Program-made: the position numbers and the translations under genes
NCBI GenBank assembly: GCA_024276495.1
Contig: JAJRXC010000085.1
Location: 1-48,129 of the forward strand
DNA length: 48,129 nt
From: Actinomycetes bacterium
GTDB lineage: Bacteria; Actinomycetota; Acidimicrobiia; Acidimicrobiales; Aldehydirespiratoraceae
Reading direction: 5' to 3'
The notes under the pieces: model-generated
What the model saw: the letters and a program-made list of their open reading frames with translations, nothing else
Told to the model about the DNA's origin: nothing
Database searches by the model: none
Shown: positions 1 through 48,129 of the stretch, piece by piece
Layout: each line of letters begins with the position of its first letter
How positions within the stretch are numbered: position 1 is the stretch's first letter

Positions 1-2
1 CC

Positions 3-131
3 AACTACGGCCAACTCCGCCGCAACACCGACCGCAAAACGAAACACCGCCCCGCCGCCCTCTGCCTCGCCACCACCATCTTGATCATCGGCAAACTCCT
101 CACCTACCGAGACCGATGGAGCCCAACCTGA
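3..131 (+). CDS. C-terminal end of an IS transposase (5' part outside window)
   Basis: Reading frame 3 is open from the window edge to a TGA and encodes about 42 residues. The peptide begins with a basic stretch (N-Y-G-Q-L-R-R-N-T-D-R-K-T-K-H-R), continues as a hydrophobic helix (ATTILIIGKLL) and ends soon after. A basic 'R-R..R-x-K.H' segment followed by a hydrophobic helix is how IS5-type DDE transposases usually finish. The insertion sequence would end between 131 and about 172, just beyond the stop of the next gene. I cannot see its catalytic residues or confirm a terminal inverted repeat, so the family is tentative. Confidence 0.45.
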   Translation, partial: NYGQLRRNTDRKTKHRPAALCLATTILIIGKLLTYRDRWSPT

Positions 132-172
132 CCACCTATCCGCTCAACCCCTAAGCCCGCCTCCGCCGCGCC

Positions 173-1699
173 TCAAACGATGTCGGCGAGGCCAGGAACG
201 TCGACGTCGAGCTCGGCCATCGCCGACGCGTACGCCTGGTGGGCTCGTTCCGCCTCCCGATCCTCGCCCATGGCCCACAGGGCCCGGACGAGGCGCCGAT
301 GGGCGTCCTCGTCGTAGACGTCGATCGAGACCAGACGTCGGGCGAGCGCAGCCGCATCGCCGTGACGGTGACCTGCCGCCCGCTCATCGGCGAGGCGACG
401 AGCAGCGGCGACGAAGCGTGTGCGGACCTCGTCCCGTATGGGACCGGTCCAGTCGTCGTAGACGTCCTCGGGAAGGAACTCACCGGCGTAGGCGGCGACT
501 ATGGCTCCGTCGTCCTCGGCGCGAAAGAAGTCCTCCAAGTCGGTCGAGGCCTCATCGAGGTCGATCCGAACGCTTTGGCGGTCGGCGGCGACCCCACCGC
601 GCAACACCTTGCGGACCGCCGACAGGTGCACGGAGAGGCGAGAGCCCAGCTTGGCGCGGTCGTGCTCGTCTGGCCACAAAAGCTCGAAAAGCTCATCTCG
701 GCTAACCGGCCAGCCGCGGGCCGCCACGAGCCGCTTGCAGAGCGTTCGGGCCAGGCGGGACCCCCATTCCGCCGTCTCGACCTCGACGCCGTCGACGACG
801 ACGGCGAAGCGACCGAGCGTTTGGATCCGCACCGACGTCGGATACGGCGGCGGCGTGGCCTTCTGGACGACGGTGCCCGTCACCCAGCGCTCCACGATGT
901 CCATCCAGCCCTGGTCGCCGGCATAGGTGAAGTGATCGTTGCCTTCGAGCTCCACGATCTCGGATCCTGCGATCCCGGCAGCGAGAGACCGGCCGAACTC
1001 CACGGGGACCATCTGGTCTCCGACGCGGTGCAAGACGAGGGTCGGCACCTCGATCCGGGGCAGGATCGCGCGAACATCCATGTGCAACATGAGGTCCAGG
1101 AGGTCGCGCATGGAGTCCTGCGAGGCGGCGGCGCGTTCGTAGCGTTGATGCCACGTCCGGTACGCCTGGTCAGTGGCGAGCGACGGTGCGAAGAGATCGA
1201 CGACGTATGACTCCGGCGTGCCCCAGACCGTGGCGAAGTGCTCCGCCTGCTGCCGGGCCGCGGCCCGCTCGGCGGCGTCCTGCTCCGGAGGCGCCATGTA
1301 GGGGCCGGTCCCTCCGAGGATGAGGCTTTCCACCCGATGCGGGTAGGTGGCCGCGAAGAGCAGGGTCATAGGGCCGCCCTCCGAGAAGCCGAAGAGGTGG
1401 GCCCGGTCGACACCGGCGGCATCCATGACGGCCCGAAGATCCTCGACCCGCTCGTCGATGTCGTTCACCTTGGAGCGACGGTCGGATGCACCCGTGCCTC
1501 GCTTGTCGAAGTGCACATAACGGGAGAACGTAGCGAAACGGCGCAGCATGTGGGCGATGGCCGGCCACTCCCAAGCGATCTCGATGTTTTGAGCGAGCGG
1601 CGGGATCGCGACGATCGCCGGTCCCGTCCCGAAGTCCTGATACGCGATGCGAGCCCCGAGGGCGTCGGCGAACCGAACCGGAGGGATGACGTCGGACAT
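173..1699 (-). CDS. Alpha/beta-hydrolase fused to SARP/BTAD transcriptional regulator domain
   Basis: The 508-aa protein has two modules. Residues 1-275 are an alpha/beta-hydrolase with nucleophile elbow G-F-S-E-G-G (Ser106) and probable triad partners Asp228 (V-G-D-Q-M-V-P) and His256 (G-N-D-H-F). From about residue 289 (S-V-R-I-Q-T-L-G-R-F) an OmpR-like winged helix is followed by a bacterial transcriptional activation domain (about 400-508), the DNA-binding architecture of the SARP/AfsR family. The hydrolase part may work as a ligand sensor or as an active esterase; the intact triad allows either. A TAGACT box at 1709-1714 on the minus strand could be the -10 of a nearly leaderless transcript. 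The gene stands alone. Both domains are clear; the target genes and ligand are unknown. Confidence 0.85.
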   Translation of the reverse strand: MSDVIPPVRFADALGARIAYQDFGTGPAIVAIPPLAQNIEIAWEWPAIAHMLRRFATFSRYVHFDKRGTGASDRRSKVNDIDERVEDLRAVMDAAGVDRAHLFGFSEGGPMTLLFAATYPHRVESLILGGTGPYMAPPEQDAAERAAARQQAEHFATVWGTPESYVVDLFAPSLATDQAYRTWHQRYERAAASQDSMRDLLDLMLHMDVRAILPRIEVPTLVLHRVGDQMVPVEFGRSLAAGIAGSEIVELEGNDHFTYAGDQGWMDIVERWVTGTVVQKATPPPYPTSVRIQTLGRFAVVVDGVEVETAEWGSRLARTLCKRLVAARGWPVSRDELFELLWPDEHDRAKLGSRLSVHLSAVRKVLRGGVAADRQSVRIDLDEASTDLEDFFRAEDDGAIVAAYAGEFLPEDVYDDWTGPIRDEVRTRFVAAARRLADERAAGHRHGDAAALARRLVSIDVYDEDAHRRLVRALWAMGEDREAERAHQAYASAMAELDVDVPGLADIV

Positions 1700-1887
1700 G
1701 GTCGCACGAGTCTAACTACGAGCCGATCGCGCGCGGCGAGGTCCCACCACCGGCAACCCAGGCCGCACCGCGGTTCCCGGTCGTCTCGCCCGACAGCGCA
1801 ACGCGCCCGTTCTTCGTTGGGTATCCGGGCGATCAAGTGCTCGTCGGCTCTTGCCGGGGGCATTCGAGTCCGCGCTAGCGTGACGCA

Positions 1888-2247
1888 GTGGGACTCGAGT
1901 GGGAGCAGATCGTGGTCGCCGCGCGCGATCCAGCCACGCTCGGTCGGTGGTGGTGCGACGCGCTCGGGTGGGTTGTCGTGGACGATGCCCCACCCGTCTT
2001 CGAGATCCAGCCTCGACCGGATCGGTTTCCGGGAATCTTGTTCCTGGCCGTCCACGACGAGAAGGAGACCAAGAACCGTCTCCATGTCGACCTTCGTCCT
2101 GACGATCAGGCGGCCGAGGTCGAGCGACTGATCGCGCTCGGAGCTTCTCGTGTCGACATCGGGCAAGGCGACGTTTCGTGGGTGGTTCTGGCCGATCCCG
2201 AGGGCAACGAGTTCTGTGTTCTTCAGGGCCGCCGCTTCTTCGCCTGA
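1888..2247 (+). CDS. VOC-superfamily (glyoxalase-like) protein
   Basis: This 119-aa protein from a GTG start is a single glyoxalase-like domain. It opens with 'W-E-Q-I-V-V-A-A-R-D-P-A-T-L-G-R-W-W', has the central 'L-H-V-D-L-R' strand and ends with 'V-V-L-A-D-P-E-G-N-E-F-C-V', the standard beta-alpha-beta-beta-beta pattern of actinobacterial glyoxalase-like (Glyoxalase_6-type) proteins. The D-P-E-G-N-E-F segment carries the usual C-terminal Glu metal ligand. Substrate cannot be predicted; members include metal-dependent lyases and non-catalytic binding proteins. A TAGCGT -10-like box at 1876-1881 lies 6 nt before the GTG, so the transcript is probably leaderless. The gene stands alone. Confidence 0.8.
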   Translation: MGLEWEQIVVAARDPATLGRWWCDALGWVVVDDAPPVFEIQPRPDRFPGILFLAVHDEKETKNRLHVDLRPDDQAAEVERLIALGASRVDIGQGDVSWVVLADPEGNEFCVLQGRRFFA

Positions 2248-2475
2248 CGCGTTGACCACCAACCGACATCGGATACGAAGCCGCCAACTCGTCGTCCGGG
2301 CAGATCGTTTTGTTGGGGCTTTGCTCGGGCGCCCTACCGTCCCGGTCCACGAGCCCGCAGCGGCGCGCCCACGTACCGGATGGACGACCTCCAACGCCAA
2401 CTGAGACAGAGATGACGGAGCACCAGTGTTGACGATTCGAGGTTCGGCGGAGGACCGCGAACAGGGGGGTGGCCG

Positions 2476-4485
2476 ATGGGTTGGATCCGACGATCGCTGA
2501 GTGTTCCCCGTGTGCTCGGGGCGTTGGCCGTCGTCGGGGTGGGCCTGGCGGCCGCCTATGCCAGGCCCGAGCCCGACGACCCAGGGGCCGAGAGCCCGTG
2601 GGCGGAGGAGACACCGGCCGAGTCCTCGCCGCTGGTCGTGGTGCTGTGTCATGGCGCCAACCAGACCTGGCCGGCCAACCTCGGCACCTCCTACTTCGAG
2701 GCCCAGTTCAGCGAGACGGCCGGCTCGTCGACGATCGCCGACTACTGGCGCGACATCTCGAACGGTCGTTTCTCGATCGAAGGAACCATCGTCGTCGACG
2801 TGCAACTCGACGTGCCCCGCGACGAGATCGGAGATCGTGACGACGACGACTGGGCGAAATGTCGCGATGGGCTCGACGCCCAGTACGACATCGACTGGGC
2901 CCGGTATTCGGGCCCAGTCGTCTTCAAGCCGCAGACGCTGGGTCGCACGGTCGACGCGATCGACGAGGACGACACCGAGATCCGGGTGCGGATGGAGGGC
3001 CACAGCGTCGCGGCAGACTGGCCGACGCCCCCGTTCACGGCGGTGCTGACGACCACCGGCTCGCTCTGGCCCTCCGGTGACACCGTCTTCGAGAACGTCC
3101 AAGTCACCGCGGTCACCGTCGATGGGGACGACACGGTGACCTTCACCGTCCAACGGGGACACACCGGGGGATACCGCGACCGGGCCTCGACCCCGACCGC
3201 GTTCGCCGAGAACACCCGCATCCGCGACGTCTCAGAGATCACCGGGTCCACCGGCCGGCTCAGCATCTCGGCGCAGCAGGCCCCCGGCGTCATCAACCAC
3301 GAGCTCGGTCACTTCTTCGGCTGGGACCACTCCCGCAAGCTGTCCACCGCCTCAACGGACTACGGCGACTGCTTCGACATCATGAGCGCCACGTCGTGCA
3401 GGGACACGCACTACTTCCGCATGTCCGCAGAGTACGCAGGCCGCGATGTGGAACTGCTCCATGGGTTGGGGATGACCTCGATCAACCTCGACCGTCGTGA
3501 GTGGATCGACGACGACGATCGGACGACGTTCTCGTGCGGCGCCGCCACCTACCCGCTGCGGGCCCTCGGCCTCGATGGATCCGGGCTCCGGCAGCTCCGT
3601 GTTCCGGTGACGGCGCCGATCGCCGACGGCACCACGAGCGATTACCTCACCATCGAGCTTCGCTCAAAACGGTTTACCTGGGACCGCGGCATTCCGTCCG
3701 ATGCCATCGTCCTCCACCTCCGTGGCGACGATGGCTACGCCTACCTCATCGACGACGATGCCGCCGGCGGGACCAGCGGGATGCGCAGCGGGGACCGCTA
3801 CGAGATCAACGGGTGGATCGTCGGCGTCGACAACATCGACGCCGACGAAGGAACCGCGCAGGTCACGCTCACTGCGCCGGAACTGATGACGGACTGCACC
3901 CTCGCCGCGGCAGCGACCACCGAATCGTCGACCACAACCACCGAACCACCGAGCACAACCGCCGCACCGTCGACCACGACCATCGACGCCGGTTCGGTTC
4001 AGGGCGCGGCCTGCGTCCCCGGCACCTGGTTGCTGAACTCGCAGGCGTTCGTCGATGCGCTCGCGGCGGCGTCGGGCGCGGCGGGCGGAGTTCGCCACGG
4101 AGGCGGCACGTACACGATCACGATCGGTGCGGACGGTGCCTACACCGCTGTGCGTGACGGTTGGGCGCTGCGGATGGGCAGCGCCGAAGGCAACATGGAG
4201 CTGGTGTTCGACGGGGAAGAAGCCGGCACCATGACCTGGGACGATGCAGGGGGCTTGACGTTCGCCGAGACGACGTCGACCTCAGTCACCGACTTGACCG
4301 TGAACGTGGAGGTAGGCGGCCAGATGCAGCCGTTGCCGATGGCGGCGCTGGCGGCACCGCTCCTCGACCAGTTGCCCGCACCCGAGCTGATGTCGGGCTC
4401 GGGCAGTTACACGTGTGAAGGCGACGAGCTCCAACTCGTCGCTGACGACAGCGGCGTCCCCGCGAACTGGGTCCGCACGGGCTGA
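2476..4485 (+). CDS. Secreted metzincin-like zinc metalloprotease homologue with C-terminal lipocalin-like domain
   Basis: The 669-aa protein has an N-terminal signal/anchor segment (residues about 11-30). A gluzincin/metzincin zinc motif H-E-L-G-H-F-F-G-W-D-H lies at residues 275-285 (ligands His275, His279, His285; catalytic Glu276), followed by a possible Met-turn (D-I-M-S, Met303). Residues 50-130 resemble the N-terminal part of bacterial M6/M66-like secreted proteases. A Thr/Ser/Pro-rich linker (about 475-505) joins a beta-rich C-terminal domain (about 510-669) that starts C-V-P-G-T-W and ends with a second Cys (S-Y-T-C-E-G), similar in layout to small lipocalin-like extracellular domains. 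It probably acts at the cell surface or outside. The precise peptidase family is not certain. Confidence 0.75.
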   Translation: MGWIRRSLSVPRVLGALAVVGVGLAAAYARPEPDDPGAESPWAEETPAESSPLVVVLCHGANQTWPANLGTSYFEAQFSETAGSSTIADYWRDISNGRFSIEGTIVVDVQLDVPRDEIGDRDDDDWAKCRDGLDAQYDIDWARYSGPVVFKPQTLGRTVDAIDEDDTEIRVRMEGHSVAADWPTPPFTAVLTTTGSLWPSGDTVFENVQVTAVTVDGDDTVTFTVQRGHTGGYRDRASTPTAFAENTRIRDVSEITGSTGRLSISAQQAPGVINHELGHFFGWDHSRKLSTASTDYGDCFDIMSATSCRDTHYFRMSAEYAGRDVELLHGLGMTSINLDRREWIDDDDRTTFSCGAATYPLRALGLDGSGLRQLRVPVTAPIADGTTSDYLTIELRSKRFTWDRGIPSDAIVLHLRGDDGYAYLIDDDAAGGTSGMRSGDRYEINGWIVGVDNIDADEGTAQVTLTAPELMTDCTLAAAATTESSTTTTEPPSTTAAPSTTTIDAGSVQGAACVPGTWLLNSQAFVDALAAASGAAGGVRHGGGTYTITIGADGAYTAVRDGWALRMGSAEGNMELVFDGEEAGTMTWDDAGGLTFAETTSTSVTDLTVNVEVGGQMQPLPMAALAAPLLDQLPAPELMSGSGSYTCEGDELQLVADDSGVPANWVRTG

Positions 4486-4540
4486 CAAACCGTCTCGCTG
4501 CCGACGGATCACTCGCGACGCCGAGGAGCCACGCCCACGC

Positions 4541-5299
4541 CTACTCCTCAGTGAAGAACCCTGCGAAGAAGTCGGCAACATCCTCCGCGATCTCCTCCAC
4601 GGCGTCTCCCGCGTCTTCGACCCACTCTTCGACGGCCTCGCTGGCATCCTCCCAGCCCTCTTCGAGGGCGTTGCCCGCTCCTTCGACCCACCCTTCGACG
4701 GCCTGGCCGGCATCCTCCCAGCCCTTCTCCAGACCCTTGCCGGTGTCGTCGATGAACTTCGCCGCGTCGTCCATCAGCTTCTCGGTCGGCTCAGGGTCGA
4801 ACTCCAGGCCGAGTATCACTTCGATGCCGCTTTCGTCCGCCTCGACGGTCACCTCGGCCGTGGCACCGAGGACACCGGCCTCTGCGCTCACCTCGACGCT
4901 CCCTTCACCCCACTCGGTCGATACTCCCGCGCTGACCACGTCCTCGACGCCGGCGTCGATCGCGGCGCCACCGCCGTCCTCGCTCCATTCGGCCCCGACC
5001 TCGACGCCCGCGAAGCCATCACCGATTCGCAGACCTGCCGCCGCATCGACAGAGCCACCGTCGTCGTCCCAATCAGCTCCAGCCCCGACCTCGGCTCCGA
5101 ATTCGGTCCGAGCGCCGGAGTCGTCCTCGACAAACACCCCTGCCGCGACCGAACCGGCGAGATCCCCGACCTCCTTCACGCCTCGTGTGCCCTCTACGAC
5201 TCGACAGGGCGCAAGCTCGACTTCGCCGACTGTCGGGCAGAGTTCGAAGCCGTCGACGCGGGCCGCATGTTGACTCCGGCGCTGATGGGCCGGCCTCAC
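4541..5299 (-). CDS. Acidic protein with beta-rich N-terminal half and 11-residue amphipathic repeats
   Basis: The 252-aa frame is strongly acidic and has two parts. Residues about 60-165 alternate Gly/Val/Glu strands (G-A-E-V-G-A-G-A-D-W, G-V-E-V-G-A-E-W, G-S-V-E-V-S-A-E-A), suggesting repeated beta-hairpins. Residues about 180-247 are 11-residue repeats of the type G-W-E-D-A-x-x-A-V-E-x / W-V-E-x-A-G-x-A-L/V-E-E. They are encoded by a 66-bp DNA repeat and should form an extended amphipathic helix, ending in the hydrophobic D-F-F-A-G-F-F. No signal peptide is visible, and the first 14 residues before V-D-G-F-E-L-C may not be translated. I do not recognise the family. Surface or lipid association is a guess from the helix pattern. 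It converges on the metzincin-like gene. Confidence 0.6.
   Translation of the reverse strand: MRPAHQRRSQHAARVDGFELCPTVGEVELAPCRVVEGTRGVKEVGDLAGSVAAGVFVEDDSGARTEFGAEVGAGADWDDDGGSVDAAAGLRIGDGFAGVEVGAEWSEDGGGAAIDAGVEDVVSAGVSTEWGEGSVEVSAEAGVLGATAEVTVEADESGIEVILGLEFDPEPTEKLMDDAAKFIDDTGKGLEKGWEDAGQAVEGWVEGAGNALEEGWEDASEAVEEWVEDAGDAVEEIAEDVADFFAGFFTEE
4615..4746. repeat. 66-bp direct tandem repeat, two units, inside the acidic protein gene
   Basis: Units 4615-4680 and 4681-4746 both begin CTTCGACCCAC and share CTTCGACGGCCT and GGCATCCTCCCAGCCCT at the same phase, so the period is 66 bp (22 codons). It encodes two of the 11-residue helix repeats. The repeat keeps the reading frame of the minus-strand gene, which supports that frame as the coding one. 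Confidence 0.8.
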
Positions 5300-5374
5300 A
5301 CGAGGTGATTTACAAACCGTTCACGTTGGGCTAACCCATGTCGACACGGCAACGCGGCGCAACCGGGACGACCT

Positions 5375-8300
5375 GTGCACAAGAGCTTTCGATTCGAGCC
5401 GACGACCGCCGATGAAGACCGCGTCATCGCCCGACCCCGAGTGGCGGTCGCGTTGGCGCAGCGCTTCGAACATCGGCTGACGACCGTCGTCGCTCCCGCC
5501 GGCTACGGCAAGACGACCGCGCTTGCCCAAGCCGTGCGAAGCAACGCGCTTGACCCGATCGGACAGGACATCTGGTTGGGAGCGAGCGAAGCCGATGCGG
5601 ACCCGGTCAGCTTGCTGACCGGCCTGCTGGAGTCGTGCGGGCTCGAAGGCGTCGGGGACATCGAGGCCGACCTGTCGACGCTCGGTGACCACGTGTGGAG
5701 ACTCGCCCCCGAAAGGGTCGCGTTGATCATCGATGACACCCATCACCTCACCGATGCCTGCTCCGCCACGCTGGAGGCGCTCCTGACGACATTGCCGACG
5801 AACGGCCATGTCCTGTTGTCCGGTCGGTCGATTCCGGCGCTGGCGATCGCGGATCTGCACGCCCACCACGACGTGCTCGAGCTGACGCACGACGATCTTC
5901 GCCTCGACGATCACGAGGCCTGCACCTTGATCGCGGCGCGCGGGCGCGGCGATCTCGCGACGCTCTCGCGCCATGTGGCATCGGCCGACATCGGCCTCAC
6001 CGCCGGCCCCGATGCGACCTCGGCCTACCTGTGGCAGGAGCTCCTCGATGGGCTGGAACCGGTCCGCCTGCGCGCGTTGGCCGCGCTGAGCCTGCTTCCC
6101 GAGCTCGACGACACCCTCGCGTTGGCCCACTCCGAAGGCCGCTACGACGCCGAGTCGCTTACTGCCGGCCTGCCGCTCGTCGAGACCCACGACGACCACT
6201 CGAAACGGATGCACGCCCTTCTCTGTCAGCCGCTCCGGCAGACCCTCGGAGAACAGGACCGAGTCGCCGCCCTGGTCACGTCGGGTGACGTGGAGCGAAA
6301 ACGCGGCCGATACGACCATGCCCTGCGCCTGTACACCTCGGCGGGTCGCACCGATCTGGCCGAACAGGCGGCCCGGACGTTCGCGGCGTTGCCAACACTG
6401 CGAACCCGACTCGACTCCGTCCGCGCCATCAGGAAGTCGGTGGCCGAGTTCGCGCCCGGTTCGGCGCTTCATCAACATCTCGACGCCCAGTCCCGCCTCA
6501 ACGTCGACGCGGCCGAGCGCGTCGAGCGCTTCGTTCACGCCGCCGACCTGGCCCGATCCGAGGGCGACGGGCACATGGAGGCGATCGCGGTCTTTCGAGC
6601 CATCCAGGCCGCCAACGACGACACGAGCCCTCTGCCGCGCAACCTGGTGGCGATGATCGACGAGCTCGCCGCGACGGTCGCCTACGCCTCGGGAGTGCGG
6701 GCCTACCTCCGGTCGCTGCAGCTCCAGGCCCACGGAGACAGCCGCGGTTCGATCGAGGCGCTCGTGGGCACCGAGGTGCTCGGCGAGGAGAGCTTGGCGA
6801 TCATGCGGGCCGAGCGGCTCTGCGACCTCGGCCGACCCGAGGACGTCTTCGCCGACCTCAGCCCGAGCGATCTGGCTCACCTGCCGTCGGGCGCCGAGAT
6901 CTTCGTCTCGTTCGCCATGTGGCTGCGCGGTGACGCCTCTCCGGAGGATGCGTTGGCCATCGGTTCGCACATGGTTCCGGGGATCCTCAGTCGGGGAGTG
7001 CTCCAACCGAGCATCTCGATCCTGGCGGTCGTCACCCACATCGCGCTCGCCGCCGGCGACCGCGAGGCCGCGGAACGACACGCCTCCGAGCTCGCCGACC
7101 TCTGCGCCGGACACGGCGATGTGCGCACCAAGCTCTTCTCGGCGATGGCCGAGGCCAGCGTGTGCTCCTCACGCGGCGACGACGAGGGGGCGGCGGAGAT
7201 CCTCGACCCCGTCAACACGGGAGTTCCGTTCGGGAACTGGCCGGCTCGGCCGCTCCTGATCGGCCTGCCCCTGGTCTACCTCACCCGGCCGGAGACTCGA
7301 CCGGTCCTTCGGCGCTGCTCGTTCGGTCCGGCGCTCGGGACGGCGGTCGCGGCCGGCGCCGCGCTGGTCGAGCTGCGCGAAGAAGCGTCTCCCGATGGCG
7401 CCGTGGCGCTGCCGTGGAACGAGGAATGGGTGCTCAGAGCGCACGTCCTTCCCCACCACCTCGCCGAACTGGCGGCCGCGGCGGCGAGTGAGGGAAGCCC
7501 CGCGGCGGAGGCGCTCCTCGGCAAGCTCCCTGACCCGCGACGGGGCCTCGAACAACTCGAGGCCCGAGGGCGCAGCAGGGCGGCGCGGTGGGCCGGCGAG
7601 TTCCTCGGCCGGCTCCCATCGGAGCCGCCCTACCCCTTGCGGATCAACGCGGTCGGGCCACTCGAGCTCTTCCGAGCCGGTCGACGCGTCGTGGACAAGG
7701 ACTGGACCAGGCGGGTCCGGGTGAGGGAGTTGCTCGCCGCGGTGATCGAGCACGGCTCGCTCAGCCGCGAACGCGCCGCCGCGCTCCTGTGGCCCGACCT
7801 GTCCCCATCGAAGGCTTCGTCCAATCTCCGAGTGACGCTCAGCCACCTGCAAGGCGTGCTCGAGCCCGATCGGGCCGCGCCGCAGCGTCCCAGCTTCCTG
7901 CTCGTCGGCCCCGCCGGACTCGCGCTGTCCGATCACGTCGAGGTCGATGTGCACGAGTTCGAACGCCTGCTCCAGCGGGCCCAGACAACGGACCGCGCCG
8001 GTGCTCCCGCCGAGGCGATCGGCCTCTACCAGGACGCGCTCGAGCTCCATCGCGGCCCCTACATGGCCGACCTCGACGCGCCATGGGCGGCCATCACCCG
8101 ACTCCGCCTCGACTCGGCCTCACGCACCGCGATGACCCGCCTCGGCGCGTTGGAGTTGGCCCGCGGCGAGCCGGAACGAGCCCTCCGCTGGGCCGCTGAA
8201 GCCCAAAAGGCAAGTGAGATCGACGAACGGGCAGGTCGGCTGTTCATGGCTGCCCTGCGGGCCACCGGCGACCGGGCCGGGGCGGTCGCGGTCGGCAATC

Positions 8301-8383
8301 GGTTGGCGGCAGCGCTGCGGTCGGCCGGGCTCGTCCCGGAATCGGCGACGCAACGCTGCTTCGACGAGTACGGCATCGGATGA
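5375..8383 (+). CDS. STAND-type ATPase regulator with C-terminal winged-helix/BTAD domain
   Basis: The 1002-aa protein starts at GTG. Its N-terminal MalT-like STAND ATPase has a Walker A motif (A-P-A-G-Y-G-K-T-T, residues 40-48) and a Walker B motif (V-A-L-I-I-D-D, 115-121) followed by T-H-H-L. A long helical middle section (about 260-740) reads like TPR-type repeats. The end (about 752-1002) is an OmpR-like winged helix plus a BTAD domain: 'P-L-R-I-N-A-V-G-P-L-E-L', then 'R-E-R-A-A-A-L-L-W-P-D' and 'Y-Q-D-A-L-E-L-H-R-G-P-Y'. MalT/LuxR proteins normally end in a LuxR helix-turn-helix, and AfsR has its BTAD module first, so this domain order is a less common combination. It is probably an ATP-dependent transcription activator with unknown inducer. 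It stands between two convergent neighbours. Confidence 0.85.
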   Translation: MHKSFRFEPTTADEDRVIARPRVAVALAQRFEHRLTTVVAPAGYGKTTALAQAVRSNALDPIGQDIWLGASEADADPVSLLTGLLESCGLEGVGDIEADLSTLGDHVWRLAPERVALIIDDTHHLTDACSATLEALLTTLPTNGHVLLSGRSIPALAIADLHAHHDVLELTHDDLRLDDHEACTLIAARGRGDLATLSRHVASADIGLTAGPDATSAYLWQELLDGLEPVRLRALAALSLLPELDDTLALAHSEGRYDAESLTAGLPLVETHDDHSKRMHALLCQPLRQTLGEQDRVAALVTSGDVERKRGRYDHALRLYTSAGRTDLAEQAARTFAALPTLRTRLDSVRAIRKSVAEFAPGSALHQHLDAQSRLNVDAAERVERFVHAADLARSEGDGHMEAIAVFRAIQAANDDTSPLPRNLVAMIDELAATVAYASGVRAYLRSLQLQAHGDSRGSIEALVGTEVLGEESLAIMRAERLCDLGRPEDVFADLSPSDLAHLPSGAEIFVSFAMWLRGDASPEDALAIGSHMVPGILSRGVLQPSISILAVVTHIALAAGDREAAERHASELADLCAGHGDVRTKLFSAMAEASVCSSRGDDEGAAEILDPVNTGVPFGNWPARPLLIGLPLVYLTRPETRPVLRRCSFGPALGTAVAAGAALVELREEASPDGAVALPWNEEWVLRAHVLPHHLAELAAAAASEGSPAAEALLGKLPDPRRGLEQLEARGRSRAARWAGEFLGRLPSEPPYPLRINAVGPLELFRAGRRVVDKDWTRRVRVRELLAAVIEHGSLSRERAAALLWPDLSPSKASSNLRVTLSHLQGVLEPDRAAPQRPSFLLVGPAGLALSDHVEVDVHEFERLLQRAQTTDRAGAPAEAIGLYQDALELHRGPYMADLDAPWAAITRLRLDSASRTAMTRLGALELARGEPERALRWAAEAQKASEIDERAGRLFMAALRATGDRAGAVAVGNRLAAALRSAGLVPESATQRCFDEYGIG

Positions 8384-8481
8384 ATGCCATCGAGGGGCGG
8401 GAGGACCGCGGTTGCGCCCATCCGGCCTTGCGCCGCCACAACCACAGGGACCCGGTGAGACGCGCGGACACCCCCGGCCGG

Positions 8482-9198
8482 TCAGAGCACCGCGTCGAGA
8501 ACGATTGCCACCATGTCGGAGAGGGAGCGCTCGCGGTCGTCGGGGCTCAGGGCGCCACCGGTCGTGAGGTCGTCGCTGACCGAACACACGGCCAGCGCGG
8601 CAGCGCCCCGCTCGATCGCGAGCCCGTAGAGCCCGGCCGTCTCCATCTCGACCGCCAGCACACCCATCCGCTTGATCGGCGCCATCGTCTCATCGAGGGA
8701 CAGGTTGGTGGGTCCGTAGAAGAGATCGGAGGTCATCAGGTTGCCGACGTGAACGGTCTTGCCGAGCGACTGTGCCGTGTCGACCGTCGCCCGCAGCAGC
8801 GCGTAGTCGGCGATCGCGGCGAAATCCCAGCCCTCGAATCGGGCCCGGTTCACGCCGGAGTCGGTGCAGGCGCCCATCCCGACAACCACGTCCATCAGCC
8901 CGAGGTGGGGTTGAAGCGAGCCGCAGCTACCGACCCGGACGAGCTGCTTCACGCCGTAGGTGTCGATCAGCTCCGACGCATAGATCGAAACCGAGGGAAT
9001 CCCCATCCCCGTGCCCATCACGGACACGGGCTTCCCCTCGTAGGTGCCGGTGAACCCCAGCACGTTGCGGACGGAGGTCACGAGCTCGGCATCGTCGAAG
9101 AACGTCCGGGCGATCCACTCGGCCCGAAGCGGGTCGCCCGGGAGAAGACATGTCTCGGCGAAGGCGTCGTCAGGAGCGGAGATATGGGGCGTCGGCAC
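8482..9198 (-). CDS. deoD: Purine-nucleoside phosphorylase, DeoD type
   Basis: Phosphorolytic cleavage of purine (deoxy)nucleosides in salvage. From the GTG at 9198 the protein is 238 aa and begins V-P-T-P-H-I-S-A, matching the normal DeoD N-terminus (T-P-H-I-N-A) and length, so the longer upstream frame is not used. Family landmarks are L-L-P-G-D-P-L-R-A (phosphate loop), F-T-G-T-Y-x-G-K, G-M-G-I-P-S, R-V-G-S-C-G, G-M-G-A-C-T-D-S, V-E-M-E-T-A-G-L-Y-G (base/ribose site) and S-V-S-D-D with the catalytic Asp. A TAGCCT box (9207-9212, minus strand) lies 8 nt before the start and no Shine-Dalgarno is visible, so leaderless expression is likely. Confidence 0.95.
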   Translation of the reverse strand: MPTPHISAPDDAFAETCLLPGDPLRAEWIARTFFDDAELVTSVRNVLGFTGTYEGKPVSVMGTGMGIPSVSIYASELIDTYGVKQLVRVGSCGSLQPHLGLMDVVVGMGACTDSGVNRARFEGWDFAAIADYALLRATVDTAQSLGKTVHVGNLMTSDLFYGPTNLSLDETMAPIKRMGVLAVEMETAGLYGLAIERGAAALAVCSVSDDLTTGGALSPDDRERSLSDMVAIVLDAVL

Positions 9199-9357
9199 GA
9201 TCCGACAGGCTAGCTCGCCATTGCTGCCCGGCACGCGAACGGGCCCCACGGGATCCGCGTTCGAAGTTGGTCCGGTTTGCGCCGATGGTGTGGGGGCGCG
9301 ACAATGGACGGCAAGTGATCGTGGTGTTGGGGCCGGCTTTCGGAAAACGAGAGTCGA

Positions 9358-10443
9358 GTGAAAGACCACGAGATCATGCGGCGATGGTTGGTTCTGTTGG
9401 CGGTGTTCGCGGTGGTGTCCACCGCGGCGCCTGCGAGCGGTGTCGGGGGATTCGGGGATGTCGAACCAGGCCGGTTCTACACGACCGCGGTGCAGTGGAT
9501 GGTCGACAACGACATCACCACCGGTACCAGTCGGGCGTGTTTCTCGCCTGACGATCCGGTCAGCCGTGCTCAGGCTGCCGCGTTCTTGTGGAGAATGGAG
9601 GGCTTTCCCACTGGTGCGCCGCCGCATCCGTTCCACGATGTGGTCGCGCCGTGGCAGCAGGCGCCGGTGTCGTGGATGGCCGACGAGGGCATCACGACCG
9701 GCACGTCGGCCACGACATTCAGCCCCGACGATCCCGTCACCCGCGGCCAGTTCGCGGCGTTCTCGTATCGCTGGAAGGGAGAACCGGCCACGACCGTCGA
9801 CGACGCCTCACCACTTTGTCTGGGCCGCGACGAGTTCAACGGCAGCCTCGCCCAAGGCTGGGACTGGTTTCTCGCCGCCGAGCATCCGCTCGCCAACGGC
9901 GTCGACGATGATCCGACGAAGTACGGCTTCACGACGATGCCCGGCTACCTCAGCATCACCGGGGGCGGCACCGGCGACGACTTCAGCCCGCGGCAGCTGC
10001 TACGCGACCCCGTGGCCGACGACTGCGTGATCGAGACCAGGGTGCGCATCGCCCCGTCCGCCAACTTCCAGCAGGCCGGACTCGTGGTTCGGCCCGACAC
10101 GGCCGTCGCCCCGGCCACCGGCAACGCCGTGACGATCGTTCGGGCCGCCTGCGACATCACCTCGCGTTGTGTGGGAGACGGCATCTACATGGACAACAGC
10201 TTCGACGGCAGTCCGCCCGACAGCGCGAGGGTCGCGCTGCCCGCCGGCACCGGCGACGTCTGGTTGCGGCTCCGTCACGTCGGCGGCACCTTCACCGGGT
10301 CGTACAGCACCGATGGAACGACGTGGACCGACCTCGCATCGCACGATCGCGACTTCGGCACACCGGTCTACGGGATCCTCACCGGGAACTCGGCCGCTCC
10401 CGTCGTCGCCGACTTCGACTACTTCATGGAGACACCCGCCTGA
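9358..10443 (+). CDS. Secreted protein: two SLH-like repeats plus DUF1349/concanavalin-like domain
   Basis: The 361-aa protein starts at GTG 9358, preceded by a GAGAG Shine-Dalgarno; ATG 9376 is an alternative start. It has a signal peptide (W-L-V-L-L-A-V-F-A-V-V-S-T-A-A-P-A-S). Two S-layer-homology-like repeats follow at about residues 33-82 and 88-137; both contain 'I-T-T-G-T-S', 'F-S-P-D-D-P-V-(S/T)-R' and an aromatic 'A-F-L-W-R'/'F-S-Y-R-W' end. After D-E-F-N-G-S-L, residues about 150-358 look like a DUF1349 beta-sandwich ('W-D-W-F-L', 'A-G-L-V-V-R-P-D', 'V-W-L-R-L-R-H-V-G-G-T-F-T-G-S-Y-S-T-D-G-T-T-W', 'D-F-D-Y-F'). It probably binds a surface polysaccharide. Whether the SLH repeats anchor it to the wall in this organism is inference. 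Confidence 0.8.
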   Translation: MKDHEIMRRWLVLLAVFAVVSTAAPASGVGGFGDVEPGRFYTTAVQWMVDNDITTGTSRACFSPDDPVSRAQAAAFLWRMEGFPTGAPPHPFHDVVAPWQQAPVSWMADEGITTGTSATTFSPDDPVTRGQFAAFSYRWKGEPATTVDDASPLCLGRDEFNGSLAQGWDWFLAAEHPLANGVDDDPTKYGFTTMPGYLSITGGGTGDDFSPRQLLRDPVADDCVIETRVRIAPSANFQQAGLVVRPDTAVAPATGNAVTIVRAACDITSRCVGDGIYMDNSFDGSPPDSARVALPAGTGDVWLRLRHVGGTFTGSYSTDGTTWTDLASHDRDFGTPVYGILTGNSAAPVVADFDYFMETPA

Positions 10444-10463
10444 TCGTCGGCGGTCACGCGATG

Positions 10464-10484
10464 CCGGTTGCTTCGTTCAACCGG
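10464..10484. terminator. Hairpin between convergent genes, possible bidirectional terminator
   Basis: CCGGTTG and CAACCGG form a perfect 7-bp stem around CTTCGTT. It lies between the stop of the secreted SLH protein and the last codons of the minus-strand membrane protein. Neither strand has a clear T-run after the stem, so it may be a weak or Rho-assisted terminator. Confidence 0.4.
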
Positions 10485-11565
10485 TTGCGACGAGCTCGAC
10501 GGTGTCGAGCATGATCCCGCCGAACAACTCGAGAAACAGGGTGACCTCGACCGTCGAGCCGCCGTCGACCGTGATTCCCGACAACGTGAACAACACCTGT
10601 TGGGGGGTGATCCACTCCTTCGTGACGCTCACGCCCGGCGGGGCGGAAACGACCTTCACCGCGCCGTCGTCGCCGAAGATGACCTCCCAACGGGTGCCGT
10701 CGGCGAGCACGACGACGATCGACTCCGAGAAGTCGCTTCCGGCCGCGGCCTGTGTCGCCTGGGCGTCGCCCGCGTGGCTGACGGTGATCCGGCTGCCCTC
10801 CGATGTCGACGACACGCTGAGGCCGACGAGATCCGCGGCGTCCTGCAGGACCCCGGCGTTTCCCCCTTCACCCTCTCGGGTCCTGTCGATCGGGTCGAAG
10901 GTGTCCCAGGGTTCGAAATCGGCGCGCGCGTCGTCGGTGGACCATCCTGTGTCCCGATCGCGGGCTCCCTCCACGTCGGGCGCCTCGTCGATCTCGGCCG
11001 CCGGCTCCGCCACCTCGGGCGCCTCGTCGTCGGTCAGCGTCAGATAGAGACCGACGGCCAGAACGAGGCCGATGATGCCCCCGAATCCGACAGCCAGCGT
11101 TTTCGGGGTGATCTTCGAGGCAGGGTCGTCCGCAGGCGCGCCAGAGGGCTCGTAGTCGGGATCGGCGTCGTCCCACGCCTCGCTGTGCACGCTGCCGTCG
11201 GGCAACGTGATGTGGGTCCGCGCCATGGACGCGAACTCGGGAGCGGGCTCGCCGCCCGTCCCGGGATCTCCAACCGATTCCTCGTCGAGACGACGCCATC
11301 CGCGAAACAGCGTGCGTTGGATGTCCGGGCCCAGCCGGCCGAACTCCCACGCCCAGTCGGTGTCCTCCGACGGCTTCACCGTGGGATACGGCTGCGCCGA
11401 CCTCCACAACGCCGTGAGCCCATCCACGAGATCCTCGTTGACGTTCGCCGGATCCTGTCCGAGGATGTCGCGGAACAGCTCGCCGACCGTCTCGCTGAAC
11501 CATTGCTGCTTGCCCGCCGCGTCCAGCTTCTCGAAGGCACTCTCGTCGGGCACGTTGAGCGGCAC
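10477..11565 (-). CDS. Single-pass membrane protein of unknown function
   Basis: The 362-aa protein starts at GTG (V-P-L-N-V-P-D-E-S). The N-terminal part (1-150) is soluble and Trp/Asp-rich with no recognised motif. One membrane helix lies at about residues 155-177 (T-L-A-V-G-F-G-G-I-I-G-L-V-L-A-V-G-L-Y-L). An acidic Pro/Glu/Asp linker follows, then a beta-rich domain (about 240-362) with 'R-I-T-V-S-H-A-G-D', 'V-V-L-A-D-G-T-R-W-E-V' and a final 'S-T-V-E-V-T-L-F-L-E-L-F-G-G'. The topology suggests a cytoplasmic N-terminus and an exported C-terminal domain. I do not recognise the family, and the neighbours give no functional hint. Confidence 0.75.
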   Translation of the reverse strand: MPLNVPDESAFEKLDAAGKQQWFSETVGELFRDILGQDPANVNEDLVDGLTALWRSAQPYPTVKPSEDTDWAWEFGRLGPDIQRTLFRGWRRLDEESVGDPGTGGEPAPEFASMARTHITLPDGSVHSEAWDDADPDYEPSGAPADDPASKITPKTLAVGFGGIIGLVLAVGLYLTLTDDEAPEVAEPAAEIDEAPDVEGARDRDTGWSTDDARADFEPWDTFDPIDRTREGEGGNAGVLQDAADLVGLSVSSTSEGSRITVSHAGDAQATQAAAGSDFSESIVVVLADGTRWEVIFGDDGAVKVVSAPPGVSVTKEWITPQQVLFTLSGITVDGGSTVEVTLFLELFGGIMLDTVELVATG

Positions 11566-11651
11566 ACCAACTCCATGACGTCTGGGGCCCGCACGTTAGC
11601 CCATCGACGGTGCGTGCCTTTCGTCTCGCCGCGACCGGGCGGCGCGATCGC

Positions 11652-12434
11652 TCAACTCGTTCGCCCGTAGAAAGTCGCCAGGGCCCGCTCGGACAGTCCG
11701 ATGCCGGGTTCGTCGTTGAACGCGAAGACGACGAGCATCCGGGTGACGGATCCCACCGTGGGCGTGACCCGGTGCAGGGCGTCGCGGCCGCGGAAGACCA
11801 CGAGATCGCCGGGATCGAACCGCAGGTGCCGGGCCGGTTCGTTCCCCTCCAGCACCGCCGCGACGCGCGGGTAGCCCATGTCGCCGCCGGCCGAGTCACG
11901 TGCCGCCGGGACGTACTCGAACCTTCCGCCGCCGTCGGCGGCCCGCAGGAGCACGGTCACCGCGAACGAGGAGTTGTCGAAGTGCCAGCCGAGCTCCCGC
12001 CCGGCCGACGCGAAGTGCACGTTGATCGACGAGAGATCGTCGTCGTAGGGGTAGATCCCGTCGATCCCGAGAACGCCGCAGAGAAAGGCCCGAAATGTCG
12101 GATCGGCCTGGATCTCCCGGAGAGGGGAGTCGGCGGGTATCTGATCGTCGGCGATGAGACCTTTGCTGCTCACGACCTGCCGGTTGTACGGATGCTCGGC
12201 GGGGAGGGCGGGGTCCGGCGCGGTGAGGTAGACGTTGTGGGTCTCCCGGGCGTAGAAGGCGTTGGCCTCCTGCGGCTCCGACTCGGCGACGACCGCGGCG
12301 AGCGCCGCCGCCGTGAGAAAGCCGTGGACGACGAGTGCCCCGTCTTCCTCGAGCCGCTTCCGACACTCCCGGATGTAGCGCTCGTCGCCGAGATGATGGC
12401 GATCGGTGTCGAGCAGAGGGGTGGTCGTGTCCAC
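11652..12434 (-). CDS. 2-Oxoglutarate/Fe(II)-dependent oxygenase
   Basis: The 260-aa protein has the jelly-roll Fe(II) facial triad: G-W-H-F-D (His151, Asp153) and A-L-H-R-V-T-P (His221), with Arg232 (T-R-M-L) eleven residues on as the usual 2-oxoglutarate anchor. The 'L-V-V-F-R-G-R-D-A-L-H-R-V-T-P' segment is characteristic. Overall layout resembles the HalD/ArpA-like subgroup that hydroxylates free amino acids or small metabolites, but the substrate cannot be read from the sequence. The start is GTG. A TACACT box at 12442-12447 (minus strand) lies 7 nt upstream, so the transcript is probably leaderless. It is divergent from the glutaredoxin operon. Confidence 0.85.
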   Translation of the reverse strand: MDTTTPLLDTDRHHLGDERYIRECRKRLEEDGALVVHGFLTAAALAAVVAESEPQEANAFYARETHNVYLTAPDPALPAEHPYNRQVVSSKGLIADDQIPADSPLREIQADPTFRAFLCGVLGIDGIYPYDDDLSSINVHFASAGRELGWHFDNSSFAVTVLLRAADGGGRFEYVPAARDSAGGDMGYPRVAAVLEGNEPARHLRFDPGDLVVFRGRDALHRVTPTVGSVTRMLVVFAFNDEPGIGLSERALATFYGRTS

Positions 12435-12562
12435 GAGCCCGAGTGTAGAGATCCGGCCGAGGCCCGCGCCGCGCCGTCGATGGGCACTCCGGCACCCGCC
12501 CTGCAGCGGTTCGGGACGTTCGACCCATCCTGGCCCGGTCGGGCTCGTCGTACGGTTTCCTC

Positions 12563-12859
12563 GTGGGTCAGACCGACCAGGACGTGCGCCCGAAAGTCGT
12601 CACCCTCGTGACGAGCTCCGGTTGCCACCTGTGCGAGATGGCCAAGGACGTTTTGGCCGCCGTCGCCCGTGACCACCCCCTCACTGTCGAGGAGGTCGAC
12701 CTCGCCTCCGACTCCGGCCAACGCCTCGCCCGCACCCACCGCATGCCGTTCCCGCCCATGGTGCTGATCGACGGGCACGTCCATGCGCACGGTCGCGTGT
12801 CCGAGAAAAAGCTCCGTCGGTTCCTCGAACAAACCGCCGCCGTGAGCGAGGGAACTTGA
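12563..12859 (+). CDS. Glutaredoxin-like (DUF836-type) thiol protein
   Basis: The 98-aa protein starts at GTG. It has a thioredoxin-fold N-terminus V-V-T-L-V-T-S-S-G-C-H-L-C-E-M-A with redox pair C-H-L-C and a cis-Pro region M-P-F-P-P-M-V-L-I-D-G, the pattern of small glutaredoxin-like proteins. Its TGA at 12857-12859 is followed one base later by the ATG of the CcdA/DsbD-like gene, so the two are coupled. A TACGGT box at 12551-12556 lies 6 nt before the start codon, consistent with a leaderless operon promoter. It probably passes electrons within the same thiol relay as the two downstream genes. Confidence 0.85.
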   Translation: MGQTDQDVRPKVVTLVTSSGCHLCEMAKDVLAAVARDHPLTVEEVDLASDSGQRLARTHRMPFPPMVLIDGHVHAHGRVSEKKLRRFLEQTAAVSEGT

Positions 12860-12860
12860 G

Positions 12861-13784
12861 ATGGGAGGCGTCTTCCTCGGCGGTTCCCTGACCGCCGCGT
12901 TCTTCGCCGGCGTCATCGCCTTGTTCGCTCCGTGCTGCATCGTCTTCATGTTCCCGTCGTACCTTTCGGTGGCGATCCGGAATCGCCGCCGCCGTCTCGT
13001 CACCCTCACCTTCGTCTTCGCGGCCGGGATCTCAGTGGTTCTCCTGCCGGTCACGCTCGGTGTCAGCGCGCTGTCCCGGTCGCTCCTGCGCTACCACGGG
13101 CCCCTCTACGCGGCCGGAGGCAGCCTGCTCATCCTCCTCGCCGTGCTCGCCGTGATCGGCAAGACCTGGATGTTGCCCATCATGCGACACGCTCCCGACG
13201 TCAGCCGGACCGACGGAGGAAGCGTGTTCGCGCTCGGCGTGTTCTCGGGCGCCGCGAGCGCATGTTGCGCACCGGTGCTCGCCGGCGTCGTCACCTTGTC
13301 CGCCGTATCACCGAGCCTTTGGCAGAGCACCGCCATGGGGCTCGCCTACGTGTTCGGGATGGTCTTCCCCCTGGTCGTGCTGACCGCGATCTGGGACCGG
13401 GCCGGCCTGGCGGACCGGCCCGGCATCCGGGGACGCGTCGTTCGCTGGCATCTCGGCGCGAAGACGTTCACGACGAACAGCTTCGACCTCCTCGCCGCCG
13501 CGTTGTTCTCGATCATGGGCGTGCTGTTGTGGATCATCGCCCTCACCGGAGCCTCGGTTGCGACCGGCTTCCAGGACGACCTGACCGTCTGGCTCCAGGA
13601 CCGCTTCCGGCCGATCGTCGACCTCCTCGAGCCCGTCCCCAACGTCGTCGCCGGTCTCGTGCTCGTGGCCATCGCGGTCGGCGCGGTCGCGTTCACCGGT
13701 CGACCCCGACCCGGGGCCGAAGACTCCCAAGGATGTGATCACGATGACGAACCGGCAACGGCGCAATCAACCTCACCACGCTAG
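12861..13784 (+). CDS. CcdA/DsbD-family transmembrane thiol-disulfide electron transporter
   Basis: The 307-aa polytopic protein has about seven membrane helices. The family cysteines are in helix 1 (F-A-P-C-C-I-V-F) and the helix-4 region (S-A-C-C-A-P-V-L-A-G), the paired-helix arrangement of CcdA/DsbD. Such proteins move reducing equivalents from cytoplasmic thioredoxin-like proteins to extracytoplasmic partners. Here both ends of the relay are encoded alongside: the glutaredoxin-like protein upstream and the membrane-anchored redoxin downstream. Each motif has two adjacent cysteines (C-C) rather than one, which is unusual. The C-terminal tail overlaps the start of the redoxin gene. Confidence 0.88.
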   Translation: MGGVFLGGSLTAAFFAGVIALFAPCCIVFMFPSYLSVAIRNRRRRLVTLTFVFAAGISVVLLPVTLGVSALSRSLLRYHGPLYAAGGSLLILLAVLAVIGKTWMLPIMRHAPDVSRTDGGSVFALGVFSGAASACCAPVLAGVVTLSAVSPSLWQSTAMGLAYVFGMVFPLVVLTAIWDRAGLADRPGIRGRVVRWHLGAKTFTTNSFDLLAAALFSIMGVLLWIIALTGASVATGFQDDLTVWLQDRFRPIVDLLEPVPNVVAGLVLVAIAVGAVAFTGRPRPGAEDSQGCDHDDEPATAQSTSPR

Positions 13785-14319
13785 GCGGCGACGATCGCCC
13801 TGGCCCTGGATCGGCGTGCTCGTCCCGCTCGCCGCGATCGCCGTCTTGGTGATCCTCGGCTCCGGCGATGACGAGACGACAGACGCCACCACCGCGTCGA
13901 CGGCCATGATGTTCGAGCTACCGACGACCGACGGCACGACCTTCGCGCTCCGAGACGCCCTCGCCGAATCCGACGTGCTCCTCTACTTCTCCATGGGCGT
14001 CGGGTGCGACGGCTGCTTCGCCCAGATTCCCGAGGTCGCCGACGCGCTCGACCAGCGAGGTATCACCCTCGTCCCGGTGATGGTGCAAGACGCCGACCTC
14101 GTCGATCGGGCCGCTGCCGCGTGGGGCATCGACCGGCCGATCGTCATCGATGCGGACCGCTCGGTGTCCGACGCCTACGGAATGCTCGGCATCAACGGGC
14201 ACGACGATCGCCCGTTTCACAGCATCGCCCTCGTGACCCAGGACGGCACGACATCGTTCGTCAAACACTACGAGACGATGTTCGTGGAGGCCGAACAGAT
14301 GCTGGCCGACCTGTTCTAG
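13744..14319 (+). CDS. Membrane-anchored redoxin (AhpC/TSA-TlpA-like)
   Basis: The 191-aa protein has a Trp-rich N-terminal anchor (about residues 20-38, W-I-G-V-L-V-P-L-A-A-I-A-V-L-V-I-L) and then a thioredoxin-fold domain. The active site is G-V-G-C-D-G-C-F, a C-x-x-C with an unusual D-G spacer. I chose ATG 13744 rather than GTG 13735 because AAGGA at 13729-13733 is 10 nt from the ATG but only 1 nt from the GTG. It overlaps the CcdA/DsbD-like gene by 41 bp, so translation is coupled. Predicted role: extracytoplasmic disulfide reduction fed by the upstream transporter. Confidence 0.85.
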   Translation: MTNRQRRNQPHHARRRRSPWPWIGVLVPLAAIAVLVILGSGDDETTDATTASTAMMFELPTTDGTTFALRDALAESDVLLYFSMGVGCDGCFAQIPEVADALDQRGITLVPVMVQDADLVDRAAAAWGIDRPIVIDADRSVSDAYGMLGINGHDDRPFHSIALVTQDGTTSFVKHYETMFVEAEQMLADLF

Positions 14320-14411
14320 CAGGGTCACGAATACAAGGGCTGCGAGAGCGGTTCGGCCTGGTCAGGGTGACGTCGCTCGCTGCTGGGGGCGGACAGTCGA
14401 TCTGCCGCTAC

Positions 14412-14440
14412 TTGACCATCATTGACTACCCACATAGGGT
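14412..14440 (+). promoter_or_regulatory. Sigma-A-type promoter giving a leaderless TetR transcript
   Basis: TTGACC (14412-14417), a 17-bp spacer and TAGGGT (14435-14440). Seven bases separate the -10 box from ATG 14448, so transcription should begin at the start codon. No Shine-Dalgarno precedes the ATG. Confidence 0.7.
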
Positions 14441-14447
14441 ATCGAAT

Positions 14448-15116
14448 ATGACGGAGCGTCGGGAGTACGACAACCGTCGGCGGGCGGAAGCCGCCGAAGC
14501 GACACGCCGGCGGATCCTCGACGCAGCCGGCACGTGCTTCGGCGAATCCGGATACGGGGCGACAACGCTCACAGCTGTGGCCGAACGTGCGAGCGTCTCG
14601 GTCGAGACCATCAAGAAGACCTTCGCCACCAAACCCGAGCTCCTCCGCCGATGGTTCGACGCGTGCGTCGCCGGCCCCGAGGCTGTTCCGGTGGCGAACG
14701 CGGCGTGGCTCGATGAGCTGCTCGAGATGCCGAGTTTCGGGGAACGCGCTGACCGACTCGCCGCCTGGCTCACCGAAGTGTTCCAGCGCTCAGCCGTCGC
14801 CGTTTCGGTGATGACAGCGGCGGCTCACACCGATCCCGACATCGCGAACCTGTGGGCCGGGGAACGACAACGCCGCTTCGCCGACGTCGCCACCATCGTG
14901 CCGCTTGTACTGGGTGACGAGATCCCGGCCATACCGTTCGACGATCTCGTCGATGCGTTGTACGCGCTGAGCGAGGCCCACGTCTACCTCGTCCTCGTTG
15001 AAGAACGACGCTGGACAGCGCGGCAGTACCGCGACTGGCTTGCCGGAACGATCAAACAGCTCGTCGCCGGGCCATCCACCACCAACCCCCGAGAGACATC
15101 CCAGGAGAAGCCATGA
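14448..15116 (+). CDS. TetR-family transcriptional regulator
   Basis: The 222-aa protein has an N-terminal TetR helix-turn-helix at about residues 17-62: 'T-R-R-R-I-L-D-A-A-G-T-C-F-G-E-S-G-Y-G-A-T', 'V-A-E-R-A-S-V-S-V-E-T-I' and 'F-A-T-K-P-E-L-L'. The C-terminal helical ligand domain is not recognisable to a subfamily. The frame is open much further upstream, but the promoter placed exactly at ATG 14448 and the family N-terminus fix the start there. Its TGA overlaps the ATG of the cupin gene (ATGA at 15113-15116), so the two are co-translated and the cupin is probably part of its response. Confidence 0.9.
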   Translation: MTERREYDNRRRAEAAEATRRRILDAAGTCFGESGYGATTLTAVAERASVSVETIKKTFATKPELLRRWFDACVAGPEAVPVANAAWLDELLEMPSFGERADRLAAWLTEVFQRSAVAVSVMTAAAHTDPDIANLWAGERQRRFADVATIVPLVLGDEIPAIPFDDLVDALYALSEAHVYLVLVEERRWTARQYRDWLAGTIKQLVAGPSTTNPRETSQEKP

Positions 15117-15616
15117 ACTCGCCACCAGCCGACGCTGAACCGATCCTGACCCGATCGCCGGAACCGTACGTCGTTGGCCAAACCGAGATTCGTCTGCTGA
15201 GCGGCACGCACACCGGCGCCTCGATCGGCGCGATCGACTATGTCGTCGCGCCAGGATTCGGTCCTCCGCCAATCCTGCATCGCCACACACGAGAGGACGC
15301 GGGGTGGTTCATTCTCGACGGAGAGATCGAGTTCGTCTTCGATGGCGACCATGTCGTTCGAGCCGAAGCCGGCGACAGCGTGGTTCATCCTCGTGGCTGC
15401 TGGTTTCGTTGGCGCAACGCCAACGCCGATCGGAGTGCTCGTGCCATCTGCTAGTTCTCCCCGGCCGGGTTCGAACAGTTCTTCGTCGACATGGCCACTC
15501 GGGCCAGGAGCCACGTCGAGTCCGGCGGCACCGTTGAGACGTTCGGCCCGACGCTCGCGCAGCTCCGCCACGAGTACGGCGACGAAACGCACCCCGACGC
15601 TGAGGAGATGAGCTGA
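15113..15616 (+). pseudogene. Cupin-domain gene interrupted by an in-frame TAG
   Basis: The frame starts in an ATGA overlap with the TetR gene and reads a cupin: 'P-P-P-I-L-H-R-H-T-R-E-D-A-G-W-F-I-L-D-G-E-I-E-F' with the metal-binding His pair, then 'A-G-D-S-V-V-H-P-R-G-C-W-F-R-W-R-N'. It stops at TAG (15452-15454, codon 114). The same frame continues without gap or shift as 'F-S-P-A-G-F-E-Q-F-F-V-D-M' and runs to TGA 15614-15616 (167 codons). F-S-P-A-G-F-E-x-F-F is the normal C-terminal helix of this cupin subfamily, so the TAG lies inside a once-intact gene. The cause is a nonsense mutation, a base-call error, or less likely suppression. The 113-aa product would keep the metal site but lack the last helix. 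Confidence 0.75.
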
Positions 15617-15765
15617 TGGCGTTGTCGACGACGTCTCGCCCGCCTTTGATCTCCGGTCTCAGCCGGATCGGCGAGTGCCTGATCACACTTCGAACTTCAC
15701 CGGTTGACGTCGGGCAGCGCGACGGTTCATGGGTGGTGCAGGACGCCGGGCGGTTCCCGGACCGG
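15617..15765 (+). other. Gap after the cupin gene; possible remnant of a third operon gene
   Basis: An ATG at 15616 overlaps the cupin TGA (TGATG) and opens a frame with a plausible protein beginning (M-A-L-S-T-T-S-R-P-P and, further on, Q-R-D-G-S-W-V-V-Q-D). The frame then runs into the antisense strand of aidB, where it is only a shadow. It may be the start of a truncated gene or chance. Nothing else is visible here. Confidence 0.25.
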
Positions 15766-17409
15766 CTAGGCCCGGGGCACGGCCCGGCCTGCGATCTCGG
15801 AGACCGCCACCGCCGGCGGGAGGGTGCCGAACGTGGCACCCCAGTCGCCGCCGAGACGCGACACCAGATAGGCGGTCGCCACCGCGTCGTTGCCGTGCTC
15901 GACCAGCAGCGCGCCGCCCCAGGCGCAGGCGAGCCGTTCGATCAGGCGGCGGGCTTCCGCCTCGGGATCGACCAGACCCGCGATGTCGGCTTCGAGCGAC
16001 CCGACGGCTCGATCGAGAACGGCGTCGGCGCCGGCGGTTCGGCGAAGCGCACCGAGGAAGACATCGACGCTTTCGGGGGTCTTGCTCATGGCGCGCAGGA
16101 GGTCGAGGGCGATGACGTTGCCCGAGCCTTCCCAGATCGCGTTGACCGGCGATTCACGGAAAAGCCTCGGAAGAATCGACTCCTCCACATAGCCGTTGCC
16201 GCCCAGACACTCGAGCGCTTCGCGCACCACGGGGCTGCACCGCTTCGTCACCCAGTACTTGGCGACCGCAGTCGCGATCCGGGCGAACGCCGCCTCCGCC
16301 GGGTCGAGCTCGGCTCGGTCGTAGGCTCCGGCGAGACGGGCCATCATGAGGGTCGCGACCTCGACCTCCACCTCGAGATCGGCGATCACGTTTTGCATCA
16401 AGGCCTTGTCGAGAAGGGTGTCGCCAAAGGCACGACGGTGCGCGACGAACCAGCCGGCCTGCGCCACTGCCTGTCGCATCACTGCGGCGGAGCCGATCAC
16501 ACAGTCGAGCCGGGTGCCGTTCACCATCTCAATGATCGTGCGGACACCGCGACCTTCTTCCCCGATCATCCACGCTGTGGTGTCGTCGAACTCGAGCTCT
16601 GAAGACGCGTTCGACCGGTTCCCCAACTTGTCCTTGAGCCGCTGGATCGCCATCGGGTTGAGCGAACCGTCGGGCAACACGCGAGGGGCGAGGAAGCACG
16701 ACAACCCCTTCGGGGCCTGGGCGAGCACGAGGAACGCATCCGACATCGGAGCTGATGTGAACCACTTGTGTCCGGTGAGCCGGTGCGGTGCACCCGGACC
16801 TCCACCGTCGACCGGAACTGCCCGGGTGGTGTTGCTCCGCACATCGGAACCGCCCTGCTTCTCGGTCATCCCCATCCCGAGGAGGCACCCCGCTTTGTCG
16901 GCCGCGGGGACCAGCCGGGGATCGTAGGCACGAGAGACGATTCGGGGCTCCCAGTCGGCGGCGACGTCGGCCTGGTGACGCAACGCGACGAGCACCGACG
17001 ACGTCATCGAGATGGGACAGCCGTGCCCGGCCTCGACCTGGCTCATGAGAAAGAAGAGGGCAGCCCGGGTGACGTGACCACCCTCGCCGGGGCCCCGCTC
17101 GTAGTGCAGACAGTGCAAACCCTCCGATACCGACAGATCCATCAGCGCGTGGTACGCGGGGTGATACGCCACCTCGTCGATGCGATGCCCGAACCGGTCG
17201 TGGGTCAGCAACTCCGGAGGGTTGCGGTTCGCCTGGTGGCCCCAGGTGAAGACCTCCTCGGTGCCGACCCGGCGCCCGAACGACGCCAACCGATCAAGAT
17301 CACCGACGCCGCCCTCTCGTTCGACTGCCCCGCCCAGGACCGGGTCGGTGGAGAACAGATCGTACGGCTCCAGAGGAGGGGACTGGTTCACCACGTCGTG
17401 AGTGGCCAT
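15766..17409 (-). CDS. aidB: AidB-type acyl-CoA dehydrogenase
   Basis: The 547-aa FAD enzyme matches the length of E. coli AidB (about 540) rather than the roughly 380-400 aa of ordinary acyl-CoA dehydrogenases. The AidB signature M-T-E-K-Q-G-G-S-D-V-R-S-N-T-T is at residues 181-195. It also shows 'G-H-K-W-F-T-S-A-P-M-S-D', 'L-G-N-R-S-N-A-S-S-E-L-E-F' and 'A-I-W-E-G-S-G-N-V' with the conserved Glu. AidB binds FAD and DNA and is induced by alkylation and anaerobiosis in E. coli; actual chemistry in actinobacteria is unsettled. A TAGGTT -10 box (17416-17421, minus strand) is 6 nt before ATG 17409, so it is probably leaderless. The palindrome at 17470-17483 lies upstream and is shared with the flavodoxin gene. 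Confidence 0.9.
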   Translation of the reverse strand: MATHDVVNQSPPLEPYDLFSTDPVLGGAVEREGGVGDLDRLASFGRRVGTEEVFTWGHQANRNPPELLTHDRFGHRIDEVAYHPAYHALMDLSVSEGLHCLHYERGPGEGGHVTRAALFFLMSQVEAGHGCPISMTSSVLVALRHQADVAADWEPRIVSRAYDPRLVPAADKAGCLLGMGMTEKQGGSDVRSNTTRAVPVDGGGPGAPHRLTGHKWFTSAPMSDAFLVLAQAPKGLSCFLAPRVLPDGSLNPMAIQRLKDKLGNRSNASSELEFDDTTAWMIGEEGRGVRTIIEMVNGTRLDCVIGSAAVMRQAVAQAGWFVAHRRAFGDTLLDKALMQNVIADLEVEVEVATLMMARLAGAYDRAELDPAEAAFARIATAVAKYWVTKRCSPVVREALECLGGNGYVEESILPRLFRESPVNAIWEGSGNVIALDLLRAMSKTPESVDVFLGALRRTAGADAVLDRAVGSLEADIAGLVDPEAEARRLIERLACAWGGALLVEHGNDAVATAYLVSRLGGDWGATFGTLPPAVAVSEIAGRAVPRA

Positions 17410-17468
17410 GCGGACAACCTATCGCTGTGCTTCTCGGTCCACTCGACCCCTCCGCCACCCGCGGAACA

Positions 17469-17484
17469 AGGGTCTTAGGACCCT
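17469..17484. promoter_or_regulatory. Palindrome AGGGTC-TTAG-GACCCT between aidB and flavodoxin
   Basis: A perfect 6-bp inverted repeat with a 4-nt centre. Its core GGGTCTTAGGACCC differs by one base from the site at 39200-39213 upstream of ric. For the flavodoxin a TTCAAT -10 (17507-17512) would put the site centre at -42.5. The spacing of G3/C3 arms resembles the DosR/DevR box (GGGACTnnAGTCCC), but the inner bases differ. Confidence 0.6.
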
Positions 17485-17567
17485 GGTCTCGGCCTCACCG
17501 GCTGCCTTCAATGCGAGCCATCGCCGGTCCCGTCCGGCGCCCCCTCGCACACCCGTTGGAGAACCCC

Positions 17568-17984
17568 ATGAAGCTCACAATCGTCTACGACAGCCGTACC
17601 GGCACGACCGAAGCAGCCGCCAAGGAGATGGCGGAGATCGCACAGGCGGCCGGCCACGACGTCAGCACCGTCGCCGTGCAGTCGGCCACGCCCGAGGACA
17701 TCGCCGCGGCGGACGCGGTGTGCATCGGCAGCTGGACAGAGGGTCTGTTCTTCTTTCGTCAACACGCAACCAAGGCCACGATGGACTTCATCTCGGCGCT
17801 CAGGCTCGACGGCACGCCGGCGGCGGTGTTCTGCACCTACAAGACCTCCCCCGGGAAGCTCCTCGAAAAGATGGCAGCCGCGCTCGACGAGCGCGGCGCG
17901 AAGACAACCGGCCGGTTCCGGTCACGGGGCCGCCACGCCCCCGAGGGTTTCCGCGACTGGCTCGAATCGGTTCCCGTCGGCTGA
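17568..17984 (+). CDS. Flavodoxin-domain protein
   Basis: The 138-aa protein begins M-K-L-T-I-V-Y-D-S-R-T-G-T-T-E, the flavodoxin FMN-phosphate loop (S-x-T-G-T-T). It continues with the flavodoxin core (V-C-I-G-S-W-T-E-G, A-V-F-C-T-Y) and ends after the last helix. GGAG at 17558-17561, 6 nt before ATG 17568, decides the start over several upstream in-frame codons. It lies 54 bp upstream of the GrdB/PrdB-like selenoprotein gene on the same strand, so it may be its electron donor (inference). A possible promoter with the -42.5 palindrome lies upstream. Confidence 0.85.
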   Translation: MKLTIVYDSRTGTTEAAAKEMAEIAQAAGHDVSTVAVQSATPEDIAAADAVCIGSWTEGLFFFRQHATKATMDFISALRLDGTPAAVFCTYKTSPGKLLEKMAAALDERGAKTTGRFRSRGRHAPEGFRDWLESVPVG

Positions 17985-18038
17985 TCAGACGCTGCATACT
18001 GGAGTTGCCGATCGGCGCAGTCGAACCTGGTGACTTCC

Positions 18039-18959
18039 ATGAAACGGACAACGACGGACGACGAGACCCGCATTTCGGTCACGCACCGTACGCCGGTCAG
18101 CTACATCGACAAGTCCCGCGAGTTCTACGCCGCCCAGGGCTACCCGACGCCGTACCGTTGGGCCGCGAATGTCGGCGCGCCGTTCACGCCGGTGACCGGA
18201 CCGCTCACCGACATGACCGTCGCGATCGTCACGACCGCGTTCCCCGTGGAGGCGCGCGGTCCGAAGCGAGCGTATGCGCAAGCCTGCGAGCCGTTCCCGG
18301 CGGCGATGGCGACCGACGATCTCTCATGGGACAAGGACGCGACCCACACCGACGATGTGGCTACCTTCCTGCCTCTTCGCCACGTCCGTTCGTTGGCGAC
18401 CCGGCACGTCGTCGGGGAGCTCGGGCCGCGCTTCTACGGTGTTCCCACCGAGTACAGCCGGCGTCGAACCGAGCTCGACGCTCGACAGGTCGAACAATGG
18501 GTCCGTGAGGACGGTGTCGACCTCGTCCTGCTGGTCCCGCTCTGACCCGTTTGCCACCAGACCGTGAGTCTGGTCGCGAGACACCTGGAGTCCGTCGGGA
18601 TACCGACGGTCGTCATCGGCAGCGCCCACGACATCGTCCACGAGGTCGGCGTCGCCCGGTTCGTATTCGTCGATGTTCCCCTCGGCAATCCGTGCGGCCC
18701 TCCCGACGATCCCCGAACCCAGGAGTCGGTCGTCGAGCTCGCCCTGCAGTTGGCGGTGAGCGCCATCGCGCCCCGCACCGTCGTGCAGGCGCCGGTGACC
18801 TGGCCCTCCGACGAGTGGCGCGACGTCTACATGCGGGTCGGTTCGTCGGCCACGACCTCCCGATCCGGGACCGGGAATCGGTCGAACATGCGCACCTTCG
18901 GACAGCCCACCCGGCGGCCCTCGTCACAACGGGGACAGGCCCAGTCGTCGTCGCCGTGA
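18039..18959 (+). CDS. GrdB/PrdB-like reductase, probable selenoprotein (Sec at codon 169, TGA 18543-18545)
   Basis: Residues 1-168 match the GrdB/PrdB-like 'glycine/sarcosine/betaine reductase selenoprotein B' family: P-V-S-Y-I-D-K-S-R-E-F-Y, G-Y-P-T-P-Y-R-W-A, W-D-K-D-A-T-H-T-D-D-V-A-T-F-L-P and G-V-P-T-E-Y-S. The frame then meets TGA at 'L-L-V-P-L-TGA-P-V-C-H-Q-T' and continues in frame with the rest of the family (L-V-A-R-H-L-E-x-x-G-I-P-T-V-V-I-G-S, P-L-G-N-P-C-G-P-P-x-D-P, W-P-S-D-E-W). Reading TGA as selenocysteine gives a U-x-x-C redox pair (Sec169, Cys172). A 7-bp hairpin follows at bacterial-SECIS distance. ATG 18039 has GGTGA 5 nt upstream. Conserved sequence ends near 18840; the last 40 codons overlap the ferredoxin gene on the other strand and may be tail without function. 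Substrate unknown. Confidence 0.85.
18556..18574 (+). promoter_or_regulatory. Bacterial SECIS-like hairpin after the in-frame TGA
   Basis: ACCAGAC-CGTGA-GTCTGGT: a perfect 7-bp stem with a 5-nt loop whose second base is G. The loop begins 17 nt after the TGA. Published bacterial SECIS rules ask for an apical loop roughly 16-37 nt from the UGA with a G in its first two positions; this hairpin meets both. Confidence 0.7.
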
Positions 18960-19255
18960 CGCCACAGCGGCCCGCCGCACACCTCGCAGCGTTCGCCGAA
19001 GATGTTGCACTCGACCCGGGCCAGGCGGGTCGAGCCAAGCGGACAGCCGCGACCGCGACACACGACCCAGTCCGGGTCCGGCACGATCGCGTCCTCCGGG
19101 CATTTCGGCAGGCAGTCGGTGCACCCGTCGCAGCGATACGGGTCGATCGCGAACAACCCGAGGAACGAATCCGTCTTGGCCAGGGCCCCGGTCGGACATG
19201 CGTAGTCGCAGGCCCCACACCCGATACAGAGGTTCTCCAGGACCTTGAAGGTCAT
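18827..19255 (-). CDS. Ferredoxin with two 4Fe-4S motifs and a C-terminal zinc-ribbon-like segment
   Basis: The 142-aa protein begins M-T-F-K-V-L-E-N-L and has two complete 4Fe-4S motifs: C-I-G-C-G-A-C-D-Y-A-C-P (about residues 10-21) and C-D-G-C-T-D-C-L-P-K-C-P (about 42-53). A second, less usual half follows with C-R-G-R-G-C, a C-E-V-C-G...C-P-R-C ribbon and one more Cys, giving far more cysteines than a simple ferredoxin. It is the last gene of an overlapping operon (ATGA with the preceding small gene). It is the obvious electron carrier for the diiron oxygenase at the operon start (inference). Its last 133 bp overlap the 3' end of the convergent selenoprotein gene. Confidence 0.88.
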   Translation of the reverse strand: MTFKVLENLCIGCGACDYACPTGALAKTDSFLGLFAIDPYRCDGCTDCLPKCPEDAIVPDPDWVVCRGRGCPLGSTRLARVECNIFGERCEVCGGPLWRHGDDDWACPRCDEGRRVGCPKVRMFDRFPVPDREVVADEPTRM

Positions 19256-19464
19256 CCGGCCGTGGTCGAGTAGTCGTTTTGTGGATGCAGGTCGCGAAGC
19301 TCACCCATGCACTCGTGATGCACCCACGGCGCCACGTCGACCCGCTCCGAACAGGTGCGGTGCTGGTAGCGAGCCGATTCGTCATCCCACTCCCAGTAGC
19401 CGTAGGCGAGATCGAGGACCCGGGTGGCCGGTTTGCCGCAATGGGGACAGTCAGGCACTGACAT
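19252..19464 (-). CDS. Small zinc-ribbon-like protein of unknown function
   Basis: The 70-aa protein begins M-S-V-P-D-C-P-H-C-G-K-P-A-T, a Cys-knuckle (C-P-H-C-G). It is rich in His, Trp and Tyr (G-Y-W-E-W-D, H-R-T-C-S-E-R, W-V-H-H-E-C-M). C-x-x-C plus later Cys/His residues could bind a zinc or an iron. It overlaps the SCP2-like gene by 14 bp and the ferredoxin gene by 4 bp (ATGA), so it is clearly translated as part of that operon. I do not recognise the family. Confidence 0.7.
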   Translation of the reverse strand: MSVPDCPHCGKPATRVLDLAYGYWEWDDESARYQHRTCSERVDVAPWVHHECMGELRDLHPQNDYSTTAG

Positions 19465-19903
19465 TGGATGCCTCCTCGTCGAGAACGTTCGCGGCCGCGT
19501 CGACGAAGTCCTGAAGGGTCTGGTTGAACCGGTGGAATTTGTCCCATCCCATCGGATCGGCGGCTTTCAGCTGGATCTTGTCGCCCATGATCGTCAAGGT
19601 GTTCAGCGTCCACGCACCGGTGGCGTGACCGTGGCGGGCGATGTCGTCGAACATCTCCTGCCAGTGGGCGACATCGCCCTCGACCCAACACTCGGCGGCG
19701 ACCTCGGCTCCCGCCTCGATCGAGACGACCGTCTCACACTCGATTCCGCGGAATCCGAGCAGGACGCGGAACGCGTCGCCGTCGGGCCGGTGCATGACCA
19801 CGGCGAGATCCAAGTCGATGTCGCCGAGCAGCTCGTATCTCCCGGTGTCGGCGTTCATCGCACTGGCCAGCCGGTCGAAGAGCTCCACGCTGTCGATTCT
19901 CAT
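19451..19903 (-). CDS. SCP2-like sterol/lipid-carrier domain protein
   Basis: The 150-aa protein has the order expected of an SCP2-type fold: N-terminal helix, central beta strands (F-R-V-L-L-G-F-R, T-V-V-S-I-E-A-G), a 'W-V-E-G-D-V-A-H-W-Q-E-M-F-D-D-I' helix, 'L-T-I-M-G-D-K-I-Q-L-K' in the place of the family G-x-L-x-I-x-G-D-x-x-x, and a long C-terminal helix. Such proteins bind hydrophobic ligands and present them to enzymes. Its ATG overlaps the stop of the diiron oxygenase gene (ATGA, 19900-19903), which suggests it delivers that enzyme's substrate. The family call rests on fold-pattern reading, so it is moderate. Confidence 0.6.
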   Translation of the reverse strand: MRIDSVELFDRLASAMNADTGRYELLGDIDLDLAVVMHRPDGDAFRVLLGFRGIECETVVSIEAGAEVAAECWVEGDVAHWQEMFDDIARHGHATGAWTLNTLTIMGDKIQLKAADPMGWDKFHRFNQTLQDFVDAAANVLDEEASNVSA

Positions 19904-21009
19904 GCTCCCACTCCCCGGCGAAGCTCCTCGATCTCGATTCCCAACTCTGCGAGAGGAAGAGTCGTGCGTTCGAGCCGCCCCACTCCGGCCCGCTCACACC
20001 GGGCCAGATAGGAGGTCAGCTGGTTCTTGCCCAGCTGCATCTGCAACGGAAACCCGACCTCCTCGATCTTGTCGGCGCCCCCGGCGAGCAGCATCGCCAG
20101 CGCAGTCGACATGTCGGGCGCGGTGCCGAGCGCCAGCATCGCCGCCTCGCCGTGGTCGAGCGCCTCGTGGATCTCCTCGGCCACGTCGGGATCGTTCTCC
20201 ACCGAATGTCGAATGTGCATCGTTCCGTAGGCGACGTGCCGGGCCTCGTCCTGCATGCACATCCGGAAGATTCGCTTCTCGACATCGGTGGGGGCGATGG
20301 CTTCCCCCTGACGGAACAGGTCGAGGATCATTCCCTCTCCCAACAGATGCAGCAGCGCCGTCGCCTGGGTGTAGGTCTTGGCCTCGATGATGGTGCGCAG
20401 CAGCGTCTCGGACCCGCCCCGTGACTTGAGGAGCCCGCCACCATTGGCCAACGCCCGCTTGCGGAACACCTCCGAATGGCGGGCCTCGTCCATGATCTGG
20501 GTGCAGAGGAACATCTTGGCTTCGAGGAACTCGTGGTTCATCCGCCACATCCACTTGGCCGGCAGGTCCGAGGCGATCATCTCGATCTCCGACAGCGTCG
20601 TGCACAGCTGGCACATGGCGTGTTCGAGATCGGGGGAGAGCTCCTCGAGCTGGTTCCACGGGATGTCGCGGGTCGCCGACCACTGGCGGGCGACGGCCTC
20701 CTCGTACAACTCGCTCACATTGGATGACCAGACATCGCTCTTCTTGTTGAGGATGTAGCCCATGTCGGGTGTGTCGTCGGCGATGTCGGCGCCCCGAGCG
20801 GCCATCGAGCGGTGCTTCGGATGTTCGGGAACCTCGGCGTAGGAGCCGACGGCGATGTCCATCAGCGTCAGCCCACGGGCACTCGGCTTCGGATGGACGC
20901 CCCATTCACTCTCATGACCCGCGAGCCAGGCCCAGTCGAGCTCGACCCCGATCGGACTCACCTCCGGCAGATTCGGGTAGTCGGCGAGAATCTCCTCGGA
21001 AATGGCCAC
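19900..21009 (-). CDS. Ferritin-like diiron oxygenase
   Basis: The 369-aa protein starts at GTG with GAGGAG 5 nt upstream (21015-21020). Two E-x-x-H motifs give a carboxylate-bridged diiron site: D-E-A-R-H at residues 174-178 and D-E-A-R-H at 254-258. Additional candidate ligands are in E-L-Y-E-E (about 100-104), E-I-E-M (141-144) and G-E-G-M-I-L-D (Glu225), the order seen in R2-like/ferritin-like oxygenases. Its operon encodes an SCP2-like carrier, a small zinc-ribbon protein and a ferredoxin, all with overlapping frames. I infer an O2-dependent oxidation of a lipid-like substrate with ferredoxin as donor. The exact family (PaaA-like, AurF-like or other) cannot be settled by eye. Confidence 0.8.
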   Translation of the reverse strand: MAISEEILADYPNLPEVSPIGVELDWAWLAGHESEWGVHPKPSARGLTLMDIAVGSYAEVPEHPKHRSMAARGADIADDTPDMGYILNKKSDVWSSNVSELYEEAVARQWSATRDIPWNQLEELSPDLEHAMCQLCTTLSEIEMIASDLPAKWMWRMNHEFLEAKMFLCTQIMDEARHSEVFRKRALANGGGLLKSRGGSETLLRTIIEAKTYTQATALLHLLGEGMILDLFRQGEAIAPTDVEKRIFRMCMQDEARHVAYGTMHIRHSVENDPDVAEEIHEALDHGEAAMLALGTAPDMSTALAMLLAGGADKIEEVGFPLQMQLGKNQLTSYLARCERAGVGRLERTTLPLAELGIEIEELRRGVGA

Positions 21010-21034
21010 GGCTGCTCCTCGTTCCCCGGTGTCG

Positions 21035-21054
21035 TTCCCCGCAGGGTGCGGGAA
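21035..21054 (-). terminator. GC-rich hairpin upstream of the diiron oxygenase gene
   Basis: TTCCCCGC and GCGGGAA pair with one bulged C around AGGGT. It lies downstream of the dimethylformamidase-like gene and about 26 bp upstream of the next start, so it may end the first transcript. There is no T-run. Confidence 0.3.
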
Positions 21055-21147
21055 TCGTCGCGGAGCCCGTTGACGACGAACAGGGTCGAAGGTCCCGCGT
21101 CGCGCCCGGCGACGACGGCCCCCGCAGGCCCACGCCCCCGAGCGATC

Positions 21148-22674
21148 TCAGGACGCGGTGCGAAGACGATCGAGGATGTTCCGCGTGATCTGCTCGATTT
21201 GAGGATCTCGTTGGGCGAGGCCCCACACCCAGTCGGTGCTGCCGCTCGTCACGACGGTGCCGCCGGCGGCGGAGACGTAGGTGCCAAGCACCGCGTGCCC
21301 GTGGGCGATTCGCTCCACCGCAGCCGGATCTCGGGTGCCGAACAGGCGCGACGCGATGAACTCGTCCTCGGCGGGCACTCCCGCCGGCACCGGTCGCGAG
21401 GCCGTTGTGCGGGTGAAGTGGGCCGCCGGCGCGGTCGCGAGGATCTCGAAGTTGGTCGGCGTGCCGTCGACCCCGGTCGGATACGGAAGGCCGTCGCGGC
21501 TGGTGAAGTCGCAGCCGTCGCATTCGTAGCCGACGACGGTGGCGTCGGCGCCGAGCACGTCGCCATAGTCGAGATCGGCGCCTTCGAACATCCAATGATC
21601 GGCCCGATGAACCGTGTAGCCGCCGGCGCCGCGGGTCACCCTGCGGCCGATGCGATGGTAGCCACCCCGGGCGAAGCTGACCCCGGTCATGTGATTCTCG
21701 GGTCGGTCGAGAAGATGGTCCGACCAGATCGTTGTGAGCTCGGCCTGTCGCGTCGTTCCGTAGACCGGATCGTCCTTGAGGAACCCCTTGAACCCTACCA
21801 TCGTCGCGGCCGGCCCGGCGTCGGTGTGGTCCTCGAGGCGCACCTGCCAGAACGCGGTGTTGCCGGAGAGGAAGGCTGCGTTGTGGCCGGCGGCGATGAA
21901 CCCCTCGACCGAGTCGCGCATCGGACCCGACCAGTACTCGTCGTGACCGATCGACAAGTAGAGCTCGTAGCCGGTTCCCGGGCCGAGAAGCTCCGGGTGC
22001 TCTTCGAGGTCGGCGTTGGTGACCACGTCGATCACGTAACCTTCCCGCTCCGCCCAGCGAAGGAACGGCAGCTCCCAGTTGGGCCATCCCGCCGACCCCG
22101 CATACGGAGAGAGGTGGTTCATCCGGAGGTAGCCCACGTGGGCGGCCGAATACGGATCGGGCGGGAACAGCGACGTCACCCGTTGGCCGGCCCCGTCGGG
22201 CTTGTGGAGATACCCCGGGGCCATCGGTCGCCGGAGCGAGACGGAGGTCGCCCCGGTGTAGAGGTTCCGTCCACCGAAGTCGTTGTAGGCGTGCCAGGTG
22301 TTGGTCGAGAGCGCCATGAGGATCGCCGCTGGGCGTGAGGCCGGTCGCACCACGAAGAAGGCACGATCCTGGCGGGTTCGCCCGTCGACCTCGATCGTCA
22401 GGAGGACTTCGTAGTAGCCCGAGCGCCACTCGCGGGCGACATCGATCTCGGCGGCGACGGGCCACTGACATCCCCGCTCCGACGCATCGGTCGGAGTCGG
22501 ATGGTCCCCGGCGGGAAGGCCCTCTTCGTGGTGAACGACGTCTCGTCGGGCACCGATGCGGGCGACCTCGACCGCGACCGGGCGGGCGCCGGACGACGAC
22601 AGGTGCAACGCCACGGTCTCGCCGGCCGTGACCGATTGCGGCCAGCAGTATCCCGTCACCGTTTCGTAGGGCAT
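21148..22674 (-). CDS. N,N-dimethylformamidase beta-subunit-like protein
   Basis: The 508-aa protein has the features of the dimethylformamidase large-subunit C-terminal family: an N-terminal Ig-like region with 'R-I-G-A-R-R' and 'W-R-S-G-Y-Y-E-V', then 'L-M-A-L-S-T-N-T-W-H-A-Y-N-D-F-G-G-R-N-L-Y', 'I-G-H-D-E-Y-W-S' and 'N-A-A-F-L-S-G-N-T-A-F-W-Q-V-R'. Tyr/Glu/His residues in such segments bind the mononuclear iron of characterised DMFases. Many actinobacterial members are not proven amidases, so the substrate is open. It lies 36 bp downstream of the DUF3179 gene and is probably in the TlpA-DUF3179 operon. Confidence 0.85.
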   Translation of the reverse strand: MPYETVTGYCWPQSVTAGETVALHLSSSGARPVAVEVARIGARRDVVHHEEGLPAGDHPTPTDASERGCQWPVAAEIDVAREWRSGYYEVLLTIEVDGRTRQDRAFFVVRPASRPAAILMALSTNTWHAYNDFGGRNLYTGATSVSLRRPMAPGYLHKPDGAGQRVTSLFPPDPYSAAHVGYLRMNHLSPYAGSAGWPNWELPFLRWAEREGYVIDVVTNADLEEHPELLGPGTGYELYLSIGHDEYWSGPMRDSVEGFIAAGHNAAFLSGNTAFWQVRLEDHTDAGPAATMVGFKGFLKDDPVYGTTRQAELTTIWSDHLLDRPENHMTGVSFARGGYHRIGRRVTRGAGGYTVHRADHWMFEGADLDYGDVLGADATVVGYECDGCDFTSRDGLPYPTGVDGTPTNFEILATAPAAHFTRTTASRPVPAGVPAEDEFIASRLFGTRDPAAVERIAHGHAVLGTYVSAAGGTVVTSGSTDWVWGLAQRDPQIEQITRNILDRLRTAS

Positions 22675-22710
22675 GGCGGCGGATCCTACCGAGGTCGACC
22701 GTGTCGGTGC

Positions 22711-23985
22711 TCAGGGCAGGATCCGCGACTCCGGCTTGAACGTCCCCCACGCGAACCAGAAGCTGTCGTCGACATCGATGCCGTCGAGCGTCTGGCCCTC
22801 GAGCGGTCCGGCGGTGCTCTCGCCGAAGATGTTCCACGTCGAACCGGTCTCGGCGTCGATGAACTCGCCGTCGGCGGCGGTGAAGGTGAGCCGTTGGCCG
22901 TCGTCGGCGAACGGTGCGTAGGCAGCCGCGGCGCCGACGTCACGCCCGAACTCGATCTGGCTGGTGTCAAGCGCCGACGCCGTGCCCGCCTTCGCGAAGA
23001 CCACCACCGCCTGACCACCGATCTCAAGGTCCATCACCTGCTGCGCGAGGAGGTCCTCGCGGACGATCGCGACATCGTCACCATTGAGGGAGATGCCGAG
23101 AATCCGGGTCTTGGCCGCCAGTCGGGGGTCGTTCTCCCCGTCGAAGAGAAAGGGGCTGGTGTTGACGTCGTCGTAACCGGGATACGGATTGCGCCCGTAG
23201 TCGCGGGAGAAGCCGGTCTCGGTTGACAAAACGAGTGCGTCGGGTTGCGCGTCGCGGAAGTCGGCCCAGGACACGACCCGCATGGGAAAGGTCTCCAGAG
23301 TGGTGCCGGTCAGGGCGCCGACAACCGCCTGATTGGTGAACTGGATCCACAGCGATTCCGTCTGTCGGTCGTACATGACGAGGTTCGAGCGGTAGAGGGC
23401 GCCGGACGTGCCGAAATCGAGGAGGCGGTCACCGACGGCGCGATCGAACGCGAAGGCCGAGTTGCACAGCGGGCAGTAGGTGATGCTGACCGGCGTCCCG
23501 GCGACGACGTCGTTCACGATCTCGTGCCAAACGAGGATCTGGATCGGATACGCCCGCGTCTCGTCACCGATCGTGAGCGCCGCCACCGGCTCGTTGTCCT
23601 GCAGATAGTCGACCGCGCACGCCGGAAGGAAGAGCGGCTCGTCGATCGGGGGGATCCCGTCGGGCGGTGGACCGCCGGACCGGATGTCGCCGAGCTCGAC
23701 GAGCGGTGCGGGAAACGCGTCGGAGCTCGCGTCGCGCAGGGCCGAGGGCACGTCCTCGCGGGGGCCGGGGGTGACACGCTCGGCCGGTTCGGTGTCGGCC
23801 GTGCACGACGCCGCGACCGGGCCGGAATCGATCGCGGCGGGCGCGCGTTCCGCATCGGCCCCCCGCTCCTCGCCGTTCGACGCGGCGCACGCCGCCGCGA
23901 GTAGCCCGAAAGCGAGGACCACGAGAAGCAGCCGGTACCGCGTCGGCGGGGGAGAAGGCCGATGCGCGTCCGTCGTTGTGGTCAT
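22711..23985 (-). CDS. DUF3179-family lipoprotein
   Basis: The 424-aa protein has a lipoprotein signal (L-L-A-A-A-C, Cys33). The DUF3179 core follows: 'I-P-P-I-D-E-P', 'A-Y-P-I-Q-I-L-V-W-H-E-I-V-N-D', 'V-S-I-T-Y-C-P-L-C-N-S-A-F-A-F-D', 'F-G-T-S-G-A-L-Y-R-S-N-L-V-M-Y-D-R-Q-T-E-S-L-W', and 'R-D-Y-G-R-N-P-Y-P-G-Y'. The C-P-L-C-x-S motif may bind metal or take part in thiol chemistry; the family has no established function. It overlaps the TlpA-like redoxin gene by 4 bp (ATGA), suggesting that the redoxin keeps this exported protein reduced (inference). Confidence 0.9.
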   Translation of the reverse strand: MTTTTDAHRPSPPPTRYRLLLVVLAFGLLAAACAASNGEERGADAERAPAAIDSGPVAASCTADTEPAERVTPGPREDVPSALRDASSDAFPAPLVELGDIRSGGPPPDGIPPIDEPLFLPACAVDYLQDNEPVAALTIGDETRAYPIQILVWHEIVNDVVAGTPVSITYCPLCNSAFAFDRAVGDRLLDFGTSGALYRSNLVMYDRQTESLWIQFTNQAVVGALTGTTLETFPMRVVSWADFRDAQPDALVLSTETGFSRDYGRNPYPGYDDVNTSPFLFDGENDPRLAAKTRILGISLNGDDVAIVREDLLAQQVMDLEIGGQAVVVFAKAGTASALDTSQIEFGRDVGAAAAYAPFADDGQRLTFTAADGEFIDAETGSTWNIFGESTAGPLEGQTLDGIDVDDSFWFAWGTFKPESRILP

Positions 23986-24590
23986 GCCGGAACTCCGAAG
24001 GACCGTTGGATGGCGTCTCTCAGCTGCGATTCCGACATCTGGCCGCCGACGAGCTCACGGACGGTGCCGTCGGCGTCGATGAACACGGTTGTCGGCATCG
24101 AAGTTCCCCCGAAGGCGCCGTAGACGGCGCCGGTGGGATCGTCGGCGAGTCGGTAGGTGACGCCGGTGTCCTCGGCGAGCGCGACCGCCTGGCCGCGGTC
24201 GTCCTGGAGATTGACCCCCAAGAAAACCACTTCGTCGAGCAGCGATTGGCTCACCGTCTCGAAGTCGGGCATCTCGGCGATGCAGAACGGGCACCAGGTC
24301 GCCCAGAAGTTGAGGACGACAGGTGTGCCGCGATACTCCGACAGCACGAGGGGCTCACCATCGAAGTCGAGCATCTCGATGTCGGGGGCCGGTCCACCGA
24401 TGCTGGCCCGTTCGACGCGCTCGATCGAGTCGTCGCCAGACCCGGAGCCGAGCACGATCGCGGCGAGAACGGCCACGACAACGACCGCGCCAGAGATCCA
24501 TTGGAGCTTTCTGACCCGCCCACGGCGGATGGCCTGGGCGCGCCGGGTTGCCCGAGTCGCCTTCGACTTGGGATCGTTTCGAGGGCTCAC
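23982..24590 (-). CDS. TlpA/ResA-family membrane-anchored thiol-disulfide oxidoreductase
   Basis: The 202-aa protein has a basic N-terminus, one membrane helix (about 31-48) and a thioredoxin-like domain with 'N-F-W-A-T-W-C-P-F-C' (Cys100, Cys103) and the cis-Pro segment 'S-M-P-T-T-V-F-I-D'. It is extracytoplasmic. The start is GTG without its own Shine-Dalgarno; the codon overlaps the TGA of a 12-codon upstream frame that does have one, so translation is probably by coupling. The stop overlaps the DUF3179 lipoprotein start. Confidence 0.9.
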   Translation of the reverse strand: MSPRNDPKSKATRATRRAQAIRRGRVRKLQWISGAVVVVAVLAAIVLGSGSGDDSIERVERASIGGPAPDIEMLDFDGEPLVLSEYRGTPVVLNFWATWCPFCIAEMPDFETVSQSLLDEVVFLGVNLQDDRGQAVALAEDTGVTYRLADDPTGAVYGAFGGTSMPTTVFIDADGTVRELVGGQMSESQLRDAIQRSFGVPA

Positions 24591-24625
24591 GGGCGACCCG
24601 CCCCGGTGAAGAAGTCATCGGTCAT
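24587..24625 (-). CDS. 12-codon upstream ORF coupled to the TlpA-like gene
   Basis: ATG at 24625 is preceded by GGGAG (24633-24637) at a 7-nt spacing, the best Shine-Dalgarno in the neighbourhood. It opens M-T-D-D-F-F-T-G-A-G-R-P and stops at a TGA that shares bases with the GTG start of the TlpA-like gene (GTGA). It looks like a leader for translational coupling rather than a functional peptide; the sequence is not a recognisable attenuator. Confidence 0.5.
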   Translation of the reverse strand: MTDDFFTGAGRP

Positions 24626-24760
24626 GTTCCCACTCCCAACTGGCGAGCTCGCCGCTACGGATCGACACATGTTCCAGATCGCAGCCACGAAACCCTGCTG
24701 TCGCCGAGTTGATTCCAGCCGGCGCGACGATCGTTTCCGGACGGTCGTTTCCTCGATGGG

Positions 24761-25231
24761 TCAACGCCGCGGCTCCGTTTCGGACCGACGGGCCTCGGCT
24801 CGATCGATGGGGGAGAAGACCGGGCAGACGATCTGGTCGTCTCGCCGCCGCAACCAGTTGCTGATCGTGAAGAGCTCGCAGCCGGCATCGCCGCGGACGA
24901 AGGCGAGGAGGATCGAGACGCCGTAGAAGATCGCGGCGGCCTCCGGCACGATGCTGAATCCGGCGATGGCGATGCCAAGGTTCATCCAGAGACCGGATCT
25001 TCCATAGAGACGCAGCGACGCGGCACGGCGGCCTCGGAGAAGAAGAACACCGACTTCAACTGATGGGAAGAGCAGGAGTCCCAGCACCACGTCGAGGTCG
25101 TCGGCGCCGGCCCGCACGGCGCCGACGAGGAGGCCGGCACCGACAACGAGCCGAGCGAGGCTGCCCCAGCGCCGAATCTGGCGGCGGGGACGGGTGGGCA
25201 GTCTCGCTTCGACGCGATCCGGGTCGACCAA
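24761..25231 (-). CDS. Small polytopic membrane protein of unknown function
   Basis: The 156-aa protein has about four hydrophobic segments (A-R-L-V-V-G-A-G-L-L-V-G-A-V; V-V-L-G-L-L-L-F-P; W-M-N-L-G-I-A-I-A-G-F; A-A-I-F-Y-G-V-S-I-L-L-A-F-V). A conserved-looking cytoplasmic or loop tail with two Cys follows: G-C-E-L-F-T-I-S-N-W-L-R-R-R-D-D-Q-I-V-C-P-V-F-S-P. The start is TTG at 25231, decided by AAGGAGG at 25238-25244, 6 nt upstream; an in-frame TTG further upstream would put that ribosome-binding site inside the gene. It is divergent from the ArsR gene. No function can be assigned. Confidence 0.65.
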   Translation of the reverse strand: MVDPDRVEARLPTRPRRQIRRWGSLARLVVGAGLLVGAVRAGADDLDVVLGLLLFPSVEVGVLLLRGRRAASLRLYGRSGLWMNLGIAIAGFSIVPEAAAIFYGVSILLAFVRGDAGCELFTISNWLRRRDDQIVCPVFSPIDRAEARRSETEPRR

Positions 25232-25237
25232 CGCTGT

Positions 25238-25244
25238 CCTCCTT
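25238..25244 (-). promoter_or_regulatory. AAGGAGG ribosome-binding site fixing a TTG start
   Basis: A full-consensus Shine-Dalgarno on the minus strand, 6 nt before TTG 25231. It is the only perfect one noticed in the window and sets the start of the small membrane-protein gene. Confidence 0.75.
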
Positions 25245-25321
25245 GACAACCGATGGAACCATCGTGGCCGCTCGCGACGCGTGAGCGGGGTCGCCGGACG
25301 CCATCGGGCCCGGGGCTCGGC

Positions 25322-25360
25322 TTGTCGAAACCGCCTGCAGTCGATACCTTCACATATATG
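25322..25360 (+). promoter_or_regulatory. ArsR-gene promoter (leaderless) with CATATATG operator-like palindrome
   Basis: TTGTCG (25322-25327), a 17-bp spacer and TACCTT (25345-25350), then 7 nt to ATG 25358. The 8-bp palindrome CATATATG (25353-25360) covers the transcription start and includes the start codon. An A/T-rich ATATAT-type centre is common in ArsR/SmtB operators. An outer repeat CCTGCA...TGCAGG (25334-25339, 25359-25364) surrounds it. Confidence 0.6.
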
Positions 25361-25744
25361 CAGGTTTCAGAGGTGAGTGGGATCGACGGCTGCGCGGTGC
25401 CCCGCGTCGATGCCGAACGAGTCGCGACCGTCGAGGAATCGCTCATCGACGTCGACGAAGCCGTCGACCTGGCCGAGATGTTCCGCCTGCTGGGAGACCC
25501 GACCCGGGTCAGAATCCTCTTCGCCCTGCTCGAGGCCGGTGAGCTCTGCGTATGCGACATCGCCGCGGTCGTCGACACCACCGACACCAAGGTGTCGCAG
25601 GCGATGCGCCTGCTGCGCAGCGCCGGCGTCGTGCGGAACCGGCGGGACGGCCGCAACGTCTTCTACCGCCTCGACGACGCCCACGTCCGCATGCTGCTCG
25701 ACCTCTCACGGGCTCATCTCGCCCACACCGGCGACAAACCCTGA
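25358..25744 (+). CDS. ArsR/SmtB-family metal-sensing repressor
   Basis: The 128-aa winged-helix protein has 'L-A-E-M-F-R-L-L-G-D-P-T-R-V-R-I-L' and the recognition helix 'T-D-T-K-V-S-Q-A-M-R-L-L-R'. E-L-C-V-C-D (Cys64, Cys66) is the alpha-3 thiolate site of CadC/ArsR-type sensors. D-D-A-H (Asp107, His109) and the C-terminal His120/His123 are placed like the alpha-5 site of SmtB/CzrA/NmtR. With ligands for both sites, Cd/Pb or Zn/Co/Ni are all possible. It lies directly upstream of a P1B-4-type ATPase and a CDF-like transporter, which it presumably represses. Confidence 0.9.
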   Translation: MQVSEVSGIDGCAVPRVDAERVATVEESLIDVDEAVDLAEMFRLLGDPTRVRILFALLEAGELCVCDIAAVVDTTDTKVSQAMRLLRSAGVVRNRRDGRNVFYRLDDAHVRMLLDLSRAHLAHTGDKP

Positions 25745-25797
25745 TCGAACGATCCCGCGCCGGCACCCACGACGACCCGAACGGAAAGCGACACCCC

Positions 25798-28263
25798 GTG
25801 ACCGACACCCTGCAGCTCGACCTCGACGTGGTCCTCCCCCACGCCCACGACGCCCGCGACCGTTGCGTCGCGGATCTCGTTAACGCCCTCGACCGCATCG
25901 ACGGCATCGACTCCGTCCACGTGATCGGACACGACTCCCCGACCGCGGACCCCACCGGAGGGGAGTCCGGGGCCCGCCTGTGTCTTCACCTCGAATCGGG
26001 CGCGGTCTCGATCGCCCGGATCGAAGAACGGGTGCGGGCGACCGGCGCCGACGTCGGCGGACGATACGGCCACCTGCTCTTCGAGGCGACCGGCGCCGGC
26101 CACGCCTCGCGTGCGAGCGCGTTGACGTCGCGGGTTCGTGCGCTTCCCGGCGTCGTCGACGGCACCGTGTCGATCGAGGGACTCGTCCGGGTCGAGTTCG
26201 ACTCCACCATCACGACCGAAGCCGAGCTCTTCGCCGACCTGGAGAGGATCGGGGTCAAGGCGCGAACCGAGTCGCCCCGGCCGGTCGCCACCGACGAGGC
26301 CGACGGCCACGACCATCACGAGGGGGACGGCCACGAGCACGGACACGGAGCCAGTCCGGTCGAGCTCGGCGCCGCGATCGTCTCACTGGTCATCTATCTC
26401 GTCGCCCGGTCGCTCGACTGGTTCACCGCCATCGACGGACCGGTCACCGCGCTCTACGTCTCCGCGGCCGTGCTCACCGGCGTCTTCGTGGCCCGCGACT
26501 CCTGGCTTTCTGTTCGGGCCCGGGTCTTCGACATCGACCAGCTGATGCTGATCGCCGCGATCGGCGCCGCGTTCATCGGCCACTGGTCGGATTCGGCGCT
26601 GCTGCTCGTGCTGTTCTCGCTCGGCCACGCCCTCGAGGGATACGCCATGAACCGGGCCCGCAACGCGATCGAGGCCCTCGGCGAGCTCGCTCCGGCGACG
26701 GCGCGCCGCAAGGAGGCACCCGACGTCGAGGTGCCCGTCGCCGAGCTGATGGTCGGCGACATCGTGGTCGTACGGCCCAACGAACGACTGCCGGCCGACG
26801 GCGCGATCATCACCGGTGAGACATCGGTCGACGAATCCGCGGTCACCGGTGAGAGCGTCCCGGTCGACAAGTCACCCCTCGCCGATCCGTCGGAAGCGCT
26901 CGGAGGGATCGAGACGATCTCCGCCCAACATCGCGTCTTCGCCGGAACCCTCAACGGTCCCGGCGCCGTCGACGTCATCGTGTTGCGGGTGGCGGCCGAT
27001 TCGACCCTGGCCCGGGTGGTGCAGCTGGTCGCCGAGGCCGAGACCCAGATCTCACCCACCCAGCGTTTGACCAAACGCATCGTCCGGGTCTTCGTTCCCG
27101 CCGTCCTTGCCCTCGTCGCGTTCCTCCTCGTCGTCCCTCCGTTGGCCGGCGAGGACTTCTCCGAGTCGTTCGCTCGGGCGATGGCAGTTCTCGTCGCTGC
27201 GAGCCCGTGCGCCCTGGCCATCGCCACACCCAGCGCAGTCCTCGCAGCGATCGCCCGCGCCGCGCGCGCCGGGATCCTCGTGAAGGGAGGAGGCCCGCTC
27301 GAAGCGCTCGGATCGGTGAAGGCCATCGCGTTCGACAAGACCGGCACGCTCACCGAAGGCAAGCCGGTCCTCACCGACATCGCCGCCGCCGATGGCATCG
27401 ACGAGGACGAACTGCTCCGAGTCACGCTCGCCGTCGAGCAATCGAGCGATCATCCGCTCGCCCGGGCGATCACCGACGGCGTGCTCCCACGGCTCGACGG
27501 CGGCCGGCCCGCCGACGCCGAGAACGTCACCGCGGTGAACGGCAAGGGGGTCACCGGCGAGATCGACGGGTCATTGGTGATGATCGGCAACGCCGCCCTC
27601 TTCGCGGACGTCGGTCTGGGCCCCGAGGTGCAGGCCACCCAGGAGGCGCTGGAACGCCAGGGGCGCACCACGATGATCGTTCGTCACGGCGAGCGGTTCC
27701 TCGGCGTGCTCGGAGTGATGGACACTCCCCGAGACGATGCGAAGCCCGCCATCGAGGCGCTCCGGGATTTGGGTATCGACACGATCGTCATGTTGTCCGG
27801 TGACAACCAGCGCGTCGCGACCGCCGTGGCCGCCCACGTCGGCATCGAAGAGGCCCGCGGGGGTCTGCTCCCGGCCGACAAGGTCGAGGCGATCAATCAA
27901 CTCGCCGACGAAACCGGCGTGGCGATGATCGGCGACGGCGTCAACGACGCGCCTGCCCTGGCCTCGGCCAACGTCGGCATCGCGATGGGCGCGGCCGGAA
28001 GCGACGTCGCCCTCGAAACCGCCGACATCGCGCTCATGGCCGACCGGCTGGAGAACCTCCCGGTCGCAGTCGGGATCGCCCGTCGGGCCAGTCGCACGAT
28101 CAAGCAGAACCTGTTCTTCAGTCTCGGGGTCGTCGCCGCGCTCATCCCGATGACCATTCTCGGAGTGGGCATCAGCGTCGCCGTCATCGCCCACGAGGGC
28201 AGCACGCTGATCGTGGTCGCCAACGCCCTTCTCCTGTTGAACTACAAGCCACCGACCTCGTGA
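25798..28263 (+). CDS. P1B-4-type heavy-metal-transporting ATPase
   Basis: The 821-aa protein starts at GTG, with GGAAAG about 10 nt upstream. The N-terminal cytoplasmic part has a His/Asp-rich stretch (G-H-D-H-H-E-G-D-G-H-E-H, about residues 170-183) and no C-x-x-C. The catalytic core has S-P-C in the metal-binding membrane helix (469-471), D-K-T-G-T-L-T (phosphorylated Asp513), the S-D-H-P-L-A motif, G-D-G-V-N-D-A-P (712-719), and H-E-G-S-T (799-803) in a later helix. S-P-C together with H-E-G-(G/S) marks the P1B-4 subgroup, which exports Co2+, Ni2+, Fe2+ or Zn2+. Its stop overlaps the CDF-like gene (GTGA). It is the second gene of the ArsR operon. Confidence 0.92.
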   Translation: MTDTLQLDLDVVLPHAHDARDRCVADLVNALDRIDGIDSVHVIGHDSPTADPTGGESGARLCLHLESGAVSIARIEERVRATGADVGGRYGHLLFEATGAGHASRASALTSRVRALPGVVDGTVSIEGLVRVEFDSTITTEAELFADLERIGVKARTESPRPVATDEADGHDHHEGDGHEHGHGASPVELGAAIVSLVIYLVARSLDWFTAIDGPVTALYVSAAVLTGVFVARDSWLSVRARVFDIDQLMLIAAIGAAFIGHWSDSALLLVLFSLGHALEGYAMNRARNAIEALGELAPATARRKEAPDVEVPVAELMVGDIVVVRPNERLPADGAIITGETSVDESAVTGESVPVDKSPLADPSEALGGIETISAQHRVFAGTLNGPGAVDVIVLRVAADSTLARVVQLVAEAETQISPTQRLTKRIVRVFVPAVLALVAFLLVVPPLAGEDFSESFARAMAVLVAASPCALAIATPSAVLAAIARAARAGILVKGGGPLEALGSVKAIAFDKTGTLTEGKPVLTDIAAADGIDEDELLRVTLAVEQSSDHPLARAITDGVLPRLDGGRPADAENVTAVNGKGVTGEIDGSLVMIGNAALFADVGLGPEVQATQEALERQGRTTMIVRHGERFLGVLGVMDTPRDDAKPAIEALRDLGIDTIVMLSGDNQRVATAVAAHVGIEEARGGLLPADKVEAINQLADETGVAMIGDGVNDAPALASANVGIAMGAAGSDVALETADIALMADRLENLPVAVGIARRASRTIKQNLFFSLGVVAALIPMTILGVGISVAVIAHEGSTLIVVANALLLLNYKPPTS

Positions 28264-29054
28264 CGACCACCCGGTTCCGGCTGGGGCGAATGGACTGTCA
28301 GGCCGAGGTGCAGCTCGTGCGCATGTGTCTCGACGACATCGATGGAGTGCGTCACCTCGACTTCGACCTGTCGGCGCGCACCGTCGATGTCGTTCACACC
28401 CGCGGGTCCGACGAGATCGAGGCGGCGCTCCGGTCGCTCGATCTCGACGCAACCCGACTCGAGGTGTCGACCGACGACCGGGGCGGACACCGGGTCGAGG
28501 TCGGGGTCGAGCGGCGCGCCCTCGGCATCGCCTTGATCATCAACGCGGCGTTCTTCGGCGGCGAGCTCGTCGCGGGGATCCTCGCGGGGTCGCTCGGCTT
28601 GCTCGCCGACTCGCTCGACATGGCCGCCGACTCCGGCGTCTACGCCCTCAGTCTCCTGGCGGTCGGGCGATCGAGCCACACCAAGAAGCGGCTCGCCGCG
28701 AAGAGCGGCTACGTGCAGCTCGGACTGGCCGGTGCCGGGCTCATCGAGGTCATCCGCCGCTTCGCCTTCGATGACTCGACGCCCGACGTGACGACGATGA
28801 TCGTGGTGTCCGCCCTGGCGCTCGTCGGCAACATCGTCACTCTGGTCGTCCTGTCGCGGGTCCGCAGCGGCGAGGTTCACCTGCAGGCGAGTTGGATCTT
28901 CACCGCCAACGACATCAAGGTCAATGCCCTCGTGATCGCCGCCGCGATCGCCGTGGCCGTCCTCGGCACCGCGGTGCCCGACCTCGTGGCCGGCGCGGTC
29001 ATCTTCCTCGTGGTCGCCGGCGGGGCCCGCCGGATCCTCGCGATCAGCCGTTGA
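28260..29054 (+). CDS. CDF-like cation transporter with degenerate HMA-like N-terminus
   Basis: The 264-aa protein starts at GTG in a GTGA overlap with the ATPase gene. Residues 1-80 read like a heavy-metal-associated domain (R-F-R-L-G-R-M-D-C-Q-A-E), but the loop has only one Cys (Cys13). Residues 85-264 carry about six membrane helices; helix 2 has L-L-A-D-S-L-D-M-A-A-D-S (Asp117, Asp120, Asp124) in the place of the CDF metal site, and helix 5 has 'S-W-I-F-T-A-N-D-I-K-V-N-A'. It is a probable proton-coupled metal exporter working with the ATPase. The missing Cys suggests the HMA-like part does not hold metal tightly, or acts differently. Confidence 0.82.
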   Translation: MTTTRFRLGRMDCQAEVQLVRMCLDDIDGVRHLDFDLSARTVDVVHTRGSDEIEAALRSLDLDATRLEVSTDDRGGHRVEVGVERRALGIALIINAAFFGGELVAGILAGSLGLLADSLDMAADSGVYALSLLAVGRSSHTKKRLAAKSGYVQLGLAGAGLIEVIRRFAFDDSTPDVTTMIVVSALALVGNIVTLVVLSRVRSGEVHLQASWIFTANDIKVNALVIAAAIAVAVLGTAVPDLVAGAVIFLVVAGGARRILAISR

Positions 29055-30510
29055 CCTCGATCACGCCCATCATCCCCATGTCCTCGTGATCGAGGATGTG
29101 ACAGTGATAGACGGTCCGACCGGTGATCTCGGTGAACGCGATCCGGACCCGCACCGACTCGCGGGCGGGCACGTTGATGGTGTCCTTCCATCCGACCGGG
29201 TCGTCGACCGGCAACATCGCCCACACGTGCAGATGCAGGGGATGGTCCATCGGCGACGTGTTGCGGATCTCCCACTCCTCGACGGTGCCGGCCTCGATCG
29301 TGATGTCGGTGCGGTCACCGTCGAAGATCTTGCCGTCGATCGTGAAGCTCATCCCGCCGCCGCCGGCCATTCCCATGCCGAGCTCCAGCACCCTGGTCGC
29401 GCTCGGCTCGGGGAGGACGAGCTCGCCGGCATCGAGCAACGCGGTGGGGAGGCCGGCGCCGGCCCCGTCTCCGCGGACCGTCATGGTGGCCACCACCACC
29501 TCCTCCGGCTCGACGTTGCCGCCGCCTCCCATCATCGCACCCATGCCACCGCGGTCGTAGCGAAGGGCCCGCAGGGCGAAGCTGCCGGCGGTGGCGGGAG
29601 CCACGAGAAGCTCGGCCCGCTCACCGGGCGCGAGCAGGAGCTCGTCCTTTTTCACCGGCGCCGCGAAACGACCGCCGTCGGAGGCGATCATCTGCAGCGG
29701 ATGATCGTCGAGCGCGAGTCGGTAGTAACGAGATGAGCTGGCGTTGACAAACCGCCAACGCTCGAGCTCGCCGACCACCGCGTCGACATCGGGGCGTTCG
29801 ACACCGTTCACCAGGATCGTGTCGCCCTGGCGCCCGCTCATGCGATCGCCCCGCGTGGTGGCGAGAATCGACGCATCCGTGCCGATCGGCGGATCGGACA
29901 GGATCCAGACCCGCTCGTTCGACGTCGCGATCTCGGCGATGTCGTCGATCGCGTCGGTGACGACGATCGCGCCGGCGAGGCCCGCCGCGACCTGCTCGGC
30001 CACGGTGCCGTGGGAGTGCGGGTGATACCAGAACAGGCCGCTCGGATGATTGTCGGGAATGTCGTACACGTAGGTCTGGGTCTCGCCGGGGGCCACCCGC
30101 AAGAAGATGTTGTCGGCGTTGCCGGAGGGCGAGACGCGCAGGCCGTGAGTGTGGAGGTTGGTGTCGGCGTCGAGCGCGTTCTCGAGATGGATGGTGAGCT
30201 GATCGCCGGGCCGCAGATGCAGGGTCGGACCGGGGCTCGAGCCGTTGTAGGTGAAGGCGTAGCGGGTGCCGTCACCCCACGGCAGATCGGTCGGCGCGGC
30301 CCGCAACGTGAGCTCGAGGCGCCCACCGGAGCTTCGCAGCACCTCGGGCTGCACGAAACCGGCACCGCCGGGGTCGACCGTCGGGGTCGGCGTCGATGTC
30401 GTCGTGTCGGTCGAGCAGGCGGCCAGCAGCGTCGTCGCGCCGCCAACGCCGAGGAGCGCGAGAAAATGGCGCCGGCTGGGGATCAACCGGTCCGGAGAAG
30501 AGGAGGTCAT
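29044..30510 (-). CDS. Multicopper oxidase (exported, CueO/CopA-like)
   Basis: The 488-aa protein starts at ATG 30510, giving an R-R-H-F-L-A-L-L twin-arginine-type signal (Arg13-Arg14) plus a lipobox (L-L-A-A-C, Cys32); a longer upstream frame is ignored. All four copper-binding segments are present: H-T-H-G (His120, His122), W-Y-H-P-H-S-H-G (163-167), H-P-L-H-L-H, and Y-H-C-H-I-L-D-H-E-D-M-G-M-M with type 1 and type 3 ligands. Met-rich sequence near the C-terminal half (G-M-G-M-A-G-G-G-G-M) is typical of cuprous oxidases. It likely oxidises Cu(I) or Fe(II) at the cell surface. It ends 11 bp inside the convergent CDF-like gene and follows the BNR-type lipoprotein gene by 28 bp. Confidence 0.93.
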   Translation of the reverse strand: MTSSSPDRLIPSRRHFLALLGVGGATTLLAACSTDTTTSTPTPTVDPGGAGFVQPEVLRSSGGRLELTLRAAPTDLPWGDGTRYAFTYNGSSPGPTLHLRPGDQLTIHLENALDADTNLHTHGLRVSPSGNADNIFLRVAPGETQTYVYDIPDNHPSGLFWYHPHSHGTVAEQVAAGLAGAIVVTDAIDDIAEIATSNERVWILSDPPIGTDASILATTRGDRMSGRQGDTILVNGVERPDVDAVVGELERWRFVNASSSRYYRLALDDHPLQMIASDGGRFAAPVKKDELLLAPGERAELLVAPATAGSFALRALRYDRGGMGAMMGGGGNVEPEEVVVATMTVRGDGAGAGLPTALLDAGELVLPEPSATRVLELGMGMAGGGGMSFTIDGKIFDGDRTDITIEAGTVEEWEIRNTSPMDHPLHLHVWAMLPVDDPVGWKDTINVPARESVRVRIAFTEITGRTVYHCHILDHEDMGMMGVIEVNG

Positions 30511-30538
30511 CCGACGAGTATGGCGGGTCGGTCGGGCG

Positions 30539-31435
30539 TCACCTCGGAGGGGGCACGTAGACATCCGCCCACGTCTGCCCTCCGTCGTCGCTGCGGGTCA
30601 CCCCACCGCCGTGCACGGTGAGCCACCATCGCCCCTGCTCGTCGACCCAGAACGTCTCGGCGCCCTCCGGTCCGGCGACGAGATCGGTCCACGGTCCGCC
30701 GAGATCGTCGGCCTCGAAGACGGTGCCGGCCTCGTCGACGCCCAGGATCCGGTCGGGTTCGATCCACTCGACCTCGATCAACGCCGGAGCACCCTCCACC
30801 ACGGTCCAGGTGTTCGCCCCGTCGGCGCTCGCCCACAGGACGGCGTCGTAGGCCGGTGCGAGCTGCCGACTCGGATCCTCGGGGTCGATCGCCAGGTCGC
30901 GCGCTTCGACCTCTCCCAACCGGGTCCAGATGTTCTCGCCGTCGCGGTACCAGATCTGCCCCGAGGTCTCGGCCGCGTACAGCCCGTCGCCGGCCGGGAC
31001 CAGCGCGTGGAAGTCGGCGTCGCCGAGCAGGTCGAGGACCTCCCAACTCTTCCCCTCGTCATCGCTTCGGGCCAGGCCGAGAAAGCGCGGCCGATCCGGG
31101 ACCGAGTACTCGTCGTAGCGCAGATCCGGGTGCCCACCCGCCAGCAGCGATCCGTCGGCCTCGGTCGTCATGGCCATGAGATCATGCTGCTCGGCACCGA
31201 CCAGAACGGCACGGTCGATTCCCTCGATGCGATAGAGGCCGGTGTGGGCCGCCACCAACAACGCCCCGTCGTCGGCAAGGGCGAGATCGTGGATGTGGCC
31301 CAGGTCGCCGCCTCGGGCCACATAGGCGGACTCGCCGGATCCACAGGCCGCACCGACGACGGCGAGCGCCGTCATGACCACGCCGAGTCGGACCCGAACC
31401 GAGCGAGCCGTTCCTGAGCTGCGTCGCATCGTCAT
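30539..31435 (-). CDS. BNR/sialidase-like beta-propeller lipoprotein (F510_1955-type)
   Basis: The 298-aa protein has a lipoprotein signal (V-V-G-A-A-C, Cys31). It then has beta-propeller repeats with Asp-box-like ends: 'S-D-D-E-G-K-S-W', 'S-A-D-G-A-N-T-W', 'S-D-D-G-G-Q-T-W'. 'H-I-H-D-L-A-L' near the start is typical of the F510_1955-type family often found beside copper genes. ATG 31435 is chosen because TACGAT (31442-31447, minus strand) is 6 nt upstream, giving a leaderless transcript, and because the lipoprotein signal begins there. It is the first gene of a pair with the multicopper oxidase. Molecular function is unknown. Confidence 0.82.
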   Translation of the reverse strand: MTMRRSSGTARSVRVRLGVVMTALAVVGAACGSGESAYVARGGDLGHIHDLALADDGALLVAAHTGLYRIEGIDRAVLVGAEQHDLMAMTTEADGSLLAGGHPDLRYDEYSVPDRPRFLGLARSDDEGKSWEVLDLLGDADFHALVPAGDGLYAAETSGQIWYRDGENIWTRLGEVEARDLAIDPEDPSRQLAPAYDAVLWASADGANTWTVVEGAPALIEVEWIEPDRILGVDEAGTVFEADDLGGPWTDLVAGPEGAETFWVDEQGRWWLTVHGGGVTRSDDGGQTWADVYVPPPR

Positions 31436-31566
31436 GCCCGGATCGTAAACGCAGACCGCAGCCCCGCTGGTTTCGGGGGCGACGTCACCTCGGCGCGAGG
31501 CGCAACTATTGTCCTCCCGGTGCGGCCCGAGCTCACGAACGCTGATCCGGTCCGTGGCGACTGCTG

Positions 31567-32316
31567 ATGACCTCGCGATCACCTGCCAAGAACCGCTCCA
31601 CCCCGTCGAAGCGGTCCCCGACCTCTCGCCGGAGCCGCCGCCGATGGATCCGCCACGTCGTTCTCGCCATGGTGTCCACGGCCCTCGTCGGTTTCTTCTG
31701 GTCCACCCGCTCGCAGTGGGTGAGCGACATGCGCTTGTGGAAGGCCGTCGGCGACGCGGCCTACGTGCTGCTCCTCGCCGCGCTCGCCGTCGGCCCACTG
31801 AGCAAGCTCGTACCTGCGTTTCGGCCGCTGCTTCGTTGGCGACGTCAGATCGGCATCTGGTTCGCGCTCGTCGCGACCCTCCACTCCGTGCTCATCTTCA
31901 ACGGCTGGACCCAGTGGAGCCTGCGGCGCTTTCTCGGCTACGAGTTCATTCCCCAGCTCGGAAGGGAAGCCCGACTCGAACCGGGGTTCGGCCTGGCGAA
32001 CATCATTGGCACCGTTGCCCTCTTGTTGGCGCTGGTGTTGGCCGCGACATCGTCGGATCTGGCCCTTCGTCGTCTCGGCCGCCCTGCCTGGAGCTGGTTG
32101 CACCGCCTGGCCCAGACGGTCCTCGTGTTGTCGCTCCTCCACGGTGGGTACTTCCTGTTCATCCACTACACGGTCTCGTTCCACAAGGCGCCGCTTCCCG
32201 ACCTCGATTGGTTCCGTGTTCCGTTCCTCATCGCCGGTTTGACCGTGGTCGCGATCCAGGCGTGGGTGTTCGTTCGCTCGACCGAGCGGGGCGATGCGAT
32301 GGGCGTCCGGGCCTGA
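31567..32316 (+). CDS. MsrQ-like haem-binding ferric-reductase-type membrane protein
   Basis: The 249-aa protein has a very basic N-terminus and about six membrane helices. Histidines for haem lie in the hydrophobic parts: 'A-T-L-H-S-V-L-I-F' and 'W-L-H-R-L-A-Q-T-V-L-V-L-S-L-L-H-G-G-Y-F-L-F-I-H-Y'. The helix with 'A-Y-V-L-L-L-A-A-L-A-V-G-P-L' and the histidine spacing match the ferric-reductase-like transmembrane domain of the MsrQ/YedZ type. No flavin/NAD domain is present. In its known partners MsrQ feeds a molybdopterin sulfoxide reductase; none is visible here, so its partner is unclear. It is the edge of the metal island. Confidence 0.8.
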   Translation: MTSRSPAKNRSTPSKRSPTSRRSRRRWIRHVVLAMVSTALVGFFWSTRSQWVSDMRLWKAVGDAAYVLLLAALAVGPLSKLVPAFRPLLRWRRQIGIWFALVATLHSVLIFNGWTQWSLRRFLGYEFIPQLGREARLEPGFGLANIIGTVALLLALVLAATSSDLALRRLGRPAWSWLHRLAQTVLVLSLLHGGYFLFIHYTVSFHKAPLPDLDWFRVPFLIAGLTVVAIQAWVFVRSTERGDAMGVRA

Positions 32317-32328
32317 CGTCGGGCGTCG

Positions 32329-32940
32329 TCAGCGCCGCGGTCGGGCCGCCGATCGGGCGCGGGCGGCGCCGGCGCTGCGGTGGTCGAGGCCGGCCAGAAC
32401 GACGTCGACGATCGTCTCGACCAGCTGCCGATCGACGGGCTCGTTCGTGAGCAGGCGCCGGTAGAAGAGCGGGCCGGCCAACATCGCCGCGACCAGCTCC
32501 GAATCGACGTCGGCGCGGATCTCGCCTCGACGGGCCGCGTCCTCGATCAGCGACATCGTCGCCCGCCGCCGGCTCTCGGCCAACGCCCGCTTGCGTTCGG
32601 CCAGCTCGGGGTCGTGTTCGGCCGCGGCGACGAGGGCCGTCAGCACCGACGCCCAGCGCGACTCGGGCAGATCGGTCGCGAGACGACCCAGAACCGTGAC
32701 GAGATCGGTTCGGACATCGCCGGACGGCTCCAGCTCGAAAGGTTCGGAAAGGGAATCGAACGCGTCGATGACGATCGCGGCGGGACTCGACCAGTGCCGG
32801 TAGATGGTGGTGCGGGCGACACCGGCCCGTTGGGCGATCGACTCGATGCTGACACCGGTGAACCCCTCCTCGACGAGGACGGCGATCGCCGCCTCGTGGA
32901 CCAACGCCTTGGTGCGACGGACCCGCGGATCGGCGGTCAT
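32329..32940 (-). CDS. TetR-family regulator of the adjoining MFS exporter
   Basis: The 203-aa protein has an N-terminal helix-turn-helix: 'A-I-A-V-L-V-E-E-G-F-T-G-V-S-I-E-S-I-A-Q-R-A-G-V-A-R-T-T-I-Y-R-H-W'. The C-terminal TetR ligand domain ends in an Ala/Arg-rich tail. Its ATG overlaps the stop of the MFS gene (ATGA, 32937-32940), so it is made from the same transcript and most likely represses the promoter near 34560-34599, where tandem inverted repeats lie. Confidence 0.9.
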   Translation of the reverse strand: MTADPRVRRTKALVHEAAIAVLVEEGFTGVSIESIAQRAGVARTTIYRHWSSPAAIVIDAFDSLSEPFELEPSGDVRTDLVTVLGRLATDLPESRWASVLTALVAAAEHDPELAERKRALAESRRRATMSLIEDAARRGEIRADVDSELVAAMLAGPLFYRRLLTNEPVDRQLVETIVDVVLAGLDHRSAGAARARSAARPRR

Positions 32941-34517
32941 GTCGATCCTCGGGACGGCGCAGGTTCGGGCCGCTCCGTGGAGGAGATCGCCACCCGGTCG
33001 GGCATGGCCCGAAACGTCACCGCCGCGCCGACGACGACCGTTGCGGCCGTGGCCAGCATCGTGATGCCGAACGCGTCGACGAACGCCGACCGGGACGCCG
33101 TGGCGATCATCGCGCCGGCCTCACCGCCCAACTGCTGGGCGACCCGCAGCGCCCCTCCGATCGAATCATCGACCGCGCCGCGAGCCTCGGTCGGGAGCGA
33201 GTCGAGACTTCCCCCGAGGGCCCGCCGATAGACCGTGCTCACGATGCTCCCGAGCACGGCGATTCCGACCGCGCCGCCGAACTCTCTGGAGGTGTCGTTG
33301 ACGGCCGAACCGACGCCGGCTTTCGAGAGGGGAAGTCCGGCCATGATGCTCGTCGTCGAGTTCGCCATGACGACCGACATCCCGGTGCCGAGGAGCACGA
33401 GCGCCGAGAGCAGGATCCCGTAGTGGTAGCCCCTCGCCAGCGCGGCCATGACGACGAAGCCCGACGACATCAGGACCATTCCTCCGGTGACGACGTTTCG
33501 GAGCCCGAACCGCTCGGCGAGCAACGCGCTGCGGGGTGAGACGAGCAGCATCATGACGGCGATCGGCACGGTACGGACCGCGGCGCCGAGCGCGCTGAAG
33601 CCGATGGCGAACTGCAGGTAGAGGGTGACGAGGAAGAACATGCCGAACATGCAGAAGAAGACGATCGTGATCGTGAACGAGCCGGCCCGGAATCCCCGAT
33701 CGGCGAAAAACGCGATGTCGAGCATGGGAGTGGCCGAAGCCCGTTCCCAGAACACGAAGGCCACGAGGATCGCGCTGCCGAACGCGAAGGCGCCGAGCGT
33801 GATGCCCGCGGTCCAGCCGTTGTTGGGGCCCTCGATGATCGCGTAGAGCAGCGAGAACAGCCCGATGGCGGACAGGGCTGCGCCGACGGGGTCGAGTCGG
33901 GTGTGATCCGGGTCGACCGACGTCGGGACGAGCCAGAACCCGAGGCCGAGCGCCAACGCGGCCAGGGGGACCGAGATGAACAGGACCGATCCCCACCAGT
34001 AGCTCTCGAGGAGGACGCCGCTCAGGAGGGGCCCGAGCGCACCGCCGGCGCCCGCGAATCCCGCCCACGTGGCGATCGCTTTTCCTCGCTCGTGGACGGG
34101 GAAGACGCTGGTGATGATCGACAGCGTGGCCGGCATCACGAAGGCGGCGCCGATGCCCATGATCGCTCTGGTGGCGATCAACTGCTCCGGGTCGGTCGCC
34201 AACGACCCGAGGAGGGCGGCCGCGGCGTAGAGCACGAGGCCGAACTGGAGGGCGCCCTTGCGGCCGAAGCGATCACCGAGAGCGCCGGCCGGGAGCAAGA
34301 GGGCGGCGAAGGACAGGGAGTAGGCGTCGACCATCCATTGCAGCTCGGTTCCGGAGGCATCGAGCGCGCCGCTGATCGCGGGAAGGGCGACGTTGAGTGA
34401 CGACACACCGGCGACAACCATGACCAGCGAGAGGCAGAGGACGGCGAGGGTCTTCCACCGTCGCTCGTGGATCCGCCGGGCCGCGTCCGACTGGGGAACG
34501 GGGGAGAGGTCGTGCAT
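32937..34517 (-). CDS. MFS drug exporter, DHA2 (EmrB/QacA) family
   Basis: The 526-aa protein has about fourteen membrane helices. DHA2 motifs are visible: 'N-V-A-L-P-A-I-S-G-A-L', 'L-L-L-P-A-G-A-L-G-D-R-F-G-R-K-G-A-L' (motif A), 'R-A-I-M-G-I-G-A-A-F-V-M-P-A-T-L-S-I-I' (motif B) and 'G-F-A-G-A-G-G-A-L-G-P-L-L-S-G' (motif C, antiporter). It is a proton-driven exporter of toxic small molecules. A TetR gene follows in an ATGA overlap and probably autoregulates the pair. Confidence 0.93.
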   Translation of the reverse strand: MHDLSPVPQSDAARRIHERRWKTLAVLCLSLVMVVAGVSSLNVALPAISGALDASGTELQWMVDAYSLSFAALLLPAGALGDRFGRKGALQFGLVLYAAAALLGSLATDPEQLIATRAIMGIGAAFVMPATLSIITSVFPVHERGKAIATWAGFAGAGGALGPLLSGVLLESYWWGSVLFISVPLAALALGLGFWLVPTSVDPDHTRLDPVGAALSAIGLFSLLYAIIEGPNNGWTAGITLGAFAFGSAILVAFVFWERASATPMLDIAFFADRGFRAGSFTITIVFFCMFGMFFLVTLYLQFAIGFSALGAAVRTVPIAVMMLLVSPRSALLAERFGLRNVVTGGMVLMSSGFVVMAALARGYHYGILLSALVLLGTGMSVVMANSTTSIMAGLPLSKAGVGSAVNDTSREFGGAVGIAVLGSIVSTVYRRALGGSLDSLPTEARGAVDDSIGGALRVAQQLGGEAGAMIATASRSAFVDAFGITMLATAATVVVGAAVTFRAMPDRVAISSTERPEPAPSRGST

Positions 34518-34559
34518 CGCCGGTTGGATCCTCCGCGGCCCCGAGGACCGACATCGACA

Positions 34560-34599
34560 ACGCTACACAGTCGTAGCGTACAAGACAGTACCGTAGCGT
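34560..34599. promoter_or_regulatory. Tandem inverted repeats, probable TetR operators for the MFS operon
   Basis: ACGCTACACAGTCGTAGCGT (34560-34579) is a perfect 7-bp inverted repeat around 6 nt. Fifteen bases on, TAC-AAGACA-GTA (34579-34590) repeats the TAC-N6-GTA core, and a further GTAGCGT half-site follows at 34593-34599. The group lies 43-82 bp upstream of the MFS start codon. Confidence 0.6.
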
Positions 34600-34650
34600 T
34601 TCTTCGTGGCGTCGCGGGGGCATCGCGACCCGAGCGGCCTTGACGCCCTC

Positions 34651-34666
34651 CTGAACGCGTGTTCAG
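34651..34666. promoter_or_regulatory. CTGAAC-GCGT-GTTCAG inverted repeat before the TetR/ABC operon
   Basis: A perfect 6-bp inverted repeat, 12 bp upstream of ATG 34678 and overlapping the downstream side of a possible TTGACG -35 (34640-34645). Its place fits autoregulation by the downstream TetR protein. The GAAC-N4-GTTC core also resembles Gram-positive LexA boxes, but the outer bases do not match. Confidence 0.45.
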
Positions 34667-34677
34667 CTCGACTGGAC

Positions 34678-35298
34678 ATGCGTTCGACCGACACCGCCGC
34701 CCCGTCCACATCCGACCGGATCATCACCGTCGCGTGTCGCCTCATGGCCGAAAACGGCATCGAGGCGACCTCCCTGCGAGCAGTCGCCCGGGCCGCCGAC
34801 GTCTCCGCCGCGTTGGTCGTCCACCACTTCGAATCCAAGAGCGGCATGATCGCCGCGTGCGACGCCCGGGTCAGCGACGCGATCGACGCCGTGCTCGCCC
34901 CGCTGCGCGACGGCGCCGGGTTCGACGAGTCCGCCACCGGTTGGATCCATCTGCTCGCGGACACCCCCTACCTCGGCTACGTCACCCAGTCGCTCCGAGA
35001 GGGCGGGGAGGTGGGGGCCCGCCTGTTCGACGAGATCCATCGACTGGCGCTCGACACGGACCGCGCCTTGTGTGCGGCCGGCCTCGCCCGACCGAGCAAC
35101 GACCCTGAGCTACGAGCCCTCCTCCTCATGACGCTCGATCTCGGGATCTTGATGTTCTCGGAGCACGTCGAGCGCATCCTCGGACAACCCATCGACTCAC
35201 CCGACGTCGCCCAGCGATGGGTGCGTGCGGTCGAAGAGATCCTCACCCTCGGTGTGCTCCATTCCCCGACCCCACCGGCCGCGGAGACCGCACCATGA
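34678..35298 (+). CDS. TetR-family regulator of an ABC/FtsX export operon
   Basis: The 206-aa protein has a TetR helix-turn-helix near the N-terminus: 'D-R-I-I-T-V-A-C-R-L-M-A-E-N-G-I-E-A-T-S-L-R-A-V-A-R-A-A-D-V-S' followed by 'V-V-H-H-F-E-S-K'. ATG 34678 is preferred to GTG 34606 because the family N-terminus begins just after it and the palindrome then falls outside the gene. Its TGA overlaps the ATG of the ABC ATPase gene, making a three-gene coupled operon. Confidence 0.88.
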   Translation: MRSTDTAAPSTSDRIITVACRLMAENGIEATSLRAVARAADVSAALVVHHFESKSGMIAACDARVSDAIDAVLAPLRDGAGFDESATGWIHLLADTPYLGYVTQSLREGGEVGARLFDEIHRLALDTDRALCAAGLARPSNDPELRALLLMTLDLGILMFSEHVERILGQPIDSPDVAQRWVRAVEEILTLGVLHSPTPPAAETAP

Positions 35299-36002
35299 CA
35301 TCCACCGAACTCCCGGCCATCGAAACCCGACGACTCACCCGCGTCTACGGAACCGGACCCACCGCCCTTCGCGCCCTCGACGAGGTCGATCTCATCGTTC
35401 CCGCCGGCCAGTTCGTGGTCCTGCTGGGGCCCAGTGGCTCGGGCAAGACGACGCTGCTGAACCTGATCGGGGGAATCGACCGGGCCACCGGGGGCGCGGT
35501 CATCGTCGACGGCATCGATGTCGGCCGGCTCGATCGCCGGGCGCTCACCACCTTCCGCCGTGAACAGGTCAGCTTCGTCTTCCAGTTCTTCAATCTCATC
35601 CCCACGTTGACCGCAGTCGAGAACGTCGAGCTCATCGCCGGCCTCACCGGCGCCGACCACGCCGACGCCACTGCCGCCCTCGACGACGTCGGGCTGTCCG
35701 TCGAGGTCGACCGGTTTCCGAGCCAGCTGAGCGGCGGCCAACAGCAACGGGTGGCGATCGCCCGGGCGCTCGCGAAATCGACACCGGTCCTGCTGGCGGA
35801 CGAGCCGACCGGGGCGCTCGACCGGGCCTCCGGGGAGGGCGTGCTCGCCCTGCTTCGGCGGGCCTGCGACGAGCACGGTCGCACCGTCGTCATCGTCACC
35901 CACGACTCGTCGATCGCGGCGATGGCCGATCGTGTGCTCGAGCTGGTCGACGGCCGAATCGTGGTGGACCGGTCGGTCCAGCCGGAGCGCCGCCCACGAT
36001 GA
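35295..36002 (+). CDS. ABC transporter ATPase, LolD/MacB type
   Basis: The 235-aa nucleotide-binding subunit has Walker A G-P-S-G-S-G-K-T-T, a Q-loop (Q-F-F-N-L-I-P-T-L), signature L-S-G-G-Q-Q-Q-R, Walker B V-L-L-A-D-E-P-T-G-A-L-D and the H-loop V-I-V-T-H-D. This pattern is that of ATPases pairing with FtsX-like permeases, used for lipoprotein or peptide movement and not for import. It starts in an ATGA overlap with TetR and ends in an ATGA overlap with the permease gene. Confidence 0.95.
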   Translation: MTSTELPAIETRRLTRVYGTGPTALRALDEVDLIVPAGQFVVLLGPSGSGKTTLLNLIGGIDRATGGAVIVDGIDVGRLDRRALTTFRREQVSFVFQFFNLIPTLTAVENVELIAGLTGADHADATAALDDVGLSVEVDRFPSQLSGGQQQRVAIARALAKSTPVLLADEPTGALDRASGEGVLALLRRACDEHGRTVVIVTHDSSIAAMADRVLELVDGRIVVDRSVQPERRPR

Positions 36003-38341
36003 CCGGGGAGTCGCAGGCCCGTGCGATCCTGCGTCACAAGCTCCGACGCGACCTCCGGCGCCGCCGAGCACAGATCCTGGCCGTGGCCGGCACCGTGCTT
36101 CTCGGCATGGTGTTGTTCACCGCGAACCTCGACGCCTCCCGCAACCTCGGCACGTCGTATCGCGAGACCTACGAACGGTTCCTGACCGCCGATGTGTGGG
36201 TGACCGGCGGCCCGACCGATCAACTCGCCGCGGACTTCGCGGCGACCGATGGCGTCGTCGCGGTCGAGACCCGAACCCACGCCGACGTTCCCATGACGCT
36301 CGACTCGAGGGAGTTGGTGGCCCGGGTGATCGGCGGTCCCGCCGACGGCCTCGTCGATGTGAACCAACTCCTCGTCAACGAAGGGCGAGGCCTCCGCGCG
36401 GGCGACGGATGGGTGACGGTTCTCGAGAAGCACGCGGCCGACAACTTCGATCTGGGCCCTGGCGACCGCGTGGAGATCTGGGACGGGTCGGCCTGGCGAC
36501 CCCTGGAGATCGTCGGTGTCGCGACCTCCGCGGAATACCTGTTCCCGGCCCGGTCCCGAACCGAGGTCTTCACCGTTCCCGACGAGTTCGCCGTCGCCTT
36601 CGTCCCCGAGTCGGTGGCGAGTGCGGTCGCGCCGGCGGGACCCCGCCAGGTCGTTGCCCGAGTGGAAGGTCGCGACCCTGAGGTGGTCGCCGAGCTGCTC
36701 CGAACGGCCCGCTCGGCGGGTGTGTCCGACGCCTACGCGCTCGCCGATCAGCCGTCGAACCTCGCCCTGCAAGCCGACGTCGGTGGCTTCGAGAGCTTGT
36801 CCTACCTGTTCCCGGTGCTGTTTCTCGGCGCGGCCGGGATGGCGACCTACGTGTTGCTCAGCCGGATGATCCGCCAGGAACGGACCCAGATCGGCATGCT
36901 CGTCGCCGACGGTGTCACGAGTCGGACGATCCTTCGCCACTATGTCGGCCACGCGTTGGTGGTCTCACTGATCGGGGCGATCCCCGGCATCGTCATCGGC
37001 GAGCTCCTGGGGCGTTGGATGACGACCCTCTACACGGATTTCCTCGGGATCCCCATCACCGTCACACGCTTCTCCTGGGCCACGGTGCTCTCCGCGCTCG
37101 GGTTCGCCCTGGCGGTCGGCTTCGTGTCGGGTTGGGTTCCGGCCCGCACCGCGGCCCGCATCGACCCCGCCGAGGCGATGCGGCCCCCGACGCCGACCGG
37201 CATCGACTCCACCAGCTGGGCCGAGCGGGTCTGGCCGTTGACGCTGCCGATGACCGCCCGGATCGTGATCCGCAACCTCGCCCGCAGCCCCCGCCGGGTC
37301 GCCACCACCGCGGTCGGCGTCGTCCTCTCCATGGTCGTGCTCATCACCTCGCTCGCCCTCAACGACACCACCGGCTCGGTGATCGATCGCCAGTTCTCCG
37401 AGATCGACCGGCGCGACCTCTCGGTGCGGCTCGATCATCCCGTGACCGACGCCGACCTTCTCGCCCTCGAATCGCTCGAGGAGATCGCCACCGCGGAACC
37501 GTCGATCGAGCTGCTGGTCGTCATCTCGACGCCCGAGAACCGCAGCGAGCAGCTCCTCCAGGTCTTTCGCGCCGACACCGTCGCCCACGGCTTTCCGGCG
37601 CCGCTTCCCGCCTCCGGCATCGTGTTGGGGTCCACCGCACGAGAGACGCTCGGGGCGGAGATCGGCGACACCGTCACGGTGTCGGTGCCGGCCCTCGACG
37701 TCTCCATCCCGGTGAACGTCGCAGGCTTCGTGGCCGAACCGATCCCGTCGGTGTCCTACACGTCGCTCGAGGCGTGGACGGCCGCCGGAGGAGTGCCACC
37801 CACGACGGTCGTGTTGACCCTGCGCGACAACGGCGAACACGCAGCGGTGCGCGACCTGCTCGCCGCCCGCGACGACGTGATTGCCGTCACCGACCACCGG
37901 GCCATGATCGACACGATCCGGGAGCTCCTGACGATCACGATCTTCTTCGTCGGCCTGATGGTGATCTTCGCGGTGCTCATGACGATCGGGTTGATGTTCA
38001 ACGCGGTCACCGTCGCGCTCGCCGAGCGCACCAACGAGATGGCCACCCTGCAGGCCAACGGCATGCCCCGCCGCTGGATCCGCACGACGGTCACCGCGGA
38101 GACGGTGCTCGTCGTGCTCCTCGGCCTCGCGCCCGGCGCCCTCCTCGGCTGGTTTGTCGCCGGCCGGTTCATGGGACAGTTCGACAACGAGAGCTTCCGG
38201 TTCGACATGGTGTTGTCCCGGTCGTCGCTGTTGTTGGCGGTCGTTCTCGTTGTCGTCGTCGCGGTGGTGGCCGAGCTGCCGGGTCTGCGGAGGGTCGACC
38301 GACTCGACCTCCCCGCGGTCGTCCGAGAACGCTCGGTGTGA
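35999..38341 (+). CDS. FtsX-like ABC transporter permease
   Basis: The 780-aa protein has an N-terminal membrane helix (about 25-42), a large extracytoplasmic domain, three helices of a first FtsX domain (about 265-390), a second anchor and extracytoplasmic domain (about 440-620), and a second FtsX domain with three helices (about 640-770). The double arrangement is the usual layout of actinobacterial FtsX-like permeases of about 800 aa. It forms a complex with the coupled ATPase. The substrate is unknown; the TetR in front suggests stress- or drug-linked expression. Confidence 0.93.
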   Translation: MTGESQARAILRHKLRRDLRRRRAQILAVAGTVLLGMVLFTANLDASRNLGTSYRETYERFLTADVWVTGGPTDQLAADFAATDGVVAVETRTHADVPMTLDSRELVARVIGGPADGLVDVNQLLVNEGRGLRAGDGWVTVLEKHAADNFDLGPGDRVEIWDGSAWRPLEIVGVATSAEYLFPARSRTEVFTVPDEFAVAFVPESVASAVAPAGPRQVVARVEGRDPEVVAELLRTARSAGVSDAYALADQPSNLALQADVGGFESLSYLFPVLFLGAAGMATYVLLSRMIRQERTQIGMLVADGVTSRTILRHYVGHALVVSLIGAIPGIVIGELLGRWMTTLYTDFLGIPITVTRFSWATVLSALGFALAVGFVSGWVPARTAARIDPAEAMRPPTPTGIDSTSWAERVWPLTLPMTARIVIRNLARSPRRVATTAVGVVLSMVVLITSLALNDTTGSVIDRQFSEIDRRDLSVRLDHPVTDADLLALESLEEIATAEPSIELLVVISTPENRSEQLLQVFRADTVAHGFPAPLPASGIVLGSTARETLGAEIGDTVTVSVPALDVSIPVNVAGFVAEPIPSVSYTSLEAWTAAGGVPPTTVVLTLRDNGEHAAVRDLLAARDDVIAVTDHRAMIDTIRELLTITIFFVGLMVIFAVLMTIGLMFNAVTVALAERTNEMATLQANGMPRRWIRTTVTAETVLVVLLGLAPGALLGWFVAGRFMGQFDNESFRFDMVLSRSSLLLAVVLVVVVAVVAELPGLRRVDRLDLPAVVRERSV

Positions 38342-38453
38342 GCCCGCCGAGCCGCCGATCGAACCCGGTCGGAGCTGTCGGTGTGGTGCCCGTGCCTCGC
38401 CCTCGATTCGGCCCCGGGTCCCATCACGCGACGCGTTGTAGGGCACAACCGCG

Positions 38454-39164
38454 TCAGCCGTCGCCGCGGCGTGCCTCCTCGGCGACCACCGCGGGGAACA
38501 ACAGGTTGTTCTCCTTGTGGATGTGGAGGTGGGTGTCGGCCTCGAGCTCGGCCAAACCCTGATAGAGGGCCTGATAGGCGGCACACCCGTCGGCGGGCAC
38601 GGGGTGGGCGGTGGTCACCGCCCGGAGCCGGGCCAGGAGCTCACCGGCCCGGTCGTGTTCGAGCTCCATCATGTGAATCGGGTTCTGCAACGACCCGCAA
38701 TGAAAGGTCGGAACGGTGTCGGACGCGCAGAGTTGCCGGATCATCGGGAAGAGGATCTGCTCCTCTTTCATCAGGTGCGGCTCCAGATCCGCTCTGAGCT
38801 CCCGAACCAGCGCCGCGACCTCGGCGAGCTCCGGGTGGATCGATCCGTGGACTTCGAGCACCCGGTCGGTCAGCTCGGTCAGGCGGGGAAGGGCCGCGCG
38901 TAGGTAGGTGTGATGGGTCCGTTCGATGTGATCGACGAGGTCCTCCACCCCCATCGTGGCCCACTCCTCGGGCACGGCGGTCGAGACGCCCTCGAGCCGG
39001 GCGAGGACGTCGTCGAGGACCAACCCGTTGCTGAAGCACGCCTCGGCCAGGCTCTGGGCCCCGCCGCAGCAGTAGTCGAGGTTCATGGCCTCCAGCCGCG
39101 GGGCCAGGGTCGGATCACGGTTGACGAGATCGCCGAGCGGGACCGATGGATCGATGTTGGACAT
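38454..39164 (-). CDS. ric: Iron-sulfur cluster repair protein (RIC/ScdA/YtfE)
   Basis: The 236-aa di-iron protein of the RIC family repairs Fe-S clusters damaged by nitric oxide or peroxide. The N-terminal ScdA_N domain has the signature N-L-D-Y-C-C-G-G (Cys32-Cys33). A hemerythrin-like four-helix bundle follows with ligands in 'H-I-E-R-T-H-H-T-Y-L', 'H-L-M-K-E-E-Q-I-L-F-P', 'M-E-L-E-H-D-R-A' and 'H-I-H-K-E-N-N-L-L-F-P'. TACGTT (39171-39176, minus strand) is 6 nt before the ATG, so the transcript is predicted leaderless. The GGGTC-type palindrome at 39200-39213 is then centred at -42.5. Confidence 0.93.
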   Translation of the reverse strand: MSNIDPSVPLGDLVNRDPTLAPRLEAMNLDYCCGGAQSLAEACFSNGLVLDDVLARLEGVSTAVPEEWATMGVEDLVDHIERTHHTYLRAALPRLTELTDRVLEVHGSIHPELAEVAALVRELRADLEPHLMKEEQILFPMIRQLCASDTVPTFHCGSLQNPIHMMELEHDRAGELLARLRAVTTAHPVPADGCAAYQALYQGLAELEADTHLHIHKENNLLFPAVVAEEARRGDG

Positions 39165-39170
39165 GGTGTC

Positions 39171-39199
39171 AACGTACGACGTGATCCCGGCGACGACAG
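39171..39199 (-). promoter_or_regulatory. Predicted ric promoter
   Basis: On the minus strand CTGTCG (39194-39199), a 17-bp spacer and TACGTT (39171-39176), then 6 nt to the ATG at 39164. The poor -35 suits an activator-dependent promoter, and the palindrome touches its upstream edge. Confidence 0.55.
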
Positions 39200-39213
39200 G
39201 GGTCTTTGGACCC
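39200..39213. promoter_or_regulatory. Palindrome GGGTC-TTTG-GACCC upstream of ric
   Basis: Perfect 5-bp inverted repeat, one base different from GGGTC-TTAG-GACCC at 17470-17483. It is centred 42.5 bp before the ric start codon, the class II activator position if the transcript is leaderless. Likely site for a DosR/DevR-like or FNR/CRP-like regulator; I cannot name the protein. Confidence 0.6.
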
Positions 39214-39233
39214 GGTTCCGATGCCGCGGCGGC

Positions 39234-40970
39234 TCAGACCTCGGCCGGATACGGGAACCAGCGCAGCGACTCGAAGTCATCCGACGTCGAGGGAGGGCCG
39301 AGCAACGTCGTGTCGGCCTCGTCGGCCCGCTCGACCAACTCGCGGGCTCGCGCCAGGTACTCCATGAGGCCGCCGTCGAGGACACGCCGGGGTCGATTCA
39401 TGTAGGTCATCGTGCCCTCCGAGTACGAGATGTCGTGCAGCGAGAGCGGGGGAACGACGGGTCCGTCACGGTGCCGCCACAACCCGGACGCGGGTTCGAA
39501 CCGGTAGTAGGGGAGAAGGGCACGACCGGCATCGGCCAGCAACGCCACCGCCTCGATGATGTAGTCGGCGGTCTCGTCGTCGATGAAGTAGTTGAAGTTC
39601 ACCCGGACCCAGCCGGGCTTGATCCCCTCGCAGCCGCGCACGATCTCACGTTTGAACTCGTGGGAGTGGGCGATGTCGATGCCCAGGAGGCGGTGGCCGT
39701 ACGGGCCGGCGCAAGAACAACCGCCTCGGGCCTGGATTCCGAAGACGTCGTTGAGCGCCGCCACCACGAAGTTGTGATGGAGGAATCGACGGGTCGCGGT
39801 GTCGTCGGACCCTTCGGGGTCGACGTCGCGGATCACGAACGAGACGATGGACAGACGCTCGGCCTCGTGGCTGCCGAGGACCTGCATTCGAGGGTGCTCG
39901 TCCCAGGCCGCGATGGCCCGACGGACGAATCGCTCCTCTCGGGCCTTGATGGCCGGGACCCCCACGGCCTCCTTCAGCTGAAAGACGAGCCCGGCCCGGA
40001 TCGAACCGATGATGTCGGGCGTCCCACCCTCCTCCCGGACCTCGACCGCATCGACATAGTCGTGTTCGGAGGGGTTGACGAAGGTGACGGTGCCACCTCC
40101 CGGTGTGGCCGGAACCCGGTTGGTGAACAACTCCTCTCGGGCAACGAGCAGCCCAGGGGTACCGGGGCCGCCGATGAACTTGTGCGGCGAGATGAAGATC
40201 GCGTCGTAGTAGCCGCCGTCGCGCTCCGGAGAGCCCATGTCGACGTCGACATACGGCGCCGCCGCGGCGAAATCCCAGAACGCCTTGGCCCCGAAGCGGT
40301 GCAGCAGGGCGCTCACCGCGCGGGTGTCGGTCACGATGCCGGTCACGTTCGACGCGGCAGAGAACGAACCGAAGAGCTGCGGCCGATCGGCGTACCGGGT
40401 CAACTCGGCCTCGAGCTGGGCGAGGTCGACATGGCCGTCGGCATCTTCGTCGATGGTGACGACGTCGGCGATCGACTCGCGCCACGGAAGTTCGTTGGAG
40501 TGATGCTCGTAGGGCCCGATGAAGACCACCGGACGCTCGTCGGCGGCGATGTGGGCGCCGAGCGAGAAACGATCCTCGAGCGCGGAGGGGATACGGATTC
40601 CCAACACCGCGATCAGGCGGTCGATCGCCCCGGTCGAACCGCTTCCACAGAACAGAACGGCATGGTCCTCTCCCGCACCGACGCATCGGCGGATCAGATC
40701 ACGGGCATCCTCTCGGAATCGGGTCGTCTGGAGACCGGTGCCCGAGGACTCGGTGTGGGTGTTGGCATAGAGCGGCAAGACGACGTCGTCGATGTACTGC
40801 TCGATGAACGAAAGAGAACGTCCCGATGCGGTGTAGTCGGCATAGACGACGGGGCGGGGACCGAACGGACCATCGATCACCTCGTCGGCGCCGATGATGG
40901 ACGCGCGGATGAGGTCGATGAGGGCGTTCGCGTGTTCCACCGGCGGTTCGGGAGCTGATCTATGGTCCAC
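39234..40970 (-). CDS. Class-V aminotransferase/cysteine-desulfurase-like PLP enzyme
   Basis: The 578-aa protein starts at GTG with AAAGGA 6 nt upstream. It contains the fold-type I class V core: PLP-phosphate region 'F-C-G-S-G-S-T-G', 'P-Y-E-H-H-S-N' (His stacking on PLP), the internal aldimine Lys in 'F-I-S-P-H-K-F-I-G-G-P-G-T-P-G', and 'R-G-G-C-S-C-A-G-P-Y-G-H' in the place of the catalytic Cys loop. At 578 aa it is far longer than IscS/SufS (about 400) and has a roughly 100-residue C-terminal extension. Cysteine desulfurase, selenocysteine lyase or another C-S lyase are all possible. It lies upstream of ric on the same strand (69-bp gap). Confidence 0.82.
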   Translation of the reverse strand: MDHRSAPEPPVEHANALIDLIRASIIGADEVIDGPFGPRPVVYADYTASGRSLSFIEQYIDDVVLPLYANTHTESSGTGLQTTRFREDARDLIRRCVGAGEDHAVLFCGSGSTGAIDRLIAVLGIRIPSALEDRFSLGAHIAADERPVVFIGPYEHHSNELPWRESIADVVTIDEDADGHVDLAQLEAELTRYADRPQLFGSFSAASNVTGIVTDTRAVSALLHRFGAKAFWDFAAAAPYVDVDMGSPERDGGYYDAIFISPHKFIGGPGTPGLLVAREELFTNRVPATPGGGTVTFVNPSEHDYVDAVEVREEGGTPDIIGSIRAGLVFQLKEAVGVPAIKAREERFVRRAIAAWDEHPRMQVLGSHEAERLSIVSFVIRDVDPEGSDDTATRRFLHHNFVVAALNDVFGIQARGGCSCAGPYGHRLLGIDIAHSHEFKREIVRGCEGIKPGWVRVNFNYFIDDETADYIIEAVALLADAGRALLPYYRFEPASGLWRHRDGPVVPPLSLHDISYSEGTMTYMNRPRRVLDGGLMEYLARARELVERADEADTTLLGPPSTSDDFESLRWFPYPAEV

Positions 40971-41080
40971 GGACGGTCCTTTCCGGTTTCCCGCCGCTCC
41001 TCGAAGACTGCGCGTGAGGGATGGTCCATGCTAGAGACGAACGTCCCCTCATCCGCCGCCCGACAACCGATCGGTACCCC

Positions 41081-41587
41081 ATGAAGATCGATGCCATGCT
41101 CAAACGAGTCGCCCCTCTCGTCCCGGAGGGCGAGTCGGTGCTCGCCGCGACCAAGGCGATCCCGCGGGGGGCCGCCCACGAAACGATCCTCGGCGCGGCC
41201 GGCGCCGTCGCCGGAGGCACCGTGTCGGGCGGGCTGGCCGGTGCCGGCGCGATCGCCGGGAGTCATACCGGCTCGAGCGTCGGCGACGCCGGACGGGCCG
41301 AACGCGACGACGCCGGAGTCGACGTCGGTTCGGCCTCACAGGTGTTGCTGGTCGCCACCGACCAGTCCGTGCTGCTGTTCGCCCTGTCCGGACTCGGCCG
41401 GCCGAAGGACCTCACCGCTCGACTGGAGCGGAACCGAATCGCCTCGGTCGCGACCGGCGAGGCCAAATTGTTCGGGCAGAAGATGATGGAGATCGTCATC
41501 ACCACGGAATCGGGGGCCGAGGCCGGTTTCGGTGTCGCCAAGGTGCACCGCCGTCACGGCGACGCGGTGATGGCCGCCCTGTCCTGA
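41081..41587 (+). CDS. Small hypothetical with glycine-rich segment and PH-like C-terminal half
   Basis: The 168-aa protein begins M-K-I-D-A-M-L-K-R-V. Residues about 38-70 are a Gly/Ala-rich, glycine-zipper-like stretch (G-A-A-G-A-V-A-G-G-T-V-S-G-G-L-A-G). Residues 85-168 look like a small beta-rich domain ('V-L-L-V-A-T-D-Q-S-V-L-L-F', 'A-S-V-A-T-G-E-A-K-L-F-G', 'M-E-I-V-I-T-T-E-S-G') of bacterial PH type. A lone gene without a recognised function; membrane association through the zipper is possible. Confidence 0.65.
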   Translation: MKIDAMLKRVAPLVPEGESVLAATKAIPRGAAHETILGAAGAVAGGTVSGGLAGAGAIAGSHTGSSVGDAGRAERDDAGVDVGSASQVLLVATDQSVLLFALSGLGRPKDLTARLERNRIASVATGEAKLFGQKMMEIVITTESGAEAGFGVAKVHRRHGDAVMAALS

Positions 41588-41627
41588 CCGGGAATTCCGG
41601 CGCCCCGCTCGGCGTTGGCAGTCGGTG

Positions 41628-42614
41628 ATGACCGACACCGACACGATGCGGGCCGTGGTCCTCGACCGGCCGGGGCCGCCCGCGTCGCTCGTCGTGCGCG
41701 AGCTCGCCATTCCCCGGCCCGATGTGGGAGAGGTCCTCGTCGCGGTCAAGGCCTTCGGCCTGAACCGATCCGAGCTCCACACGCGCCTCGGTCTCGCCGA
41801 GGGTGTCACGTTTCCCCGCGTTCTCGGAATCGAGGCAACCGGTCTGGTCGCGAAGTGTCCCGGTGGGGAGCTCGAGGTCGGCCGGCAGGTCGCCGCGATG
41901 ATGGGCGGCATGGGCCGTGTCTACGACGGCGGCTACGCCGAGTACACCTGTGTTCCGGTCGCACAGGTGATCCCGTTCCGCAGCGCGCTCGACTGGGGCA
42001 CACTCGGCGCGGTGCCCGAGATGCTCCAGACCGCCCACGGCTCGCTCACCATCGGCCTCGACGCCCGCGAGGGCGACACGATCCTGATCCGCGGTGGCAC
42101 CTCGTCGGTCGGCATGGCCGCCGCGGTCCTCGCGAAACAGCGGAACATGACGGTGCTGTCCACGACACGGCGGGCCGCGAAGGCGCCGGCGCTCCGCGAC
42201 ATCGGTGTCGATCACGTCATCATCGACGACGGCGACATCGCGGCCGAGGTCAGGACCCTGGTCCCGGGAGGCGTCGATGCCGCGTTGGAGCTCGTCGGGA
42301 CACCGACCCTCCCGGACACCTTGCGATCGACCCGGGTGCACGGCGTCGTCTGCTTCACCGGAATGCTCTCCAACGAGTGGACCGTCGAGAACTTCTATCC
42401 GATCGACTATCTCCCGAGAGGGGTTCGGCTCACCGCCTACGGCGGCGACGCGGGCGATCTCCCCTCGGCGGTTCTCCAGGAGTTCCTCGACTCCGTCGAG
42501 GCGGGAACGGTGTCGGTCCCGATCGACCGCACGTTCGACATCACCGAGATCGCCGAGGCCCACGCGCTCATGGAGGCCGGGACCGCGGCCGGCAAGCTGG
42601 TCGTGACCATCTGA
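41628..42614 (+). CDS. MDR-superfamily quinone/alkenal oxidoreductase (zinc-less)
   Basis: The 328-aa protein of the medium-chain dehydrogenase/reductase superfamily has the N-terminal catalytic half 'F-G-L-N-R-S-E-L-H-T-R' and 'L-G-I-E-A-T-G' without zinc-ligand Cys/His residues. The NADP-binding half begins 'I-L-I-R-G-G-T-S-S-V-G-M-A-A' (a quinone-oxidoreductase-type G-x-x-S-x-V-G loop). It is an NADPH-dependent reductase for a quinone or enone. ATG 41628 follows GTG 41625, so the start could be one codon earlier. It lies alone, 40 bp after the glycine-zipper gene. Confidence 0.9.
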   Translation: MTDTDTMRAVVLDRPGPPASLVVRELAIPRPDVGEVLVAVKAFGLNRSELHTRLGLAEGVTFPRVLGIEATGLVAKCPGGELEVGRQVAAMMGGMGRVYDGGYAEYTCVPVAQVIPFRSALDWGTLGAVPEMLQTAHGSLTIGLDAREGDTILIRGGTSSVGMAAAVLAKQRNMTVLSTTRRAAKAPALRDIGVDHVIIDDGDIAAEVRTLVPGGVDAALELVGTPTLPDTLRSTRVHGVVCFTGMLSNEWTVENFYPIDYLPRGVRLTAYGGDAGDLPSAVLQEFLDSVEAGTVSVPIDRTFDITEIAEAHALMEAGTAAGKLVVTI

Positions 42615-42629
42615 ACGCTCCGCGGCGCC

Positions 42630-42669
42630 AAAACGACGAATGCCGCCGACCCGAAGGCCGACGGGCATC
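42630..42669 (-). terminator. Intrinsic terminator of the cold-shock gene
   Basis: On the minus strand a long stem with few wobbles closes a TTCG tetraloop (CGTCGGCC-TTCG-GGTCGGCG) and is extended by GATGC/GCATT outside a bulged C. It is followed within 5 nt by TTTT (42630-42633). The clearest Rho-independent terminator in the window. Confidence 0.8.
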
Positions 42670-42685
42670 CGTTCAAAGTCGTCGA

Positions 42686-42883
42686 TCAGACGACGCGGAC
42701 GTTCTGGGCTTCTTCGCCCTTCCGGCCGGGAGCCACGTCGAATTCGACGGTCTGCCCTTCGTCGAGCGACTTGTAGCCGTCACCGACGATGTTCGAGAAG
42801 TGGACGAACACATCGTCGGCACCCTCGCGAGAGATGAAGCCGAAGCCCTTCTCTGCGTTGAAAAACTTTACTGTTCCCTGCAT
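42686..42883 (-). CDS. Cold-shock domain protein
   Basis: The 65-aa RNA-binding cold-shock domain has both RNP motifs: K-G-F-G-F-I-S (RNP1) and V-F-V-H-F-S (RNP2). The start is [11 protein letters not shown], the canonical N-terminus. It acts as an RNA chaperone at low temperature or in stationary phase. A strong terminator follows the stop. A near-perfect 20-bp palindrome lies 30 bp upstream in the gap to the ZIP-like gene. Confidence 0.97.
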
Positions 42884-42912
42884 CTTGCATCTTTCGATTC
42901 GATCCCGACCTT

Positions 42913-42932
42913 GTGAACGGGGTCCCCTTCAC
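42913..42932. promoter_or_regulatory. 20-bp near-perfect palindrome between csp and the ZIP-like gene
   Basis: GTGAACGGGGTCCCCTTCAC: eight of nine arm pairs match (one C-C mismatch at positions 6/15). It lies 30 bp upstream of the cold-shock start and 62 bp upstream of the ZIP-like start, so it could be a DNA operator or a hairpin in the csp 5' leader. Confidence 0.45.
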
Positions 42933-42993
42933 GCTACGCCGCGAAGTGCAGATAGACACCTCTCATGAGAAACGCCGCCTCCGGAACCGAGCC

Positions 42994-43818
42994 ATGACCC
43001 TCGTCATCACCGCCGTCGTGATCCTCGTCGCGTCGCTCGCCGCCGCGTTCGCCCCGCTCGCATTCGCCCATCGGGTCACCGCCCGACAGCTCGAGGACCT
43101 GACCGGCGTCGCCTCGGGCCTGCTCCTCTCCTCCGCGCTGCTCGTCGTCGTCCCGGAGGGGTTCCACACCGCCGCATCCGCGGCCACCGGCGACGCGGTC
43201 TTCGTCTACGAGCCCCTGCTGCTCGGGGCCACCGTGCTCGTCGGCTTCCTCACGATGATGCTGCTGGAGGGGTTCGGCGTCGCCCACGCGGTCCACGAGG
43301 AGCACCACGACCACGCGACGGCCCACGGGCACGCGCACGTCCATCATCCCCGCTCCTCCCGGGTCCTCGCCCTCGGCCTGTCCGCCCACGCGATCGCCGA
43401 CGGCATCGCCATCGGCGCAGCCGCGGCCGCCGGCGACTCCGCGCTGTCGGCGCTCGTCGCGTTCGGCGTCCTCGTCCATCGCGTCCCGGCCGCGCTCAGC
43501 CTCGGTCTCTTCACCCTGCACGAACGCGGCGCCTCGACCGGTCCCTCTGCGCCGCTCGTGCTGTTCTCCGCCGCGACTCCCGTGGCCCTCCTGGTGTCGT
43601 TCCTGTTGCTCGACGGCGCCGACGACGCCGTGATCGCCCTCGTGCTGCTCTTCGCCGCCGGCGCGTTCGTCTATGTCGCCACCGTCGACACCCTGCCCGC
43701 CATCCACAACCCCGAGACCGGCCGGAGGTCGGTGCGCAACGTCGTCCTCAGCACCGCCGTGTTCACCCTCGTGCTGGTGGTGCTCCGCAACACCACGTTG
43801 CTCGATCATCGCCACTGA
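42994..43818 (+). CDS. ZIP-family metal transporter homologue
   Basis: The 274-aa protein starts at ATG 42994 (M-T-L-V-I-T-A-V), which gives a normal first membrane helix; earlier in-frame codons add only a basic tail. It has about eight helices and a His-rich cytoplasmic loop (H-E-E-H-H-D-H-A-T-A-H-G-H-A-H-V-H-H, about 90-107). The ZIP helix-4 motif is present as H-A-I-A-D-G-I-A-I-G, but helix 5 has H-R-V-P-A-A in place of the usual H-x-x-P-E-G. It is likely a Zn/Fe-type transporter of altered selectivity. Direction cannot be read from sequence. Confidence 0.82.
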   Translation: MTLVITAVVILVASLAAAFAPLAFAHRVTARQLEDLTGVASGLLLSSALLVVVPEGFHTAASAATGDAVFVYEPLLLGATVLVGFLTMMLLEGFGVAHAVHEEHHDHATAHGHAHVHHPRSSRVLALGLSAHAIADGIAIGAAAAAGDSALSALVAFGVLVHRVPAALSLGLFTLHERGASTGPSAPLVLFSAATPVALLVSFLLLDGADDAVIALVLLFAAGAFVYVATVDTLPAIHNPETGRRSVRNVVLSTAVFTLVLVVLRNTTLLDHRH

Positions 43819-43887
43819 GATGCGAAGGACCGGCGATGTCCTCGCCCCGTATTGCTCACGAATCATCGGGGATGCGAACCTCCAACC

Positions 43888-45360
43888 GTGACGAACGAAC
43901 CCGAGCATTTCGACGTGCTGATCGTGGGCGCGGGCATCTCCGGCATCGGCGGCGCCTACCACCTGACCCAGCAGTGCCCCGACCGACGCTTCGTGATTCT
44001 CGAAGCCCAGGAAGGATTCGGCGGCACGTGGCGAACCCACCGGTATCCCGGCATCCGTTCCGACAGCGACCTCTACACGTTCGGGTACCGCTTCAAGCCC
44101 TGGACCGGCGCACCGATCGCGACCGCGGAGGAGATCACCCGCTACATGGGTGAGGTCATCGACGAGAACGATCTCGACCGCCACATCCGATACGGCCACA
44201 CGATCTCCACCGCCGAATGGTCCACGCCGGACCGTCGCTGGACGCTGACCGCGCACGATGCGGCGAACGACTCCACCGTGGTGTTCACCGCCGACTTCTT
44301 GTGGATGTGCCAGGGCTACTACCGCCACTCCGAGGGCTACACGCCGACGTGGCCGGGGATGGACAACTTCGAGGGCACGATCGTGCACCCCCAGACCTGG
44401 CCGGAGGACCTCGAGTACGAGGACAAAAACGTGGTCGTCATCGGATCGGGTGCGACCGCGGCGACATTGATCCCGGCGATGGCGTCCGACTGTGCCCACA
44501 TCACGATGCTGCAACGCTCACCGACCTTCTTCATCACCGGTCGCAACGCCAACGAGGTCGCCGACATGTTGCGCGAGCTCGAGATCCCCGAGGAGTGGAT
44601 CCACGAGATCGTGCGTCGGAAGATCCTCCACGACCAAGGTGAGCTCACCAAGGCAGCGCTCGAGTTCCCCGACCTCGTCCGAGAGGAGCTGCTCGGCGCG
44701 ATACGCGAGATTCTCGGCGACGACTACGACATCGACACCCACTTCAACCCCCGCTACCGACCCTGGCAGCAGCGAATCGCGTTCGTGCCCGACGGCGACC
44801 TCTTCGAGGGCATCAAGGCGGGCAAGGCGTCGGTGGTCACCGACGAGATCGATCGTTTCACCGAATCCGGGATCGCCCTGAAGTCCGGCACGACGCTCGA
44901 TGCCGACATCATCGTCACGGCGACCGGCTTCTCGATCAACGTGCTCGGCGACATCGCGTTCACGATCGACGGCGAACCCCTCGACTTCGCATCGACCGTG
45001 ACCTACCGGGGGACGATGTTCACCGGAATCCCCAACATGGTGTGGGTCTTCGGCTACTTCCGGGCCAGTTGGACCCTGCGGGCCGATCTGCTCGCCGACT
45101 TCGTCTGCCGCCTCCTGCACCACATGGACGCCCGCGGGTCGACGATGGTCACACCCCGGCTGCGAGACGAGGACCAGGACATGGAGCTTCGGCCCTGGGT
45201 CGAGCCCGACAACTTCAACCCCGGCTATCTCACGAGAAGCCTGCACCTGCTACCCCGCCAGGGCGATCGTGAGCCGTGGCAGCACACGCAGGACTACTGG
45301 ACCGACAAGGATCAGCTCCCCCAGGCCGATCTCGACGACGGCACCCTCGAGTACCGCTGA
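43888..45360 (+). CDS. Baeyer-Villiger monooxygenase, EthA-like flavoprotein
   Basis: The 490-aa class B flavin monooxygenase starts at GTG (V-T-N-E-P-E-H-F-D-V-L-I-V-G-A-G). It has FAD Rossmann G-A-G-I-S-G-I-G-G, the second dinucleotide motif G-S-G-A-T-A-A-T, and the BVMO fingerprint F-E-G-T-I-V-H-P-Q-T-W-P (F-x-G-x-x-x-H-x-x-x-W-P). 'G-T-W-R-T-H-R-Y-P-G-I-R-S-D-S-D-L-Y-T-F-G-Y-R-F-K-P-W' is close to EthA-type enzymes. It inserts oxygen next to a ketone, using NADPH. It heads a run of same-strand genes (class II aldolase, AMP ligase, NIPSNAP-like) that looks catabolic. Confidence 0.93.
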   Translation: MTNEPEHFDVLIVGAGISGIGGAYHLTQQCPDRRFVILEAQEGFGGTWRTHRYPGIRSDSDLYTFGYRFKPWTGAPIATAEEITRYMGEVIDENDLDRHIRYGHTISTAEWSTPDRRWTLTAHDAANDSTVVFTADFLWMCQGYYRHSEGYTPTWPGMDNFEGTIVHPQTWPEDLEYEDKNVVVIGSGATAATLIPAMASDCAHITMLQRSPTFFITGRNANEVADMLRELEIPEEWIHEIVRRKILHDQGELTKAALEFPDLVREELLGAIREILGDDYDIDTHFNPRYRPWQQRIAFVPDGDLFEGIKAGKASVVTDEIDRFTESGIALKSGTTLDADIIVTATGFSINVLGDIAFTIDGEPLDFASTVTYRGTMFTGIPNMVWVFGYFRASWTLRADLLADFVCRLLHHMDARGSTMVTPRLRDEDQDMELRPWVEPDNFNPGYLTRSLHLLPRQGDREPWQHTQDYWTDKDQLPQADLDDGTLEYR

Positions 45361-45417
45361 GTCGAGCCCGTCTCGACGATCGCGGTACCGTCGTGCACGA
45401 CCAGTGGGGAGTGGCAG

Positions 45418-46230
45418 ATGACCGATCTCGAGAGCCCGACAGACCTCGGCGGGTTCCAACCGGAGTTCAACGATGTGGCGTTCCCGACGCCGCCCGCACG
45501 CGCGACGGTCGAGGAGGAACGACTGCATCGCAAACAGCGGCTGGCCGGTGGGCTGCGGATTCTCGGCCGGCTTCGCCTCGCCGAAGGGGTCGCCGGGCAC
45601 GTGACGGTGCGCGACCCGGAGTTTCCCGATCACTTCTGGGTGAATCCGTTCGGACGCAACTTCAAGTACCTGCGTGTCTCCGACCTGATCTGTGTCAACG
45701 ACAAGGGTGAGGTCGTGATCGGCGATCAACCGGTCAACACCGCCGCCTTCGCGATCCACTCCGGGATCCACTCCACCCGACCCGACGTGGTCGCGGCCGC
45801 CCACTGTCACTCGATGTACGGCCGGACCTTCTCGGCGCTCGGGCAGCCCCTGAAGATGATCAGCCAGGACGCCACCGCGTTCTACAACGACGTGGCCCTG
45901 TTCGCCGACGGCGGGGGAGCGGTGGTGCTCGACCCCGCCGCGGGCAAGAAGATGGCGGAGAGCCTCGGCGACAAGAAGGCGCTCATCCACCAGAACCACG
46001 GTCTGGTCACGGTCGGCGAGAGCGTCGACTCCGCCATCTGGTGGTTCGTCCTGCTCGAACGATGCTGCCAGAGCCAGCTCGTCGCCGAAGCAGCCGGCAC
46101 CCCGATCGTCGTCGCCGATGAGCTCGCCCAGGCCGGCTACGACCAACAAGGACTCGAGTGGGCCGGATGGTTCCAGTTCCAGCCCTGGTGGGAGGAGCTG
46201 CTGCGCGAGGAGCCCGACTTCCTCGACTGA
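45418..46230 (+). CDS. Class II aldolase/adducin-family protein
   Basis: The 270-aa protein has a zinc site of the class II aldolase family: 'A-A-A-H-C-H-S' and 'L-I-H-Q-N-H-G-L-V-T-V-G'. The fold start is 'R-L-A-E-G-V-A-G-H-V-T-V-R-D' and 'F-W-V-N-P-F-G'. GGGGAG precedes ATG 45418 at normal spacing. Many actinobacterial members are uncharacterised and may be lyases, decarboxylases or epimerases. It lies 57 bp after the Baeyer-Villiger gene and 15 bp before the ligase gene. Confidence 0.9.
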   Translation: MTDLESPTDLGGFQPEFNDVAFPTPPARATVEEERLHRKQRLAGGLRILGRLRLAEGVAGHVTVRDPEFPDHFWVNPFGRNFKYLRVSDLICVNDKGEVVIGDQPVNTAAFAIHSGIHSTRPDVVAAAHCHSMYGRTFSALGQPLKMISQDATAFYNDVALFADGGGAVVLDPAAGKKMAESLGDKKALIHQNHGLVTVGESVDSAIWWFVLLERCCQSQLVAEAAGTPIVVADELAQAGYDQQGLEWAGWFQFQPWWEELLREEPDFLD

Positions 46231-46245
46231 ACCGACCTCGCCGTC

Positions 46246-47610
46246 GTGGCCGACTCTCTCGCCTCGCTGCTGACCGACCACCCGATCGGTCCCGATCGTG
46301 CCCTCGTGCACACCTCGACCGCGAGCCTGTCCAAGCCGGAGCTGCTGACCCGCGTGAGCCGGGTCGCCGGTCGGCTCCGACACCTCGCGCCCGGCACACC
46401 GGTGCTCGTCACCGGGGCGGGGCTCGACACCCTCATCGGCTTGTTCGCCGCGTGGCGCGCGGAGCTGGTCGCGATTCCGATCAGCTCCCGCCTTCCCCCT
46501 GCCGGGCTCCGGGCCGTCGTGCGATCGTGCGATCCGGGCGCGACGATCCGCGGCGACGAGGTGACACGGCGGACCTCATCGACCCGGCATGCTCCCGGGA
46601 CGGCCCTGGTGTTGTGGACCTCCGGGACCAGCGGCCCGCCGACGCCGATCATCCACGACCACGACGCCTATCTCGAGATCATCGACCGCGTCCTCGGGCC
46701 ACTCGCCGCGAGCCGTGACCACTCCCGCCCGCCGTCCCCCAACCTCATCCCGGTCCCGATGAGCCTCAACGCCGGCGTCTTCAACGCCCTGTTCGGCCTT
46801 CGAGCCGGCGCACCGCTCGTTCTCATGGACCGCTTCGACACCACCGAGTTCGCGGAGCTGGTCGCCCGGCACCGGATCCGGTCGACGGTCCTTCCCCCAG
46901 CGGCGATCGCCATGTTGAACGCCGACCGCGAGGTGAACGATCTCGCGCCTTTGCGTTACGTCCGCTCGATCACGGCGCCGCTCTCGCCGTTCGAGGCGCG
47001 TCGCTTTCACGAACGGTTCGGTGTGTTCGTCCTCAACGGCTACGGCCAAACGGAGCTCGGCGAGGTAATCGGATGGACCGCGAGCGACGCTAGACGACAG
47101 CCGGAACGTCTCGGCGCGGCCGGCCTTCCCCATCCCGGCGTCTCCATTCGACTGGCCGACCCCGACGACGAAGGGATCGGGGAGCTGCTCGTTCGTCCAC
47201 CGGTTCCCGTCTCCTCGAGACTCGCCGCGACCCTCGGCTCACGTCTCGACGACGACGGATACGTCCGCACGGGGGACCTCGCCCGCGTCGACGACGCCGG
47301 ATTCGTGTGGATCGAGGGTCGGCTCGGCGACGTCATCAATCGCGGCGGCAACAAGGTCCATCCGACCGAGGTCGAGGAGTTGCTCGCCGCCCAGCCCGGC
47401 GTCGAGGACGTCGCGGTCGTGGGCGCGGCCGACGCCCGGTTGGGCCAGGTTCCGGTGGCGTTCGTCGTCGGTGCGTTCGCGCCCGCGGTCCTCGAGGCGG
47501 CCTGTCGGGGGGAGCTCGTGCCCTACAAGGTGCCCGTGCGATTCGAACCGATCGCGGCGATCCCCCGAAACGAGGCCGGCAAGATCCGCCGTTCGGCCCT
47601 CCCCCGGTGA
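46246..47610 (+). CDS. AMP-dependent acyl-CoA synthetase/ligase with altered P-loop
   Basis: The 454-aa ANL-superfamily enzyme is short (typically 500-560 aa). It has 'L-W-T-S-G-T-S-G-P-P-T-P' in the place of the P-loop [ST]-[ST]-G-[ST]-[ST]-G-x-P-K-G, so the Lys is missing. Other motifs are present: 'N-G-Y-G-Q-T-E-L-G', 'T-G-D-L-A-R-V-D', 'R-G-G-N-K-V-H-P-T-E-V-E' (hinge) and 'R-N-E-A-G-K-I-R-R' with the catalytic A10 Lys. It may activate a carboxylic acid made by the upstream enzymes, or be a slow or specialised ligase. The start is GTG, 15 bp after the aldolase gene. Confidence 0.85.
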   Translation: MADSLASLLTDHPIGPDRALVHTSTASLSKPELLTRVSRVAGRLRHLAPGTPVLVTGAGLDTLIGLFAAWRAELVAIPISSRLPPAGLRAVVRSCDPGATIRGDEVTRRTSSTRHAPGTALVLWTSGTSGPPTPIIHDHDAYLEIIDRVLGPLAASRDHSRPPSPNLIPVPMSLNAGVFNALFGLRAGAPLVLMDRFDTTEFAELVARHRIRSTVLPPAAIAMLNADREVNDLAPLRYVRSITAPLSPFEARRFHERFGVFVLNGYGQTELGEVIGWTASDARRQPERLGAAGLPHPGVSIRLADPDDEGIGELLVRPPVPVSSRLAATLGSRLDDDGYVRTGDLARVDDAGFVWIEGRLGDVINRGGNKVHPTEVEELLAAQPGVEDVAVVGAADARLGQVPVAFVVGAFAPAVLEAACRGELVPYKVPVRFEPIAAIPRNEAGKIRRSALPR

Positions 47611-47656
47611 CCGGGCCCGGCGGGCGCCGACATCGATCGGCCACACTGGAACGACC

Positions 47657-48129
47657 ATGACCAACGACCGCGCCTACATCCACGAGCTCATCGACATTCG
47701 GGGAATCCATCGCGGCGACTACATGCACCACATGACCGCGAACTGGAGCCCGAACGCCCAAGAGGACCGCGACCAGCGGTGCTTCGGGGTCTGGGCGGTC
47801 CTCGGAAGCACGGGCGCATGGCCGCAGGTCTGCAACATCTGGGAGGAACCCGGACTCGACGGGTTGGCCCGCTCCTTCAGCCACGAGACAGTCGGACCGG
47901 ATCTCCAGGATCCGAAGTTGGCCCGTTGGTGGGCGCACGCGGCGAGCCTCCGCCGCGGCGGCCTCGACCGCATCCTCCTGCCCGCCCCGTGGATGCCGAC
48001 CGTCACCGACTCCCTCGACGCCGGCGTGCGGGCCGAGGTCTTCGCCCATGAGATCCTGCGGTGCACGCCGGGGACCGCGCCCGAGCTGCTCGATCTCGCC
48101 CGCCAGGCGGCGATCCCCGCCTATCGACC
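47657..48129 (+). CDS. NIPSNAP-like protein (3' end outside window)
   Basis: The frame is open from ATG 47657 to the window edge and encodes at least 157 residues: M-T-N-D-R-A-Y-I-H-E-L-I-D-I-R, then 'Y-M-H-H-M-T-A-N-W', 'C-F-G-V-W-A-V-L-G-S-T-G-A-W-P-Q-V-C-N-I-W-E', 'S-F-S-H-E-T'. The alternating strand/helix pattern with 'W-P-x-V-x-N-x-W-E' is that of NIPSNAP/dimeric alpha-beta-barrel proteins seen beside monooxygenase genes in environmental actinobacteria. It is probably the last gene of the catabolic run. Function unknown. Confidence 0.65.
   Translation, partial: MTNDRAYIHELIDIRGIHRGDYMHHMTANWSPNAQEDRDQRCFGVWAVLGSTGAWPQVCNIWEEPGLDGLARSFSHETVGPDLQDPKLARWWAHAASLRRGGLDRILLPAPWMPTVTDSLDAGVRAEVFAHEILRCTPGTAPELLDLARQAAIPAYR

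Follow-up and report, generated by a model that had tools for sequence, protein, structure and literature searches.

Whether a TGA codon inside a gene marks its end or encodes selenocysteine (Sec), and what kind of protein would result in the latter case, are the questions raised by a locus in an Acidimicrobiales genome (assembly GCA_024276495.1, the source genome). The open reading frame (ORF) lies within a stretch of 48,129 nucleotides, here called the window. It opens with an ATG at 18039, runs for 168 codons to a TGA at 18543-18545 (codon 169), and continues beyond it in the same frame as P-V-C-H-Q-T-V-S-L-V-A-R-H-L-E up to a TGA at 18957-18959. A first-pass annotation made from the sequence alone proposed that the gene encodes a GrdB/PrdB-like selenoprotein; the coordinates and flanking peptides it gave for the TGA were both exact on re-translation. 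The central features are as follows:

18039-18959, plus strand: PrdB-like ORF of a predicted selenoprotein, 306 residues with TGA read as U; conserved family part approximately residues 15-270 (translation and aligned relatives)
18543-18545, plus strand: UGA codon 169, predicted selenocysteine and first residue of U-P-V-C-H; TGA in 52 of 53 close relatives and TGC in one, with a matching TGA in three paralogs
18552-18554, plus strand: codon of the proposed resolving Cys172 (U-x-x-C), with His173 next; invariant across a 46-sequence alignment
18556-18574, plus strand: predicted bacterial SECIS hairpin; 7-bp stem (18556-18562/18568-18574), loop CGUGA (18563-18567), 17 nt from UGA to loop

The in-frame TGA, its hairpin and the selenocysteine machinery

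Relatives were sought in a genome collection covering 84,980 species using residues 1-168 only, i.e. the part before the TGA, so that the downstream sequence provides an independent test. The 53 loci recovered are mostly from Acidimicrobiales, whose MAGs are the closest named relatives, with others from records titled Chloroflexi/Dehalococcoidia, Deltaproteobacteria, and Gamma-, Beta- and Alphaproteobacteria. A family member from a deposited strain, Quisquiliibacterium transsilvanicum DSM 29781 (L073), carries TGA. P-V-C-H follows codon 169 in all 53, placing the TGA inside one continuous protein family, as the first-pass annotation had held. Its suggestion to look for Cys or Sec at residue 169 of homologues revealed 52 TGA codons and a single TGC, in a Dehalococcoidia locus (L067). 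The Sec/Cys pairs that it anticipated thus amount to one among the close relatives, with two further Cys forms on annotated plasmids. Similarity to homologues extends to both sides of the UGA, which aligns with UGA or Cys, the pattern expected of a selenoprotein. Nineteen further loci of relatives, one of them counted already, all have TGA.

The codon is equally constant within the class. In a sample of 198 class genomes, 54 contain the family (63 matches at E ≤ 0.001), and the Sec codon, read in all 63 matches, is TGA in 61, Ala in two and Cys in none. The two Ala copies (L120 and L121, in G158 and G194 of one genus) are of a paralog type and keep the downstream Cys; they have apparently lost Sec while keeping the fold. 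Motif variants occur among the TGA copies: L158 (G138:C77), of the same order, has its TGA within the GrdB-type motif U-G-T-G-T-R-C-G, and nine class loci (L135, L139, L140, L145, L147, L149, L152, L154 and L155) form a subtype with U-P-D-C-C instead of U-P-V-C-H. The source genome itself holds three paralogs of 33-38% identity with TGA at the matching site, two with U-P-V-C-H and one with U-P-L-C-T. Five clear PrdB-like copies per genome are found in G209, G216, G236 and G246; raw counts of six in G216 and G246 are inflated by an antisense match and a fragment.

Bacterial SECIS elements, according to criteria in the available text of one source, have a loop of 3-9 nt, a stem of 4-16 bp, a G in the first two loop positions, a distance of 16-37 nt from the UGA and an MFE ≤ -7.5 (PMC13188914). 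The hairpin at 18556-18574 lies within all of these ranges, with a loop of 5, a stem of 7, the G in position, 17 nt of spacing and a predicted mRNA fold after the UGA of -16.3 kcal/mol. Its stability against shuffles is unremarkable (z -1.66; 15 of 200 shuffles equally good), and it is the comparison of loci that is informative. Across 71 distinct sequences, a set that includes 19 class loci, standard pairs fill 94.4% of pair cells, against a mean of 64.2% and a maximum of 69.0% in 300 rounds of synonymous codon resampling. All seven pairs are intact in 50 of the 71 sequences, compared with at most seven sequences in the resampled sets, and at least one pair is missing in the other 21. Sliding the 3' side of the stem by 1-3 positions leaves at most 52% of pair cells, and a G falls within the first two loop positions in 71 of 71. 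The stem is kept with differing letters across loci through double changes (e.g. CAGAC/GTCTG, GTGTC/GACAC and GCGCAC/GTGTGC). Together, these patterns constitute strong evolutionary evidence for a SECIS hairpin whose pairing appears to be kept by covariation. The Cys form L067 retains five of the seven stem pairs; of the class loci examined subsequently, 5-7 pairs are present in 23 and 6 in three. The nine U-P-D-C-C loci have 1-3 of 7 pairs in the register of the hairpin, and for most of them folding predicts another hairpin a few bases downstream.

A search for selA, selB, selC and selD, also suggested at first pass, recovered the complete machinery in the source genome, every component scoring over its cut-off. 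The tRNA-Sec (64.6 bits) is recognized by ARAGORN as SeC with anticodon tca, SelA (394.9 bits) and SelB (275.3 bits) are adjacent on contig 79, and SelD (368.6 bits) has an in-frame TGA of its own. This SelD (L027, G000:C48) is a Sec form, with the sequence FSHGAG-U-GCK. SelA exceeds the cut-off in 134 of the 198 class-sample genomes, being present in 50 of the 54 that carry the family versus 84 of the 144 others (Fisher p 1.1e-6, relatedness ignored). The four family-carrying genomes with no detectable SelA (G158, G174, G188 and G194) are 64-80% complete; copies in G174 and G188 still have TGA, and the only two non-stop copies in the class sample are the Ala copies of G158 and G194.

Given the TGA conserved in relatives, the hairpin, the Sec machinery and the three TGA paralogs, ORF 18039..18959 almost certainly encodes a selenoprotein, and Sec at UGA 169 is the only economical reading of the compared sequences. 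The first-pass proposal on this point is therefore borne out by tRNA-Sec, SelA, SelB and SelD, by readthrough in relatives and by the covarying hairpin. A codon-usage score for in-frame TGA genes across the window ranked this TGA merely 4th of 272 candidates; the score does not discriminate and was set aside.

Placement within the GrdB/PrdB superfamily

The affinity with GrdB and PrdB holds at the level of the superfamily. The best NCBIfam match is PrdB (TIGR04483, E 3.8e-19), but its 69.1 bits fall far short of the 300-bit cut-off. BLASTP against Peptoclostridium PrdB (L103) gives 28% identity over 218 columns, including a shared U-x-x-C-H motif in what is evidently the same domain. GrdB-type NCBIfam models match through their own last third only, at approximately 30-34 bits; TIGR01918 (GrdB) scores 30 bits where 65.45 are needed, over profile positions 279-429 of 431 only. 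The C-terminal third of GrdB is thus homologous; the 431-position GrdB profile has a different N-terminal part. A Pfam search of the ORF 18039 protein returned no match, including none to PF07355 (GRDB); this model matches 25 of the 46 aligned members at E ≤ 0.1, the best at 6.4e-6.

A tree of 37 proteins places the ORF 18039 protein and 15 relatives in one group (88/92). A 100/100 branch separates this clade, along with Cys proteins of Haematobacter and Roseomonas, from annotated PrdB (L103 and Ligilactobacillus L160) and every other paralog type in the tree. The tree is rooted for display only, the two PrdB rows deviate in letter make-up, and two of 16 intended class loci (L152 and L154) are absent, having been missed by motif. 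Actinomycetota, Chloroflexota, Myxococcota and Pseudomonadota are the phyla represented in the tree. The Haematobacter and Roseomonas plasmid proteins (L101 and L102), sister to the clade, are 42-43% identical over 80-86% of the protein, but have Cys (TGC) in place of Sec; their NCBI name is 'glycine/sarcosine/betaine reductase selenoprotein B family protein'. Within the clade, the motifs D-x-P-L-G-N and U/C-P-V-C-H are invariant (46 sequences); P170, V171, C172, H173, D198, D212 and P214-P218 do not vary, and position 169 is U, or C in L067.

No pyruvoyl partner was detected. GrdE (PF09338) was found in none of the six genomes tested, while a positive control, the Ligilactobacillus plasmid, gave three matches. 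PrdA gave no match in the source genome (97.4% complete, 4.0% estimated contamination, 111 contigs) and 928.6 bits in the same control plasmid, which carries a proline reductase cluster with prdA two genes upstream of prdB. Arguments from gene order call for caution, since the 10.6 kb surrounding the Peptoclostridium prdB likewise contain no listed prdA. On these comparisons, the protein falls in a clade of the GrdB/PrdB superfamily that stands alone and appears distinct from D-proline reductase: the first-pass label stands for the superfamily, but the protein would be neither PrdB nor GrdB.

Neighbouring genes, the C-terminal tail and integrity of the locus

Three further features of the window surround or overlap the end of the ORF:

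17568-17984, plus strand: flavodoxin-like gene, 54 bp upstream of ORF 18039 (PF00258, E 5.3e-10); association not seen in relatives
18827-19255, minus strand: ferredoxin-like gene (Fer4 matches), convergent, with a 133 bp overlap with the ORF end; association not seen in relatives
18846-18959, plus strand: C-terminal tail without family similarity, antisense to the convergent ferredoxin gene (last ~37 residues)

Alignment to relatives is lost after approximately residue 270, and the family's normal C-terminal tail is missing; relatives extend 106-146 residues past the Sec codon (median 127; 50 of 53 loci, those not cut by a contig end). Residues 269-304 match the antisense of the ferredoxin of G216, a genome of the same family. 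G216 keeps a ferritin-like/SCP2-like/ferredoxin operon (88/68/74% identity) with no PrdB-like gene beside it, which, together with the antisense match, points to a tail that arose by accident and to a neighbourhood of local extent. Within its genus, moreover, the gene occurs patchily. Six other same-genus genomes yield only matches of 29-34% identity, and likewise lack a close copy of the ferredoxin neighbour; copies at 48-61% do occur in certain other genera of the same family and order. With its tail replaced by antisense sequence and no close copies in these six genomes, the ORF 18039 copy may be undergoing decay, although no damage is seen in its conserved part.

The absence of close same-genus copies and the 4.0% contamination estimate raised the possibility that the window contig is misbinned. 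Three stretches of the window correlate in tetranucleotide make-up at 0.981-0.985 with five other stretches of the source genome, including contigs bearing Sec genes, compared with 0.844-0.970 for ten stretches of other genomes; misbinning is consequently not favoured.

Two alternative readings of the locus turn on this evidence. If the TGA were a sequencing error or the nonsense mutation of a pseudogene, the altered tail and patchy occurrence would be readily explained; against it, the same TGA recurs in relatives from several phyla and in the three paralogs, followed by a hairpin that covaries, in a genome with complete Sec machinery. As an account of the whole family this reading is refuted, and for the codon at 18543 it is extremely improbable. 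The first-pass annotation further envisaged a redox module formed with the flavodoxin and the opposite ferredoxin operon, to which the short 54 bp same-strand spacing and the convergent ferredoxin gene lend some appeal. However, none of the flavodoxin, ferredoxin, SCP2-like and ferritin-like genes was found (tblastn E ≤ 1e-5) in 72 other loci, comprising the 53 relatives, three plasmid records and 16 class loci (15 holding other subtypes), many of them with short flanks, and the G216 operon does without a PrdB-like gene. A dedicated module of this kind is improbable. The preferred reading is that of a genuine selenoprotein gene in a local neighbourhood.

Elsewhere, the gene families beside the clade of ORF 18039 recur in at most 8 of the 53 named loci and the genome's own loci, mostly among close relatives. 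L045 (Actinomycetota) and L068 (Pseudomonadota) have a CoA-transferase III gene immediately upstream, and L039 and L044 an acyl-CoA-ligase-like gene immediately downstream; all four are of this clade. Of 19 fetched loci, 18 of them belonging to other subtypes, 7 have a crotonase gene directly adjacent on the same strand; 14 of 730 called proteins are crotonases. The crotonase genes adjoin paralog-type PrdB-like genes (L106, L107, L108, L111, L112, L114 and L022), overlapping them by 4 bp in L111 and L112. Pfam ECH_1 is confirmed for L107, L111, L112 and L114. Three of the crotonase-adjacent loci belong to one genus and two to another, and this shared ancestry weakens the adjacency to crotonase and acyl-CoA genes, which as a clue to substrate is a lead only. 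The window also contains, at 22711-23985 on the minus strand, a DUF3179 gene (PF11376, E 1.1e-103) with C-P-L-C; Sec members of the DUF3179 family are listed in the available text of one source (PMC13188914).

Predicted structure, possible chemistry and significance of the family

An AlphaFold2 model of residues 1-276 of the window ORF (46-row alignment) has a pLDDT of 89.0 and a pTM of 0.88, and positions residue 169 between a strand (162-166) and a helix (170-185). Neither a sequence search of the PDB (best E 0.031, not credible; no solved relative found) nor Foldseek against the PDB (nothing at E ≤ 0.001) identified a relative. In VIA-align 2, LacI-type and other Rossmann-like domains reached Z scores as high as 9.0, possibly reflecting just a common arrangement, and the modelled fold would at most be a Rossmann-like layout. 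Thioredoxin folds were not among the structural matches listed, which carries no weight.

A mechanism can be proposed by analogy. With the hairpin 17 nt downstream as a guide, SelB and Sec-tRNA would decode UGA 169 to give a probably soluble product of ~300 residues with the U-P-V-C-H active site at a helix start of a Rossmann-like domain. The Sec selenolate would attack an electrophilic small-molecule substrate and reductively displace a group, and Cys172 would resolve the resulting intermediate by forming a selenenyl-sulfide, which a cellular thiol or a donor of the thioredoxin type would then reduce. The clade would function without a pyruvoyl subunit, the absence of which means that substrate activation must come by other means. 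The models for this scheme are PrdB and GrdB, and FarB: in the text available for these sources, GrdB is described as binding glycine and releasing ammonia and PrdB as taking part in reductive ring cleavage (PMC13188914), and the Sec of FarB is predicted to attack the C-F bond of fluoroacetate (PMC10838667). Readthrough, the SECIS hairpin, the Sec machinery, the separate clade and the lack of a detectable partner are each documented by genome comparison. Reductase chemistry, drawn from a remote similarity to PrdB (28% identity), is reasonably likely, and for a thiol or thioredoxin-type electron donor the chances are about even. Taken as a whole, a genuine selenoprotein of a standalone, pyruvoyl-independent clade with a Sec/Cys reductive mechanism is very probably the best explanation.

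Two other accounts of its function bear on this conclusion. A helix that opens with U-x-x-C is a typical feature of thiol redox enzymes. Together with the lack of a conserved partner gene, this makes an antioxidant enzyme, a Sec-dependent thiol/peroxide or thiol-disulfide oxidoreductase, the main rival to a substrate reductase; it is the less probable of the two, the protein's superfamily kin using small amino-acid-like substrates where the available text of the sources describes them (PMC13188914; PMC10838667). Far less probable is that the protein is a genuine PrdB or GrdB subunit of a D-proline or glycine-type reductase and acts together with a pyruvoyl partner. TIGR04483 is the best NCBIfam match, the Peptoclostridium protein shares the motif, and an annotated PrdB may evidently stand without an adjacent prdA, but the score falls far below the cut-off, neither PrdA nor PF09338 is found in the source genome by searches that detected the positive control, and the 100/100 branch sets the clade apart. 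The standalone pyruvoyl-independent reductase accordingly remains the favoured account.

Sec 'PrdB' proteins of this kind are already known, having been recorded from ocean metagenomes since 2005. In the available text of the respective reports, they rank third in abundance among known families in the Sargasso Sea, with 42 genes (PMC1088965), the GOS data hold 235 Sec and 110 Cys 'PrdB' sequences (PMC2398784), and proline reductase is listed for 110 organisms (PMC5029168) and for Anaeromyxobacter (PMC1794560). The ocean family resembles the present one in its UxxC motif, TGA, PrdB-like sequence and wide distribution; it differs in being filed as PrdB, and was compared here by description only (PMC1088965; PMC2398784). 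The GOS sequences likely belong to the clade of ORF 18039. The first-pass description of such a gene as unusual was hence overstated, 'PrdB' selenoproteins being among the commonest in ocean metagenomes. Among the papers listed, our literature search found no account of such proteins in Acidimicrobiia, no described function without PrdA and no named substrate. Tentatively, and with the balance leaning slightly the other way, the standalone clades may be Sec reductases that need no pyruvoyl subunit, each acting on a small-molecule substrate of its own and some in acyl-CoA catabolism, and that form a distinct enzyme class misnamed proline reductase.

These findings have consequences for how the family is annotated and studied. 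As the first-pass annotation foresaw, standard gene calling truncates the ORF 18039 protein, and it probably does the same to hundreds of similar ones, while the name 'proline reductase' hides that no required partner was found in the six genomes tested. The deposited strain Q. transsilvanicum DSM 29781 makes the family testable. The family is widespread and multiplied within genomes, and Sec is nearly always kept in the loci read, which indicates that some selenium-dependent reaction is being retained.
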